Source of the DNA: Phytoseiulus persimilis
Taxonomy: Eukaryota; Arthropoda; Arachnida; Mesostigmata; Phytoseiidae
Assembly (NCBI GenBank): GCA_037576195.1
Contig: JAQZDE010000063.1
Span: 1 to 64,000, forward strand
Length of the DNA: 64,000 bases
Direction of reading: 5' to 3'
Positions 1-64,000 of this stretch are shown piece after piece. The stretch's first letter is position 1. Each line of letters begins with the position of its first letter. The notes beneath the pieces were generated by a model that ran no database searches, was not told where the DNA came from, and saw nothing but the letters and a program-made list of their open reading frames with translations. The position numbers were made by a program, and so were the translations under genes.

Positions 1-669
1 TCACAATGGTGTTGTTCAGCTTTCTCAACTCATGTGCAGCTCGGCTTTCCCTCACGAAAAATGTAGCGATTTGAGCATCCATGTGAAAGTTGAAGATCTT
101 TATAGGACACGAAGCTCGGCTCGTAAGCTCTCGAACAATGAACTCCTGTCCTATGCGACGGCCTCCAGGAATGAGGATCCTGTACCACAAAGATTGAGCT
201 GGAACATAGGGGAATCTAAGAAACGTATTCCCTAACTACGCAAACGATACGATGCCTCCACGTTTTCTCGCCAGCTCGAGCGGCTCAGAAAGGTACTGTT
301 TAGGAGTAGAACCTCACCGGCAATACGACCCACGTCGATTTTTCGAGGGTAGTTTGGTCTCCTCCTATTCAAGGATCTCATGCGATCGGGTTCGCGCACC
401 TGTTTCCAGTAGGTCTTAGCGCTCGACCCCTCAATTCTGTTAACGAGCGTCCTCGACGGACCATCCATCTCAGTGTCACCGTCTTCATCAAGACCTGCGA
501 AGATAATAGTTCAAGATTAGGTTCGCAGATTCAAGTTCCTACAAACTCCTGTCAACGGACGGAAGTTTCGGGAGTTGGTACAGACAGGACGCTGCCACTA
601 CAGGGCATACTCACGCCTTTCCGTGGGCGGTCTTTGGAATTTCTTCTTTTGGTGGGTGAACTTCTTCAT
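1..669 (-). CDS. NXF1: Nuclear RNA export factor (NXF1/TAP family), 5' part, runs off left edge
   Basis: NXF1/TAP binds mRNPs and carries them through the nuclear pore as a heterodimer with NXT1. Three exons are visible: 669-615, 494-318 and 198-1, joined by GTGAGT/GTGAGG donors and CAG acceptors with matching phases, giving the first 143 residues. The start ATG (669-667) opens a basic stretch (MKKFTHQKKK), followed by an acidic LDEDGDTEMDG segment that matches the LEEDDGDVAMSD region I recall in human NXF1, then an Arg-rich linker. Exon 3 opens the TAP-type RNA-binding domain: WYRILIPGGRR resembles WFKITIPYGRK, and FHMDAQIATFFV resembles FHYENTRAQFFV. The LRR, NTF2-like and UBA domains would lie beyond position 1. 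It is divergent from the + gene at 1933. A paralogue such as NXF2 cannot be excluded. Confidence 0.87.
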
Positions 670-1932
670 TTTCCTTGAGAACAGTGCTATTGCCAAACAA
701 AATCAAACGACGACGGTAGCCGAAGCAAGTCTCTGTTTTGCTGTGTAGCAGACTCCAGCGATCAACGTTTTGCTGGTGGATCTTCAGTGGTGATCTTTGC
801 CTGCTCCTGGTCCACGTCGATGGATGCATTCTGCTTCCATAGCTCTACGGGGCGGTCGGATAGCCGAATGTTCTGATCGGAGTGGCCCACCGCGAGATGG
901 AATATTGCTCGGAACGAAAACTCCACGTACCTCAATAGAGGAATGAGCTCGTGCTTCGAAAATGAATTCTACTCAGCTGCCTTCTCGGCCAAACCAGGGA
1001 TCACTTCTCTTCTGGAACCGGCGTACCAAACGCGTTCTGAGTTGGATCGCTTTTCTTCACTGGCGCAATGACATGATTCATGTACACGATTTTCATGAGG
1101 TTCGAAATACGAATGATATGGTGCAGAAGAAGAGTTGTTCCAGAGCAACAGAGTGGTTAGGCCATGGAGCCATATCGTGTCAAGGTTTTCGGCTCACGTT
1201 TAGAATGAAAAGCTTCCTGAAGGCGGAGATGAGTGAACATACGTCTCGGTGACCAAAGTTCATTCACTGTGTTTCAGATACATGGAGATCTGTCGACTCC
1301 CCAAACTCCACTGCGCCGAGTCCGACGGCTCCCCTAGAGCAGCGGCCACCTCGAGGGAGGAACACAGAGCCCTCCGATCGCCCGGTACAGAATTGTAGCT
1401 TGCGAAGATCACGTGTCTGCGAGACTTGCACTCGGAATTTTTGGATCCAGCGACTGCTGGGAGCACTCCAACACAGCTATGTATAATATACACGGACCAC
1501 GGACATTACCTGTACTGTGCAACGGAAGGCACCCGAGATAGCGCAGGAAACCTGCCGCAGGTCGTATCAGCCCCTCAAGTTTATTCTCCGTAAGAAGCTA
1601 AGACCAATGGGCTATCACTGAAAAAAATTTCAATTCCGCGAACTCTTCGCGGTATTCCGCCCAGCGGCATACCCGGGGATCCGTCCCTTCTTCGTTCGGC
1701 ACTTTGACCGCCATTCGCGACTCTTTAGGTTTGTAAGATGTTTATCTCGGGCGATAAATCTAATTCTCTGAACGCAGAGGTCGTAACCTGAGAGATAGGA
1801 GACTCTGACCGTCTCCGAAGGCGAGGGAGTCCTCTTCGCTCCGATGACCTCCCCCGTCGGGAATGGAATCGTTCATCGCTGACAGTGTAGAGCCGTGAGC
1901 GAGCAGGACTCTGACAACGATAATTTTTCGGG
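670..1932. other. No supported gene; NXF1 upstream region
   Basis: Short open frames occur on both strands (for example + 962-1252 and - 1260-1493), but none has a recognisable domain or a good pair of splice sites. The stretch holds the divergent promoters of the NXF1-like gene (-) and of the unrecognised gene starting near 1933 (+). I see no clear TATA box. Confidence 0.5.
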
Positions 1933-4884
1933 ATGGAAATAGAAGACGGCGAAGGTGAGTCAGGTCTAGAAAATAGGCAGGTCGAGAGAATGCCCCAGGG
2001 CAAGGGTGACCCTGATTCGAGTATCAGACCCGTATGAATGCCGACGATTTGATTCTGGTTCGGTGCTCAGGATTGGAGTCTATTCGTAGTCACTGAATCA
2101 GAGACGAATCTGATTCAACCGATCGTTCAGGTCCTGAAATAGTTCCCGAGTCTTCCTCACTCCTGAGAACCGATTCACGCCGTTTCCGGCTCGAGGCGTG
2201 CCGCGGTTTGGACTCAAGCAAATCGGCCAGAGGTCCGCGGAACCCAGAGCTCAAATTCATATTCCGCGGTCTTTCTGTTATTGTCGAATCAGAGGCACGC
2301 GCTAGACTGAAGAATGATATCGGATCAGTAATCAGAGAACTTTCAAACCCTCGGAAAGATAGTCCCACTCATCGCCGGCTCACTCTCCGCTCCATCGCAC
2401 GAATCGGCTCAAGGGAACCAATGCCAGAATTATTCCTGAGCTCGATTCAAACGACTTTCCTGCCTGATTCTCATCTTGATTTTCGCTCCCAATCGGGCCC
2501 GACCCTAGAGAGCTCAGAGTGCTCATCTATCCCCAGTCATTACGCGTCCGAGTACGGTCTCAAACAACGCGCCACCCTATACCAACAATGGGCTGAAATT
2601 GAGCTCTCGAATTTTACAGAAATATTGACCGGGCTAACGGTGCTCCAGAAAAATCAAGTGTACGAATGGATCGATGAGTTTAGACTGAGGTTACCGGAGC
2701 TCGCGTCTTGGAGGAGAGATCGTGGAGTTTTCGTGAAGTCAGTGAAGTACAAGGTGAGCTCTCGGATCGGAGGCTGCTGTCTGATTGTCGGGGAAAGCAT
2801 ATCGAAGTACCCCAGCCCGATGGTTCCCGAGGTTCGAGTTTCTTGTTGAGTTTCAATCCCTGGGGGCGATCTGGAGGATATAATGGAAGATATCCCTCTG
2901 CCCAATAGGTTTTTCGGAGGTTTCGCAGGTGAGCTGCCACCTGTCTGTTCATGTTGATCACTAGGCTTTCGACTTGAAAGCGCAGAGACAGGGTCACGGT
3001 TCTTGAGGTCGTTGATCATCGGAATGGATTGCAGATGTCGGGAGATATACTGCGCTAGGTGAACCCATATTCGGGGCGTGTTTTTCCTTCAGAGGAACTT
3101 CCCGCGGCATATATTTCCTCTGTAACGAGTTACAATTGCAGACGCCTGTCGAGACTCCAGTGGAACTGATCTGTCGTGACATTTACGAGTTGAAATTGTT
3201 TGGCGTCCGAATCGCGGATTTTTTCCATAGGAACGGAGAACCGCCATTCTTGAAAATCTGCGGTCGGTCATTCAGTCATAAGGAGGCTATGAAATGGGTC
3301 TCGATAGCGTCTCATCTGAAGAAACCTTTCTGGTACGCGCACTGAATCAATAATTCCTCCCTGATATCGAACGTTCTTTCCCTCCCCCCACTTGCGTCAG
3401 ATCTTCAGCCGAAACGTGGAGTTACGACTCGAGTTTTCTCCTCAGGTTCAGCAAGGGTGAGCCGCAGGGAATTCTGAACGGTGTGGGCTCGGACAGCCCG
3501 AAGTCTCTGAACTCAACACTTGCTGCATCGGGCAATGGGAGCCGAAGGTCGAACCAGCGTTCCGACCCATTATCAATCGTGTCAGTGGTTGGCGGTGTCG
3601 GAACGGGATCTCTGAGAAATGATGATAGGCAGCCGCAAGCGATCGGAGCCGAAGAGCGGAAACCTGGCCAGGAAGAACTTGATCGTGCCTCCACAGGATT
3701 CGCGCGGAGGGAACTGCCGAATGCTGGAGGTGTACCTGGAAGCGATGCCAGTACCTTCCATGGTGTTCCGTGCCCCATATCAGATGCGGCACCGGCACGA
3801 ACAAATGTGACAACTCCATCGTCGTCTGTAGATCGCGCCCGAGTAACGCTCACCAACCCAAGAATCTCGACGGAGTTTGGGGGTGCTGCGGTCAGAACCT
3901 ACGCCAAAATGACTCGAGAATCTCCAACGGCCGTTGCACCACAAATCGGGAATCGTGTTTCGTTGCCACACTCTACGATATCACAGTATTCACCACAGTC
4001 ATATCCCTTCAATCCGGTCGTCGCCCACAGACATTTTAGTGATCAAACCGACTCGTCGGGAGTCCTCGTACAGAGATCGGAGCCTGAGACGTTTCTGCAT
4101 TCAGCGAAGCATTCACTTCCTATCAATTGTGGAATCGCTGCTTCCCCTGAGGAACGCGTCATTCAAATTGCCAGTAAGGCAAATGTACAAACTGTGTATC
4201 CAACAACCACACCAACTGCAACGCAAAATGATTCGACCAAGAAGGTAGGTCCACTAAATCAATAATCTGACCATCGACGGACAAGCTCAATCACAGAGCA
4301 ATCCCGATTATCTCAACCTTCATTATTTCAACTTTCTATTGATTCAACCGTTTCCTGCATCGATCAGTTGGAATATTCAAGGTTTAAAAAGTACAACAAC
4401 CCAGTGGATATAGGCCTGGCCCCGTTATCTGACCTACGCTCGCTTGTTGCAGTATCAAGGGATGGTAGCGATTTATCTCGAGCAGTTCAACGTGGATACC
4501 AAAGACTTCTCGGACTGGTTAATCAACTCATATGGGAGTAATGTGGTTCCTCGAGAGGAGCTCTTCGTGAGAGCTGACATTTTGCTGAGTGAGTGTCATC
4601 ATCATCAGCTGCGAGAGAGAACGGTGCTGGTAAACGGTATCGATCGCAGAATCTCTCCGGCTAATCCCCCTCTCCCTCCTGATATTCAGTGTGCTCTGAC
4701 GAGGGAATGGCACGACCTCAGGAGGGACACTTGGGTCAAAAACCAATGTGATCCGGTCCTTTCGCATCGACTCCTCAAGAAATCCGTCGTCAAAAGTTTC
4801 TCTCTCCGCCTCTTCCACCCTGCCACTGCAGTTTTCAACTGTGATTTCTCAGTGATGTATGTGAACCGTGAGCTCGGTGCATGA
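1933..4884 (+). CDS. Unrecognised serine-rich protein, about 697 aa, 4-5 exons
   Basis: The model joins 1933-1954, 2104-2753, 3142-3332, 3446-4244 and 4453-4884. Phases match at each junction, with donors GTGAGT, GTGAGC, GTACGC and GTAGGT, and pyrimidine-rich CAG acceptors at 3141, 3445 and 4452. The N-terminus is acidic and serine-rich (MEIEDGEDESDSTDRSG). A more ordered part follows, containing LYQQWAEIELSNFTEIL and, across exons 3-4, WVSIASHLKKPFWFSKGEP. Exon 4 is a long Ser/Thr/Pro/Ala-rich, probably disordered segment. The last exon starts YQGMVAIYLEQF. The first exon and its acceptor at 2103 are weak, and the final exon contains a possible extra intron (GTGAGT at 4590, CAG at 4689), so both ends are uncertain. 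I do not recognise the family. Confidence 0.55.
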
Positions 4885-4991
4885 GCCTCATCACCGATTA
4901 CTAATCGGAAATCCTGGTACGGAAATTCATTCTCGCCGCTCCGGAAAGTACGGGAATTCAATTGCCGTACTCCGTACTACGGAATATGATG

Positions 4992-5040
4992 TCAACTCTC
5001 CTCTCTGAGTAATAAGCGATTACTCAGAGAGGAGAGTTGA
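4992..5040. repeat. Perfect inverted repeat, 22-bp arms, 5-bp spacer
   Basis: The left arm 4992-5013 and the right arm 5019-5040 are exact reverse complements, separated by AAGCG. The arm core is CTCCTCTCTGAGTAAT. It lies just downstream of the last exon of the 1933-4884 gene and could form a long hairpin in the transcript or DNA. No mobile-element gene is attached. Confidence 0.95.
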
Positions 5041-5209
5041 AAACTGCAGTTGGAGGATCAAGGGGGCGGAAGGAGGAGCTTTGGACGGCGGATCTCTTAA
5101 AAATTCCATAGAAAAGTACCCGACTATATCGGTTTCAAACCCAGGTCCCACTACGAGGTCTTGTCATCCCCTTGTGAGTTTTGCCCTCGAAGCCGAGATA
5201 CTGATTACG

Positions 5210-6282
5210 ATGAGCTTTTCAGCGTCCATCGAAAACACGCTACAGGGACTAGAGAAGCAGCCTTCAACCGGAGCTTCTTCGATAGCTTCCTCCACTGAGT
5301 TGCTCGGTGTGTCCAGAGAGTCTCTCGAGAAATGGAACTCTCCGAAGATCAGGTGAGGTCCTTCCACTGCAATGGAAGCGAGAAGGTTGACCGTTGACAT
5401 GATGACGCTCGCGACTGCGGATCCCCCCATGGAGCAATTCAATTTTCAGGAATCTGTTCCACACAGATAAGACAGCCTTGAAATACGAGCTGTTCAAAAC
5501 TGTTTTTTCTGCACCCGAAAACAGCATGAGAACGATTTTGCCGCTGATGGATGAGCTTGCGCGTTACAAGCCGTAAGTTGCACCGTTCGGCATTTTATGG
5601 TTAGATGCGATACAGAAATGCCCAATGCTTACTCGAGATTCTTCTCCTCATCAGGCAACCTGAATTTCATATCCTCGATCACATTCGTGGGAAGCCCATC
5701 GAGTGTTGTGAAGAGCTTGTGAGAAAAATTCTGGACTTCTATTCCTTGGATACTGCCATCCTGGACGAGCTGCCGATGGAATGCAATCGCGGATATCGAG
5801 AAAAATTGAAGAGAAACACGTCAGCGTATGCTCTACAAATGCTGCTCATGGAGCTCGGCGTCCTCATTTCTCAGCAAAACGAGGTGAGCCTCGTACAGCC
5901 GTCTGACCTTTCAGCTTGAGATCATCTGAGAGACGACGCGACGTGAAAATCAAGAAGTTTCTCGGATACGAAGTCATCTTTCGTGACTGTCTCATTTCCA
6001 GATTTGTTTGTTCAGCGAATCGTTCTCGATTCGCGACGCGGCTTTCTGCTTCGAGAAACCTCCAGGATGGATGCCTCCTGCGCAGAGCATGTTCCACGTA
6101 GCCATCGAGGATGCGGTGAGAGCCTTGACGACGGACATTCGGTTGGGGTCAAGGTTCCAGGGTACGTTGACGATGAGTGTTTTTCCGAGATTCTTTAGCC
6201 GGTGGAGACTCGTTTCTAATCGAATTTCCTAGGCGAAATGATACCCAGTAGCGTGGCCACCATGAGGTTCGACAAGCCATAG
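5210..6282 (+). CDS. Unrecognised 247-aa protein, five exons
   Basis: Exons are 5210-5352, 5450-5572, 5616-5883, 6002-6161 and 6233-6282. Donors are GTGAGG, GTAAGT, GTGAGC and GTACGT, all acceptors are AG, and phases agree throughout. The start is MSFSASIENTLQGLEKQ and the stop is TAG at 6280. The middle (residues about 50-180) is rich in Leu, Ile, Glu and Arg and looks helical, with LLEILLLIRQPEFHILDHI and YALQMLLMELGVLISQQ, as in HEAT/ARM-like or other all-alpha proteins. A cysteine pair (IECCEE) sits in the middle. I see no signal peptide or membrane segment. I do not recognise the family. Internal consistency of the five exons is the main evidence that the gene is real. Confidence 0.72.
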
Positions 6283-6487
6283 CCTCTCGATTGTGAGATT
6301 CCATGAGGCCTGGTGTCATGAAATTTTGAAAGTCGACGAGTTTATTCCTCTCTGTGAATGTCTGTGTTGTTGTCTCCAAGACCATCAGGTTCACGAGTTC
6401 ACAGTCATCATCTTGAGAGAGCATGAGTTATACCTGGGACGTTAGCTCCGTGCGAGAAGACGGTTCGTTTCTCACTCAAAACCTGGC

Positions 6488-7325
6488 TCATAAGTTTCGG
6501 AATCCGAATGTCTCGTTTCTGACGCGGAGTAACCGCGTCTCCTCCTCACTTCGGGGAATGTAAATAGCCGCTGTGATCCAACCGGACTTTCGCGCATTCC
6601 GCGATTCTGATCCTGATAATATCCGAGTTTCGTTACCTTGAGGGGTTCCATCACGAAGATGAGGGGGATCAAAAGATGCCGTTCGTCTGAGTTGAGGGGT
6701 TCCGGGTATGTAGGGCTGGGGTTCACAGCTTATTAGACGAGGAGAGAAGTCCTGGTGTTTCGCGGGAGAAGGAACCTCCGAATCCGAGCATGGCTCAATT
6801 CCAACCAAATCCAGCACGTGAACGAGTGTTTCCGACATCTGCTGCCGATTGATGAGGGCTTTAGAGAGCTCGTGCTGTGTTCCAAAATAGGTTGTATTCC
6901 TTGTTTGAAGTGCCTCGTGTCAGCGGAACTCCAGCGCCCTGCGTAGGATTCCCTTCACCCTTCCCCCCAGCGGCAACGGCAAGCCGAGTGGAAAAAGGGC
7001 TGACTACGCCACTGATGATACCTCGACTTTGATTCGCAGAGAGCAAAGACGAGAAGCTTTCAAGAAGAATCCGGGACCTTCTTGAGGAGTACGGAAGACA
7101 ACTCTGAAGACTCGCTCCGCGCTCGAGAAGCTATGTTTCGATCGACCGATGAATGCGACATCCATTCTCAATGTGGAGTTGACCGTGATTATCGTCAGTT
7201 TCAATAAATTATCGAGAACATACCCCATCTGGGACACTTCCTTCAAAGCTGCGAACACACGTCCCACTCCAGAATGCCCACCTCTGGGGATTGGAATCCT
7301 GGGCAATCTGCTTCAGCCTCTTCGG
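6488..7325 (-). CDS. Unrecognised gene, 3' exons (5' end not found)
   Basis: Four exons fit one frame: 7325-7224, 7103-7008, 6874-6637 and 6612-6488. Donors are GTATGT, GTAGTC and GTAACG, and acceptors are TAG or CAG. The encoded segment contains AQDSNPQRWAFWSGTC, SSRRSRILLESFSSLLSAN, then MSETLVHVLDLVGIEP, a Pro/Ser-rich linker, and the C-terminus SEEETRLLRVRNETFGFRNL followed by TAA. An AATAAA on this strand (reverse complement of 6336-6341, approximate) lies past the stop. Upstream, 7330-7573 has a Ser-rich open frame on the same strand (SISQSEADLSIVESQLSFGR) that may belong to it but is in a different frame. It is convergent with the 5210-6282 gene. I recognise no domain. Confidence 0.45.
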
Positions 7326-7573
7326 CTATAGCTTCGAAGTCGATTCCTCAACGACTGCTTTCTGTCGCTCCCTCGACCGAAACTCAACTGACTCTCGACG
7401 ATGCTGAGATCAGCCTCCGACTGACTGATTGACCGAGCTTTTGGTCTAGAAAGAGGGGTGGAATCACAGCGGGCTGAATTGAACGTTTTTTGACAACTAT
7501 GCTCCAATGGCGGTGGAGCGGATGGCCTATTGAGTGAGTTGCAGTGTCTATCGATGTAGCCACTCGAGTTCAA

Positions 7574-8401
7574 GGCTTAGGAGGTCACCGCCGGTCGAGT
7601 CAAGCACCGCTCCTGTTACTGAAATTCTCTCCCGGAATCCATGATTCTGAGAGACCCACTTCCAGGGGACTCTTGCGGAGAATCGTCGTCGAATAGGCTC
7701 CCGATTTACAGTCAGGTCCCCTGTTACTGTAGTCTTCGTCGGAGCGCGGAATTAGGAAAGGAATGAAGGACCTCCAGTGTGCACACCCTGTTGAGAACAC
7801 CCGTCCCGTATCAAATAAACCCGTCTTTTTGTTCGAGGTGAAGAGCAATTTTGTCCAGCTCACCATGATAAAAAGTTTCGGACAGAAGACTCGTCAACTG
7901 TGGAGCGTCCGTGGTCCGATTCTGACCCGGCTCCGCGTATCTTCAACCATCGCTCGAGGAACTTGTTCAGTCCCCAAGAAACTCCTAGTCCAAACTTGAG
8001 CTCGACATTTAGAGTGCGGAAATCGGACTGAAGCATTTCCAGGAATTGTCCTAGTTTGTAACGGAACGGTGGGCCATCTCAGAAAATGTGGAATGACCGA
8101 AATTCGGCAGCACGGTGAGATGAACAAAAGTCTCCATTATGTCTCCGCAACCCATTTCCATGATCTCCATGACAGCGGGGAGTTTCCTGGAGCAGAGAAG
8201 ACATTCGGGTTTGTTGGCACACACGGGCCACCCCAGAAGGAAGGATTCCGATATATTTTGGAAAATTATTCACTTTTTATTTATTTTTCCTCGCGCTGAG
8301 GAAAGCCACTTATAGCTTTCATACAACATTAGTTTCAGGTTTCTTCACCTTCTTATCCTCTACCATACTCCTCTCTCATTTTCGTCGGCCTATTGGACCC
8401 C
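7574..8401. other. No confident gene; one possible minus-strand exon
   Basis: On the minus strand about 8225-8060 there is an open stretch with closely spaced cysteines (VCANKPECLLCSRKL) followed by MEIMEMGCGDIMETF. It could be an exon of a zinc-binding protein or of the gene at 6488-7325, but I could not join it in phase. The rest shows only short shadow frames. Confidence 0.3.
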
Positions 8402-9149
8402 ATGCCACTTGACTTTAGAGCGAACCAACACCGTGTAAAAATACGATTGTATCAACTGGTTTTGGTGGCCATAATCTTTCTTGTCGGCGCCTACCGATCG
8501 GTTTCCCTGTTGCCTGCTTGTCAGAGAAACAGACGCACAGATGGTCGATCAGCCGGTACGTCAGCCATTCCGTTTGCTGCTCCGTCTAGCCGACTGGTCG
8601 ATCCGTTCGCAGTCGAAACTGAGTCGTGTACATCAGTTGAGTATGGATGATTAATAGTATAGTACAGCAGAAAAATACTTTAACAACTTGTGCCTCGGGA
8701 ACCGATCCACTTTAAAGCTGTGCTCCCCGGCTCGAACCGGTAGACGGCGACGTTGACGACAGAAGAAAGTCCGGCAGCCGATTGCAATCGACGATTCAGG
8801 CAGGGTCAAGCCAAGTAGCACGTTTCCGATTCGGGTTGACAATTTTCTCGGTCTTGACGAAACACACCCACCTCCGGCCAATTGACGTGACCGCGATGAG
8901 CTTCCTTGGTATGCTTCGATCACCCCTATCTTCCATTCAAAACTCATGATTTAGATTAACACCTAATGCAACAGCACATCAGTCGTCGCACATGCTGCGA
9001 GCGAGATTATTGAACGGACAGTTTTCAGGTTTGTTCCAAGGCTAGAAGCCGAGTTCCCCGGCGTCTGCCGACTGCTGACAGGCACCCCACATTCGATTCA
9101 GGCGAGTCGCAACCCTCACTTATTACATCCCAGCGCGTCTCGCAACTGA
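8402..9149 (+). CDS. Possible type II membrane protein, first and last exons
   Basis: An ATG at 8402 starts a peptide with a short basic N-terminus followed by a hydrophobic stretch (LYQLVLVAIIFLVGAYRSVS). This is the layout of a signal-anchor as in Golgi enzymes. A GTACGT donor follows codon 51 at 8556, although the frame also stays open to 8650. A later exon, 9029-9149, has a pyrimidine-rich CAG acceptor and encodes FVPRLEAEFPGVCRLLTGTP to a TGA at 9147. One or more exons in 8650-9028 (candidates contain EKYFNNLCLGNRSTLKLC) could not be joined in phase. It is convergent with Rab10. A glycosyltransferase is one possibility from the N-terminal layout only. Confidence 0.42.
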
Positions 9150-9288
9150 TTCAACCGATTTTCGTTCCGAGTCCCTGAAGGTGCTCAGCGATCGCCTCGT
9201 GAAAGTTGTATCAATTTGTTGGATTTTGTTAGTATGATAGTTTTTGTACACTCAAAGACAGTACTGGAATCACAGCGGCTTGCTTTTC

Positions 9289-12197
9289 TCAATGGCAGCA
9301 ATTCGCTCCAAGCGCGGGTCTCTCTCTGGGTCCGACGTTGATACTGCCCGCAGACGTCGCATCCACCGCCTGCAAGAAGATGTGCAGAGAGTGTTAATAC
9401 GGTCAATATCCTCTCCATCCTCTCAAGTCAGTTTCGTCATCGATGGCATGATTTTGTTCAACGTGAGTCGATCTTGCTCGGCGAGCGTAGGGTTATGTCA
9501 ACTCGAGATGCTCTCACACCACCAATTGGCCCAACGACTATCGACTATAGTCGACACTCACTCTTCCTGACGTCTGTTTCTGCAAGATAGCCTCTGCAAG
9601 CTGCGTGAATGCCTCTTCGATGTTGATGTTGGCCTTGGCAGAGGTTTCAAGAAAACTTATATTGTGATCTCGAGCGATAGCTTCTCCTTTATCCTTGGAT
9701 ATGACACGCTTTAACTCCATGTCACACTTGTTCCCTAGGATCATTTTCTCTACGTCCTCATTTGCGTGTTCGTCGATATACCTGAGAAAGATGGCCGAAG
9801 TGGATTAGTTCTTGTTATCCGAATTTCAGTTTCAATTCATTGATGTCCTGCTTTACATTGCTTCCAACAACGCTCTGAGAGAGCGAAGCGGATAGGGAAC
9901 ATCTGAGGTCTCCAAGCGAGGTCCCGAAGGATACGACAGTGACAAAGAGCGTGCTTAAGCTCTTCGCAGCCAGTCACGGATTCCAGCTGCTGAACCCGCC
10001 TGACGTGAGCTGTGAACTCGGGTTTGGATGGACCTGGTGATAATTCCCTCCCCCGGAAGAACCTCTGTTATTCCGCAAGCTCATTCGAAGCCAAAGATCT
10101 TGACTTCCAAGGCAGAATCAAAATGCACTAGTGCATTCGAGACACGGACTGCCATAATGAGTAATCGGGTAGCGGTTTCCCTCTGAATCACACAAAGATT
10201 CCTAAGACTCCGGGAGCTTGACATTGAGCCGTGCGGTGTACCCGGAAATATTCTTGAAAAGTCAGCCGTTTCCCTCTCTGCGGTCGATATCAGGGAATGT
10301 GTGTCATTTCTCTGGCATGTTCACAGTTCAACAATATTCCTTCGAGATTGATACTCTCTCATGGTTCATATTGGAGCGGATCTTCCAGTGAAGCAGCACA
10401 AAATCGAGGACCTTTTCTCGGGGGATGATGTGGAATTCGAACTGAAGATCAGCTGAGCCACTCAACTCTGTTTATACGTCTGCCTGTGCCGGCTTCAGGG
10501 CAGAGATCTGTTCGGACTGGGTTTATGTTCGGGCGAGCATTCAAAGACTAGGAAGTCACCTACTGCAGACATGGTCTCAGGTGTTCGCATCGACAACTGA
10601 CATATCTGCCTCAGACACGCAAGGGACATTACCCACAGGAGGGTTCGCCGCGACACCTCGTTTCTACATACAGTGAGCGCGAGTCGTGCAGAAATTAAGG
10701 GACCCACCTCAACCACTTTGCGATGTTCTCAAAACTCCTTTGGTTTGTTATATCATAAACAAGCATGATTCCCATGGCTCCGCGGTAGTACGAGGTTGTG
10801 ATCGTGTGGAAGCGTTCTTGGCCTGCGGTATCCCATATTTGTAATTTGATTTTCTTGCCGTGAAGCTCGATTGTTTTGATCTTGAAGTCAATGCCTGGAA
10901 TGAATCGAGTCATGAAGTTCATATCGAAGCTCTCCGCGGGTCGGGTTGACATCGCCATGGGACACCAGAAATGAGTGGAGATGACCTTCGTTCGCCGGAG
11001 CCGCACCATGTACCTCATCACTAACATGGTGTCTGGGCTCTTACTGTTGGCAGCAATGAGAGAAATCATGAGCATTGTTTAACATGTTCTCGGCCTCCAA
11101 AGTCATAAGCTACGCGAGCACCAAATGACGACCGCCGGTTCAAGCGCTGCGGCGTCCTCAACATTTTGGGCGCGAACTATGACTTCAACGTAGCACGGTG
11201 TGGAATCGATTTCATCAAAAAACAAGAAATTGTATCGCCACCATGTGTGTCATCACTGATGTGACAACCACCGAGCTTAAGGTCGCGCTCGGAGTGATAT
11301 GCCTGATAGAAAATGCACTGATGGGGAATGTAACTATGCTAAGTGCACTCAACACAACAAGTCGTCCGAGACATGTTTGACCTACGATTCAAAAGAAACA
11401 TCATGAACTTGATTGAGCCGAGCCGCTGGATAAACGGCTGCACCCCGAGATATACACTGGGAGAGAAAATAGCTGGGAAACCACTGTAAGGAAACGTGTC
11501 GACTAGCCGCGCGTGGCACTCGCCGTCAGTCTGAGTCAGACGGAATCTTTCGGTTGATGTCAGAGGCCCATTGGATCGACGAATAAGCAGACAGCTTTGT
11601 TGTAAGGAAACGATCCCTTATGCCGTCTTCTTGGTTGCCTCAGTAGTCAGCGTCTCTTTCAGGACTATGATTAGCATCGATATGTGGTCAGGAGACATTT
11701 CCAAGGAAGAAGAAAGTTTCAGATCTCAACTCAGAGCAGGACGACTCCGGTGGCTCGTACAGGAAACGCGTTTAGAGAGATATCGTGTGTCACGTCATCG
11801 TGTTTCATTTATCCTCGTCTCAGCAAGCTGACATTTTATCTCCCTCGAGGACTTCGAGGAGACGTCGACCGGCGCAACGTTCGCTCGCTAACGAGGACGA
11901 GAGTGCTTGCGCGCTAGTTCTCAGAGAGCATCTGAAGCTCAAGAGCTCGCTACAGAACTGAGAGGTTGGACAATTAAATGCGGGAAAATCTTTCCTTTCA
12001 TATGATTCGGGGAGGTTGAACCCTGACACCACCCTCCAGGCTCGAAGATCGTTCGCCAGATGTAACTTACCGATTGTAGAGATGAATGTTGTATGAAAAG
12101 CATCGTCGGAGAATCGGAAGAGAATGCAGGTCTTGCCGACTCCGGAATCTCCGATGAGCAAGAGTTTGAACAGCAAGTCGTATGTCTTCTTTGCCAT
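9289..12197 (-). CDS. Rab10: Small GTPase Rab10
   Basis: Rab10 directs polarised exocytosis, GLUT4-type vesicle delivery and basement-membrane secretion. Exons are 12197-12071, 10894-10708, 9781-9562 and 9369-9289, with donors GTAAGT, GTGGGT and GTGAGT and good CAG acceptors, giving 204 residues (human Rab10 has 200). The N-terminus [20 protein letters not shown] with an extra Lys and LLFK matches Rab10 rather than Rab8 (MAKTYDYLFK). GDSGVGKT (P-loop), DTAGQE (G3), GNKCD (G4) and ETSAK (G5) are all intact, as is the switch I/effector segment [13 protein letters not shown]. The C-terminal hypervariable exon ends NCCH, so the two prenylated cysteines are followed by one residue. Introns are 1176, 926 and 192 nt. 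Confidence 0.97.
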
Positions 12198-13425
12198 TGT
12201 GACACCTAATGAAGTTAAACTCTATATTCCAACCAACGCAGAAGAGATGCTAGGGTTCCACCGGAAGCAATTGTGACTGCTGCAGCGATTTGAAGGCAAG
12301 CAGGGTGGCGAATCGATGCAGTTTTTTTCCGTCGTCCCAAGACTCAACAAGAACGGCAGCGCTGGCAACAACAAAGACGGCTGTTGGTTGGTCAGTTGAT
12401 TTTGGTCCTACGAGGCAAGTTGGGCACTTGAAGTTCGGTACACTCTCACTGACGAATCCCGCGTCTCGAACGTGAGCTTTAGAGCATGCACAGTTCTCAG
12501 AAGATTCCCAACGCGTGTTGATACACGACGAGGAGACGTTCGTCGGACGTCGTCTTGTTGGGGCCGCTGCTGTTACTGCCGTCCGTGCCGCCGCTGACGC
12601 CGCCGCCAGCACTACGAGTGGTGGTGAACTGTACCACAATTAACACCACAACAAGAACTGCCACATACTACTCCTACATGGAAATAGAGGGATTATTAAC
12701 ACCGCGATCTTCGGTACTGAGTGGTGCAGCCCGAGCTGACGTGGAGATCCGCCTGACGACACCGAGAGATTCAAATCGTTATATGGGAGTATCCTTGCTG
12801 TCCCACAGCAAGCTAAGCCTAATATGGCAGCGCCCATAGTTCAGGATGAACGCATCACAACATTGAGGAAAACAAGAGCCGGGCTCCGACACGCTGCTGT
12901 TGGATGTGGATCTCATGCCTCGCGGGCATCCCTGCCGTGCCACGGGCTACGAGAGCCGCGACATGGCAGGGCTCACCGAGAGAGGAAAAACTAATTTCAT
13001 CAGCCCCGTACTGATCGTCACAGCTAATTCATCGTATTCACATGGCGTCGAGAACTTCTGACCCGATCGATACAGACTATGCGAATCCGAACCACTGTGA
13101 GTCATCCAGCGCGATCATAAGCATTTAATTATTCGTCGTCCGTTGCTCGCTCCCGCAGTGTGAATAGCGCAGAATTTGATCACCGATAAGATATGAAAGA
13201 ATAGTTCGCATAAGAAAGAAATGAGTCTGTCAGAATTTCGGTTTCCATTACGTTTGGCCCCGGCGAAAGCGTGGCGGTGTGAAAGAGTGCGGGAGGAAAC
13301 ACGTCAGCTCACTCTACAGTGACATGATCAATCTATTTTCAGAACGAAGTGTCTATTTGTAGCCCGTGGGAAAGTATTTCTGAGCCTGGAGAACTATGTC
13401 CGCTCCTGGTCATGCGAATTAGCTT
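12198..13425. other. Rab10 upstream region; no supported gene
   Basis: A 129-codon minus-strand frame (12639-12250) is Ala/Val-rich and lies just upstream of Rab10. It has no splice connection or domain and may be Rab10 leader sequence or chance. Codon repeats of the GCN type at 12555-12620 explain the long frames on both strands. Confidence 0.4.
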
Positions 13426-13429
13426 CTAA

Positions 13430-14099
13430 CACGCTCTCTTGCGCATGACCCCCTTCCTGGCTTTCAACTCAATCCAAATTTCTCGCAGCATCTCCAGTAC
13501 TTTACCGTCGTCAGGGTCCGGTGAAAATGTCGGCCGCTGGTATGTATTCGATCTTGACCGAGCCTTCCGCGGCCAGCTATTGTATAAAATGGTGTCACAG
13601 GTCCATGCATATGCTTGGTTCTCCCCTTTGAGCTCAGGAGAATTGCGCCCTGATTGCCACAGCTGAGCTTCAGTGGCCGGTCGATTACAAGAGTCGGGAT
13701 TCGAGCGAAGTTTTGAATCCATTTTACCCCCTGGCAAGCAGCTGAACACGCCTTGTATTCGGCTCCGGTCGTTGAGAGGGCCTCCTTGGGTTGCTTCTGA
13801 CTATCCCACGACACGCGCGTCCCAGCCAGCAAGAGCGCGTACTCGGTTGTCGACCTCGGGCAGTCTGAACAGGCCATGGGACTCTGTCCAGAGTTCAGAG
13901 CAATTGAGCCCGAAGCCAGATCTCCGCACTAGGGAATATTCTCTCAAGGTCCTTGTAGATCTCTGTCTGCAGCGCTAGGGCGCTCGCGAAGAGGAGGGAA
14001 TGTTCAGCATTTATGATCACGGTCAGCCTCGAGCTCCAATGGCTTCTATCCCCCCCCCCCGGGGTCCGAAGGGATTTCCTCCAACTCCAGATGATTGAG

Positions 14100-14135
<36 letters not shown>

Positions 14136-14480
14136 CCTCGAGCTCCAACAGGCTGGTTGACTCCAGGGCCTCGTTGAGTGTTTCAAACCACACTCAACCA
14201 ACAAAGTGTCTGCTCCAGCGAGCAGACCAACAACTGTTGTTCCACAATAGTTTCTTCCCTGAGTCCGCAAAGCTTTCCGCGGTCGCACATAGGGGTCCTC
14301 TATACCAGGTCGCGCTTCAGTCCACCTGTAGCTCGCCGTGCAGATAGGCAGTCCAGCTGGTACACTGTCCAACTTCGGCTCGCAGCATGCGCTAACAGCA
14401 TGTGCAGTGTCGTATTCTCCGCAGCATTCTCCGAAGAATTGATCCCGTCGTCGAACTTGATTGATAGGTGTTCGACTGAT
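13430..14480 (-). mobile_element. Degenerate Ty1/copia retrotransposon (RT and RNase H remnants)
   Basis: On the minus strand 13877-13464 the RNase H region of a copia polyprotein is readable (TEYALLLAG, VSWDSQKQ, ALSTTGAEYKA, CGNQGAI), then the frame shifts. About 14400-14260 carries the reverse transcriptase start (SWTVYQLD, then TAYLHGELQ in another frame). In copia elements the order is integrase, RT, RNase H, so both parts lie in the expected order on this strand. Frameshifts and stops show the copy is dead. I found neither LTRs nor integrase. A small retroposon is inserted between the two parts. Confidence 0.85.
14026..14148 (+). mobile_element. Short poly(A)-tailed retroposon with 14-bp target-site duplication
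   Basis: The 14-base sequence GCCTCGAGCTCCAA occurs at 14026-14039 and again, identically, at 14135-14148. Between them lie about 60 bases, including a run of 11 C, ending in 35 consecutive A (14100-14134). A poly(A) tail flanked by a direct target duplication is the signature of LINE-mediated retroposition. The insert sits inside the copia remnant and must be younger than it. The perfect duplication and uninterrupted A run suggest a recent event. The source RNA is not recognised. Confidence 0.8.
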
Positions 14481-14484
14481 TAGC

Positions 14485-17150
14485 GTCGATGCTCGGTTCG
14501 CTCCGTGTATGGTTCCATCCGCTAGCAACGGGCTTGTCAGGTTCGGAGTGCCTAGGGGGACCACGGACGCCTCCTCCATCTCATCAAGCTGTACGTTCCT
14601 CGCCGTTCGCGCACTTGCTGTGTCTTGGAGCGAGATCGAGCGATAGGCCTCCGAACTCGGCGAGTGCCCAACGAAGATTCACTTCTGTGCGTCCTCATCG
14701 CATTCAGTCCGCTCTGTATCAGGCACGTGTTCCTGAGTCAGGCATTCCAAAACTCGTAGTAGCTCAGACTCTATTTCCGCCCGGATCGATCTTCCCCTGG
14801 ACATGCGTTCCGCAAAGCATCCGCTGGGCTTACGTTCTTGGGGTTTTGAGATTTGAATCCCAGAAAAATGTCCCATCGGGATTTCATCGGGACGGGCATT
14901 CAATCCACCACCGACTCATCCGGGAAAATATCGTTCAGGGATGCGACGTTGCTGATTGAGGGCACTCGATGGGACTATTCAAAGAGACGCAGCTTCCACA
15001 CTTCATTCCTGTTCCCAAAGCTTCGCGTTATTCCCGTTTTGTCCTCCAGGACCAGAGCGAGTTATCTGAACGGCTTCCGCCGTTTCCGCCTCGGTAGAGA
15101 TCGTGGAAAGTTCCAAACTAAACTTCCCGGTACGCTGCTCGTCGGATTCCCCGGCGCGCTACCCAGAGAACTCACCGTGATGCTTCCATGAACGTGATCG
15201 GTTGGAGACGACTCGTAAATTGGAAAATAATCAGATCTATAGTTCGAGATTCCCCTTCCGTGTCGTGTCATACTCGCTATTGCACTCAACATACTTCATG
15301 CTCGTCAGTTCCTCGAGGAATGCAAACTCTCGGTATAATCCTCCGGGTTGACACAATCTTTCGAAGATCTCCCAGATTTCCTTTCCATTAGTTGCATCTC
15401 GAGGGGTCGAGAACAAGCAGGTTATTTGCCGGAACGATGGCTCTTCGTCTGCTTGCTCTGTTATTGATCGTCTATCGATCCGTTCACCTTGTTCCAACAG
15501 ACCTCGATTGAATGAGTGGACCTATAAAGCAAAGCGCCAATCCATGTAGTTCGCTGCCTCCTCACAACTTTCTAATGACAAAGGGACTGTCACTATCGCC
15601 GTACTGCCGACTGATGATCTCGATCCTGGTACCGCTGTTCATGAGCTTGTCCCTAAGAACTCGAGGACAAGCTGCGGAATCATCGCGAGAGGTTCCACAT
15701 TTCGAAACACCAAATAACTAACAGATAATGTCAACATCCGAAGCGGCGACCGTTTTCGTAGCACATGAGCCGCTTCAGATGAATGAGCTACTGAGATTTA
15801 AGATCTCAAATGAGCGTATCTGTAGGTCTGAATGTAGATTTGGAGTCTTATCTGCCAATGTATCACACACCGGCTGTCTGAGCACTTTGCGGACCCAATC
15901 ACTTTACTCTCCGATCAGAAATCTACTTCCCAACTTACGGGGACGTTCACTGAGGGCTTATCTTTGGGCTGATCGATGCAATTTCTGAAAATTGATAAAA
16001 TTATGAGTTTGGCCTCCGAATCTCACCAAATCAGAGAAACGCACTCGATTTCTTGATGATTCGTGGGAAGAATTCGGGCTGGAAACCTCACCAGCGGTGA
16101 GTTGAAGGTACCAGTCGAGATCTGCTACGGAAACGAATCAGAGACAAAGCTCGCGATTGTGTTGTTCCACAAATGATTCGAGCACTGGGGAGACTCTCGC
16201 CCCATCAACTTCAAGCCATTCCGATGTCCACATCCGACCGAACACTCAAATGTCTCACAAATTATACGGCGATGTATCGAATTTGACTCTGGTTTCGAGT
16301 CTGCCTTCTCGCTCCGGGGCAAAGATGAAGCTTCCACGGACATCTCTGATCACCGAGGGAAAAAGGGCTCCATATCGTTCCGGTTGACTCTGCAGCAGAC
16401 AGGTAGAAACCGAAGTGGTCTTCTCCAACTCGATGATTTTCGAAGATATCCCAGACCAAGATGACATGGTTATTTGAGAATGAATGTCCGGAATCAGATG
16501 TATCGGTATCTCAAGGTGGAAATTCCGGAGCGCCTTTGTGAACATTCATATAACTGAAACGAATGCAACCCATACCCCGAAAATGAGCTGTGGCCCAATT
16601 CCCTGATTCAAATACGAATATACGCCACGACTCATTTTCTGAAGAACACGGTAGGCGTCTTTCCGGGTTATTGAGCCCATGAACTCGAGTCGAATTTCTA
16701 TCTCCGGGAAGAGGAGAGCCAACTTTTCCCCAAATTTCGATCTTCGCTCTCACTAACCGCAGGGAACCTTCTGAGTTATACGGGAACTACATGATTCAGC
16801 ACTGATTTGAAACGTGAGGATAAGGATTCCTTGAGTAAAGAAGGAGTACTCGCTAACTTTGAAACCGCCGTCAATTATTGCAAACGCCCCCGGCCTCCAA
16901 GCCATCCGATAGCGAGATTTGACGTATAATTCAAGCACGGTTAGGAACCGCTGCAAGAACCTGCATCGAAGATCACTCGACCTTCGTCTGAGAGATCCAT
17001 TTCGGTATTCTCCTGAAAATGCTCAGAAATAGAGCAGCGTAGGTCGAACGTAGGAATCCGTGCGTAACCTCCGTACTTGCCTCACAAAACTCGCATGTTC
17101 ATGGGAGTCGCTCAATCCGGTCCTTGCTCAAAGTCTCCGGCCCTACTCAT
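14485..17150. other. No confident gene
   Basis: Several 70-150-codon frames occur on both strands without domains. A short peptide at 15437-15508 (+), MALRLLALLLIVYRSVHLVP, looks like a signal sequence and vaguely recalls the hydrophobic N-terminus at 8402 (YRSVSLLP), but no continuing exon is evident. At 14880-15190 (+) and 15292-15062 (-) open frames overlap and cannot be separated. The region lies between retroelement remnants and is probably old repeat sequence. Confidence 0.35.
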
Positions 17151-17229
17151 GATTCATTCACAACAGCGTGCTCAATTACGGTCCCACAAGTGTCAGATCA
17201 CCTACAGATAGACACAGAGGTGGGTAATA

Positions 17230-18970
17230 AGCTGAGCCTGGGACAACTGATTCCTAGAGCGAAGTCAAGTAAATATCTCGGGATCCTGCTGAGTAATGAG
17301 AGGAACTACCTAGCTGAACAGGAGAAACTGTGGAAAGAGAAAGCCACGGAAACGCTCAGACAAATGTGCGCGAAATCGCTGTGGGACTTCAATAGGTTCG
17401 AGACAACCAAGATACAATGGAAAGCGACACGTGTGACCGCACTGACGTACTGCAAACTGCAACTCAGTCCTGGTAGCATCAGCCGGAACACACAAGAGGA
17501 TGGAAACATCACAGCGTGAGGCAGGCAAATAGGCACTAGGCCAGCCATCCTTCAATATAGACGATGAGTTCGTAGAAGGAGAACTGGGGTGGGCCTCATC
17601 CGAAAGCAGAGAGGCCAAGAGTGAAATACTATACTTTGCCAGAATCGGACGAATGTCGAGATATTGATGGCCAAAGCTAGTCTTAGGAGCGATGGAAATA
17701 AGGGTCAGATTGGTCTCGGGATCACCCCCCAGACTTGAAGAAGAATGGTCAGATTGGTCCCGGCATCACCCCTCCAGACTTGGAAAAAGTATGGTCAAAT
17801 TGGTCCCGGGATCACCCCTCCAGACTTGAAGAAGTATGGTCAGATTGGTTCCGGCATCACCCCTCCAGACTTGGAAAAAGTATGGTCAAATTGGTCCCGG
17901 AATCACCCCTCCAGACTTGGAGAAGTATGGTCAGATTGGTCCCGAAATCACCCAATCCAGACTTGGAAAAAGGATGGTCAGATTGGTTCCGGAATCACCC
18001 CTCCAGACTCGGGAGAGTATGTTCAGATTGGTCCCGGAATCACCCTCATGTCTTCCAGAAAAAGTGCGGACGAACAGACAAACTTACAGACTAAGCCGAT
18101 CCTTACCATACAGGGTGGTCATCGTCAGTCTTCTTTGTTTTCCGGCTGAACCTCTCAGCCAGCCCTCAGAAGTGTCCCGGAATCACCTCTCGGTATTGCT
18201 TCAGTGACACTCCCTATCGCCTCGCAAATCCCATTGCGGGCGGTGGGCTTGGGTCTTAAGATGGTTCAGATTTAATTCTGATATGAATTAAATCCTCTTT
18301 TTATCCTTTTTTCTGTTTTGGTCATCGTCAGTCGGGAATTTTCTTACTCTCTCTTCTTTTGCTCATAAATCGGTGAAAAATTATCCGATTCTGGACTTTT
18401 TTTTTGCATCATAGGCCGGCTGGTTATATATACTCAGGATATTTAGCTTGACACGCAAGAGAATGCCACACCTCTGGAAAATATTCGAATATGAGAACAT
18501 ATAGGCTCCGAGTTCGGCAGGGGGTGGTCGAAACTCGGAAGCTTCCCACAGAGAGGTGGAAGAAGTAATCAAAACATGCACTGACAAAGGAGGGGAAGAA
18601 GGTATGGAGAAAAAATACAGCCCAGAGAGATATGGGCAATACACGATACAAAGAGGCACAATAGACCATATATGCGAAAATGCCAGAGGGAGCACGCTCA
18701 TTGGCAGTGCAGGAGTGGGCTCCCTAAACACCAACTCTTCCAGAGCAAGATTCGTAACAGGTGATGGTAAATGTGTACAATGCGGGCATCACACAGAGTC
18801 CCTAGAACACGCAACAATGGAGTAGGAAGAAGAACAGCGGAATGGAGCGGAGATCTGCACAAGACTAGGCCTGCATGAAGACTCAACGAGAGGACATGCA
18901 GATCGGACCAAACGGAATTCAGGAAGATGGGATAGAGCAGCGAACGAACACATCTCACGCACCTGCAAGA
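17230..18970 (+). mobile_element. Broken non-LTR retrotransposon (LINE) ORF2, 3' half, interrupted by a minisatellite
   Basis: The frame 17230-17520 encodes the segment after the RT palm of a LINE: SSKYLGILLSNERNYLAEQ and ALTYCKLQLS resemble the usual SKYLGV and L.Y...V blocks. The sequence continues with frameshifts to about 17690 (GELGWAS, ESREAKSE in alternative frames). After the minisatellite, 18555-18825 encodes the C-terminal zinc-knuckle region of ORF2 (CVQCGHHTESLEHA, with the leading SLNTNSSRARF), stopped by a TAG and continuing open to about 18975. It reads as one LINE copy split by about 0.9 kb of other sequence. It is inactive. Confidence 0.75.
17703..18049 (+). repeat. Minisatellite, 45-46 bp unit, about 8 copies
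   Basis: Eight consecutive units start ATGGTCAGATTGGTCCCGG or close variants and run through ATCACCCCTCCAGACTTG to a short A/G-rich end. Neighbouring units alternate between two types (GTCAGATT with GGCATCA, and GTCAAATT with GGGATCA or GGAATCA), so there is a higher-order period of about 91 bp in the middle. Because the unit is close to a multiple of three, all three frames stay open and produce spurious 119-134-codon ORFs. It is embedded between two halves of a LINE. Confidence 0.93.
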
Positions 18971-19829
18971 TCAACGACTGATCCTAACCAGCAGAGTGTA
19001 CTCGCCCCCGCGTCTCGGGTACCTTCAAATCGCCCGAGCAGTTCATATGTTCCCGTTTGGAGCTCCATAATTGATTCGACGAGTACTGATTGGGGTGGCT
19101 CGAGCACTGGAGAGCTTCCGGTCTCAGTGATTAGCTCGTAACTTAGTTGACTTGTTCTGGAGGCACTAGAGCTGGAGTTTCCTCTTGAGGCTAAACAGGG
19201 AACTCGGAAAATTTGAGCAAACAACCCTCGGAATCCTCGCTCCACGGTTACTTCACGGGCACGAATATGGCACTGGCGGTCCTGACGTCGCCGTCGACAA
19301 AGACCGCCGCCTCCGCGGAAAGCTTGGCTGTCGCCTAAAAGTCTCTCCAGGAAACATTCTGACGATAGGAGGGGAGGAAGTTCAGTTGGAGATTCCGCTG
19401 AGTCGGTTTGTTGCAGCTACCGGAGGCGCGCGGCCAACGGCGGTAGAGTCTCGTCGTCTGTCAATCGGTAGTCGAATGGAAGGACGTCTCAGCCCACGCA
19501 CGAGATACCACTACGGAAACCACTTCTAAGAATGATAGTCTGCTCAGGCCAGACCCGGCGTTTGCTCAATTGGCACCAGTAGGGTACGGGTAGGCACTCT
19601 CTCCTTTTCTCCTTGCCGTTCCTTGTCGAATATTCCAGATCTTGGGTTTAAACATGGACAACGTTGGTCAAGTTTAAATCAACGGAATCTCTCCTGCGGA
19701 TCACCGCATCATACATCCCACAGAAGCAGATTCCTAGCGACCGAGACGATGGGAATGCCACCTCTCCGATACTGCTTCAGGTACTGTTCAGGCCGATCCA
19801 CCCCTGCGCCACGAGCCTGTGCATCACCC

Positions 19830-20123
19830 GCTTCGGACAGGACCTCTATTAATGAAGCGAGTTCTGCTGCCAAGACTCAGCGGCCTGCGAAGCGCAGTGC
19901 AGTCGCTCGTGTTTCCGCATTTAAAGAGTTAGAGGGGGGTTCAGAACCATTTCGGAGCCCCTCCTTCAAGTTTTCGCACCTGCTCCGATCAGAACCGGAG
20001 ATTTTAGAACAGTTCAACGACATCGAGCGAGATAGGCCCATGGCGCTGGCTGGGTCGGCAGTCCCATTGAGAAACGTTATCGAGAGGCAAGTCAAGAGAG
20101 TAGGCTTCGACCCACATGAATGA
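19830..20123 (+). CDS. Possible 3' exon of an unrecognised gene
   Basis: The frame ending TGA at 20121 has a strongly protein-like second half: a Ser/Ala-rich lead, then VSAFKELEGGSEPFRSPSFK and LRSEPEILEQFNDIERDRPM, ending VIERQVKRVGFDPHE. The frame extends upstream to 19623 without a convincing ATG, so it is probably a last exon whose acceptor I could not fix. The left limit given is approximate. It is convergent with NAA25, whose stop lies 120 bases further on. No domain is recognised. Confidence 0.42.
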   Translation, partial: ASDRTSINEASSAAKTQRPAKRSAVARVSAFKELEGGSEPFRSPSFKFSHLLRSEPEILEQFNDIERDRPMALAGSAVPLRNVIERQVKRVGFDPHE

Positions 20124-20176
20124 TCTATAAACCAGAAATCTAAGGATCATGTGGACGATCGAGGCAACATGCATAA

Positions 20177-20182
20177 TTTATT
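20177..20182 (-). terminator. Polyadenylation signal of NAA25
   Basis: AATAAA on the minus strand (TTTATT on +) about 60 bases past the NAA25 stop codon. Confidence 0.7.
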
Positions 20183-20239
20183 CAGTCAAAACGAGTTCCA
20201 TATCCACTACAGATCACTTCTCGCTCTATTCAACTCCTC

Positions 20240-22582
20240 TCAACTCTTTAAAAACTTCCCAACCAATCTCACAGTTGAAACACATGAGGACCACATGTTG
20301 TCGAAACTTTCACGAAGGGCTTTCGTAATTTGGACTTTCTGATTGTCGAATATCTGACTCACGTTGAAAGGCATCTCCTCAATTTTAGCGAGTTCAGCGA
20401 TTACAGTTTTTTTGGCTTCTTGACTTTGTACGGTGATCGCTATGCAGGAAAGCGCGAGGACGTATTGGGACATGATATTGATGAATCTCTGCAAGCCTGC
20501 AAGTGACTTCAATTCGAAATTCACCAAGGTGGCCGTCCTCTCGCCCAGCGTCTCAGCGATTCTGCATTCGTCGATGACCAGAGGGTAGATGAAGTACTCG
20601 AACGCATTGCTTAGGTCGTCTTTCAGCGCAGGATCTGTCGAAAGCTTCGCCAGGAGCTCGGCTTGGGCCGCCGCTCGCTTTTCGCTCGTTGCCGCCAAGA
20701 AATTCAGAACAGACCAGCGAAGGCGGAGCTCCTGTTTTTTTGCGTCGAGATTCGGGAAAATAGAGTGGTATCGTTTTGGTAAAACGCTCATATCACAGTT
20801 CTCCCTCAGCTGATCCCAAAGGATCAAAGGCACACTGGCAGCGGTTTCTTTGACTTCTCTCTGAGCCTTCGGACTTTGTAGCTTCTCGGTGATGCACATA
20901 TCGAGATTGAACATGGTTTTCGCGTTGGCCAACTCGTATGAATTGTCCAATCGTTCCCACAGCTCCTCCATTTCTTGGACCTTGAAGAAGGAACCAAACT
21001 TGTAACAGTTCACAATGCTGTCAGCGATGTCGCGCTGAGAATGCATGTGGAGTCCGATGAAGTTGCGGTAGTGTGGACGAGCAACCGCGAACGAGGATCT
21101 CTCCAAAACCGGCGTGAAAAAATATCCAAGACTCTCCAACTGCAAGTATTTGATATTCAATGAGGCGATCATAGACCTGGTCTCTTCTCCGGCGTTGATG
21201 GCACAGTAGCACCAGAGCAGGCGCAATTTCAACTTGAAACCGTTCGGTGACTTTTTCTGTGCTGCCTCCAGAAAGGAGATCATCTTCAGGAGAATTCCGT
21301 CATTGCCTCGTGTGAGGAAAACTTCCGCAGCCATATCAGCCGCAAGCTCGAGATAGCCGTCATTGGGGTTGGTGTCGGACGGTCGCTCGAGTTCGGGTCC
21401 TTCATCGTATTTATTGCACAGTTGGCTAATTAGCTCAAGTTGTTCTTCCTCACTTTTTGGCCCTCCGAACTCAAACTCGAGAATCATCCACGAGAGCGAT
21501 TCTTTGCAAGCAACTTTCGACAGTGTCTCAAACACGGACTTCTGCATTTCCGCGGATAATTCTCTGATCTGATACAGAAGATCTATTGTGCACCATATTT
21601 TCCCATCGAATCGCTTGTAGAAATCGACTAGTAGAGTTTCGACGACGTCAAATTGTTCGAGCCTCTTCCGTATCGAAATTTTATTCAGAATGGTCTCCCG
21701 TCGCTTGTCGTGATCCTTGGCTTCTTCCACGAGATCGAGGAGTTTGTTCGCGACGTCTTTGATGGACTCGCCCTTGAGTTTGGCCACTTCGAATCGTTTC
21801 TCCAGCCATGTATGATCGAGGCATTCACTTTTCTCAAACATAGCCTCGGTCTCCCGAGCCGCCTCCTCCCAAGCCTGCATTTTCGATAAAAGGAAATATT
21901 TCTCGTATGGGGGAAAATGCTGTTTCTTGATGAGAGCGTCCACCCTTTCGAGTGCCTCCTTGTACTTGGCTGCATCCCGATAGATCATGTACTCCAAGAA
22001 AGTTTCTGCGTCCGCACTCGGTTTCAATCGGTTCAACATTTTCTCCGCCAAGATATAACACATGGCTCTTTGGCGCTCATCCGACGCGTCTTTTGCACTG
22101 AGGTATTGATGCATCACAGCTGTATAGTAATAGGTCCGCTTATCGGTCAACTTGTACAGCTGCAAAGCGACGTTCTTGGCCTTCGTGCGTTCTTTCTCGC
22201 GCACATAGAGCTTGAAGAGGGAGTTGTGAACTTCCTCAGAAGGACACTTCTTGCAAGCGGCCTCGTACAGCGGAGCAACCTCATCCTGACGTCCGATCTC
22301 GTGGAGTGCCATCACCATGGGTGACAATGTCGCTTCCTCTGTGGGTTGACTTGAGATCAAAGCGTCTAGTACCGTTGCAGCCTCCGACCGGCGTCCCAGT
22401 TTTGAAAGCGCCAAAGCTTTCAGTGCATGCACGGTATCTCCCATTTTGCTGCCGTACTTCTTTATGATACGCTCGCATTCTTGTAGTGCACGTTTGTGAT
22501 CTCCAATGTCGAAAAAATCGTAGGCCCCTTTCAATCTCCGCTCCTCGAGAGCTGCGCGCTGCTCATCCTTTTTAGTGGCCAT
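20240..22582 (-). CDS. NAA25: N-alpha-acetyltransferase 25, NatB auxiliary subunit (intronless)
   Basis: NAA25 (MDM20) is the ribosome-anchoring scaffold of NatB. With NAA20 it acetylates nascent chains starting Met-Asp, Met-Glu, Met-Asn or Met-Gln, including actin and tropomyosin. The single 780-codon frame starts MATKKDEQRAALEERRLKGA and continues into tetratricopeptide-like helices (YDFFDIGDHKRALQECERI, DTVHALKALALSKLGR), typical of the family's N-terminal TPR part. It stays alpha-helical to the end. It is shorter than the human protein (about 970 aa), mostly in the C-terminal half. There is no intron in 2.3 kb, unlike most neighbours, so it may be an intron-loss or retroposed copy that replaced the original. 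The ATG is preceded by a stop in frame, which supports the start. Confidence 0.96.
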   Translation of the reverse strand: MATKKDEQRAALEERRLKGAYDFFDIGDHKRALQECERIIKKYGSKMGDTVHALKALALSKLGRRSEAATVLDALISSQPTEEATLSPMVMALHEIGRQDEVAPLYEAACKKCPSEEVHNSLFKLYVREKERTKAKNVALQLYKLTDKRTYYYTAVMHQYLSAKDASDERQRAMCYILAEKMLNRLKPSADAETFLEYMIYRDAAKYKEALERVDALIKKQHFPPYEKYFLLSKMQAWEEAARETEAMFEKSECLDHTWLEKRFEVAKLKGESIKDVANKLLDLVEEAKDHDKRRETILNKISIRKRLEQFDVVETLLVDFYKRFDGKIWCTIDLLYQIRELSAEMQKSVFETLSKVACKESLSWMILEFEFGGPKSEEEQLELISQLCNKYDEGPELERPSDTNPNDGYLELAADMAAEVFLTRGNDGILLKMISFLEAAQKKSPNGFKLKLRLLWCYCAINAGEETRSMIASLNIKYLQLESLGYFFTPVLERSSFAVARPHYRNFIGLHMHSQRDIADSIVNCYKFGSFFKVQEMEELWERLDNSYELANAKTMFNLDMCITEKLQSPKAQREVKETAASVPLILWDQLRENCDMSVLPKRYHSIFPNLDAKKQELRLRWSVLNFLAATSEKRAAAQAELLAKLSTDPALKDDLSNAFEYFIYPLVIDECRIAETLGERTATLVNFELKSLAGLQRFINIMSQYVLALSCIAITVQSQEAKKTVIAELAKIEEMPFNVSQIFDNQKVQITKALRESFDNMWSSCVSTVRLVGKFLKS

Positions 22583-24755
22583 GCTTCTACCGTTGCTGTT
22601 CGATTTTCCTCTACGGAAAAGCTAATTCTCACTCGGAATTCTTTCGGAAAGGTAGCCGCTACGCTGGCGGGACCACCTTGTGAGAGATGATGGTTTCAGG
22701 CCGAAAGCACGTCCTACTGAGCAGGGAGCCACAATTGCATTGATGCACCAAATCCTCGCGACTTCCTACTGCGGTAGGGGAGTGCACTGCTGGTGCTGCA
22801 GCCAAAACAAAACTTACGAACTTGGCGCGCTGATTGTGGTCTTTGTCGATTCCAGGTCTACGGCCACTGTCTTCCCTTATCTGTCCATAATCCGAACATT
22901 GAGTGCAGTGTTTAGCTCGACGGAATAATCCCGATCAGGAGTTCAGAAGATCGGTAGCTCAACGACACTTTCCCGAGACGCCGAAAAAACGCGCAGCGGG
23001 GAATGAGTGGATCGGTTCTAGATCTGCGGTTGAGGAGAGTGATATGTTTGAGGGAAAAGTCATGGCGATGATCTTTATTGGAGAGAAGTATAGGATGGCT
23101 AAGAATTGTGAGCCTTCGACGAATCTTCCCACGAAAGCTCGCGATTAATATGGAGACGGGAAGAATTTCGCGTTTCGAGGAGATTCGACGTTCTGTGCAA
23201 TATAGGTTACCAGTCTCCTCTTCATGCCGCTCCTGATTCCACACTGGAACGACTTCCCTGATAGCCGTCATAGACAAAGAGCCGCGTGGAAAGTCGATCG
23301 CCTCGGATCGCATTCGGTCCCAGTCCATTCTCTGCCTCAAAAAAGATCAGATTGCTTATCGGATTCGGAGGCGTCGCGGAGTGCTCCTCTGGAACAATGC
23401 CTCCAAACGACCGGTGTGTCCAGGTTTTCAGGGTGAGAGCAAATTCTCTCCCGAAAGTTCAACGAATGCCGATTCGTTCTGAAGCCTCGTACTTGAGGGC
23501 TTGAACCTTGAAGCTCGGTGAGAGCTGCGGATATCAATCCTGTAACCTTTCGTGTCTCAATCCTCGGAAGCGTATAGGAGAAATGAAACAGCTGAAACGC
23601 GCACGACACGATCAGTCTTGAGATCCCATGAACGTGGGATCCGCGCGGGTCGGCCTCAGACGCCAGCTCTATGAGCGATTGGGAGAACCCTCTCTCTCGA
23701 TGTGGAGGTTCAACATCGGGGATCAAGAGCTTGAAGACGAGGGATAGTCCCAAAGAAAGTGATCTACCAGGCTCGTTAAAGTATAAACACAGCTGTCGTT
23801 TGGGATGAAGCGTCTTGAGAGTGATGGAGACGACACTGTTGGAGAGCCCCATCTTGCCGCCATTTAGACTGCGCCGTGTTCATCCTCGGTCTGCGCAGAG
23901 TATATCGCCACGAGTCACTCTGCATCCGGTAGGAGCTCCGGGAGGTCTGTGGGCAGAGGCGGTTCCCTTTGGAGTTTTCAGCTCCATATCTCATCAAGGT
24001 GAAAAGTGGCCACCCCGAGATTCTATGCGAATAGGAGTTTCGATGCAAAATACAGCAGCCGTCTTCATATACCAAAGAAAATCCACGTTTGCAAGATATC
24101 ATCGAATACTTCGAATTGATATCATGCCCCGTACACCTGTTCGGGAACCAGGTTCGTAGCTCAGCGTACGGCTGTGCTCCTGTGTATGAATGATGGATAC
24201 ATGGATATAAAATGAATATATTTATATAAGAGAGATATATATTTTATCCAAGAGACATCCCCTTTTCGGCATGTAACAGAGAAATCCGGCATTGGAGATC
24301 TGCATACACCAAACGCGTTTTGTCCTCTCTGACCACGATTATGCATTCCGCATCATTAGTTCTGGCAAGAAAGCAAATTCCTGGAGAGTGGGATCCCAGT
24401 AATGTCTCTTCTGAAGGCGATCTCGGAGATATTCGTCAACAGAACGAATAAATCGTCCCCTGCGAATATAATCAGCCCCAGAAATCGATTGAGAGACGGC
24501 GTGGAAGTCAAACTTATTGGAAGCCTTCCTCCAGAAAAGCGAGAATCCTACTGGATTCCTGCTCGATATTTCGAGGCGCCAGTGCCTCAACTACCCAAGG
24601 GTCGCTAAGAATGACAACATTCCCTGACAAGATGAGCTCGGAATATATTCACTTTCATCCGAAAATGGCCATCAGAAAAGAAGCCCGCTATTTGACATAT
24701 GAATATTTCGAGTAAAACCCCAAGGCTAACAATGGGTGAGCGAACAACACTCGTT
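22583..24755. other. No confident gene between NAA25 and HAGH
   Basis: The longest frames are - 23852-23337 (171 codons, MGLSNSVVSITLKTLHPKRQ and later LIVSCAFQLFHFSYTLPR) and - 23340-22912 (142 codons). Neither shows a known domain, and flanking splice sites do not extend them. The first is the likelier of the two to be real, as a possible exon. At 24180-24245 there is an AT-rich patch (TATATTTATATAAG). A frame at - 24590-24339 ends near the HAGH 3' end. Confidence 0.35.
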
Positions 24756-26029
24756 TCAAGAAGTCCTAAAATTGTCTTTTTCACAGCGTAGAGCATTCAT
24801 CGTTGCAACGGCATCGGTTTGGGATGCATGTTTTTGAACAGCTGGAATTTTGGTGCGCATGAAGGGATTGAAGCTTTTTTCCTCCGCAAGGGTCGATGGG
24901 ATGGTTGGCTGATGTGCCGAACGACGTGACACGGCCCACTCCAATTTCTGTTTCGTCTGTGAAGAAAAATACCCTCATTGTGGAGAGTTCCTCTCAACTC
25001 TCGACTTCATCGCCATTGCTCTCTCGATTCAAGCGGGGATATCCTTCTACTAACGTTCTGGTTGTCTGGCTCAACGTGTAGAGCAAACTTCAGATTGTTG
25101 ACGGTATACTCGTGGCCGTTATAGACGAGAGTTTCATCGGGCAGGTTACCGAGCTTATCCATGGCCTCTTGCATCTGCGCCGCCGTGCCTTCGAAAAACC
25201 TCCCGCATCCCGCGGTGAAGAGAGTGTCCCCGGTGAAAACCACGGGCGGCTTCTCATCTTCTCCAGGGATATAGTAGCATACGTGACCAGTCGTATGGCA
25301 GGGTGTGAACTTTGTGCTCGCCGTCATCGAACCTGCAATAGATACGACGGTATCAGCGGATTTCGACGGTTAGCGAATTTACCGATTGTTCCATTAGTGT
25401 TCTGCATCCGCTCATAGCGAAGAGCATGAAACATGCGTGTCCCCTCGACGCCCATGTTTCCACCCGGGCCCTCAGATATATCAAGAGACTCGCCTATTTG
25501 AATTTTCGCCTCGTCACGATTCACAAGATCAGTGAGCTGCTTTATGCGGGGATCACCTCCGAAAACTCTGAGACCCGGCTTCATCTGAAGTAGTTTTTCA
25601 TTTCCTCCGGCGTGATCCCAATGATGGTGGGTTGTAAGGACTGTTGTGAGTGTCACACCTTTCTCTTTGACTATGTCGAGGACCTTGGAGAGGGCTCAGA
25701 AGCATTAGATATCAGCCGTATTTTGCCATATTCACAATACCCGTCCCCCTCATCGGGAAATATCTCCGCGGGTTTGTTCATCGTACTGAAATATGAGATC
25801 TTGGATCAGGGATCTGGAGTCAGCATACCTTAGCCGGGTTGACAGGATCCACTATGGCAGCTTCTTTTGTTTTGGGACAGGTCACCAGATACATGTAGTT
25901 GTCATCCAATGCTTCGATGATCGTGACATCAGCCATCGTTCTTGTAGGTCGGCTCCACAGACCAACCTGGGGAAGGAACGTGCGCAGAGCCCTTAAGTTT
26001 TGGAGCTTGCCGGTCGTGCCGGGGAGCAT
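24756..26029 (-). CDS. HAGH: Hydroxyacylglutathione hydrolase (glyoxalase II)
   Basis: Glyoxalase II hydrolyses S-D-lactoylglutathione to D-lactate and glutathione, the second step of methylglyoxal detoxification. Exons are 26029-25829, 25683-25383, 25332-25055 and 24956-24756 (donors GTATGC, GTAAAT, GTTAGT; phases consistent), giving 326 residues. The metallo-beta-lactamase motif THHHWDH, further ligand regions CHTTGH and FTGDTLF, and GHEYT are all present. The C-terminus carries NPFMR and EKDNF as in the human enzyme. The first about 31 residues are basic and free of acid ([18 protein letters not shown]), like a mitochondrial presequence, and a second in-frame Met ([18 protein letters not shown]) would give the cytosolic form. 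Exon 2 encodes about 27 residues before the CHTTGH block ([17 protein letters not shown]) that I do not recall in other species; an undetected intron is possible. Confidence 0.96.
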
Positions 26030-26809
26030 GGCTCTTCCAACGGAACTGATGGATATCTACATGGTAGAAAAAATCTCTCGTACGCTAAAACAATGCCAGA
26101 ACTGAATTTTGACGGCCACATGAAGTTGATCAATGCATTCGCCAACTCACAGGAAGTGATTCAGAGAATGACCCTCTATCGGCTCGTTGCACCTCGTTGT
26201 AACTCAGTGTGAGTCGAGTTACGAAGAGAGGAATCGGCTCGATACTGTTCCTCTACTGGCAGATACCAATGGATGGTGTCTGTTATTCAGTCTGCGGCCG
26301 TGCTCCGGGTGCGCTGGTTGATCTGAGCAGACGACGCTCACGCCTCTCTTACTCTCATGTCAACGCTCTGTGAGCGATGAGTATCAGCTTGTTATTGTTT
26401 ACATGCTCCCCCTCCCCTCCCCGTTGCATTGCAAGCGGTCGCTTGTTTCTTGAGTTAATCTGTGATCTCTCAGGATTCCCAAGCTCTTCAGCGTGTTGTT
26501 TGATCACTCCGGAACTCTCGAGATCATTCCCCCTTGCGGAGCGTGATGGACCGTGCAAACGTTCTTCGATTCTCCAACGAGTGACAAAGGAAATGGGGAC
26601 ATCGAGTGCACTCAGCTGTTGAGAAGATCTAGCGACGCGGTATTACCGAACGGAGTCGTTTTGGCGACTGCCGTGTCACCATCATATGCTCCATCTGCAT
26701 GTGATCAACGCCAGAGGACAACTGGAGCCGAGCTGCAAACTGGCTGCGGATCCCCTCGTTTGAACATCGACGAGAGTTGTTCGCCGCGGGGAGAACTCTT
26801 GCACAAATC

Positions 26810-28312
26810 ATGGAAGACCTCATCAAAGATTTCACCGTGGTCGTTGGGTGTCGGAAACTACGGACGAACAGAGGTTGTTTAGAGAGACACTCGGACTACT
26901 TCAAAGCCATGTTCAGTTCCGGAATGAGAGAAAGCCTCACGAGCAGCGTCAAGCTTCAAAACGTAGACGAGGATCTCATGTGCCAGATCATCGAATTTTG
27001 CGAACGAGGGGTTCGCATTCGGGTATCCGAAAACAACGCGCTCCGCGTTCTCGCGGCGGGAATGATGCTTCAAATGGAAGCACTGAAGGGCAGTGCTGAG
27101 CAATTCCTTGTGCAGGGTTTGACTTTGGAGAATGTGTCTGACATGTTCAAAGCTGCGGATTTCTACGGCTCGTCTTTCCTTCGGAATGCTTGTGGCAAAT
27201 TCATCTGCTGGTCGCTCGAACAGCACGTCGACAGATTGGCTCCGGAGAACTTCGAGCTCGTGGAATTCATACTCCGAAGAGAATACTCACATTGGAACGA
27301 AGATCTCATGTTCAGGGCCGTCTGCTCTGTGATCCGAGGTCGCAGTGTTGACCAGGCGCGGGAGCTTTTCGACCTTCTCTATGCTCGCAACATCACGCTG
27401 AATAATGATGTTTTCAATTTGTATAGGAACGCTGGACTCGGTCTCGAAGGTTTCCGTGGAGACGGCAGAACGCTCGCTATAGTTCTGGACAACCGGGAGG
27501 CTTTCCTCCTTGATAGACGCTCGTCGAAGTTCTTGAAATTGACGGCTTTTCCCGTCCAAGTCGTGGGTTGTGGTCTCGTATCTCACCGACAACATTGGTA
27601 TGTCATCGGGGGCGAGAACCGTATAGGCCAAGGGAAATGGAACATGAGCGTGTACCGCTACGACTTCCTCAGGAATTCGTGGGAGCACTTCATCGATATG
27701 CGTGATTGTCGGAGATCGTTCGCCTGCTTCGTAACTGACAGCAAAATTTTCGTGATCGGAGGTTACGGGAAATTCCGTAAGAGCTTGGAAGGCGAACTGG
27801 CGGTCCTCGACCTGGAGACGCGTACTTGGACTTATGGAGAGCTAAGGGCTTCTCAGATGCATTCGTACGTAAATGGCAGGGCCAATCTGTTGTACAGTGA
27901 TAAGCATTTCTATTTGTTCGATAATGTGATTCAGAAGATCAGAGAAGAGTGCCTTGGAAAAGTGGTAGGAGAAGTGCTGGTCATCGAAAACTTCCCTCGA
28001 GAACCCATAAAGTGCTCCTTGCCCTTCAGACACGACGTGATAGTGATAACGAATCAGAATAACGTGTTCTTCTGCAACTTGACGACGAAATCAGCTAAGA
28101 AGCTAGAGTTGGAGAACACCTTGAATCCGAGACCTGATTTTTTCCACTGTAATCTGGTCGATCGTACGCTCTACAACATAAAAGCGCACAAAATCACCGA
28201 GTACCTGATCGACATCGAAGCTTTAACTCTGACAAAGATCAAAACATATCAAATGATTGATGAAACGAGTTACGAAAATGTTGGCGGATCATGTATAGTA
28301 CCATACTTCTGA
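26810..28312 (+). CDS. BTB-BACK-kelch protein (KLHL-like), intronless
   Basis: KLHL proteins usually act as substrate adaptors of CUL3 ubiquitin ligases. The 500-codon frame starts at ATG 26810, though the frame is open upstream to about 26700 with no ATG, so an extra 5' exon is possible. Residues 1-100 are a BTB fold (DFTVVVGCRKLRTNRGCLER, SDYFKAMFSSGMRES, LRVLAAGMMLQM). Residues 105-210 are a BACK domain (FKAADFYGSSFLRNACGKF, LAPENFELVEFILRREYSHW). The rest is a degenerate kelch propeller with the clearest blade at SFACFVTDSKIFVIGGYGKF followed by LAVLDLETRTW. Sequence divergence prevents assignment to a specific KLHL subfamily. Confidence 0.93.
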   Translation: MEDLIKDFTVVVGCRKLRTNRGCLERHSDYFKAMFSSGMRESLTSSVKLQNVDEDLMCQIIEFCERGVRIRVSENNALRVLAAGMMLQMEALKGSAEQFLVQGLTLENVSDMFKAADFYGSSFLRNACGKFICWSLEQHVDRLAPENFELVEFILRREYSHWNEDLMFRAVCSVIRGRSVDQARELFDLLYARNITLNNDVFNLYRNAGLGLEGFRGDGRTLAIVLDNREAFLLDRRSSKFLKLTAFPVQVVGCGLVSHRQHWYVIGGENRIGQGKWNMSVYRYDFLRNSWEHFIDMRDCRRSFACFVTDSKIFVIGGYGKFRKSLEGELAVLDLETRTWTYGELRASQMHSYVNGRANLLYSDKHFYLFDNVIQKIREECLGKVVGEVLVIENFPREPIKCSLPFRHDVIVITNQNNVFFCNLTTKSAKKLELENTLNPRPDFFHCNLVDRTLYNIKAHKITEYLIDIEALTLTKIKTYQMIDETSYENVGGSCIVPYF

Positions 28313-28380
28313 GCGGTATGCTGGCTCGAGCTCTGACTGATCGTATTTTCATTACTTCAGCGGCTGTTGTATGTTTCTTG

Positions 28381-28386
28381 AATAAA
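28381..28386 (+). terminator. Polyadenylation signal of the BTB-kelch gene
   Basis: AATAAA 69 bases past the TGA at 28310, on the same strand. Confidence 0.75.
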
Positions 28387-28389
28387 ATC

Positions 28390-29110
28390 CCATCATGTGA
28401 ATCAAGTCACTCCACTCCAATCAGAAATCCGCTACCAAACAATCCCAGTAAATCATGACAAATATTGGAAACCGTGTTGCGAACAACTCATGTTGAGATC
28501 TTTGATTTTTCAAGAATCGACCTCTTATCATAGAATCCCGGAAAATTGGATGTGAAGATTTCACGGAATCACGAGGAAGTGTTCGAATCGAGCTTATTTA
28601 GGTCTCTCAGACTTCTCAGCCTCTCTTCATTAGCTACTCTGCGTGGGGAAGCAACATCCCATTTAGAACAGGTTCGAGGAACGCATCTATTCTCTCAGAT
28701 ATTCGTTAGCATCGAGAGTTCCCAAACAGGCTAAAAAAACCTTCTAGAACACCGATCGCTTGAACCTCCTATAGTCCGTGCTAACGTGTGGGATAATGGA
28801 ACCCTCAAAAGCAGGGGTCGAACCGACCCGAAATCAGATTATCTGGAGTCTTCCGCAGCTCTCCAGCAACGAGAATTCGAGCCCAGCTCTGGAGCATAGG
28901 ACGAGCGCTATACAAGAATAAAGACTACAGTTCGCAACAGTTCATTTTATTCAGGTTATATATTGCTTCTCTCGGAGGCCTGATAGCCTATTCCCGATAA
29001 ATGAAGTAAACGGTAAATACGGTTAGATGCGAATCAGCAGCTGACCTCGGCTCCGCTAAGTGCTGACCATTATGGCATGTTGCTGATTTAGACACGGGTC
29101 GCGGCATCAC
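28390..29110. other. No gene seen
   Basis: Only short frames without domain similarity. An AATAAA at 28917 (+) has no identified gene before it. Confidence 0.5.
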
Positions 29111-29450
29111 TTAGCATACGAGCTTCTCCACAGTCCAGTTGCCGCAATGGATACGGGCCTTTGACGGGAAGTTGACGAAGTTGTGCTTCTGGTAGAAAAA
29201 TGAGCAGAATTGTCAATACTTCTTCAAGCAGAACGCCAAGTTGTTCTGAGACGACGGCGTGGTCAAATCTCGAGACCATCACGTACCTCCGAATCACATG
29301 CCGCGAACCCAGATCGTCGTCCTTCGTGAAGGTGCCGTTTCTTCTCAGCGTGGCGCTGGACTTCGTCGACGAGCCGGCCTCAAGCTTCTTGCGGCCTTCA
29401 TTCGCGATTTGAGTGAGCCTTTGAACAAGATTCAGAGTTTTATCAACGGT
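29111..29450 (-). CDS. Unrecognised gene, last two exons
   Basis: Exon about 29450-29220 encodes VDKTLNLVQRLTQIANEGRK, a Ser/Thr-rich linker and FTKDDDLGSRHVIRR, then SRFDHAVVSEQLGVLLEE. A GTATTG donor and a TACCAG acceptor only 31 bases apart join it in phase 0 to 29188-29111, which encodes KHNFVNFPSKARIHCGNWTV and ends EKLVC, TAA. The 5' side is unclear: a frame at 29763-29460 (HEYIAGQRTSHSAMMKCLRA) reads well but is out of frame. No domain is recognised. It is divergent from the Ly6-like gene starting at 29682. Confidence 0.45.
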
Positions 29451-29681
29451 CCTTCCGGTGGTTTCCAGCCACGGCGAGCGAATACCACGTCAAGAAATTG
29501 CAAGGCTCCCGCTGGATTTTCCCGTTCGACAAGCTATCTACGGCGCGGAGGCATTTCATCATGGCAGAGTGACTGGTTCTTTGTCCAGCGATATACTCGT
29601 GGAAGGTCGTAAATATTCTCATGGCTCTTGAGCGTGGAGCCGAGCTCGCATTTCCAGCATCCGCGTCGGCCTGATTTCGCA

Positions 29682-31177
29682 ATGGACATCTACGGCACCC
29701 TGTTCGGTGAGATCCAAATTCATGTGCTTCGGACGACATGGACTCTCCAGGAGTTTCTCTCATTGGGAATATTGTGCAGTAACATCTGTGAACCTTCCAG
29801 TTACATTCTTAGTATTAGAGGTCACCAGTGCAGCGAAATGCTACGAATGTACGTGGGCCGACCAAGAAGTATGTTTGGTTCGGGAAGGCATCCCCGTCGG
29901 CTTGAATTTTCTATAGTCGAACTGCTGGAAATATGTCCGTGTTTCATTAACCAGCAGTTGTTACACTAGATGACAAAGGAGAGACTCGACCGGAAACGCA
30001 CGGAGAAGAGTGACTTGGAGCGAACAGCGGCTACGATACAGTGGATACTTTTCAACGATCCATACTTCGGCACTGAGGTAGCGTTCATCAGAAAGGCTCG
30101 TGGGCGAACTCTCGAATAATTCATGATCAATCGATGCGGCGAAGTTTTTCAGGGACGAGCACTCCGCTCCAAGTGTGCACATGATTGAGGGGAAGTATTG
30201 TATTGCGTTCCAAGAAGCGGACACAGCTCTGCCTGCCCTCGTGGGAAGGGCACGACGTCCTTCTCGATTGCGCGCCTGTGCTCCAGTCCAGATCTGCTGT
30301 GTTTGAAAATTTGAGCGGAATAGGATCACTCAACTTTTCTCAGTCAACGGGAGAGCTATCTTTCTGAGTCTGCCGGGTCGGGGAAGATCTGTGTCCCTCA
30401 TGGCTCCCCAGAAAAGGGTTCGCGATTCTCTGGTTAGAGGACGCTGATCCAGAGAAGAAGGGAGGTCATAACACTGATTGCTCGAGCCAGGGAGGTCGGG
30501 CATAGTCAATCAACTGTCATCCATCAGGGAATGAATGGACGGATAGACTTCAGACTCAGTCCTGATAGTTCCTGATGAATGAGCTGATGAATGCGTGCAT
30601 GATGCGTCCAGATACCCAGATCAATGATGCTTGGTGAAAATCAGTTCTCGCAAAGATTCGAATTCTACTGACTACAGCGTCCGCTCTTGACCCTTGACGC
30701 CGTAACAACGCTCGCAGTCAAATCAAAAACTATTCCCCCAGAAGGTTACATCTTATCCGACCCATGAAGATCTGCAGAAGGAGTGCCAAAAATGTGACAC
30801 GACCAACCCATCGAGAGTCTGCGTTCGATGGCATTACTTCACAGACACTTCGAGCCCCAGAGGTGTGCTCAACACTCGTATTAATCTCATAGAGTTCTCA
30901 ATATTATTCTGTTCAGGTTACCGCCCATAAAACAGGGGGAGGATATATCATTTACGAGCTTTCGTTCTCAGAAAACACACTCAACGTCACTTGGGGATGC
31001 GTACGCTCGAATCAGCTGGGTTGCTGGCGAGAATCTGTCACTTCGCTCATCACGAAGGAAGTATGTGTTTGCAATGAGAACTTGTGCAACTCCACGCCAA
31101 TCAGCGAGTCGTCCACCGCCGTGATATTGATGGTTGCCGTACTCTCAGCGATCATGCAGGAGTCTCGAACCTCGTGA
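29682..31177 (+). CDS. Ly6/quiver-like GPI-anchored three-finger protein
   Basis: Members of this family (for example sleepless/quiver and boudin in flies) are small GPI-anchored cell-surface proteins that modulate ion channels, receptors or septate junctions. Four exons fit: 29682-29706, 29801-29868, 30742-30862 and 30936-31177, giving 151 residues with all phases matching. The signal peptide MDIYGTLFVTFLVLEVTSAA is followed by KCYEC. The mature chain has ten cysteines (pairs at CYEC and CQKC, single ones at RVC, WGC, LGC, and the terminal VCVCNENLCN block), the usual ending of a Ly6 domain. One N-glycosylation site (NVT) is present. After CN the tail STPISESS and the hydrophobic TAVILMVAVLSAIM fit a GPI-attachment signal. 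Confidence 0.87.
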
Positions 31178-31219
31178 GAAGGCATCGGGAACGGGCTCTG
31201 ATCTCTCGAGCCCGAATCG

Positions 31220-31225
31220 AATAAA
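31220..31225 (+). terminator. Polyadenylation signal of the Ly6-like gene
   Basis: AATAAA 43 bases past the TGA of the Ly6/quiver-like gene. Confidence 0.7.
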
Positions 31226-31343
31226 CAGATCTCTTCACGCATCATCTCTCATTCTGCACGCTTCCGTGGAGTGGCCAAGATCGAGCGCATTGGTCCTCAC
31301 GAAAGTCGTTTCCGAAGCTATCGATATCACAAGAACTCTCCAC

Positions 31344-33150
31344 TCACCTGTTCAACGCTGTGAGACTCCTTCTTGCCAGGCGCGGACTCAGGGTGACCGG
31401 CTGCAGATTTTGACGGACGACGCTCGACGTGAATGATTTCGACGTGTAGCCATTGTAGTCGGGATAGTTGGATGAACTTTCCTTGTAGTATGTGCTGTAC
31501 GTCGGCGAAGAACTCCGGCGAGAAAGTTCTGTGTCGGAGGTCGCTGGCTTCAACACGTTGCGAGATTGCAAAACTGATTTGCTTTTCTTCGTGGTCTGTG
31601 GATTGAACATCGATTTCATTCGGGCGTTCGATATCTCGGCCGAATACTACCTCCTCACGGATACCTATGAGCCGAAGCAACTCTTCAGGATCCCCACATC
31701 CACTGCTGTGTGTGCTGCTATATCTACGGATTAGAGATGGTAGATGTCATGCCCAGAGCGTGAGTGATTCGCACCCGTACAAATGACAGACTTTGAATCG
31801 CCGCGAAAAATACATTTTCCGTTTCCGCGCACCCACGCGGGATTTCCAAGCTCTACGAGTGATCGGATCAGTAGAGTAGACGCGTTGCAGTTAAGAGGAA
31901 CTCGGCGGGAACATGTGGCCTTGATCTTCCTAGCCGAAAAGGATGAGCGGCTCGAGAAATGACACCTACCGATCGTTGAATGTTCGACGTGGATTGCGAG
32001 TACAGATGTCCAGGGCGCAGTTTCACGGGCGGCTTCTGTTTCGCGGCGCTACTCGCAGTGGCACAGGTGACTAATGCACGTCTTGCGTCCGTGGTATAGA
32101 GGTCTTCGATCGGGGATCGAGACTTGGGACGACTGAAATCATACCAAAAACTCGAGGAGTTGGCCATGTTGCAGTCAGAAGCTGGCACGGTCGGAGTTTG
32201 TTTGGCAGTTGATACTGGATGAGCGCAACTGGTTAGCAGACTTGAGAAGAGAAGAGTGAAAAACTACGACCGTCCCCTCATCTTCGCACTCGTCATTACT
32301 GTGCGGGCAAGGGAGCACGCTTTCCCCCTTGATGGACATGTACTCGAGCGTCTTAATCTTGAAATGGCTCATTGGAACGTTTGCATCGAATAAATTACAC
32401 TTATATTCTCGAGCGCATCGAGAAATCATGCTGGAACAAAGCGCTGACTGTTTCTCCCACATTCCGATTAGCGAACGTTACTGACGGTCCATACAATTCA
32501 ATCACAGGGCTCATTGCACAGAAACTTGGAACGGCGACTTTCGCCCCCTTGACAGCTCTACAGAAACCGGGAAGTCAGGGAACGCAGAGAGGGTTCGGCA
32601 GAATCCTCAGCTCGACCACTGAGGTGAAACTCACCCATTGCTGAGGGAAGTTGATGACGTGTTGATCGTGTTTGTCTTGTTGGTGAACACTGTAGGTTGC
32701 GCCCGGACGAGCGGCGGAGCTTCGAGCATTTTCTTCCGGGCTGAGTACGTACTCTGGAGGTATCGAGGAACTGAATTCGTATCGGGCATCGCCCTTCTCA
32801 GCGGTGGTATGTAATCAGGAGTCGGCAGCGCTCGACGGTGGAGCTCATCTGTGAAAGAATCGCCTTGGGAGGCGTTAATCGGCTTGACTTCACAGTAACA
32901 CTGGAAAAAGACTCGTCATCGACGGTTGACTTCCAAGTTCGAAGATTTTTTCTCTGTATGTCAGCCCGGTGGGTCGAGCAGCTGTCCTGCCCCAGGGACT
33001 CACGAAACCGAAGGAAATTCGTCGATAACCATCGATTTGCAGACGAGTCAGAGGCTTCTTTGTAATTAGCTTCGGAGAAATGGACTTCACGGCGGCCTTC
33101 GATTTGCCGAAAATTCCAAAGATCGTTGCTCGCTCATGGAAAAGTTATTT
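31344..33150 (-). CDS. Unrecognised Ser/Thr/Tyr-rich protein, several exons
   Basis: Open segments with good splice borders follow each other on the minus strand. About 33145-32990 encodes FSEANYKEASDSSANRWLS with a GTGAGT donor. 32848-32635 encodes PTPDYIPPLRRAMPDTN and TYSARKKMLEAPPLVRAQP, with a TTTCACAG acceptor and a GTGAGT donor. About 32218-31973 encodes MANSSSFWYDFSRPKSRSP and PVKLRPGHLYSQSTSN. About 31652-31344 encodes MKSMFNPQTTKKSKSVLQ and SPTYSTYYKESSSNYPDY and ends SLTALNR, TGA. The middle exon (about 32450-32270) could not be fixed. The composition suggests a disordered cytoskeletal or adaptor protein. I do not recognise it. The limits are approximate, and it is convergent with the Ly6-like gene. 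Confidence 0.48.
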
Positions 33151-33433
33151 GTGCCGGTGTCGTGGGTGCCGAGCAGGGAGAACATATCGGATGCCGATGT
33201 TGGATACGAACTCCGAAAGGTTGTACAGAAATATCATTCTTCTCGATGAGCTTGCGCACTCGCGTGAACGAATCCCGTTCAAGTCGTAAACGGCGAAGTC
33301 ATGAACGAGCTGCAGCGATTCGGCATGGTTGCTGGGACATCAGAGGCGCGGAAATTATATTCACTCCCGTGATGTTTCGCTTTCGAGAGTTTCAAATCCA
33401 TTAATTTTCTGCTCGAGACAGATGAGCCCTCAT

Positions 33434-33439
33434 TTTATT
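33434..33439 (-). terminator. Polyadenylation signal
   Basis: AATAAA on the minus strand about 40 bases past the TAA at 33478-33480. Confidence 0.55.
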
Positions 33440-33477
33440 CAAAGCTGGAAGGACTGACGTCGACCGCAGTGAGCATC

Positions 33478-33569
33478 TTATAGGCTCGTGCTCACCGGCG
33501 TTACGGTGTACTCCTCTTGGTGGTACTCCGAGCAGTACCACAACCAGCTCCACGGACCAAGCCACGTCG
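33478..33569 (-). CDS. Tryptophan/tyrosine-rich terminal exon of an unrecognised gene
   Basis: A pyrimidine-rich ACAG acceptor at 33570 opens a frame encoding TWLGPWSWLWYCSEYHQEEY and ending TVTPVSTSL, TAA, followed by an AATAAA signal. The preceding exon may be about 33694-33620 (MGARASSSTTVSAHLAKQQR). The frame could not be joined further upstream, and no family is recognised. Confidence 0.38.
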
Positions 33570-33885
33570 CTGTTTTGTAAGAAGAACAAACTGTTGCGCA
33601 TTAAGTATGTAGATACATGCCAATTATATTCTTGTCGCTGTTGCTTGGCGAGGTGGGCGGAGACGGTCGTTGAAGACGACGCTCGTGCACCCATAGGACT
33701 GCGAGCAGCCGTCAGCCGTTGATGCCGTAAACGAGGGATTCTTTCATGAAAGATGGCTCCGAGCTCCCGTAGACGTTCCCAAAAAGAAATCTCGTTTCGC
33801 TGAGGTAGTGCACCTTATGAGCTCGATGAAAAGTGGAGGTCTGTCTGAAGGATCATCCGCAACCGTTGCTGCTCCCGTCGTTCAG

Positions 33886-34135
33886 AATAACGGCCGAACC
33901 GCCGAGAAACGAGATTGCACCACGTACTGGAACAATCAGTGTCGTCGAAAGTCTCCACCGGTTCCCGTTTTCTTACAGCGACACTCGCATTTCGAGCCAG
34001 ATTCAGGAGAACTCCCAGTTGGTTCTTTTCAGGTCGTTTCTGTTCGAAGAATGGGTCGAGGAAAAAGCGGATGGTTTTCTGTTCGCAACGCAGGCTGTCT
34101 TCGCACGAATGTGGTCCGAATGCGGTTCGACGTAA
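33886..34135 (+). CDS. Possible last exon of an unrecognised gene
   Basis: A long pyrimidine tract and CAG end at 33885, followed by an open frame of 83 codons. It contains SVVESLHRFPFSYSDTRI and QLVLFRSFLFEEWVEEKADG and ends ARMWSECGST, TAA. The helical amphipathic pattern looks coding. The opposite strand is also open here (34299-34003), so the strand is uncertain. No 5' exon was found. Confidence 0.35.
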
Positions 34136-35786
34136 CCCAAATCGCTCGTTCGCAATTCTAGAGGCAATGACAATTTTGCTGTCACGCTCTGTACCAAGGC
34201 CAGTCGTGGCTTTGAATCGGAGGACCCAAGGCCTAAGACGGTCACGAGCAAGCAAGTCGGAATCCAAGCAAGCCGGTCAGGCTGGCGGGCGGAGACCACT
34301 TAAGTTTGGTGCAAATTGAAATTCGCCGATGGACTGGCGACTGACGAGGAGGCGGAAAAACAAAGGGTCTCTTCTGGGATACGCGCGAGCACCGGTTCAT
34401 GTGGGCGACCCAGAAAGGATCGAGCATCGGAATGCAAAATTCGGAACGACAGCACGAGTTACGTAAGGCTTTTCGAGAGTAGGCACGATTGACCGTTCGT
34501 TCGATGTGCAACTTTCTGCTGCCGGCTAGATCAACAACTTCCGCTCGTCCTGATCGGACCTATATTCATTGGGATCAGGATGGGTCTTCGCAGGAGGCGG
34601 GAGTTTAGCGATAAGTCCCAATATATTGGGCCTGACTACTCCGCTGGTATCAAGTTGAAAAGCTCGAAACGGAGTCGCGGAGGGCGTGGAAATCATCGTC
34701 GGCGGAACCGTTTGACCTCATGGGGCTGTCGTGACGATGATAGAGTGATCCGAAGCCCTCACCACTCCCAGTTTACTCTGATGAGTATAATTGGAACCAT
34801 CGAAGCTCGTTGAGCGGTTCACCCAGCTCACCGTGAGCTTCGTGACTGTATAGGCACCTGCTGACGCACCAAAATACTGAGCCTCGTAACGGCTGAGCGA
34901 AGTCGGAAGCGCTAGAATCCTTCACCCGATGCCGTCTGAAAGAGGAGTTTCAGACTCTGATCAGAAAACTGCTCATTCCAGGCTTCTCTGACTGGTCAGC
35001 AAGTGAGTGAGCCGCGTCCATTGAAATTCGGCTCCAGGGGATCACGCAACCGTGCACGATATGAAAGCGACGCTTTTCTGGTTTTCTCCCGCTATGACAG
35101 CATTACGCTCTAATGCTTTCACGCTTCCAAATTTGGACCACTGCGTGTTATCGTCCCTGGAATCAGATGATTGGAGCCGCCGGAACCGTGCTGTGAGACG
35201 AAAGTCTCCGAATTTTTGAGCGCGATCACGACCGAATCAGACATGGACGAGCGTTTGCGTGGTGCTTGGTCGTACCGGAGCAGTCTCGATGAACTTTCAT
35301 CCAACTTCGGGTGTCACCGGAAGAGCTCCACTACGCACCGATGGGCTCGCTCTGACAGAACAAATATTCATTAAACGATATTTCTCCGAGAGGCTCTATG
35401 CAAATGAAGACGAACACCCGAGCTACAAATCACGAGTTCATCATCACGACAAAACTGATTCTCTGCGGCGGCGGAACACGGGCGCGATATCTATTTAACG
35501 CAGATGGAAATTACTCGAGCACCCGGAAACAGAATTTTGAGGACTTTCGAGGAGAAACTAATGATGATCCACAATAAAACTGTTCTGTTCACTTCGATTA
35601 GTTCGGCAACAAGCTCCTTTCACACTCGTTGAATAAAGCCGGAAGCTGTTTAAGGGCAGGTAGTACGTGAAGGAAATGCCATCGTTCAGAGAAATTTCTC
35701 TGCAACAAGAAGCCACCGACTTTCATAGGAAAGAATTTTTCGCTCTTTTGGGGCAATTCCCGTTCCACAAGAATGGCAATCGTTAG

Positions 35787-36005
35787 CCTGTCTCGTCAGG
35801 TGCTGATGGCACTCTCCACTCCGTGAAACGTACGGCTTCAGAGACCAGCAAAGTCGGAGTTTCACAGACGAACTCTGATTCTTCGTTGAGGATAGGCGAG
35901 AATTTAGAAAAGTCCAATACGGCAAGCATTGAGAAGCATACTCAGATCGGTGGACAGAAAGGCTCAGCACATTCTTCAGACGCATTCGAATCAAAGGAAG
36001 GTTAG
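35787..36005 (+). CDS. Possible last exon, Ser/Thr/Glu-rich
   Basis: A TAG acceptor at 35786 opens a hydrophilic frame of 72 codons (SGADGTLHSVKRTASETSKV, then SSLRIGENLEKSNTASIEKH) ending AFESKEG, TAG at 36003. It reads like a disordered tail. Its 3' end overlaps by 15 bases the stop of a minus-strand exon coming the other way. Confidence 0.38.
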   Translation, partial: PVSSGADGTLHSVKRTASETSKVGVSQTNSDSSLRIGENLEKSNTASIEKHTQIGGQKGSAHSSDAFESKEG

Positions 36006-36154
36006 AATCTCAGACTCACGTTGCCTCTGCTCTTCGAGCCGTTTCTTCTCGACGAACTTACTCCAGAGTCTCTCGAAGTTTGTTTGCATGTTGTTGAAGT
36101 CGCGGTCCGGTTCCCGCTCCCGAATCGTGTTGATGGCACGCCGTTGAATTCGAA
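35991..36154 (-). CDS. Possible last exon of a coiled-coil protein
   Basis: A pyrimidine-rich TTGCAG acceptor at 36155 opens a frame encoding RIQRRAINTIREREPDRDF and FERLWSKFVEKKRLEEQRQ, a heavily charged helix-forming stretch. It either stops at TGA 35991 (RESEILTFL) or is spliced at a GTGAGT at 36019-36014. Upstream exons may lie in 36314-36739 (-), where a 141-codon frame is open. No family is recognised. Confidence 0.4.
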
Positions 36155-37278
36155 CTGCAATGAATATGCCAGTCTGACATTCGCGAAACGCGGCTCAGGG
36201 GGAACACAGCAACAACATCTGAACAGCAATCTGGCGGGACAGGGGAAAGCTCAGAGTGATTGAAACCGGATAAACACGGTCGTCGCTCCTTGGTTCTCTG
36301 ATTTCCGCGAAATCTACCTAGATTGTACTGTACGCAAGAAATGTACCCGACATGGTCGCTGCAGCTCGAGTGAGCGACGGTGAGATCCCTCAACGAAGGC
36401 AAGGGTCTTCACCGTGCCGACGAATTTCATGCCCTTTCCACTTGTCACGAGCTCTCCAAGCGAGCCCAGGCTCGGACTTGCAGACCTACCCGAAGTATTG
36501 GAACTGTTTATCGAGGTGTTAAAAATCAATAGAATGGAGAAATTTTTTGAACCATGTCGTCGTGGACCGCGCGATCTCATACGATAGCTATTACCTCGCG
36601 GACGCGCACGCCGAGCGAGATAGCATTTCCGGCGTACGAGTGCTTGAAATAATTCTTGTCCCGCTGACAACGAGGGATACCATTCTACGGAAGGTGATCT
36701 GGTAGACTTTCCCGAGATGCTGAAAAGTCCCAGTTGCATGTGATCTAGCTTCCCTGTGGGAAGGGACGAAAATTTATGACCTTTCCTTTCATCACCTTAT
36801 CATTTGCGCGCACAGAAAAAAAAACGATCGATGTGACTTTCAAACCAGTTGACTTCGCTCGTCGATGGGTTTGTTGCTCGCATCACACAGCCGAATCATG
36901 ACATTTGCTTCTTCTGGCTTACATAGAGCAAAGCGAAGCGAGTCACCGTCGCTCATACATACTGTGCGGGGGTGGATTCTGCTGTTGTCGTTGTCGTCAA
37001 GGGCGCCCTCCTGTAACAGCACCAACAGAAGATCCCGACGGCATCGCTCGAAACTGTGATAGCGACATCGAAACATCCATATGCGGAGCAAGAAATCGGT
37101 GACCGCTACGCGTATCCGACCGCTCTGAAATTTGAAGAATCAAGAGACAGCTGGATTTATGAAAAAGTCCGGAGGATCTCGATTTTGCGGACAGTTTTTA
37201 TTCGGACATTTGAACAGTTGCACAAGTGGGACAGAGACTAGAATGAGCTTTGACCAGACCTCCGTAGATTCTCCGATA

Positions 37279-37719
37279 TTAGAAAGGTCTCAATGGGATC
37301 CTCGCTGCATAGGCGTGCGGTGAATGTCGGAACGCCGGCGTAGGCTGCACAGGTGGACCATAGGCTGCAGGTGCGGGAACCAACCGAGGCAACGGTGCGT
37401 GTGCATAAATGGTGGGAGCGACGTGAACTGTGGGCACTGCATGATTTATATGAGAGGTGTACGAGTAAGACGTCACGTACGGCGTTGGGGGCGCTGCGGC
37501 GACCGGGCCTGGTGCAGCGATTGGCGCTGGGGCAACGATCGGACCAGGGGCCGGAGGGTAGTAAGCTAGAGCAGCTTGAGGATAGGCAGATTGAGCCAAG
37601 ACTGGTGTTGGAGCGCCATATGGCACCGGGACGGGCCCTGAGTAAGAGCCCGCCCTGAAGAAATTGGCTCCGAATGCCGAAGTCCAGAAGAGAGCGAAGA
37701 GAAGAAAGTGGCACACCAT
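37279..37719 (-). CDS. Secreted Ala/Pro/Tyr-rich cuticle-like protein
   Basis: A single-exon frame of 146 codons begins with a clear signal peptide (MVCHFLLFALFWTSAFG). The mature part is rich in Ala, Pro, Tyr, Val and His, with repeated AAPGPVAAAPPTPY-like and HAPLPRLVPAPAAYGPP-like segments and no cysteine. This composition is typical of arthropod cuticular or other extracellular-matrix proteins that lack the RR chitin-binding consensus. A TATA box lies 57 bases upstream of the ATG. The antisense frame is also open but is a shadow of the low-complexity sequence. Confidence 0.85.
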   Translation of the reverse strand: MVCHFLLFALFWTSAFGANFFRAGSYSGPVPVPYGAPTPVLAQSAYPQAALAYYPPAPGPIVAPAPIAAPGPVAAAPPTPYVTSYSYTSHINHAVPTVHVAPTIYAHAPLPRLVPAPAAYGPPVQPTPAFRHSPHAYAARIPLRPF

Positions 37720-37775
37720 TTCACTGATTCAATCGTTTCCTCTGACTCAATGTACCCGACATGTGGGATTCACAG

Positions 37776-37783
37776 CTTTTATA
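37776..37783 (-). promoter_or_regulatory. TATA box of the secreted Ala/Pro-rich gene
   Basis: TATAAAAG on the minus strand, 57-64 bases before the start codon at 37719. The spacing leaves a short leader of about 30 bases. Confidence 0.65.
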
Positions 37784-37879
37784 GCGAAAGTTGTCAACGG
37801 TAGCTGGGAAACGGTAGTTCACTGTAAATGCGTGGAAAATATGCCGGTGAGACGTTGCCCCGATCTGGAAGAGCCATGA

Positions 37880-40300
37880 ATGTTTCATGCGCTCGCTGAA
37901 AGATCCGCGTTCAAGCCTCGTATGAGTCAGGTGAGGCAATTGCGATTTGCACTGCAAATCATAAGCCGGGAGATCAATCATCGTACTTGGAAGTCAGATA
38001 AAATTCAACCTGATTTTTCGTCATCCGCAAGCTGGGAATAGTGCAGAATACGTACTATTATATGGAATAAGTTCGTACGGCGGACTACAGGGTGTTCCGT
38101 ATCCTCCGTTATTTGCGTACGACGGAAAATCAGGTCCATGTGTGTACAATCGACGAAAACCATCAGAGAGACTAACTTCTGCTCAGTCGGTTCAGACCAG
38201 TTTCAAACCTCCGAAACGAGATAAGCTTCACCGCTCTGCCTGTCTTCTAGAAGCAACATGCGGATAATATACAAAGGCGACGGAAGAGCAAGAGAAGGGG
38301 AGCTCAGATTTCGGTACTTTCAGCTTTCTGGGAACGGTCAGATGGTAGTCACAACCTCAACAGCTCCGAAAGAATCTGTGGGCGTCCTACTGAAGCTGGC
38401 CAACTTTTGCTGAGAAACGTGAGCAGGAATTCGGGTTGAACAACTACGGTTGCCTGAAACAAGGTGGGAGTCGACGCATGTGCGAATTGCTGGCGCTGTT
38501 TGATATTCTGATCTCGGTTCAGTCTGGACTCATCCATCGCGCCCTCAAAATAGATTGATGCACCTGATGAATGATCCAACAAGGTGAGATGCCAGAGAGA
38601 GCCAAAAATGTTAGAATTCGAGCGAATCATGACCGTGGATAATCTGCAAATGGAGACCTCGTCAAATAGACTCCGTTCCGATTGCACTTCGCAAATGCCT
38701 TACGTTACACAATGCCTCACCGTTTCTGTGAGCAAGGCTACGTCATGAGCGATTGAATAAAGGATTCGCCACGTTACATCAGGAAGGTGACGAGAACCAT
38801 TTTTAAGCTGACATAAAAGCGGAGTAAATTGTCAAAAAGTCGCAGCTGAATTCCATAACCGGACCAAGAGTTTTTCTGGGTGACTTTTCAAAGGAACACC
38901 GACCTTGCTCTGAATCTCCGCGAAAAAAATGATGTGGAAGACTGGAATAACCGCGAGCCTTCTCGTCACTCTTGGCGTTATCATGACCGAAGTGAAGGAA
39001 TTTTTCCGGCGAATGTGAGTATGATGCTAAGATTTCGTTTGTTCACGCACTGCGAGACGGAAAAGCGAATAGTCTGTTATCAAATTTTCGCCCTGTCTCA
39101 ATAGGTGGAACATGATATCTGAACAGAAAATATTATTCGAGTCCGGCAAAGCATGGCTAAGTACATCGTGGAAGTGCCGAAAAATGAACGCGTTTTTACT
39201 GGTTGACAGCGAGTCGCATTCACGACTTCGAACGCTTGACTGAGCTGGGAAAATGAAATTTCCTGCGTCAAACAGAATCTCCGATGAGGAGTTGAGAAAA
39301 CTGCTACATGGATCCAGAGCTCTATAGAATGCGTGCAATGTACGTTCCGCAACGAGTAGCATGCAAAATTTCTACCAAAAGCCGAAAACATTCGATAAGA
39401 CTCACATCGATTCGCGTGACCGACCAGTCTTTATCGACTAGAAATTGATGAGTGGTTCCTGTCTGAATTCGCTCGATTGCCATCCGATGAATGGCCATCT
39501 GCAATTGAGCAAGGTAACTTCTGGGTACACTGAGTGGGAGCTCCCTGGATTGGTGAAATTTCTGGCCAACAGCAACCGGAAGAAATGAATCGGTGTTCTT
39601 TACCATACGTGCTAAGGAGCTGCAGGTTAGAGACTCGAGGGTAATCCGTATTCCACGATGATCCAAGGGAATCAGGCTGAGGCCGATTGCGAGATCTGAA
39701 TGAAGACCCGCGATGCATGATCCTCAGCATCAAGTCCCACCTCCGTTCGAACGAGCACCGAAACGTGTGGACGACGAGTCCATGACTTGTGTCCTAGTGT
39801 ACTGTCCGCAAGGTTACGTGACGGATTCTGGAGGCGTCCCAATTTTTCTTCGTCAGAGAATCTCCAAAAAGGAGCTTTCCGGAAGATAGCCTCCCTCTGA
39901 TGTCCACTATAACTGCAATAACTTGAGGCTCCAATAACTAGAATGATGGGGACTCGGTTCATAATGGCTCAGTTAGCATCCTGATCGAGCATGGTGAGGC
40001 CCGCCAATACCTCCAACCGGGAACGAATCTTTCGGCGTTTTACGTTATTGAAGAGGAGTACTAAGGGTGGAGTGACATTCACCCGAGTGAGTAGAGGGCC
40101 CGTTACAGAGATTGGTACTTTCAGTGTCTCGTGGAAACCCGGGATGCCGATCGCTCTTTCTTGGTTGGGACAGTGACTTTTGCATGTGGGCATGGGAGGA
40201 GCCTAAGAATATTTTTACAGGGAACTAAAGGGTTCTCAAGCCTCTCGCAAAAATCGGGGACGGTCGATAGCTGTTTGCTGACGTAACACCAGAAAAGCTT
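37880..40300. other. No confident gene
   Basis: Frames of 70-115 codons on the minus strand (38687-38349, 39362-39027, 39666-39322) have no domain and no consistent splice partners. The left end is promoter and upstream sequence of the secreted Ala/Pro-rich gene. Confidence 0.4.
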
Positions 40301-40303
40301 GGC

Positions 40304-40310
40304 TATATAA
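40304..40310 (+). promoter_or_regulatory. TATA box of the His/Gly-rich secreted gene
   Basis: TATATAA preceded by GGC and followed by GCC, about 140 bases before the ATG at 40450. A transcription start near 40335 is implied by the usual 30-base spacing. Confidence 0.6.
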
Positions 40311-40449
40311 GCCGTGGTCACCGGTCGGGCTCCAACCACAAACGTTCGACTCTCATAGTGCGCCTTGAGGCATTCCCCGCAGCAAAGCTTGACTGTGCTA
40401 CGCTGACCCTCACGGTTCTCGAAGTCCATCCACAAGCAACCGACTCAAA

Positions 40450-40848
40450 ATGAGAGTTTCCAGGGGACTCGTTGTAGCAGCCATAGGCCTCCTATGCTTG
40501 AATGCGGTCGATGCCAAGAAAGGAAAAGGTCTCGGGCTGCTGCTCGGATTAGGCGGAGTGGCAGCCGCGGGTGGCGCTGGAGCTTTGCTTCTAGGATCTC
40601 ATCATCATCATCCACCGCCCCCGAAAAAACATATTACACACATTCATCTGTGAGTACCGTGCGTCAACTAAGATCCAAACAACAAATTGTATTCCCCCAG
40701 AACTTATAAGATAAAACCCGATTCCAGGGATCATTATCATCACGTTCATCAGCATCCCGTGCACGTAGTTCACCCAGTGAAACACTACGGAGGGCACGAC
40801 CATGGTGGAAGCTACGAGTTACTTGGTGGTCATGGTGGCTGGTGGTAG
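40450..40848 (+). CDS. Secreted His/Gly-rich small protein
   Basis: Two exons, 40450-40649 (donor GTGAGT) and 40728-40848 (acceptor TTCCAG), give 106 residues. The signal peptide MRVSRGLVVAAIGLLCLNAV DA is followed by a Lys/Gly/Leu/Ala-rich hydrophobic block (GLGLLLGLGGVAAAGGAG), four His, four Pro and then a chain in which about every third residue is His (DHYHHVHQHPVHVVHPVKHY), ending in GGHGGWW. Such His/Gly-rich secreted peptides are known from arthropod cuticle, metal-binding and antimicrobial peptides; which applies here is unknown. Without splicing the frame stops at 40653, so the intron roughly doubles the His content. Confidence 0.85.
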
Positions 40849-40899
40849 TCGTCCCGTGATTCAGCTACGGTTCCGAGATGTCATATCTCATCTGTGAAA

Positions 40900-43200
40900 T
40901 ATGACTTTGTAAATACATTCCCTGTTCGTCTATCTCCACGCTCCTAATTGTACAGATTCAAGTCCCCTCGCATGGACATCATGTCCTCTTCCAATAGCCG
41001 AGCTCCTCGGTCACAATTGACTCCTCGTGTCAGAGGTTGATAGGCCGCGAGAACTGTTACCAAAACGGAAGAGTGACGTTTCAAGGCGATTTCATTGGGT
41101 TTATCTACAGGACTGGTCCTTGGCATCCTTAGCCCCCCCCCCAAAAACTTTTCGGTAATATTGGGAAGGGTGGATTATACTCTACTTTCATGGACGAAAA
41201 AGTCCCGCAAAGATTCAATCTTATCAGGAAAATTCTCACAGGTTTGAAAACCATGTTGATTACGTCATGGAAATCTCGCGACGATGATCATCCCATCATA
41301 CCATCCTTAGCCCCCCCCCCTCCCCCAAAAAAAAGCTGGGTACGCCGCTGCCTGGGGTTGAGTTCTCCGACGAAACCTCAGGAGAAATGAAGACAACTCG
41401 CGCGAGCCAACACAGATGTGCGCAACCAGGATTATTACATGAGCGGATAGATCACCTCTCCTTGGAGCCTAATTTTTCTTGCCTTGAGAACGTCGAATCC
41501 TTCAATGGAGTCCTGGGTGTCTAACTCAACACTCTAAAGAAGGCACGGTTTGACAAGCTCGTTTGTCACATGGCGGATCGTAGATGATTCTCGATGAATT
41601 TCAATTCTTACAAGATCCATGGGCATGCGGCAAAACTTATGCCGAGAGTTAGAAAGAGCCGGAGCATCGTCCCGAAACTCGAAACATAGATATTAGAGCG
41701 GAATTGATAGATGTTCACGAGCATCTCCAGCGAACCTCCTCTCATAAGGATCGTCGCATGATCTGAGGCAGAAACAAAATGATATGGATGTTACCTCACG
41801 ATCATGAGGGTGAGCACAAGATGGATCAATGTTTGACCAGAGGGCAATAAATCGGATGCGACAGATTTTCCACCAACTCTAAGGACTTCGGAAAGAAATC
41901 TTCCAGGCAGACCTCAAGTTTCCTAATGTACTAGGAACGGAGAGGCGTTTTGGTGCCCCTGGCGATGCTCTGCGCGGAGCGGACCGCCCCCCGCCCCTAA
42001 ATCCCAAACACTGCGGAAGGAATCGTTACGACGGTATGAGCCCATTGCGACTCTCTAACCTTGCGATCGAGCAAGCTCTCGGATAGCATCGATATGGACG
42101 ATGCGATCAATGAATTCGCGACAGTGAAAGCCCGCAACGTTCAGTTTGAAAACTCGGATCCGAGAAGTCCTCATCAAATTCCCTCGTGCGGACGAGCACA
42201 GTTGATGTTTCCGTTCATGTGATTCTATCTGATGTTTTCTTACTCGACGGGGATTGGTGAGGGAGGGGGGGGGGGGTGAAAGTCCTCCTACAACCCTGGG
42301 CACCAGAGACCCTCCTTTATGTAGACGTGGATCAAGATCTATGAATAATACCCGGACTATCGGGCTTCAGTTATCAAAAAAAAAATCTTCGGCGTCAGAA
42401 TTTCGAGAAGGCAGGATACGTGATTCAGTCTTCTCGGGATGTGTAACAGGGTCGATCCCACCGCACCGATTGTGAGAGATCCGACGATTATTGTGAGTTT
42501 TGTCCCGATTCTGGAAACTGCGAGTATGCCGGTGAATATTATCGTGTTACTTTCTCTTCGCGGTATGCAGCAATATTACGAGGAATGGACCTCTGAGCAT
42601 GACACGACCAGGCATATTTTCGGGTTGAGCGGCACTCCGCGCTCCTGGAGTCTTCCGTGACGGAGGCCGATTCGATTAGGCTGATGATTCTTGCGAAAAT
42701 TGAGTGGTTATTTCTTCCCCTTGGTGAGCCAGAGTCAACCTTTTTCATCGCTCCGATCTCCATATCCATCTGATCTCTTCGACAAATCGATTCTTCCATT
42801 CCGCGACCTGTGAAGGAAGTGCTCTGAACGAAACTCGTTTCTCTGCCCTACATACCCATGAGAGTAGCACCGGATGTCGCCCGCCGGTGCAGTAGCTACG
42901 ACCGCGGTTTTCATAACGAGCTCTTCAGTTCCATGAGATGTCATATCTTGCGCTCAACTAAGCCATCTGTGAAGTTTGATTTCACCGAACCGGAAAACTC
43001 TCAGCCGATTGCTCGAGGGTGTCTATTCATGAGCCGTGGTTCGGAGTTAACAAAGTACCCCAGAGCGGAGAACCAGCATCAGAGTTCGGCCCTCGGGTCT
43101 CGGTCATGCGTTCCTGCGGTACTGTAACAAAATAAACAATACATGATTTTGCTTCCGTGTGAGTGTGGGATGTGATCGTACCATCGCGATCTCGGCGAAA
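40900..43200. other. No confident gene; C-run repeats
   Basis: Two related motifs, CCATCCTTAG followed by a long C run and A run, occur near 41128-41150 and 41304-41334. The second continues into GCTGGGTACGCCGCTGCC. A G run lies at 42264-42277. A minus-strand frame at 42303-42055 contains KLNVAGFHCREFIDRIVHI and could be an exon (donor GTTAGA at its end) but has no partner. The rest shows nothing. Confidence 0.4.
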
Positions 43201-43208
43201 AAATTCCG

Positions 43209-46200
43209 ATGTCCGGCAGCGCTTCCTCATCAAATGGCGTCGCCCGCAAGCTGAGGGTGAGCTTATTAGGTTCTCGACAGCGATTGCGAGCGGAGTCTGT
43301 CAACAAAACCAAAACGGAGCTCATATATGTTCGCACTTATTCGATTCGAAGACTTGCTTTTGAAGGTGGCATCGAGAAGACGGCTTTCGGACTCCGATTC
43401 ATCGGACGACAGTCTCATCGTGTCACGGGAGAAACGGATCAAAGTAGAGGAATCGAGTCAGTCATCGGACTCAGACAGTGAAGTGGAAACTCGGAGGCGG
43501 CGACGGAAACCAGCTGACGCTAAACCTGTCATAGCTAGCGAATCCGAGAGTGACTCCGGATCTCTAACCGATGGTTTGGCATGTCCAATTTGTCTTGGGA
43601 GGCTGTATGAGACGACCCTACAAGGTGAGAATCCAGGAGAAGATTCGGAGCGTTCTCACTTCAGATTGCCAGCAGATGTGTCGCACTTCGCCAGCAGGGA
43701 TTCAACAAGATAAACTCGGGAATCGTTCCCTCAATAGATGCCCCCATTGAGAGGATCGGTTAGGCTCCGCCTCGTTCCGAATCCAGTATGTGGAAAATCT
43801 CGAATGTATGTTTGATAACAGACCGCCTCCTACAGGTCGGCCCGAGTCCTGCGAGCACACTTTCTGCATCGAATGCATCACGGCATGGGGCAAAAACAAC
43901 TCAACTTGCCCCCTCTGCCGGAACGCTTTTTCCACGATCAAAGTCAGCCATCGAGGTAAATATCGGAACTAGATCTCTTGCGTTCCTGCACACATTCAGT
44001 GTCTCCACACAGGAGGCACCAGTGTTCGATGTCTCGGACCAAGCGAAGTCAAGTTTCATCTATCGCCAGGCGCCGTGTTGGAAGAATTGCCCGTGAAGAA
44101 AGTGGTACCCGAAGAAAACGAAGCGGACCAATTTCTCAACGATATTCGCTGTCTCGTATGTCACCAATCCGATCGGGAGGATACGCTGCTGCTCTGCGAC
44201 GAGTGTGACGACTCCTATCACTGTGCTTGCTTGAGCCCTCCTCTGTTGAGTGTTCCCGTCGGACAATGGTTCTGCCCTCGGTAAGCAGCCATCTAGGAGG
44301 CGAGGAGAGTTGCGTCAAAACTTCAGAATCGGGGGCCCGTAGTTGTTGGAGCTAAGCTAAATCCTTGGTCCTGCTGTTCCTTCCAGCTGTGACAGCCAAA
44401 ATGTAGACGTGGACGATGACGACGAAGATGCGTTCGCTGTGGACGAAAGCTATTTTCTTCACATCCCCCGTACGCGAGCAACTGAAAGAGTTCGCCGATC
44501 AGTTCAATCGACACGACGGACAGCGACCACCCGACGAAGCACTCCGTCCAGCACAAGGAGAGGGCGTAGGGGCACGCAACGGTCTTCCACAAAAAGACGC
44601 GCAACCACGGGGGGGAAACGCAGATCCACAGCCACAACACGGAAGAAGTCACGTAGGAAAACAACCCGCCGACGAAAAGGAGGTCGTAGATTGGCCATAC
44701 TCAGAAAAGCCTACGCTGCATCCACCGATCAGCAATGGCGCATCGCGAGATCTCTAGGGCTGTCAGATAGACTCATACACAAGCTGAACCGCAACAACGT
44801 TAGCTTTCCGGTTCTGTCAATTGACGAGCCCTCAACGAGCAGGGGGACGTCGTCCCGAGCGGAATCGTCTTCTCACCAGCGAGCGCTATCAGGCGTGGGT
44901 CTTGGCTTAACAATTTTCGGGAATGCAAACGACTACGAGCCTCATGACTCTAGCGAAGACGAGACAGTCCCGCCAAACCCGAAAGAGGGAGATCAGGCAG
45001 CTCCTAGCACAGCCTCCGGAGTCGACTTCCTGGGTGAGCTCCTCGAGAAACAGTCGGTGCTACTAGACAAAAAATCCGAGCTCAAAATGGATAGCCAGGG
45101 CACTCTCCGATTAGTGGGCGGAAGTTCATCCAGTTGTGAACCTGCGAAAGCATCGAGTCGGCGACGCTCAAGCGAAACTCAGTCTTCCACCGAAAAATCC
45201 CAAAGAAACGCTCAACCGCCGCCGAGAGCTGCCTCCAGTTCTCTTGAATATGACGTGCGTTACAAGCCACAACGAATTTCCCGCGTTGACGAGACCTGTA
45301 GAGCCGCAATTGTCGACACCATAGAAGATGTAGTGACGAACAGCCACGCACAGCGAGTGGAGCACGGATCGACCACGCACACGGGGCCGAAGGAGCCGAA
45401 GCGGGGCAAGTTTTCAAGGGTTCCGCACGGGAGGGAACCGCAGAACAGTATGGAAGAGGGGTCATTGAGAGAAACACCAGGTTGGATCAACTCCCTCAGG
45501 CTGACTGTGCCCACGGTCATCAACTCTCTGAGTATATTCCAAGATCTTGATGACGCGCAGCCTTCTTGTTCTTCCTCCCACTCGAGAAGCAATCATCGGC
45601 GCGTCGACGGCAAGTCCGGGGCTGTCAGGGTCAAAGAAGAGCCAATAGAGTACGATCAAGGCTCTGATGGACCAAATTATCGGACCCCTGATTTCAAGTC
45701 CGAGCGTTTCAGGGTGAAAGATGAGCCCAAAGAATATGATGAAGGCTCTGATGCACACAATCAACGGCACCGGAAGAAACACACTTGTGACGGTAACTCC
45801 GGGCGTAAGTTTCACCGCTTAAAATTCCCGAGCCTCGGAACAATCCATTGAGGAGAACATTGCGAGGCCGGAAGTCGAGCACCGAGCTTAGAATGACATG
45901 TTTCCACGTTTATTCCAGGCGATAAGGAAAAGGACCGATCGCACGATGAGAGAAGCTCAAGAAAAGACATGAGGAGTCCGACCACCGATCGAAGCCGGAA
46001 TTACAGAAGATCGCGAAGCAGAAGTCCGCGTATTATCAAAAGAGAACGATTTTCCAGTGAGAGAACGACAAGTCCGGCAAGAGGTTTGTCAGATCACAAG
46101 TCAAAGCACATCAGAAGCGGGAGTCGGGATCTACTGCATCAGAACGAGAATTCTGTTCGGTCTGTCAAGGAGGAGAGACGTTCCCCAGTCTCGACTCTCT

Positions 46201-47015
46201 CAACGGGAAGGCGTAACGAGTCGCTTGAACCCGGAATTAAGCCGTCAGCTGGTGAACGGTTGCAGCGAGAGACGCCATCTCATTCGGTCAGCGCTCCCAT
46301 AGCCGTTGATCTATCGAGGGTCAAGGTCGAACCTGTGGAATCCTCGACGGTCATTTCCGACCCTCCTCGGATGCTATCCCCAGCTTCAGACATTCTGACC
46401 AAGACAGACCCGAGTCCAGAAGTCGCAAGCTCTTCCAAAATACCTGCTAGGGTTGCTCCATTACTTCATGGGCTCTCGAACCAACGAGCTGATCAGTCTG
46501 ATGACTCTGGAGCGGTGAAAAGTGAGTTTGCTGGAAGCCTACCGACGATGGGCGCCGCAGAATCGGACACCGCACTGCCAATAGGATCAAATGATGTTCC
46601 AGTGACACAGGCGATTAGTAATCCGTCCCACATGGAGGGATACAGCAGTGGTATGGAATCTGAAGAGAGCTTGTCAGATGTCGAAGCAATGGTCCCTAGC
46701 GTGGTTGCTCAAGAAAAACCTGTCGTCAAGAATGAACCGCGGAAATACATGAAATACTTCGTCCCGAAAGAGAAGTTCAAGGATGCTGTCATAAAAGAAG
46801 TTGGGCCTTACTTGAAGAAATTCTACAAGAAACATCAAATATCGAAGGAAGATTACAAGGACATCTTTAAGAAGGTCATAAAAAAAGTTTGTACAGGCTC
46901 CTCTGAGAGGAAGCGCTTAGTTTGCACGAAGGCCATTCACAGACTTTGCCACACTTACGTGAAACGGGCGCGAATCCAGATCAAGTTGGACTGTAAATTC
47001 GGAGAAAGTGTCTGA
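43209..47015 (+). CDS. PHRF1: PHRF1: PHD and RING finger protein, full length
   Basis: PHRF1 is a nuclear RING ubiquitin ligase that reads chromatin through its PHD finger and binds phosphorylated RNA polymerase II tails through a C-terminal SRI-like domain. Exons are 43209-43256, 43366-43624, 43836-43955, 44070-44280, 44387-45804 and 45919-47015, all in phase, giving 1050 residues. An acidic/serine-rich head precedes the C3HC4 RING (residues 89-130: CPICLGRLYE, CEHTFCIEC, CPLC). The PHD finger (170-214: CLVCHQSDREDTLLLCDECD, WFCPRC) follows. Next come a long Arg/Lys-rich body (RRTATTRRSTPSSTRRGRR), SR/RS-type segments, and the C-terminal helices (about 961-1050: KFKDAVIKEVGPYLKKFYKK, SKEDYKDIFKKVIKKVC), which match the human C-terminus. 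It is the first of three tandem copies. Confidence 0.97.
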
Positions 47016-47099
47016 CTCGATTGTGCATAGGATGATGATATTCAATGTTTTGTTCATGAGGGAGAGGATGTATTATATGTGCTGAAAACGGATTTCACG

Positions 47100-47105
47100 A
47101 ATAAA
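47100..47105 (+). terminator. Polyadenylation signal of PHRF1
   Basis: AATAAA 85 bases past the TGA at 47013. Confidence 0.7.
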
Positions 47106-47279
47106 TGACGAGAGGAACTCAATTGATAATTGGTAAGGATTTTGGAACACCTCAGGCCTGTTGTCGCATGCCCCGCTCGCGAAACGTCCGCCGATCGCTC
47201 TGGAAACTCGACCTGAGGGAGCGAGCACCCTCCAGGAAGGAACGAAAGCGAAAGTTCTCCACGGCGGACGAGTAGTTTG

Positions 47280-47671
47280 AACTCTGAGATGTTCAAGAGA
47301 GTCCAGGTCTTCCGTTCGGCAAGCGGACCTACAGATGCGTTCCGGACATCAGACCGTGGCTCAGTCGCGATTTTGGAGATTTCACATACTACAAATGTCA
47401 AGTCCTCACCGGTCACGGTAGCTTCCAGACGTACCCCGCATTCATCAAGAAGACCCCGAGCCCAAAATGCATTTTCTGCAGCTCGGGCGAAGGAGATGAC
47501 GCCGAGGATACAGCGCTCGTACGCGAAATGCTGACATCGGAAAGTGCCTGGAACAGAATCTCAAGGAAGCTGGAATGCATCCTCAGAAAGAAAGACCATC
47601 TCATCAAGTTGAGGTCGCAGCGGCTGGGACTCGACACCACGTGGCCAGGACTAGCGCCCTTTGCAGCATAG
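47280..47671 (+). mobile_element. LINE fragment (R1/Jockey type), ORF2 C-terminus
   Basis: The frame ending TAG near 47669 encodes the end of a LINE ORF2. CVPDIRPWLSRDFGDFTYYK is followed by QVLTGHGSFQTYPAFIKK and CIFC, matching the VLTGHG.F..YL block and terminal zinc-knuckle start of R1/Jockey-clade elements. Upstream parts lie in other frames, and the rest of the element is missing. It sits immediately downstream of full-length PHRF1, between it and the first truncated copy. Confidence 0.85.
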
Positions 47672-47755
47672 GAGAGAATTAGCAATAAAGATGTCAGATA
47701 TTCGGAAATCTGAAGTAAGACCCCGATGGGGGACTTGCCTCGCGCCCGATTGCCG

Positions 47756-47813
47756 CGAGCCCGATTCCGCGAGCCCGAGTAAAGCGGTAGTCGGGCTCGC
47801 GGAATCGGGCTCG
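47756..47813. repeat. GC-rich perfect inverted repeat, 23-bp arms
   Basis: The left arm 47756-47778 and the right arm 47791-47813 are exact reverse complements (core CCGATTCCGCGAGCCCGA), with a 12-base loop. The left arm is preceded by a degenerate direct copy (GCGCCCGATTGCCGCGAG). It is close to the LINE end and inside the PHRF1 array. Confidence 0.95.
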
Positions 47814-47829
47814 AGGGAGGTAACCCCCC

Positions 47830-49048
47830 GATGACCGCGCGGAAGTAGTATAGAACGTGGAAGCTTCTCTTTCCTCGAGTGCCCAGCGGTCGCCGACGTG
47901 GAGGAGGGAGGTTTTAGTGGTGACACCACACTCCCGGGCTGACGGACCAATGGGTTCTATCCCCGGGACCCGGGGTTCAGTTTTCTTCCCATAATCTAAC
48001 CCACGAGTGAGAGGCAGATGAGGGCTCCCAGTGATAGCACATGTTCCTGATCTGCGGACGTAGGGCCTTGGATGGGGCCTCAACGGCCGGCTTCCCACGC
48101 GGACAGAAAACGGCCTTCATCTGAAGTCTTTTCAAATTAGTATTGACTTTGCACAGACCGTGAGCTGCACAGAGTTCATCCGTTGAAGTTTACCAGGTCT
48201 ATGCATATGAAACCGTATGACTCCGGTATATTGGGGTCATCGACTCTCAATCGGAATTCTCCTATCCGTGATTTCACCAAGGAGGATCCCGAAAGCATGA
48301 ACTCGAGAGATTCTTTAGGCGGCCTGTTTAGAAAGAAAAACATTCTGTAGACTACACCGTGAGCTTCAGGAAGAGAACAGATTGATTTGGTGCTGGGATA
48401 CTGGAATTCACGAGGAGGTGATGACGAACCTGGGTCAGAGGCGTTCGAGCTGCTTCGATCTTGAATCGAAGAACTGAGCCTCCAGTCAGAAGATGCATGG
48501 AACCGAATAATTTCCAAGGATTTTCTTTGAGTGAAACTATCGAGTATTCGGTTGAATATTGCTGGCCCACTGATACTGATTTGGAATTTGATGCTTAATC
48601 CTGAAGACCATTTGACGTACGTTCACACCATCGACTTCGCAAAATGAGCTCCGTATCGGAACACCTTCCCTCAAGGAATTAAGAAGATGCCCTTGACTCG
48701 ATATCGGCTTATAAGCCGTAGTTAAGTGGTCTGACCGGTTTGAGCCATCGGCGCGGATTCGCATGGGCATCTTGACATCGACCCAAGCGGGAAGACGCTG
48801 GATTTGTATCAAAGTAATGAGAGTTCTGCTCTTATGTGAAGCCTTCCGCGCCCGGTTGGAGCAAAGTTGTGACTAAAAAGAGTTGCAGTCTCGAATTGCT
48901 TATCGGCATCGAGGGATAATGAAGTAAGCGGCAGCAGAACATCGATATCCGCCTCCGACCGGTGTCGGAAGATCAAAATAATCGCTTGAAGTCTGTGCCG
49001 CCCACTAGCTTCATAGTTGGATTCATTCAATCCCGCGGGATACTCGTT
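47830..49048. other. No confident gene
   Basis: Minus-strand frames of 90-134 codons (48098-47694, 48517-48176, 49201-48809) carry no recognisable domain. The stretch is the spacer between PHRF1 and its first truncated copy. Confidence 0.45.
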
Positions 49049-50096
49049 ATGTCCGACAGCAGTATTTCGGTGACCCGTATCAGTCGCAAGCGGAAGGTGA
49101 GTCAGCCTTTTCCTTCTGCGTCCTGGTCGCTCAACGATTCGCAGGATCCGAGGAGGGACACACCCGCGGAACCTGGAGACTGATCTAAAAGAAATGCTCA
49201 CACCGAACAGGCCCGAGCCAGAGGTATGCCGCTAATGTCCGAGTCTTCAGAAGATAACCTGATCCCAAGAAGGTGTGTGAGACAACGTACCACTGGCCGA
49301 TCTTCAGATACGGATAGCGACTTTGCGACCGACACAAAATTCGTCTTGGAGAGTGACAGCGATAGTGATTCGGGATCCCATGAGAATGATCTCACGTGTC
49401 CCATCTGCCTAGGGAAACTAGAAGAAACTGCGTTCAAAGGTGTGTCTTCAGGAAGTTTCCTGTTCCGAACTGCGTTGAGAAACCGAGAACAGGTTGCACC
49501 TGTTACTTTTCATCGTTCCAGGACGTTCCGATTCGTGTGAGCATAGCTTCTGCGTCCAATGCATATTTGCATGGAGCAAAAACAACACTTCCTGCGCCTT
49601 GTGCCGTGAACCTTTCACGAGGATCTCGGTAATTCTCGGGGGTGAGTCGGCTTACAAGTGATTAACCATGCGCCGAACACTTTTCCCTTCGCGGTGACCG
49701 AATCGTGTTTCGAAATTCTGTCTTCGTTTTCTTGACGGAAGGATGCTCGAACTCTTATCTTTTGACGCTCCTCAGACGACCTAGTGGAAGAAATAGAGGT
49801 GCCGCAGGTCCTACCTGAAGCTTCCGAAACGGAGCTATTCTTCAACGACATCGTCTGTCTGCGGTGTTCACGCTCCGACCAAGAAGATACCTTGCTACTC
49901 TGCGACGGTTGTGATGATGCCTATCATTGTGCCTGTTTGGACCCTCCGCTCGTGGGTGTCCCAGTGGGCCAATGGTTCTGCCCCCGGTAAGCGAGAATGA
50001 GAAGGAAATCGGAGAGAACACTCCGGCGAAAAAATCTTCTGAAGATGGATTATCGGAATCACGCAGGACTTCTTCACGTCTTTCAGGTGTAGCTAG
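49049..50096 (+). CDS. Truncated PHRF1 paralogue B (RING-PHD only)
   Basis: Exons 49049-49096, 49211-49439, 49522-49641, 49776-49986 and a stub 50087-50096 give 205 residues. Exons 1, 3 and 4 have exactly the lengths of PHRF1 (48, 120 and 211 bases) and the same phases. The first exon starts MSDSSISVTRISRKRK. A Ser/Asp-rich head leads to RING CPICLGKLEETAF, CEHSFCVQC, CALC and PHD CLRCSRSDQEDTLLLCDGCD with DPPLVGVPVGQWFCPRC. All zinc ligands are present. The fifth exon completes the last PHD cysteine and stops after one more codon (RCS, TAG), so the basic body and SRI-like domain are absent. The protein could still act as a small RING-PHD ligase or a competitor of PHRF1. Confidence 0.92.
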
Positions 50097-50823
50097 CGAT
50101 TGATGACGCGCACGTTCCGAGGGAGCAGGTCGACTTGGTTTCTCATCTCTAGAAAATCAACGAATCGCTATAAAACCCAGTCCCAGGTTCTGTGACGGAA
50201 TTGTTGACTAATCAAAGCTTGAGTTAGGAACGTCTGACCCTGTCATAACACATGTACAATCTGAGTCCCTCGACATTTTCCACTGAACACGAGCGAGAAC
50301 AACCGGAATAAGATTCTTCCTCCAACATTCGTAAAACAATCGAATCTGGTCCGATTTTGAGCCTTGAAAGTACTGGAACCTTTTGAACGGTCTGGAATCT
50401 CCGAATATCACCGTTGACCGAGAAAGATTCGAGGCGTCCTCGGTAGCATGAAATGCTCTCATCTGCTTCTCCAAAAAACCCATCCCACTCTGACGAACGA
50501 GAACCGATTCTGTGCTCGGAACAAAATGTTATTGAATGAGTGATCAAATTCAAGATCGACCCCGCCTGGGAGTGGATCATCGATATCATAAACGATCAAG
50601 TTCAGAGGGAGCAGAGCTTGTCACATTCATCCTCATAATTTTGACTCGCCGGAATATTCTCTGCTCGATTCCGAGTCAGGAGGCGCAGACATTTCCTTTT
50701 TCTTATCTCCCTCGCGTGATAGAAAGTTGGTGTCTTGTTCGCCCGTGAGCTGGAATGCTCTGGACATCCCTGGGAAGAACGAGCCGCTCCGCAACAAACG
50801 TGGGCGTGATTTCGTCATTAAGC
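50097..50823. other. No gene seen between copy B and the next ORF
   Basis: Frames on the minus strand (50589-50208) are unsupported. I found no readable remnant of the basic PHRF1 body, which in the full-length gene follows the PHD exon directly. Confidence 0.4.
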
Positions 50824-51009
50824 ATGTCTTCAATCGAGCCCCAAGGGATTCTCGTCCTCACTGCTGTGCTCGCCGTTGCTCTCGGAGCAAGCGAGAGCGC
50901 CGTTGCCCTGGTGCCCAGCCAACGCGGAAACCAGGGAGACTTTGACGGATCGAGCGAACTCCAGAGAACCCTCTTACACACTTCTCACTGCGTCTGTCCT
51001 CCACAATAA
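50824..51009 (+). CDS. Small secreted-peptide ORF
   Basis: An ATG at 50824 starts a 61-codon frame with a convincing signal peptide (MSSIEPQGILVLTAVLAVAL then GASESAVA). A short polar mature part (LVPSQRGNQGDFDGSSEL) ends HTSHCVCPPQ, TAA. Only two cysteines close together (CVC) are present, so it may be the first exon of a longer protein or a tiny secreted peptide. It lies between PHRF1 copies B and C and is not related to them. Confidence 0.45.
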   Translation: MSSIEPQGILVLTAVLAVALGASESAVALVPSQRGNQGDFDGSSELQRTLLHTSHCVCPPQ

Positions 51010-51689
51010 CAAAGGCTTCTCCACATGAGAATCGAGCTTCTTCACCTGTTTGAGTTGCTCGGAAGATCATTACATAGGGAAAGGAGGAGGAAAGCCAGCG
51101 CACGTCACCAATCTGGGCGAGGTTTGGGTTGGAGGTATGTGAATGGGGCCACTCTCAAACTGGGAATCTACGCAGATTTGGGTTCTGAACGGGTGATTCA
51201 GACTCGAACTACAATCACCTGTGGGTCTGAATATGAATCATACGGGAAGATAGTTCCGACGGATTTCTCATTGCTGGACGAGTGATGCGCGGTACCACAG
51301 CTCAACGCTGGCTTAGTTGGTGGCTAAATAGTAGAGACGCGATACCACTGGACATGTCCATGTCCGTCTGGTGCTTGGGAGTCCGACAGAAATGTCCGAT
51401 CAGGGGAATCGGCTCAGGTCTCCATGATTTTGCCGGTAGTGTCCGATTTTTGGGTGTATTTTGAGTGTCAGAACAGAGCTCAGCGTTCGGAGTCTGTTAT
51501 TCAAGAGGGAATCGAGGGTTCTCACTGAAACGAAAAGAACTGTGAGAAATATAACTGTTTTATTCCCGCAGCCACGAATCTGAGGATATTAATCTGTTTC
51601 TCATGTGATGTAGAGAAAGACCAAGCCTCTTCTCATCACGAAATACGGTGAATCTTGAGTCATCCGTAGTGATCTCCTGTCTGATCCGT

Positions 51690-51965
51690 GTCCGGTTGTT
51701 GAATGAAATAATGATCGGTTATCCTCTGTGTTTCTGATCCGTCTCATCCGTCAGTTTGTCCGTTTGTCTTTCTGTCTCTCCGGCCGGCTCAATGGTCTAT
51801 CGGACCATACTTCTCTAGAGTTCATAGAGATGACCCCGAGATCGTTCTGACAATACTTTCCGGGGATTAGGGAGATGATTCCGGGGTTGATCTGACCCTA
51901 CTATTCGGGGTCCTCAGAGGAGATCCCGAGGTCGATTTGGCAATATTACGTTAGTCTATAGACGC
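51690..51965 (-). repeat. Diverged relative of the 17.7-kb minisatellite, opposite orientation
   Basis: Read on the minus strand, 51960-51800 contains three to four units with spacing similar to the 17703-18049 array (AGTATGGTC, GGGTCAGATCAACCCCGGAA, TATTGTCAGAACGATCTCGG). Beyond them, 51790-51742 holds GACAAACGGACAAACTGACG, recalling GAACAGACAAACTTACAGAC after the 17.7-kb array. Both loci therefore seem to carry the same composite repeat. Confidence 0.5.
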
Positions 51966-52157
51966 GCTTCCGTGGGCGACCTGACGTTTACGAGCGTCTA
52001 CGAGTGCTTTGGGGACCGTCTACGAGAGAACGTCCGGGAAGCTTGTACCCACTTCAAAGGTGGGTCTTCAGAAGCACCCGAAGAAGTGAGTCAGTATTGA
52101 TTTTGAGAAGCTTATGCGAAGTCCAAGAGAAGGCCATCAGAAACGGCCGGAGAAACG

Positions 52158-52547
52158 ATGAAAAGATTCAATGTCGATTTCGAAAACTCAACGCGGAAAC
52201 GACGATACGAGCTGCCGGGACATACGTTGAAGCGATTCAACATCATAGCGAACCTGGAGCGCAACCCACGAGAAGGGCTCCAGAAACAGCGAAATACTCT
52301 TTTTCATTTGCTACGATATATCAGTGAATTTCGATCCATAACGAACGAATTGCAACCCAGAGAAAGAACGACAAGTACCGAGAAGCCTCAAATATACCGT
52401 ATCCTCTCCAGGACAAGGGCAGTACTTCAATTGTCTCAACCCTCTGCAGTGAAGCACTTCTATTCGAGGGAGCACTTTTATTGGAGAGGGCACTTCTATC
52501 ATTTCACCGGCCTGAGAGGTACAGCTGCCGGAGTAGGAGTACGATGA
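52158..52547 (+). CDS. Possible exon, basic protein, unrecognised
   Basis: A 129-codon frame starts MKRFNVDFENSTRKRRYELP and stays basic and helical (LQKQRNTLFHLLRYISEFRS). Alternative frames are also open, and there is no domain match, so support is weak. The far end (HFYSREHFYWRGHFYHF) has a short tandem repeat. Confidence 0.25.
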   Translation: MKRFNVDFENSTRKRRYELPGHTLKRFNIIANLERNPREGLQKQRNTLFHLLRYISEFRSITNELQPRERTTSTEKPQIYRILSRTRAVLQLSQPSAVKHFYSREHFYWRGHFYHFTGLRGTAAGVGVR

Positions 52548-52700
52548 GAACCCACAACAGCCGATTCAGCCGACAAACGAGCTCAACGAGCAGTTTCGGA
52601 AGGATTGAGCGGCAACTCCATACTCTTCTTCATCTCGGATGTGTCGTCCAGCTTCGTCATCTTTACAAGTCTCGATTCTGAGAGATTTAGAATTCTATAA

Positions 52701-53069
52701 ATGCTTCACAACAATTCGGCATCTGCTTCCTCAAAGAATACTATCGCGGATCCACCCTCTGCCAGCTCGTCGCCGGCATCGAACTCGCTGGAATCCATGC
52801 CTCCGATTCCCTTCAGAGAGGCATCTTGATGCGGACAATATGCAGCCGTCACGTCGGGAGCACAGTATCTTGCCATCTTCGGAGCCGTCGAGAGCGACTT
52901 TGACACCACAGTGTTCGACAGATTTTTCAATCAGGTCGTCCGGGAGCTCATTGCAGGAGCTCGCGATCTAGTTCCGAGTAGACCTCCATGGACGAGAGCG
53001 CGGGATTCCCTCCTGCGACTCGTCACCTTGAAGCATCCATTCTCGACTCAGGAGTCGTTCCTCGAATGA
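52701..53069 (+). CDS. 122-codon reading frame with one in-frame UGA
   Basis: An ATG at 52701 opens a Ser/Ala/Pro-rich segment (SASASSKNTIADPPSASSSP), interrupted at codon 43 by TGA (52827-52829). The same frame continues for 79 codons of ordered-looking sequence (CGQYAAVTSGAQYLAIFGAV, FDRFFNQVVRELIAGARDLV) to TGA 53067. The second half could instead be an exon starting after the CAG at about 52848. No domain is recognised. Options are a nonsense mutation, stop readthrough, a selenocysteine codon (no SECIS element seen by eye), or an undetected splice. Confidence 0.4.
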
Positions 53070-53720
53070 TGCCGAGGAAGGCCAGCGCGCCCCGTCTACC
53101 CCCCACCTCATAACAAGGTTCGCGAACCCTTGGAATACATGAATGTCTTCGAAAGTTATCAATGTTGACCGATCGTACTCTTCTCGAACTGACAACTATA
53201 AAGTGAGGCAACCTCGAACATGCACAGCGAATCGAGAAGATCCCTGAGAAGAGTCTGATCGGGGGCAGCGAACGACGAAGCTGGCTGTTTCCTTGGATAC
53301 GCGCTCTAAATGCTCTTGTCGGTGAAATCCCGTCCAGTGCGAACTTCGATCGTATGCAAGTCGGCGTTCGCCCCGACGCATGAACATCCGCGCTCGGCGC
53401 TCTTTCCCTTTACGTGCACGGTCAGTGCAGTAGCGTTAAGCAGATGTTTTCGTCTTCAGTCGTTTCGTTTTGAATGGTGTCGGCGGCGCGCTCGGAAGTC
53501 CCGCTCCTCATCAACGGCTCAATCACAGGTTTTTACTTACGCGCACGGCCCATCTACTACGAACATCAAATCTATAACCGGCGGTGACTTCGAACAACGA
53601 CGACCAAACTCTCCCAGTTCCTGCTTCAATGATGAGTTCCTGAGAAACTTGGGGGTCGGCTGGAGCTGCATTTCCTAACGGATAGCGCGAGAGGCCGCAG
53701 TTTTGTTCGGATCTTCCCTC

Positions 53721-55224
53721 ATGTCGGAGAGCGAGTCCCCATCGAGTGTTATCGGTCGCAAACGGCGGGTGAGTTGGCCTAAAAATATTAACTCCAAATC
53801 TTTCACTACGGTGAGTGAATTCTGCAGATTCCGAATTCTTTTGGACCCACATCAGTTATCCGCGCTCCTCTGGCGATTTTTCCATTCATTTCTCGTGAGG
53901 GATGATGCCGTTTCGAAGTTCTCTCTCTCCCCCCCCTCCTCCCTTCGACCTTTTTGTCTTGAGAGCTAGATAGCATTCCGCAAGAGTGAAATCTTGTGTT
54001 ACAAGTGAAAGACCAGTTTGGCGCTCTATACGCCTGTGTTCCACAGAGAGCCGAGGTACTATGAGCAAAATAACGGTCGGGAGTACCTACACCAAATTTC
54101 GTCCCCTCCTTTTAGCCCAACTTGACGGAGCTGTCAACGGAATCCGAAGGTACAGATGGGAGTCCTGTCGTTCCACAGAGCCGAAAGGCGAGAAAACGAG
54201 TCGTCGCTACATCTTCCGACTCGGGAAGTGAGGTGGAAAGTGGACGGCGTCGTAGAAAAGCGTCACGGAGGGTTATATTGACCGATTCCGAGGACGATTC
54301 AGAATCTCCAAGAGAGGGAGCTGTATGCCCAATCTGTTTGGGGAGAATGTATGAATCTGCTTTGCGAGGTTTGTAGATCTCAGAATTTACTTGAGGCTTC
54401 TTCTCTTCCCTCCTGGCCGCTCCCCGCCCTGAGCGGAGTCACCCGATATCGTAGAGCTCCCTAGCTCTAAAATCAACCTTGGAAGTACGCTCCAGCAAGC
54501 TCGGCGACGGAGCGTCGGCCGGTGAGTATAATCGTGAAATATCTCCCTTTTCTTTCAGGGCGTCCTGATTCGTGTGCGCACACGTTCTGCTTCGAATGCA
54601 TTAGAACTTGGAGCAAGAAGTCTTCGACCTGCGTTTTGTGTCGGGTTCCGTTCACGAAAGTGGAAGTTTTGCTCCGAGGTCAGTGCATCGTTAGAACTGA
54701 GTGAAGCCGCCGAGAGGGTCTCTATACCTCCATCTTCCAGGAAAAATGTTACAAGTGGAGATCACTCCCGATCTTTCGTACAGATGAAGTGCTGGAAGAG
54801 TTGCCAGTGAAGGAAGTTTCACTCGGAGAGGACGAGACGATGGTTCAGCCCGCTTTCGTTTTGTGCTATGCCTGCCGGAACTACGACAATGGAGATTCCA
54901 CATTATTTTGCGACGGCTGTGGCGCAACCTATCATTGTGACTGCTTGGATCCGCCTCTTCCGAATGCTCCACCAGGTATCTGGCGCTGTTCGTGGTGAGT
55001 GCTCCGCTCGAGTCCAAAGTTCAATTCCAGGGAATCCGATTCCCTCTCTCGTTTTCCGACGCCCCCTCCGTGTTCCGCGAAATAAAACTTGAAACGACTG
55101 TTTCAGTTGCGAGCTCGAGAGCCCAGAGAGTGATGACGATCTGTACGAGCCGGACGATAGCCTTCCCTGGTTTTCAGACAGTGGGAGCTCAGACGACGAA
55201 GACATCGACGATTTCTCCAATTGA
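53721..55224 (+). CDS. Truncated PHRF1 paralogue C (RING-PHD with acidic tail)
   Basis: Exons 53721-53768, 54116-54368, 54559-54678, 54784-54994 and 55107-55224 give 249 residues. Exons 1, 3 and 4 again measure 48, 120 and 211 bases. The start is MSESESPSSVIGRKRR. The RING is CPICLGRMYE, CAHTFCFEC, CVLC. The PHD is more diverged (CYACRNYDNGDSTLFCDGCG, YHCDC, then IWRCSCC instead of WFCPRC), but the ligand pattern is kept. Donors of exons 2 and 3 are weaker (GTTTGT, GTCAGT). Exon 5 encodes a 39-residue acidic tail (SPESDDDLYEPDDSLPWF) ending DDFSN, TGA, in place of the basic body and SRI-like domain. The tail is charged oppositely to that of full-length PHRF1. Confidence 0.93.
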
Positions 55225-58200
55225 GGCGGCGAGTCGCGGTTCCCAAGAGAAGACCCCGTAGTCCACGGCGAGCAGCTTGAGTAAACCAGAGTTGAAAGAA
55301 CGGGACGTCAAAGGGCATAACGAAGCGATATATTCTCTCCAATCTCCGCATTAGGAATAGGCTGAAAACATCCGCTCTCTCGTTAATTCGATGCATCGGG
55401 ACATGACGTGAAGCGCGGCTTCCAAAAACGACTGAAGATATTTAGACTTTACTTTTATACTGGATCCACACAGAGTCCGCCACCGTTATCTTGAGGAAGA
55501 ATCCGTTTTGTCTATGACCTCTTTCCCCGAGAACTTTTCTTCCTCAAGATTTGAACTCACACATGTTTTAACAAGTGAAGGAAGTCGGCTACTGGGTCGC
55601 TTCCCTCACCACAGATCCTGCAGAAGTTGGAGAATTCCTGAACGGTGCATTCTACGGAAGCTTCATAAGTCGATCATTTGCGCATATGCCTCTTCCAGAG
55701 ATCAGCGAATGTGCAGAAAACGAGCTTCCTAGCCGATTGGTTCTGTGAGATTTACCTGTCAAAGTTGCAAGTTCATGGATATTGGAGACTGTTGACGAAA
55801 TGAGGAATCGAATAAAGATCTCAAGGATTCCGAGAGGAGTCGTAGCCTGTTGTCTTGGCATGTGCCGATCACTCTCGAGAGCCTCAAGGCCTGATGGGCA
55901 TTCGAATTCAAGGCTACATTAATAAGATCCTTCGTGGCCCGAGCTGCTCCGCCCGATGAGTGAGTGAATTATTCCCATGCTCACCCATGTTTCCGTGCAT
56001 GAATTCGTCAGACAAGTGTACCGCATGACATTGAGAAGGGATGTGAATTACGAAACACTCATGTCAGCCCTACTCACTCCCATTCGGATATCATTCGTTA
56101 TTCCGTCACCGCGTAGTGGAGTTCCGATCCAAACTCTTTTCGTCCCATTCCACATTATACGGACTGCGCTTGGGCGCTCTTGCTCCCACAGTTCGAGGAT
56201 ACTCCTCCGAGTCGGAGTGGAATCTTACCTGGATTCCCGATCCAGTCCGCTTCCCGCGAAATTCAGACGGGAATAGTGTAATGAAATCCATTGCTTGGGC
56301 AGATCGAATGCATAGCATGCAAGGAAATTCACTCAGACTGTTCTTGGGATGCCCACAGACTGTCAGGCTATTTGTTTTTCCTTTCGAAGAGGGAGAGGTT
56401 CGAGGGCGAACAGCGGGAGCGTCGAGGCTTCATGTCTTGCCGAGCTTTGTTTTCGAGACCGGGTGCTGCAAAAGCTGAGAACTCACACCTGAACCTTGAC
56501 CCGATTCGGTTGAAAATCTCAAATATATTGGCTTCTCGTGATTTGCTCCGCTTCGCCGCCCTGCTGAGAGAGAAACACTGGGTCAAGGTCTCTCTAACTA
56601 CGACTGCGGGAATTGGGTGTGGTGATGTCAATTATTACTTATCGGACTGAACATGAAGGATTACACACGTCGACCTTGACCATAAGCGCTTTGACGCCTA
56701 GATAAGCTCGCTTGTTATTCACGAACCGTTGGCCTTGAACGAGATGTTTCTTTTTTTCCCCCGTCGTTTACTGCCCTGATCTCTGCGTCCTACCCCCGCC
56801 GTTTTCTAACACGCTGGTGGACTTTCCGATCTGGTCCACAGCGAGAATCATGAGCTGACACAGAGCCTCATCGAGTCGCTCTCGCTGTTTCACGAGCGGT
56901 GTGAACACTAGCGATGCGAGTCAACTTGTCCTCCCACAAAGTTCCTCTCGTGTGAGGGTCCACGGCTGAACTGACGGCACAAATTTCGAAAGGGTGCCCA
57001 GGTCGAGAATGTCAAGAACTCTCCACGACCCGAAACTGGACACCTCCCTGAGAGTTATTTTGAAATCTAGGTCGACCGCACGGAAAGGAGCCAAGGCTGA
57101 AACCATGGTCACAAACCAGAGCCCACCATGGTTTGGATAACTATTCCCGGGCAGAGAACTTGAGTTCTAGCGAGATCCCCAAGTCGGATCCGGCGAGAAT
57201 GAATCGGATACAACGAATACACTATACGTTGAGGCGGGTACGCGGGAACTCCTGCCTGAAGCAGCCGTTTATGAGAAGCTCTCTCACTCGCGATGCCGAG
57301 GAAGACTTCGATACCTGATATTCGACATCACGCACTTCCGGGACTCCGCCAGGGACGTCCACCCATACCAGAACGCCAGCCTAGGGACCGCATCAGGCGA
57401 TCGGCTCGTCGGCACACACGGTCCCGATCCGTTAACGGGGAGAAAATCTCTCCTACCGCACTGACCCGAAAGGACGGGGCTTTCTAAAACAGGTCAGTAA
57501 ACTCCACCTAGGGGTGCGGCGTGCGAAGCAGCTCATACGAGAATGGATTCTTTCTAGGCCAAGCCAGAAGGGGCCCGTTGAGCAGTTGCAAAACTGTCGA
57601 ACCCATCGACGAACCGGTTGGTCGGCGCGCCTCAGTTTCGACGGCTCACGTTACAACGGATCTGTACTATTAGAATCGAATCCTCATGTATGAAGGAGAT
57701 CCTCCTCAGGCGTCGATTTTGAGTTTTATCACTGTTCCCATTACCTGTGCATCGCGGGGAGCTCTCGGTGAGCCCGAAACTGGAGCACTTGGTTTCGTGA
57801 ATCGAGACTATGCAGTGCGAACAGTCCCGAGGCGGACGCCTATCTCTCTCTCTCGGAACGAATTGAGGAGCAGAAGGAATGTAAGGGAGCCTCAACTTCA
57901 CCCAATCCGAGCCGCGCCGAAGCTTGGCGCCCAGACAGGTTCCAGCAGCGATTTATGATATATCTGAGCAGGAAGAGATGCGATTTCAGAGCCGTTGATT
58001 TATTCGCTGTTTGCTCCTCGGTTTCAAACTACGGACTATTCCATGCGACCGATGAGATGCTCTCTGAGACTCCGCATCGAAAGATAAAATTTAGTCGGAT
58101 CGAGAGCTCTTATGCGGATCGTGGTAGATGTTTCCTGGAGCTCGGACTCGACCAAAATCGCCTTGGGGCTTTGACCTCTCCGAGAGGAATCCGATTCGAC

Positions 58201-59898
58201 GCACGTTGTCGCACAATTGCCGTGGACGGCGAATTATACTTTCGGGGGTTGGAGTGTGATTCAGTTCGGGGATTCCAGCTTCTCCGTCACTGGAAAACCA
58301 TCTAGGTGGAGAACGAGCGAGATTGCATCAATTGTAGAGAGCTTTCCCTGAGCGCGGGTATATGACGCTCAACTTGTTTTTTTCCCGCTGGAGTCTTGAG
58401 AGAGCGACATTTCCGAATCCTCCCAGTGTCGAAGGGCGGCGTTCCTCGAAATGCCCACGCTCAACTTACCAACTCCATGTTGGTGGATGACCACGTGCGT
58501 CTTTCGTGGGACATGCGCGGCGACGTCTAAGGCTCCGACCGAGTTTGGAACTTCGGAGCCTAGTGGCGAACCCACGAATTACATACAGGAGGCGCTTACC
58601 GCCAAGGAATGTTACGGAACTGTCGCAAGGCTTTTCGTCCGACACCGATCGTTTTCTGATACCTTCCGGCTCGTTATCCCACGTTATCGATAACTTCATC
58701 GAGGACCCCGCGAACGTTCTATTCCTTTCATGAGAGAGCTCAGGGTCGGGAATCAATATTTTTCTCCGTATCTCGATGAAACTGTGACTTATCAGAGTCG
58801 CCTACATTGCCGTGGGAAAGATGACTGATAGAAATGCGAGGACCTCATACATCGGCCACAACATGACCTAAATGGTCCCTTTGGTTAGGTGTGGAGGTAC
58901 ATCGAGGCCGCGACAGCCGCGATGAGATCCGCGAATCTTCGCTTCGTTCCCGTGATCCCGCCAATTTCGGTTTTTCTTGATGGAAACAGTTTTGACGATG
59001 AAATTTCGCAAAAATTTCCGGAGGTCGAAAAAGACGCTACTTCAACGTTCCTTGAGATTGAGAGGACCGATTTCCCAAGGAATGACTCAATGAAAGCGAT
59101 CGGCCGAGGGCAAACCACGTACGGATGGAGCTAAGGGTGAGTTGTATCACAACGAGTTGGGATGTTTGCGCACTCCTCGCCTCTCTCTCCCTGTCTCCCT
59201 TTGCCAGCCTCCAACATCAGAATGTAAATCGACCGAAGACCTGCCAACAGTACTGCCTGGACTTGATGTTCATAACTTCTTACTGTTTCGGCCAGCGACT
59301 TCTCACTGTTCATCCTACCTTTTTCCTCTCCTCCCAATACTCGCTGTGAATTTCGCGGCGCCTGCGAATTTTCGACTAAAAGTCCGTGATGATCCCACAA
59401 ATCTCCGGCGAAATGCCTCGATGAACGTCCGGGCCTAGTCATAGCGAATGAGAATTGGAAGGAGCTTTGTAGCGGACATCGGTCGCGACCGATTCCAGAG
59501 CACAAAGCCGCAATGGTCGTTGTTCTCCAAGTTAGAAATCGTTGCAGATGAGGAATTCATTTTCACCCTGCCGTCTTGGCGGATATTGAGCATCAGCGCG
59601 TGTGTTGACTACCCCCGGCAAAGTTTTCCCATCGGTTGGAGCAGTGAAGATCCAAAGGCCGGATCGAGCTTGTGTGTCCCCTGGGGAAAATCTCGACACG
59701 GCGTCGTCGGAGAGTATTTGGTAGAGGGCCACATGTCCTCCCCAGGAACCGTTGTAGAATGCAGCGCTCCAACGAGCGTAGGCCCGTCGCTGTATGATAG
59801 CCTTGGTTGGCTCCAACGGTAGCCGCAGTCAGATCGATCGGAGACGCTTCTTACTTTGTCGCGGTGATCCGGGTAATTTATCGCTGCCTGGTTCTCGA
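55225..59898. other. No confident gene; tentative exons only
   Basis: Candidate pieces are listed here. - 55861-55749: MPRQQATTPLGILEIFIRF with a GTAAAT donor, then an exon encoding EAYAQMIDL. - 56318-56230: a frame with a GTAAGA donor. + about 57800-57938: ADAYLSLSERIEEQKECKG, donor GTTCCA. + 58560-58733: SLSHVIDNFIEDPANVLFLS, TGA. 58885-59134: both strands open across about 80 codons. - about 59400-59255: MNSEKSLAETVRSYEHQVQA. - 59797-59620: AYARWSAAFYNGSWGGHVAL, with a CATACAG acceptor. None could be joined into a complete model, and none has a recognised domain. Confidence 0.35.
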
Positions 59899-60304
59899 TC
59901 AACTCCTGGTCTCATCGCTCCTTTTGCAGCCCACAGACATCACTACCGTCCTCGTCGGCTTGCGGTGGGCTTCTCTGAGTTTCACCATCCAGCGACGGCT
60001 GGCATCGAAGGCAATCAGTCCGAGCTTTGAAACAGGCCATCCAGCGTGGATTCTTCTCTTCCACCTTATTTGAAACCGAGTCAAGTTCACCGGCCGGATG
60101 TTCGTCAATGGAATCCAGAGCTTTGCAGACATATTCGAAGATAAGGCCTTCTTTTGTGCTCTCTTGGATGAGGCCTTCGTACGCTGGCTCCAAGTATTCT
60201 TCTTTCAGCGTCGACACACAGAGCTCTCCCTGTCCTTCGTAGAAGCAGGATGCCCGGCCATTCATGGATTTCACGGTTCGAAAATTGGCTCCAGCGTAAC
60301 GCAT
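59899..60304 (-). CDS. Unrecognised 121-aa protein, two exons
   Basis: An ATG at 60304 opens exon 60304-60065 (MRYAGANFRTVKSMNGRASC, CFYEGQGELCVSTLKEEYLE, STKEGLIFEYVCKALDSI). A 40-base intron (GTGGAA to CAAAG) joins it in phase 0 to 60024-59899 (LGLIAFDASRRWMVKLREAH, ending SDETRS, TGA). If GTGAAA after RRWM is used as a donor instead, the protein may continue into the exon candidate at 59797. A 197-codon frame on the opposite strand overlaps. The minus frame reads better, but this is a judgement. The family is not recognised. Confidence 0.4.
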
Positions 60305-60518
60305 TCGGAGTCACAGCGGGGGTCGGAAAGTCGTGAATCCCATCGGGGCTGGCTTCGCAGGAACGTGATCCTTCGCGGGATGAAATCTCTCCAGAGGGGC
60401 ATGGTGACACAGATGGAGGATATTCGTACGAGTTTGAAAATTCACGCCGCTATCACGAAGACTCTAATTCGGGAGGATTTCCTAATTGCTCCCATCTCTG
60501 ACATTTGGCTTCCTATAG

Positions 60519-60723
60519 GATCTATTCGGTCTGGCAGCAGTCCAAGGCCGTCATATGAGCTTTTTCCGAGAAAAAGCCGAGGAACGCTGCTTTTTCCTGG
60601 ATTCGAACTCGTTTTGGAGGACCAAGTGAAGAAAAAACGCTCAACTTCACGCTGGATGGGGTTGCGGAAAAGCACTGCAGCAAGCAGTTAGTGGGACTGA
60701 AATCCGTGGGACAGCTCCTCCCT
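60519..60723 (+). CDS. Possible exon with a frame jump, unrecognised
   Basis: A TTCCTATAG acceptor at 60518 opens a frame encoding DLFGLAAVQGRHMSFFREKA and EERCFFLDSNSFWRTK, then TGA. Directly after, a second frame encodes EEKTLNFTLDGVAEKHCSKQ and LVGLKSVGQLLP up to a strong GTGAGT donor at 60724. Both halves look coding, but they are in different frames with no room for an intron, so this is a frameshifted pseudogene, a sequence error or two overlapping events. Confidence 0.35.
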
Positions 60724-61005
60724 GTGAGTTCTGCCGGAGCATGGATGCCCTTGGCGAAGCTGGACAATCACGAATTTCTCCACTCATTAGCTTGGTCGAG
60801 GGACCGTGCCGCAAGCACAAGGCCGATTCCGTAAACTCGTTATCTGTGTTGCTAATCTGAGGTGGAACTTCAACGGAGCCTTCTCCGGCTTGAGTCGGGC
60901 ATGCTCGCAAAGCAGGGGAGGGAACTCTCTCCACAGCCGCCTATAAAGTCATTGCACGTGCGTGCCCCCGTTCTAAGCTGCGAGCGTTGCAGTGCGAGTC
61001 GGGTC

Positions 61006-62389
61006 ATGACGCCGAAACAGAAAAGCTCCAAGATTAGAATCATCGTGTTAGGTGCCAAGGGTGTTGGAAAATCAGGTGTGGATTCCGTGTCAATGCATTG
61101 CAATTTTTAGATGCATAATTAGACCGTGTAGCCGACTCTATAGTAGTCCAACGAGTGCTCGAAAAACAAGTTGTTGGTTCCAGCGTGCATAACACGGTTA
61201 GTCCATGGGAAGTTCTTCCATCCCGAAGCGCATCACTCCAGAGATATTCATCATCGGACCTTGACTTTTGGAGACGACACTTTCGAACTCGAGCTCTTTG
61301 AAGTGAATAAATCCAACGTAAGTGAGCGACGGTGCGTTCGTCGGATTATCTGAACAGAGTTCAGAATTGCTATCTCATTGGTGGTCGCTTTTCTGGCCTT
61401 TGCGGGAGGAGTAGGGGGAGTTGATTCCCGTCGAGAGCATAGGGAACCGGATTCAGAGCGGTCAATAACCTGTTCTGGAAGTCTTTTCTCCGGGTTCGCC
61501 CTCTCAAAGCTCCTGTCGCGCAGAAGAGCCTTTGCTCGTGGTCGTGAGGGCATTTTTCGAAACGGAGGTTTCGGGATGGAAACTAGCCGGAGCTAGAAAG
61601 GGAGAGAGTACCATCCTAGAGAAGGATATTCACCTGAAAGTATCAAATATTGCCCTGTCGAAGCCCACAAGACTTTGTTCCTTACGTCTTTCCCATGTGT
61701 TGAATCGTCGGAGCCCTTGCTTCCCTCAGCACATTTTGTGAGTTGAGTTCCTCAGCACCCTCGAAGCTGGTTTGCGGCAGAAGAGGAGCAATCCGAGAGA
61801 ATAGGATGCGAGCTTTGCAATCTGAGTTTTGGTCATATTTCGGTTTGTGTCACCACATCATGGGAATCTGCGCGAATTCTACGTCGATAGTATTCTTGCT
61901 CCTTCATGCCATTCCAGATGGAACACTGCCCAAAAATGGATTCCGCGGATGCCTTCATCGCAATATACTCCATAGTCTCCCAGAGGAGCTTCGACATCGC
62001 TGCTGAGTTGTGTTTGAAACTCGACTCGAAGTTCCCCGAGATACCGGTGCTGCTACTCGCGAACTGCTGTGATCTGAACTATGCCCGTGAAGTCGATGCT
62101 GAAGAAGGTAATGTTTCACGCTGCCAAGGCACGAAATCAAATATTTCCCCAGCAGACTTAATCAATACGCATTCACGATCCACCAGGTCGCGAAGCGTGC
62201 CCTTGTTTCGCTGAAGTTTCAGCGGCAGAAGAGAATCCCGAGCATCTGATGTCTGCGGTTGAAGGTCTTTTGAGACGAGTAATGACTCACCGGGAACTGG
62301 GTCAACACAAAAGACGACGAAGTATCTCCAACGTGCTCGAGAGTATTTTCGCGTGGAACACCCGTGGCAGTTTCAGCATATCAGTCTAG
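61006..62389 (+). CDS. Divergent Ras-like protein (RERG/RASL11-like) lacking G3 and G4
   Basis: Exons 61006-61075, 61184-61317, 61918-62107 and 62187-62389 fit in phase (donors GTGTGG, GTAAGT, GTAATG) and give 198 residues. The P-loop GAKGVGKS (residues about 17-24) is intact. After the switch I region, beta-strand 3 reads FELELFEVNKSN where DTAG is expected. The hydrophobic strand DAFIAIYSIVSQRSF and LLLANCCDL align with FVLVYS...SF and GNKSDL, so NKxD is replaced by NCCD. G5-like ECSA appears as CFAEVSAAE. The C-terminus is basic (HRELGQHKRRRSISNVLESI) without a CAAX box, as in RERG and RASL11-type Ras proteins. It may bind nucleotide weakly or act as a pseudo-GTPase. Confidence 0.88.
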
Positions 62390-64000
62390 TCGGAGGACGG
62401 GAACGTTTCCGACCATGAGAGGGCGTTGAACGTAGCCGATCGGATAATAAAGTTTTTGTACCCAATACCATGAGTTGAATTCCGTCTTACTCGCACGCAT
62501 ACTCCTAGAGTATGTAGATCACCGGGAAGGACCGAAGTTTTCAGATTCCTCATGAGCTCTGTGCCGACCCTCCCCGGAGACAGACGGATTGAATGCGATG
62601 GGCTTATAAAGGGCAGCGTTTTATTAGTTCCTTCCGCGATGGAACATCCAAGATCATTCCAGCCATGCTCTTAAGAGACGCGGAAGCAACCAACTTTATT
62701 CCTCAATCATGGGACAAGGGCCGGAAATCCAGTCGTATTATTTTGTGATTAGGTTCCTGGCTTCGCTGCAAGCAAACATTATCCTTGCGGCACCGGATCA
62801 ACCTTCTCAACTCGAGACAAGACTCCTCGACTCACGGTTCGGGTATTTTTCTTGTGGAACTCTCGCTGATGTGAGCGATAACTGACGGTCTGCTGTCCTC
62901 AAATGTTCCAAACGTTCGTCTTCAAGTTGGCAATCCATCCCCGAGGAACTGTGCTCAGCATTGCACAACAGCCCGCTCTGTGATTAGGCCCTGTCGTTGT
63001 CTGATGCGCGGAGATTCGCCTATCATCTTAGGGGAGAAAACCGTCCGGGAAAATGATGAGTGTCAGTGGGAAACTCTCTGCCGAATGCGCTGAACAGACC
63101 GCCAGGGAGGCCAGAGGTATCCGTGAGCTCGATCCAGGAAGGACTCGAGGAACGGTCAATGCCCCCAACCTGAGTGACCGGCAAGTCTCTGGAAGCCCGT
63201 CTGTCTCCTAAGCTCTCTGTCGGCCTTCGGGACAAGCTCCCTCGACCATCGCGACGCTGTATCGGGAGCTCTGCCTTTCGCCGAGCCTGCGAATCTGTAT
63301 CAACTGATCAACAAACTGTATTTTGACTCCCTGTCACGCAACTCGCAATCGTAAGTTACGGCACCCGAAATACATGTCCCGGGACGGGACGGTGGCCCGA
63401 GCCGTCAACGGAGCGGGGGCGAAACAGAGTTATATTCCTTCCCTCGGAAACAAGGAGATCTGTTATCCCACCTGGTCATGGCAAACGGAGTCATTCGAAA
63501 ACTGTCCGCGGCTTCAGAGCGGGAAGGAGGTGTCGCTCTCCGACTTGTGAGGTTCAATGTCCTCCTATTACCCTGGGGCAGTAATATTCCGGGTGCGAGA
63601 CGCAATCATTCGAATCGAGTTGATTCGTGATCAAGTCGCGTCTCACTTCCGCGTAGTTCTTTCCTTCGTTCCTCAGCGTTTGCCTGCGAAACTTCGATCA
63701 GAGGTCTCCGACCGCAGTTGTTGCCGTCATCGCCAGCAGACGTTCCCTCTTGACGTGCGGCTCCGCGGGACGAGCGGGCTATGTCTCTAAGCCATGAGAC
63801 GTGATCGGCCGTCTCTTTGGAGAACACGGTGCTCTGCTAAAAATAGTCGGTTGTGCGCGTAAGCTCACGTCTTGTGAACGCCCTCACGCTGTCGTGACTT
63901 ATTCAGTCACCTAGGGACGACGATCAAGACGTAGATTCACTTTTTGTGCAGACATGATCTCAGCACACCCATTATAACGTGGCTCCGTCAAGGTTCCGAC
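62390..64000. other. No gene seen
   Basis: Frames up to 77 codons on either strand show no domain, signal peptide or usable splice pair. The left part is the 3' flank of the Ras-like gene. Confidence 0.5.

Follow-up and report, generated by a model that had tools for sequence, protein, structure and literature searches.

A PHRF1-type gene in tandem with two short RING-PHD paralogues in Phytoseiulus persimilis

PHRF1 and related RING-PHD proteins

PHRF1 is not known to occur in more than one copy in animals. Excerpts of one report describe human PHRF1 as carrying RING, PHD and SRI domains and its binding to Rpb1 as abolished by deletion of the SRI domain (PMC7392320). In the excerpted texts, the histone mark is given in one case as H3K36me2/3 (PMC4650548) and in another as H3K4me0 and H3K9me3 (PMC6979384); the latter excerpt also describes binding to H3 peptides by a PHRF1 "(RP)" construct, which was taken here as RING-PHD. 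A single PHRF1 protein couples ubiquitin ligation to histone reading and to docking on RNA polymerase II, and the reports disagree on the histone mark. Among the literature matches listed for the topics PHRF1, mite, CG2926 (which we take to be the fly PHRF1 gene) and gene duplication, seen as excerpts and drawn from few subscription journals, none reports tandem copies of PHRF1. Asr1 of budding yeast, named the PHRF1 orthologue in an excerpt of PMC7392320, retains a C-terminal CTD-binding domain according to excerpts of that report and of PMC12270679.

The window analyzed here, a stretch of 64,000 nucleotides, contains three PHRF1-type genes, designated A, B and C. Gene A is like PHRF1 in having a RING followed by a PHD near its N terminus together with a putative C-terminal SRI-like domain (a sub-threshold match), whereas B and C lack both the body and the SRI domain. 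While human PHRF1 uses Asp as its last RING zinc ligand, A, B and C all have a cysteine at this position. As short RING-PHD proteins, B and C resemble the ubiquitin ligase Asr1, although neither has a CTD-binding domain: the B protein stops one residue past its PHD, and C adds an acidic tail of 37 residues at its end (16 D/E, 0 K/R). Two further groups share single parts with these proteins. SCAF1/SCAF11-type RS proteins would have a C-terminal domain family (PF23030) in common with A, by the same sub-threshold match, and the PHD of B aligns with KDM5-type PHD fingers (7klo, 2mny and 2miq) across residues 4-49 of a 50-residue query, although the finger alone is in common, since B is without the demethylase part.

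Organization and domain content of the three genes

The three genes lie in tandem on one strand (Table 1). In each protein, the Pfam RING and PHD matches both exceed the curated cut-offs; for A, the scores were 35.2 bits for PF13639 and, downstream of it, 40.5 bits for PF00628. B and C combine these two domains with the exon structure of A, and a tblastn search with A of 82 kb (the window and the 18 kb of contig that follow it) returned the PHD exon of B at E = 8e-27 and gene C at E = 4e-25. An earlier note on this DNA proposed a local array in which a full PHRF1-type gene is accompanied by two shorter RING-PHD copies, and the analysis supports this. The RING-PHD regions of A, C and B each served as query in a six-frame search of the 181-Mb assembly, with 40, 28 and 32 candidates, respectively, all of them scored, and RING and PHD were found together at these three places only; as such searches score just the best candidates, this copy number is a lower bound.

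Table 1. Features of the PHRF1-type array, in window positions
Feature	Positions	Strand	Basis and remarks
Gene A, full-length PHRF1-type	43209-47015	+	6 exons, 1050 aa, stop codon ending at 47015; splice-aware model; Pfam RING and PHD above cut-off
Gene A exons	43209-43256, 43366-43624, 43836-43955, 44070-44280, 44387-45804, 45919-47015	+	Splice-aware model; 48/259/120/211/1418/1097 bases
RING exon of A	43836-43955	+	120 bases; splice model; repeat search family D2
PHD exon of A	44070-44280	+	211 bases; splice model; repeat search; alternative start 44013
Acidic patch (residues 215-240) then basic region (residues 241-345) of A, after PHD	44391-44783	+	Splice model, composition
C-terminal SRI-like domain of A	46734-47012	+	Last 93 codons before stop; PF23030 match (sub-threshold)
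Dispersed repeat, A-B spacer	47317-47967	+	At least 76 further matched pieces genome-wide at E ≤ 1e-10 (best 40 of 135 candidates)
Gene B, mini-PHRF1	49049-50096	+	5 exons, 205 aa; splice-aware model; Pfam
Gene B exons	49049-49096, 49211-49439, 49522-49641, 49776-49986, 50087-50096	+	Splice-aware model; 48/229/120/211/10 bases
RING exon of B	49522-49641	+	120 bases; splice model; repeat search
PHD exon of B	49776-49986	+	211 bases; 36/45 PHD residues as in A
Gene C, mini-PHRF1	53721-55224	+	5 exons, 249 aa; splice-aware model; Pfam
Gene C exons	53721-53768, 54116-54368, 54559-54678, 54784-54994, 55107-55224	+	Splice-aware model; 48/253/120/211/118 bases
RING exon of C	54559-54678	+	120 bases; splice model; repeat search
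PHD exon of C	54784-54994	+	211 bases; zinc ligands kept; 21/45 PHD residues as in A

Introns 1 to 4 occupy homologous positions in all three genes, with phases 0, 1, 1 and 2, and all donors are GT and all acceptors AG. The splice models agree with the common N-terminal plan described in the earlier note, namely, a 48-base exon 1, a Ser/Asp-rich exon ending within the RING and a 120-base RING exon, all in the same phases. The 211-base PHD exon that it also described matches across A, B and C, although splicing in A could also use an in-frame acceptor at 44013, which would give an exon of 268 bases and 19 additional residues, so that for this gene 211 bases is the length matching B and C and one option of two. 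The end of gene B at position 50096 depends on splicing to the acceptor at 50087; the final exon, whose coding part is only 10 bases, was inferred from this one acceptor, which supplies the last PHD cysteine. An AATAAA lies at 47100, behind the stop of A, and the first AATAAA or ATTAAA beyond the stop of C is at 55811, whereas none follows B until 55081, nearly 5 kb downstream.

Gene A alone continues past the PHD into a long body, which presumably resembles that of human PHRF1. Its residues 241-345 include 38 K/R and 3 D/E, a basic region missing from B and C, and RS stretches are present in the translation of exon 6. The C-terminal domain of A scored 21.7 bits (E = 2.9e-4) against PF23030 (SCAF11-like_C), below the curated cut-off of 27. 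An AlphaFold2 model of this domain alone was weak (pLDDT of 61), contained three helices and is not relied on here; in the PDB, Foldseek matched it to nothing at E ≤ 0.001, the lowest E value being 1.3, and the best phmmer match in the PDB had an E value of 0.41. By analogy with human PHRF1, the SRI-like domain would presumably bind RNA polymerase II through its phosphorylated tail. When A residues 215-1050 were searched by tblastn across the 82 kb, the best match elsewhere had an E value of 0.35, and the one other genome match to the C-terminal domain at E ≤ 1 was a separate RS-rich gene on C39, which we read as SCAF1/SCAF11-type and for which no RING or PHD match was among the matches listed. 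These searches confirm the earlier claim that, of the three genes, A alone has the body and the C-terminal domain. Since both are absent from the models of B and C and were not found downstream of them, B and C are paralogues of A rather than members with the full PHRF1 architecture.

Constraint and divergence among the copies

All eight RING and all eight PHD zinc ligands are kept in each of the three proteins, as are the Ile, Trp and Arg RING positions that we take to be usually needed for E2 work. The copies are 47 to 61% identical in the protein core, and their aligned exons are 63 to 71% identical at the DNA level. Over the core of 127 codons, pS was 0.71 to 0.82 versus a pN of 0.22 to 0.34, indicating lasting protein constraint; because synonymous sites are near saturation, B and C appear to be old. 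In neutral simulations of A (first 214 codons), B and C, respectively, the runs out of 2,000 in which the frame stayed open numbered 22, 38 and 5 at 0.25 substitutions per site, 3, 2 and 1 at 0.5, and 0 each at 1.0, figures that flatter the gene models since the choice of exons favors open frames. The open frames, zinc ligands and protein constraint suggest that B and C are not decayed and that they are working genes rather than debris.

The two shortened copies changed in different domains. The PHD of B is strongly constrained (pN of 0.127 and pS of 0.75 relative to A, with 12 of 15 fourfold sites changed), and since its likeness to A comes with changed synonymous sites, it reflects constraint rather than recent conversion. 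Gene conversion as the source of this likeness was also rejected on the basis that pS is 0.75 in the PHD versus 0.76 in the RING. The PHD of C is the most diverged of the three: singletons numbered 2, 0 and 15 in the PHDs of A, B and C but 3, 8 and 6 in their RINGs, and in Fisher tests picked after the counts were known, the PHD excess of C and the PHD lack of B relative to the RING had P values of 0.004 and 0.003, respectively. C also had more singletons in total than A (28 versus 10, P = 0.005; B versus C, P = 0.066; A versus B, P = 0.42), although its greater change also fits relaxed constraint on its PHD. By alignment, the PHD of C differs from that of B in an acidic stretch; where B aligns to the KDM5-type readers with EDTLLLCDGCDDAYH, C has GDSTLFCDGCGATYH. 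The suggestion in the earlier note that the copies could be subfunctionalized is therefore supported in part, the divergence of B lying in another domain than that of C.

Origin and possible roles of the shortened paralogues

The reading we favor, with a probability of roughly two in three, is that B and C encode mini-PHRF1 ligases of long standing, maintained by selection and released from RNA polymerase II, of which B keeps the histone-reader face and C alters it. A PHRF1-type gene would have undergone tandem duplication at the DNA level, with introns retained, giving rise to three paralogues. A would retain the full plan of a RING E3 ligase, a PHD histone reader, a basic/RS body and a C-terminal SRI-like domain, whereas B and C would be selectively maintained in a form reduced to the Ser/Asp-rich N terminus, the RING and the PHD. 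They would most likely be active ubiquitin ligases whose targeting relies on histones alone, without a tie to the transcribing polymerase, with B reading the same H3 tail state as A and C, by virtue of its altered reader and acidic tail, ubiquitylating in another chromatin or protein context. The anatomy, the copy number in this assembly (as a lower bound) and the lasting constraint on the proteins are observed; that the copies are expressed, act as ligases, have these histone preferences, have lost polymerase binding (B and C) and divide the labor among them is inferred, and for the steps involving histones and the polymerase the basis is human homologues, on which reports disagree. A more tentative extension, to which we give about one chance in three, is that the lineage split PHRF1 targeting by gene, with A addressing histones plus RNA polymerase II, B the same mark alone, and C keeping the ligase with a re-tooled reader. 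The trio would then be a natural separation-of-function set in a gene for which the histone mark is in dispute.

Since B and C hold the RING and reader fingers without the C-terminal domain, and the PHD of B is nearly that of A (36 of 45 residues), they might instead act as dominant negatives that occupy the chromatin sites or substrates of PHRF1 while being unable to act on polymerase-linked targets. However, their RINGs, with all zinc ligands and the usual E2-contact residues, are not catalytically dead by sequence. The dominant-negative idea of the earlier note, taken as action through a dead RING, was thus not borne out, all eight RING zinc ligands being present in all three proteins, and although B or C may compete for substrate or chromatin, we regard the dominant-negative reading overall as unlikely. 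A reading of B and C as partial duplicates that are decaying or not expressed, their frames left open through recency or luck, would accord with their truncation, the greater change in C relative to A, the dispersed repeats in both spacers and the lack of a poly(A) signal close behind B. Near-saturated synonymous sites nevertheless mark them as old, their frames are still open with splice sites and 16 of 16 zinc ligands in place, and the low pN of the PHD of B at a pS of 0.75 is hard to square with decay, making this reading quite improbable. An assembly artefact or alternative haplotype is brought to mind by the size of the 150-kb contig, small next to scaffolds of tens of megabases; we give it very little credence, given that the aligned exons are only 63 to 71% identical with near-saturated synonymous sites and that the assembly holds no second copy of A or of an NAA25-like gene of the same contig. 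For these two genes, the ones tested, a second haplotype was rejected.

Within the favored reading of B and C as maintained mini-PHRF1 genes, it is a little short of an even bet that they arose as 5' partial duplications, reaching from the promoter to where exon 5 begins, as opposed to full copies whose 3' half was lost later. Exons 5 and 6 of A leave no detected remnant after B or C, as neither tblastn nor blastn found remnants of the A body behind them, and neutral sequence is unalignable between copies. However, introns and upstream regions are equally unalignable, so unconstrained remnants would have vanished anyway; their absence decides nothing, and the two histories are indistinguishable here.

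If the favored reading is correct, the locus offers natural paralogues without polymerase docking in which the reader is either conserved (B) or changed (C), allowing functions to be separated without designed mutants. If B and C prove to be unexpressed, or recent in relatives, the array would be an ordinary local gene duplication.

At Rfam gathering thresholds, the window gave 0 matches. Dispersed repeats are present in both the A-B and the B-C spacers.

Gene models and genomic copies

The gene models of A, B and C, three same-strand tandem PHRF1-type genes, were rebuilt from splice signals, with stops trimmed. The earlier note had proposed that the three share a 48-base first exon, a 120-base RING exon and a 211-base PHD exon in the same phases, and the spliced models bear this out for every gene. 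In these splice-aware models, introns 1 to 4 lie at homologous positions with phases 0, 1, 1 and 2 in all three genes. Both RING and PHD exceed the curated Pfam cut-offs in all three proteins, and the zinc ligands are intact in each (RING, 8 of 8; PHD, 8 of 8). For the PHD exon of A, an alternative acceptor at 44013 also keeps the frame and would add 19 residues (44013-44069) between RING and PHD. The final exon of B was inferred from an acceptor that would supply the last PHD cysteine, followed by Ser and a stop; unspliced read-through hits a stop ahead of this cysteine. No AATAAA or ATTAAA was found downstream of B for nearly 5 kb, and the first one beyond the stop of C is 587 bases away.

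Coordinates and properties of the features discussed
Feature	Position	Strand	Details
Gene A	43209-47015	+	six exons (48, 259, 120, 211, 1418, 1097 bases); 1050 residues
Gene B	49049-50096	+	five exons (48, 229, 120, 211, 10 bases); 205 residues
Gene C	53721-55224	+	five exons (48, 253, 120, 211, 118 bases); 249 residues
NatB auxiliary-subunit (NAA25-like) frame	20240-22582	minus	long single exon
BTB-kelch reading frame	26777-28312	plus	
Dispersed repeat, A-B spacer	47317-47967		at least 76 further matched pieces elsewhere, E ≤ 1e-10 (best 40 of 135 candidates scored)
Dispersed repeat pieces, B-C spacer	51794-53043		at least 44 matches besides itself, E ≤ 1e-10 (best 40 of 107 candidates scored)
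RS-rich gene, contig C39	L038 8618-10000 and about L039 77-210 (pieces of C39)		sole above-cut-off PF23030 match among matches listed for the genome

When A was used as a DNA query against the genome, three matches were obtained, namely, A itself and two stretches of B. The RING-PHD protein queries, for which the best candidates were scored, gave 36 matches at E ≤ 1 for A (7 on C62, the contig carrying the genes), 15 at E ≤ 0.001 for B (6 on C62) and 14 at E ≤ 0.001 for C (6 on C62). Among the matches listed for these three queries, RING and PHD occurred jointly only at the A, B and C loci, the remaining rows covering one finger type each, as judged by position; given that only best candidates are scored, the RING-PHD copy number is at least three. 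Like A, the NatB-subunit gene of C62 (150 kb) had no second copy when its DNA was searched against the genome, so this contig seems not to be a spare haplotype.

In many other copies of the A-B spacer repeat, the pieces flanking about 47729-47826 abut, so the ~98 bases that are extra here, with their inverted repeats resembling CGCGAGCCCGA, appear to be a small insertion of the foldback kind.

Age, constraint and divergence of the copies

Across the 127-codon RING-PHD core, 78 residues are identical between A and B, 65 between A and C and 60 between B and C. Synonymous differences are near saturation (pS of 0.71, 0.82 and 0.72, respectively), with pN values of 0.22, 0.30 and 0.34. Pairwise comparison of the upstreams, introns and downstreams of the three genes gave nothing convincing (best E 0.029, a 20-base match). 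In neutral simulations of the first 214 codons of A, plus B and C, open frames per 2000 fell from 22 (A), 38 (B) and 5 (C) at 0.25 substitutions/site to 3, 2 and 1 at 0.5 and to 0 for each at 1.0, a rough guide only, because the exons were picked for keeping frames open.

Residues changed in one copy alone number 3, 8 and 6 in the RING of A, B and C, 5, 7 and 7 in the linker and 2, 0 and 15 in the PHD. Both the excess in the C PHD (Fisher P = 0.004) and the deficit in the B PHD (Fisher P = 0.003) are conspicuous, although they come from tests picked after the counts were known. Over the whole core, C has more such residues than A (28 versus 10, P = 0.005); neither B versus C (P = 0.066) nor A versus B (P = 0.42) was significant. 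The A and B PHDs share 36 of 45 residues and differ at 12 of 15 fourfold sites, which rules out recent gene conversion behind their likeness and indicates that protein constraint keeps them alike. The B PHD aligns to KDM5-type readers through EDTLLLCDGCDDAYH, where C has GDSTLFCDGCGATYH.

Gene A and the PF23030 domain

Judged from its predicted protein, A has the PHRF1 family plan: a Ser/Asp-rich N terminus, RING, PHD, an acidic and then very basic region (38 K/R per 105 residues), an RS-rich body, which we take to resemble that of human PHRF1, and a C-terminal domain. Against PF23030 (SCAF11-like C-terminal domain), the last gives an E of 2.9e-4, with a score under the Pfam cut-off. One further match to PF23030 was listed for the genome, on C39 (31.8 bits, over the cut-off), in an RS-rich protein that we read as SCAF1/SCAF11 type; it was ruled out as a fourth RING-PHD copy because no RING or PHD match was listed on C39.

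Residues 41-1043 of A contain 11 matches to the loose psi-K-x-E/D pattern, which is SUMO-site-like, 6 of them VK.E; the same scan of B and C gave none.

Proposed function of B and C

Human PHRF1 requires its SRI domain for binding Rpb1 and raising ZEB1, and its ligase mutants and PHD mutants still raise ZEB1 (PMC7392320). In another report, a PHRF1 "(RP)" construct, taken here to mean RING-PHD (an abbreviation that the list consulted leaves undefined), binds H3 peptides (PMC6979384). It showed no preference at K4 when tried on domain arrays and favoured K4me0 on peptide arrays, but a more sensitive assay put K9me3 ahead of K4me0. Another group reports that the PHRF1 PHD binds H3K36me2/3 (PMC4650548). 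Reasoning from these homologues, we would expect B and C to act as ligases that are guided by histones and lack the polymerase tether, with B carrying the reader of A and C an altered one.

The Ser/Asp-rich N terminus of B contains SDTD at residues 48-51 (49304-49315); A has one SDT with no acid after it, and C has none. Human PHRF1 binds NBS1 by way of an SDTE motif (PMC4650548), which the B motif resembles.
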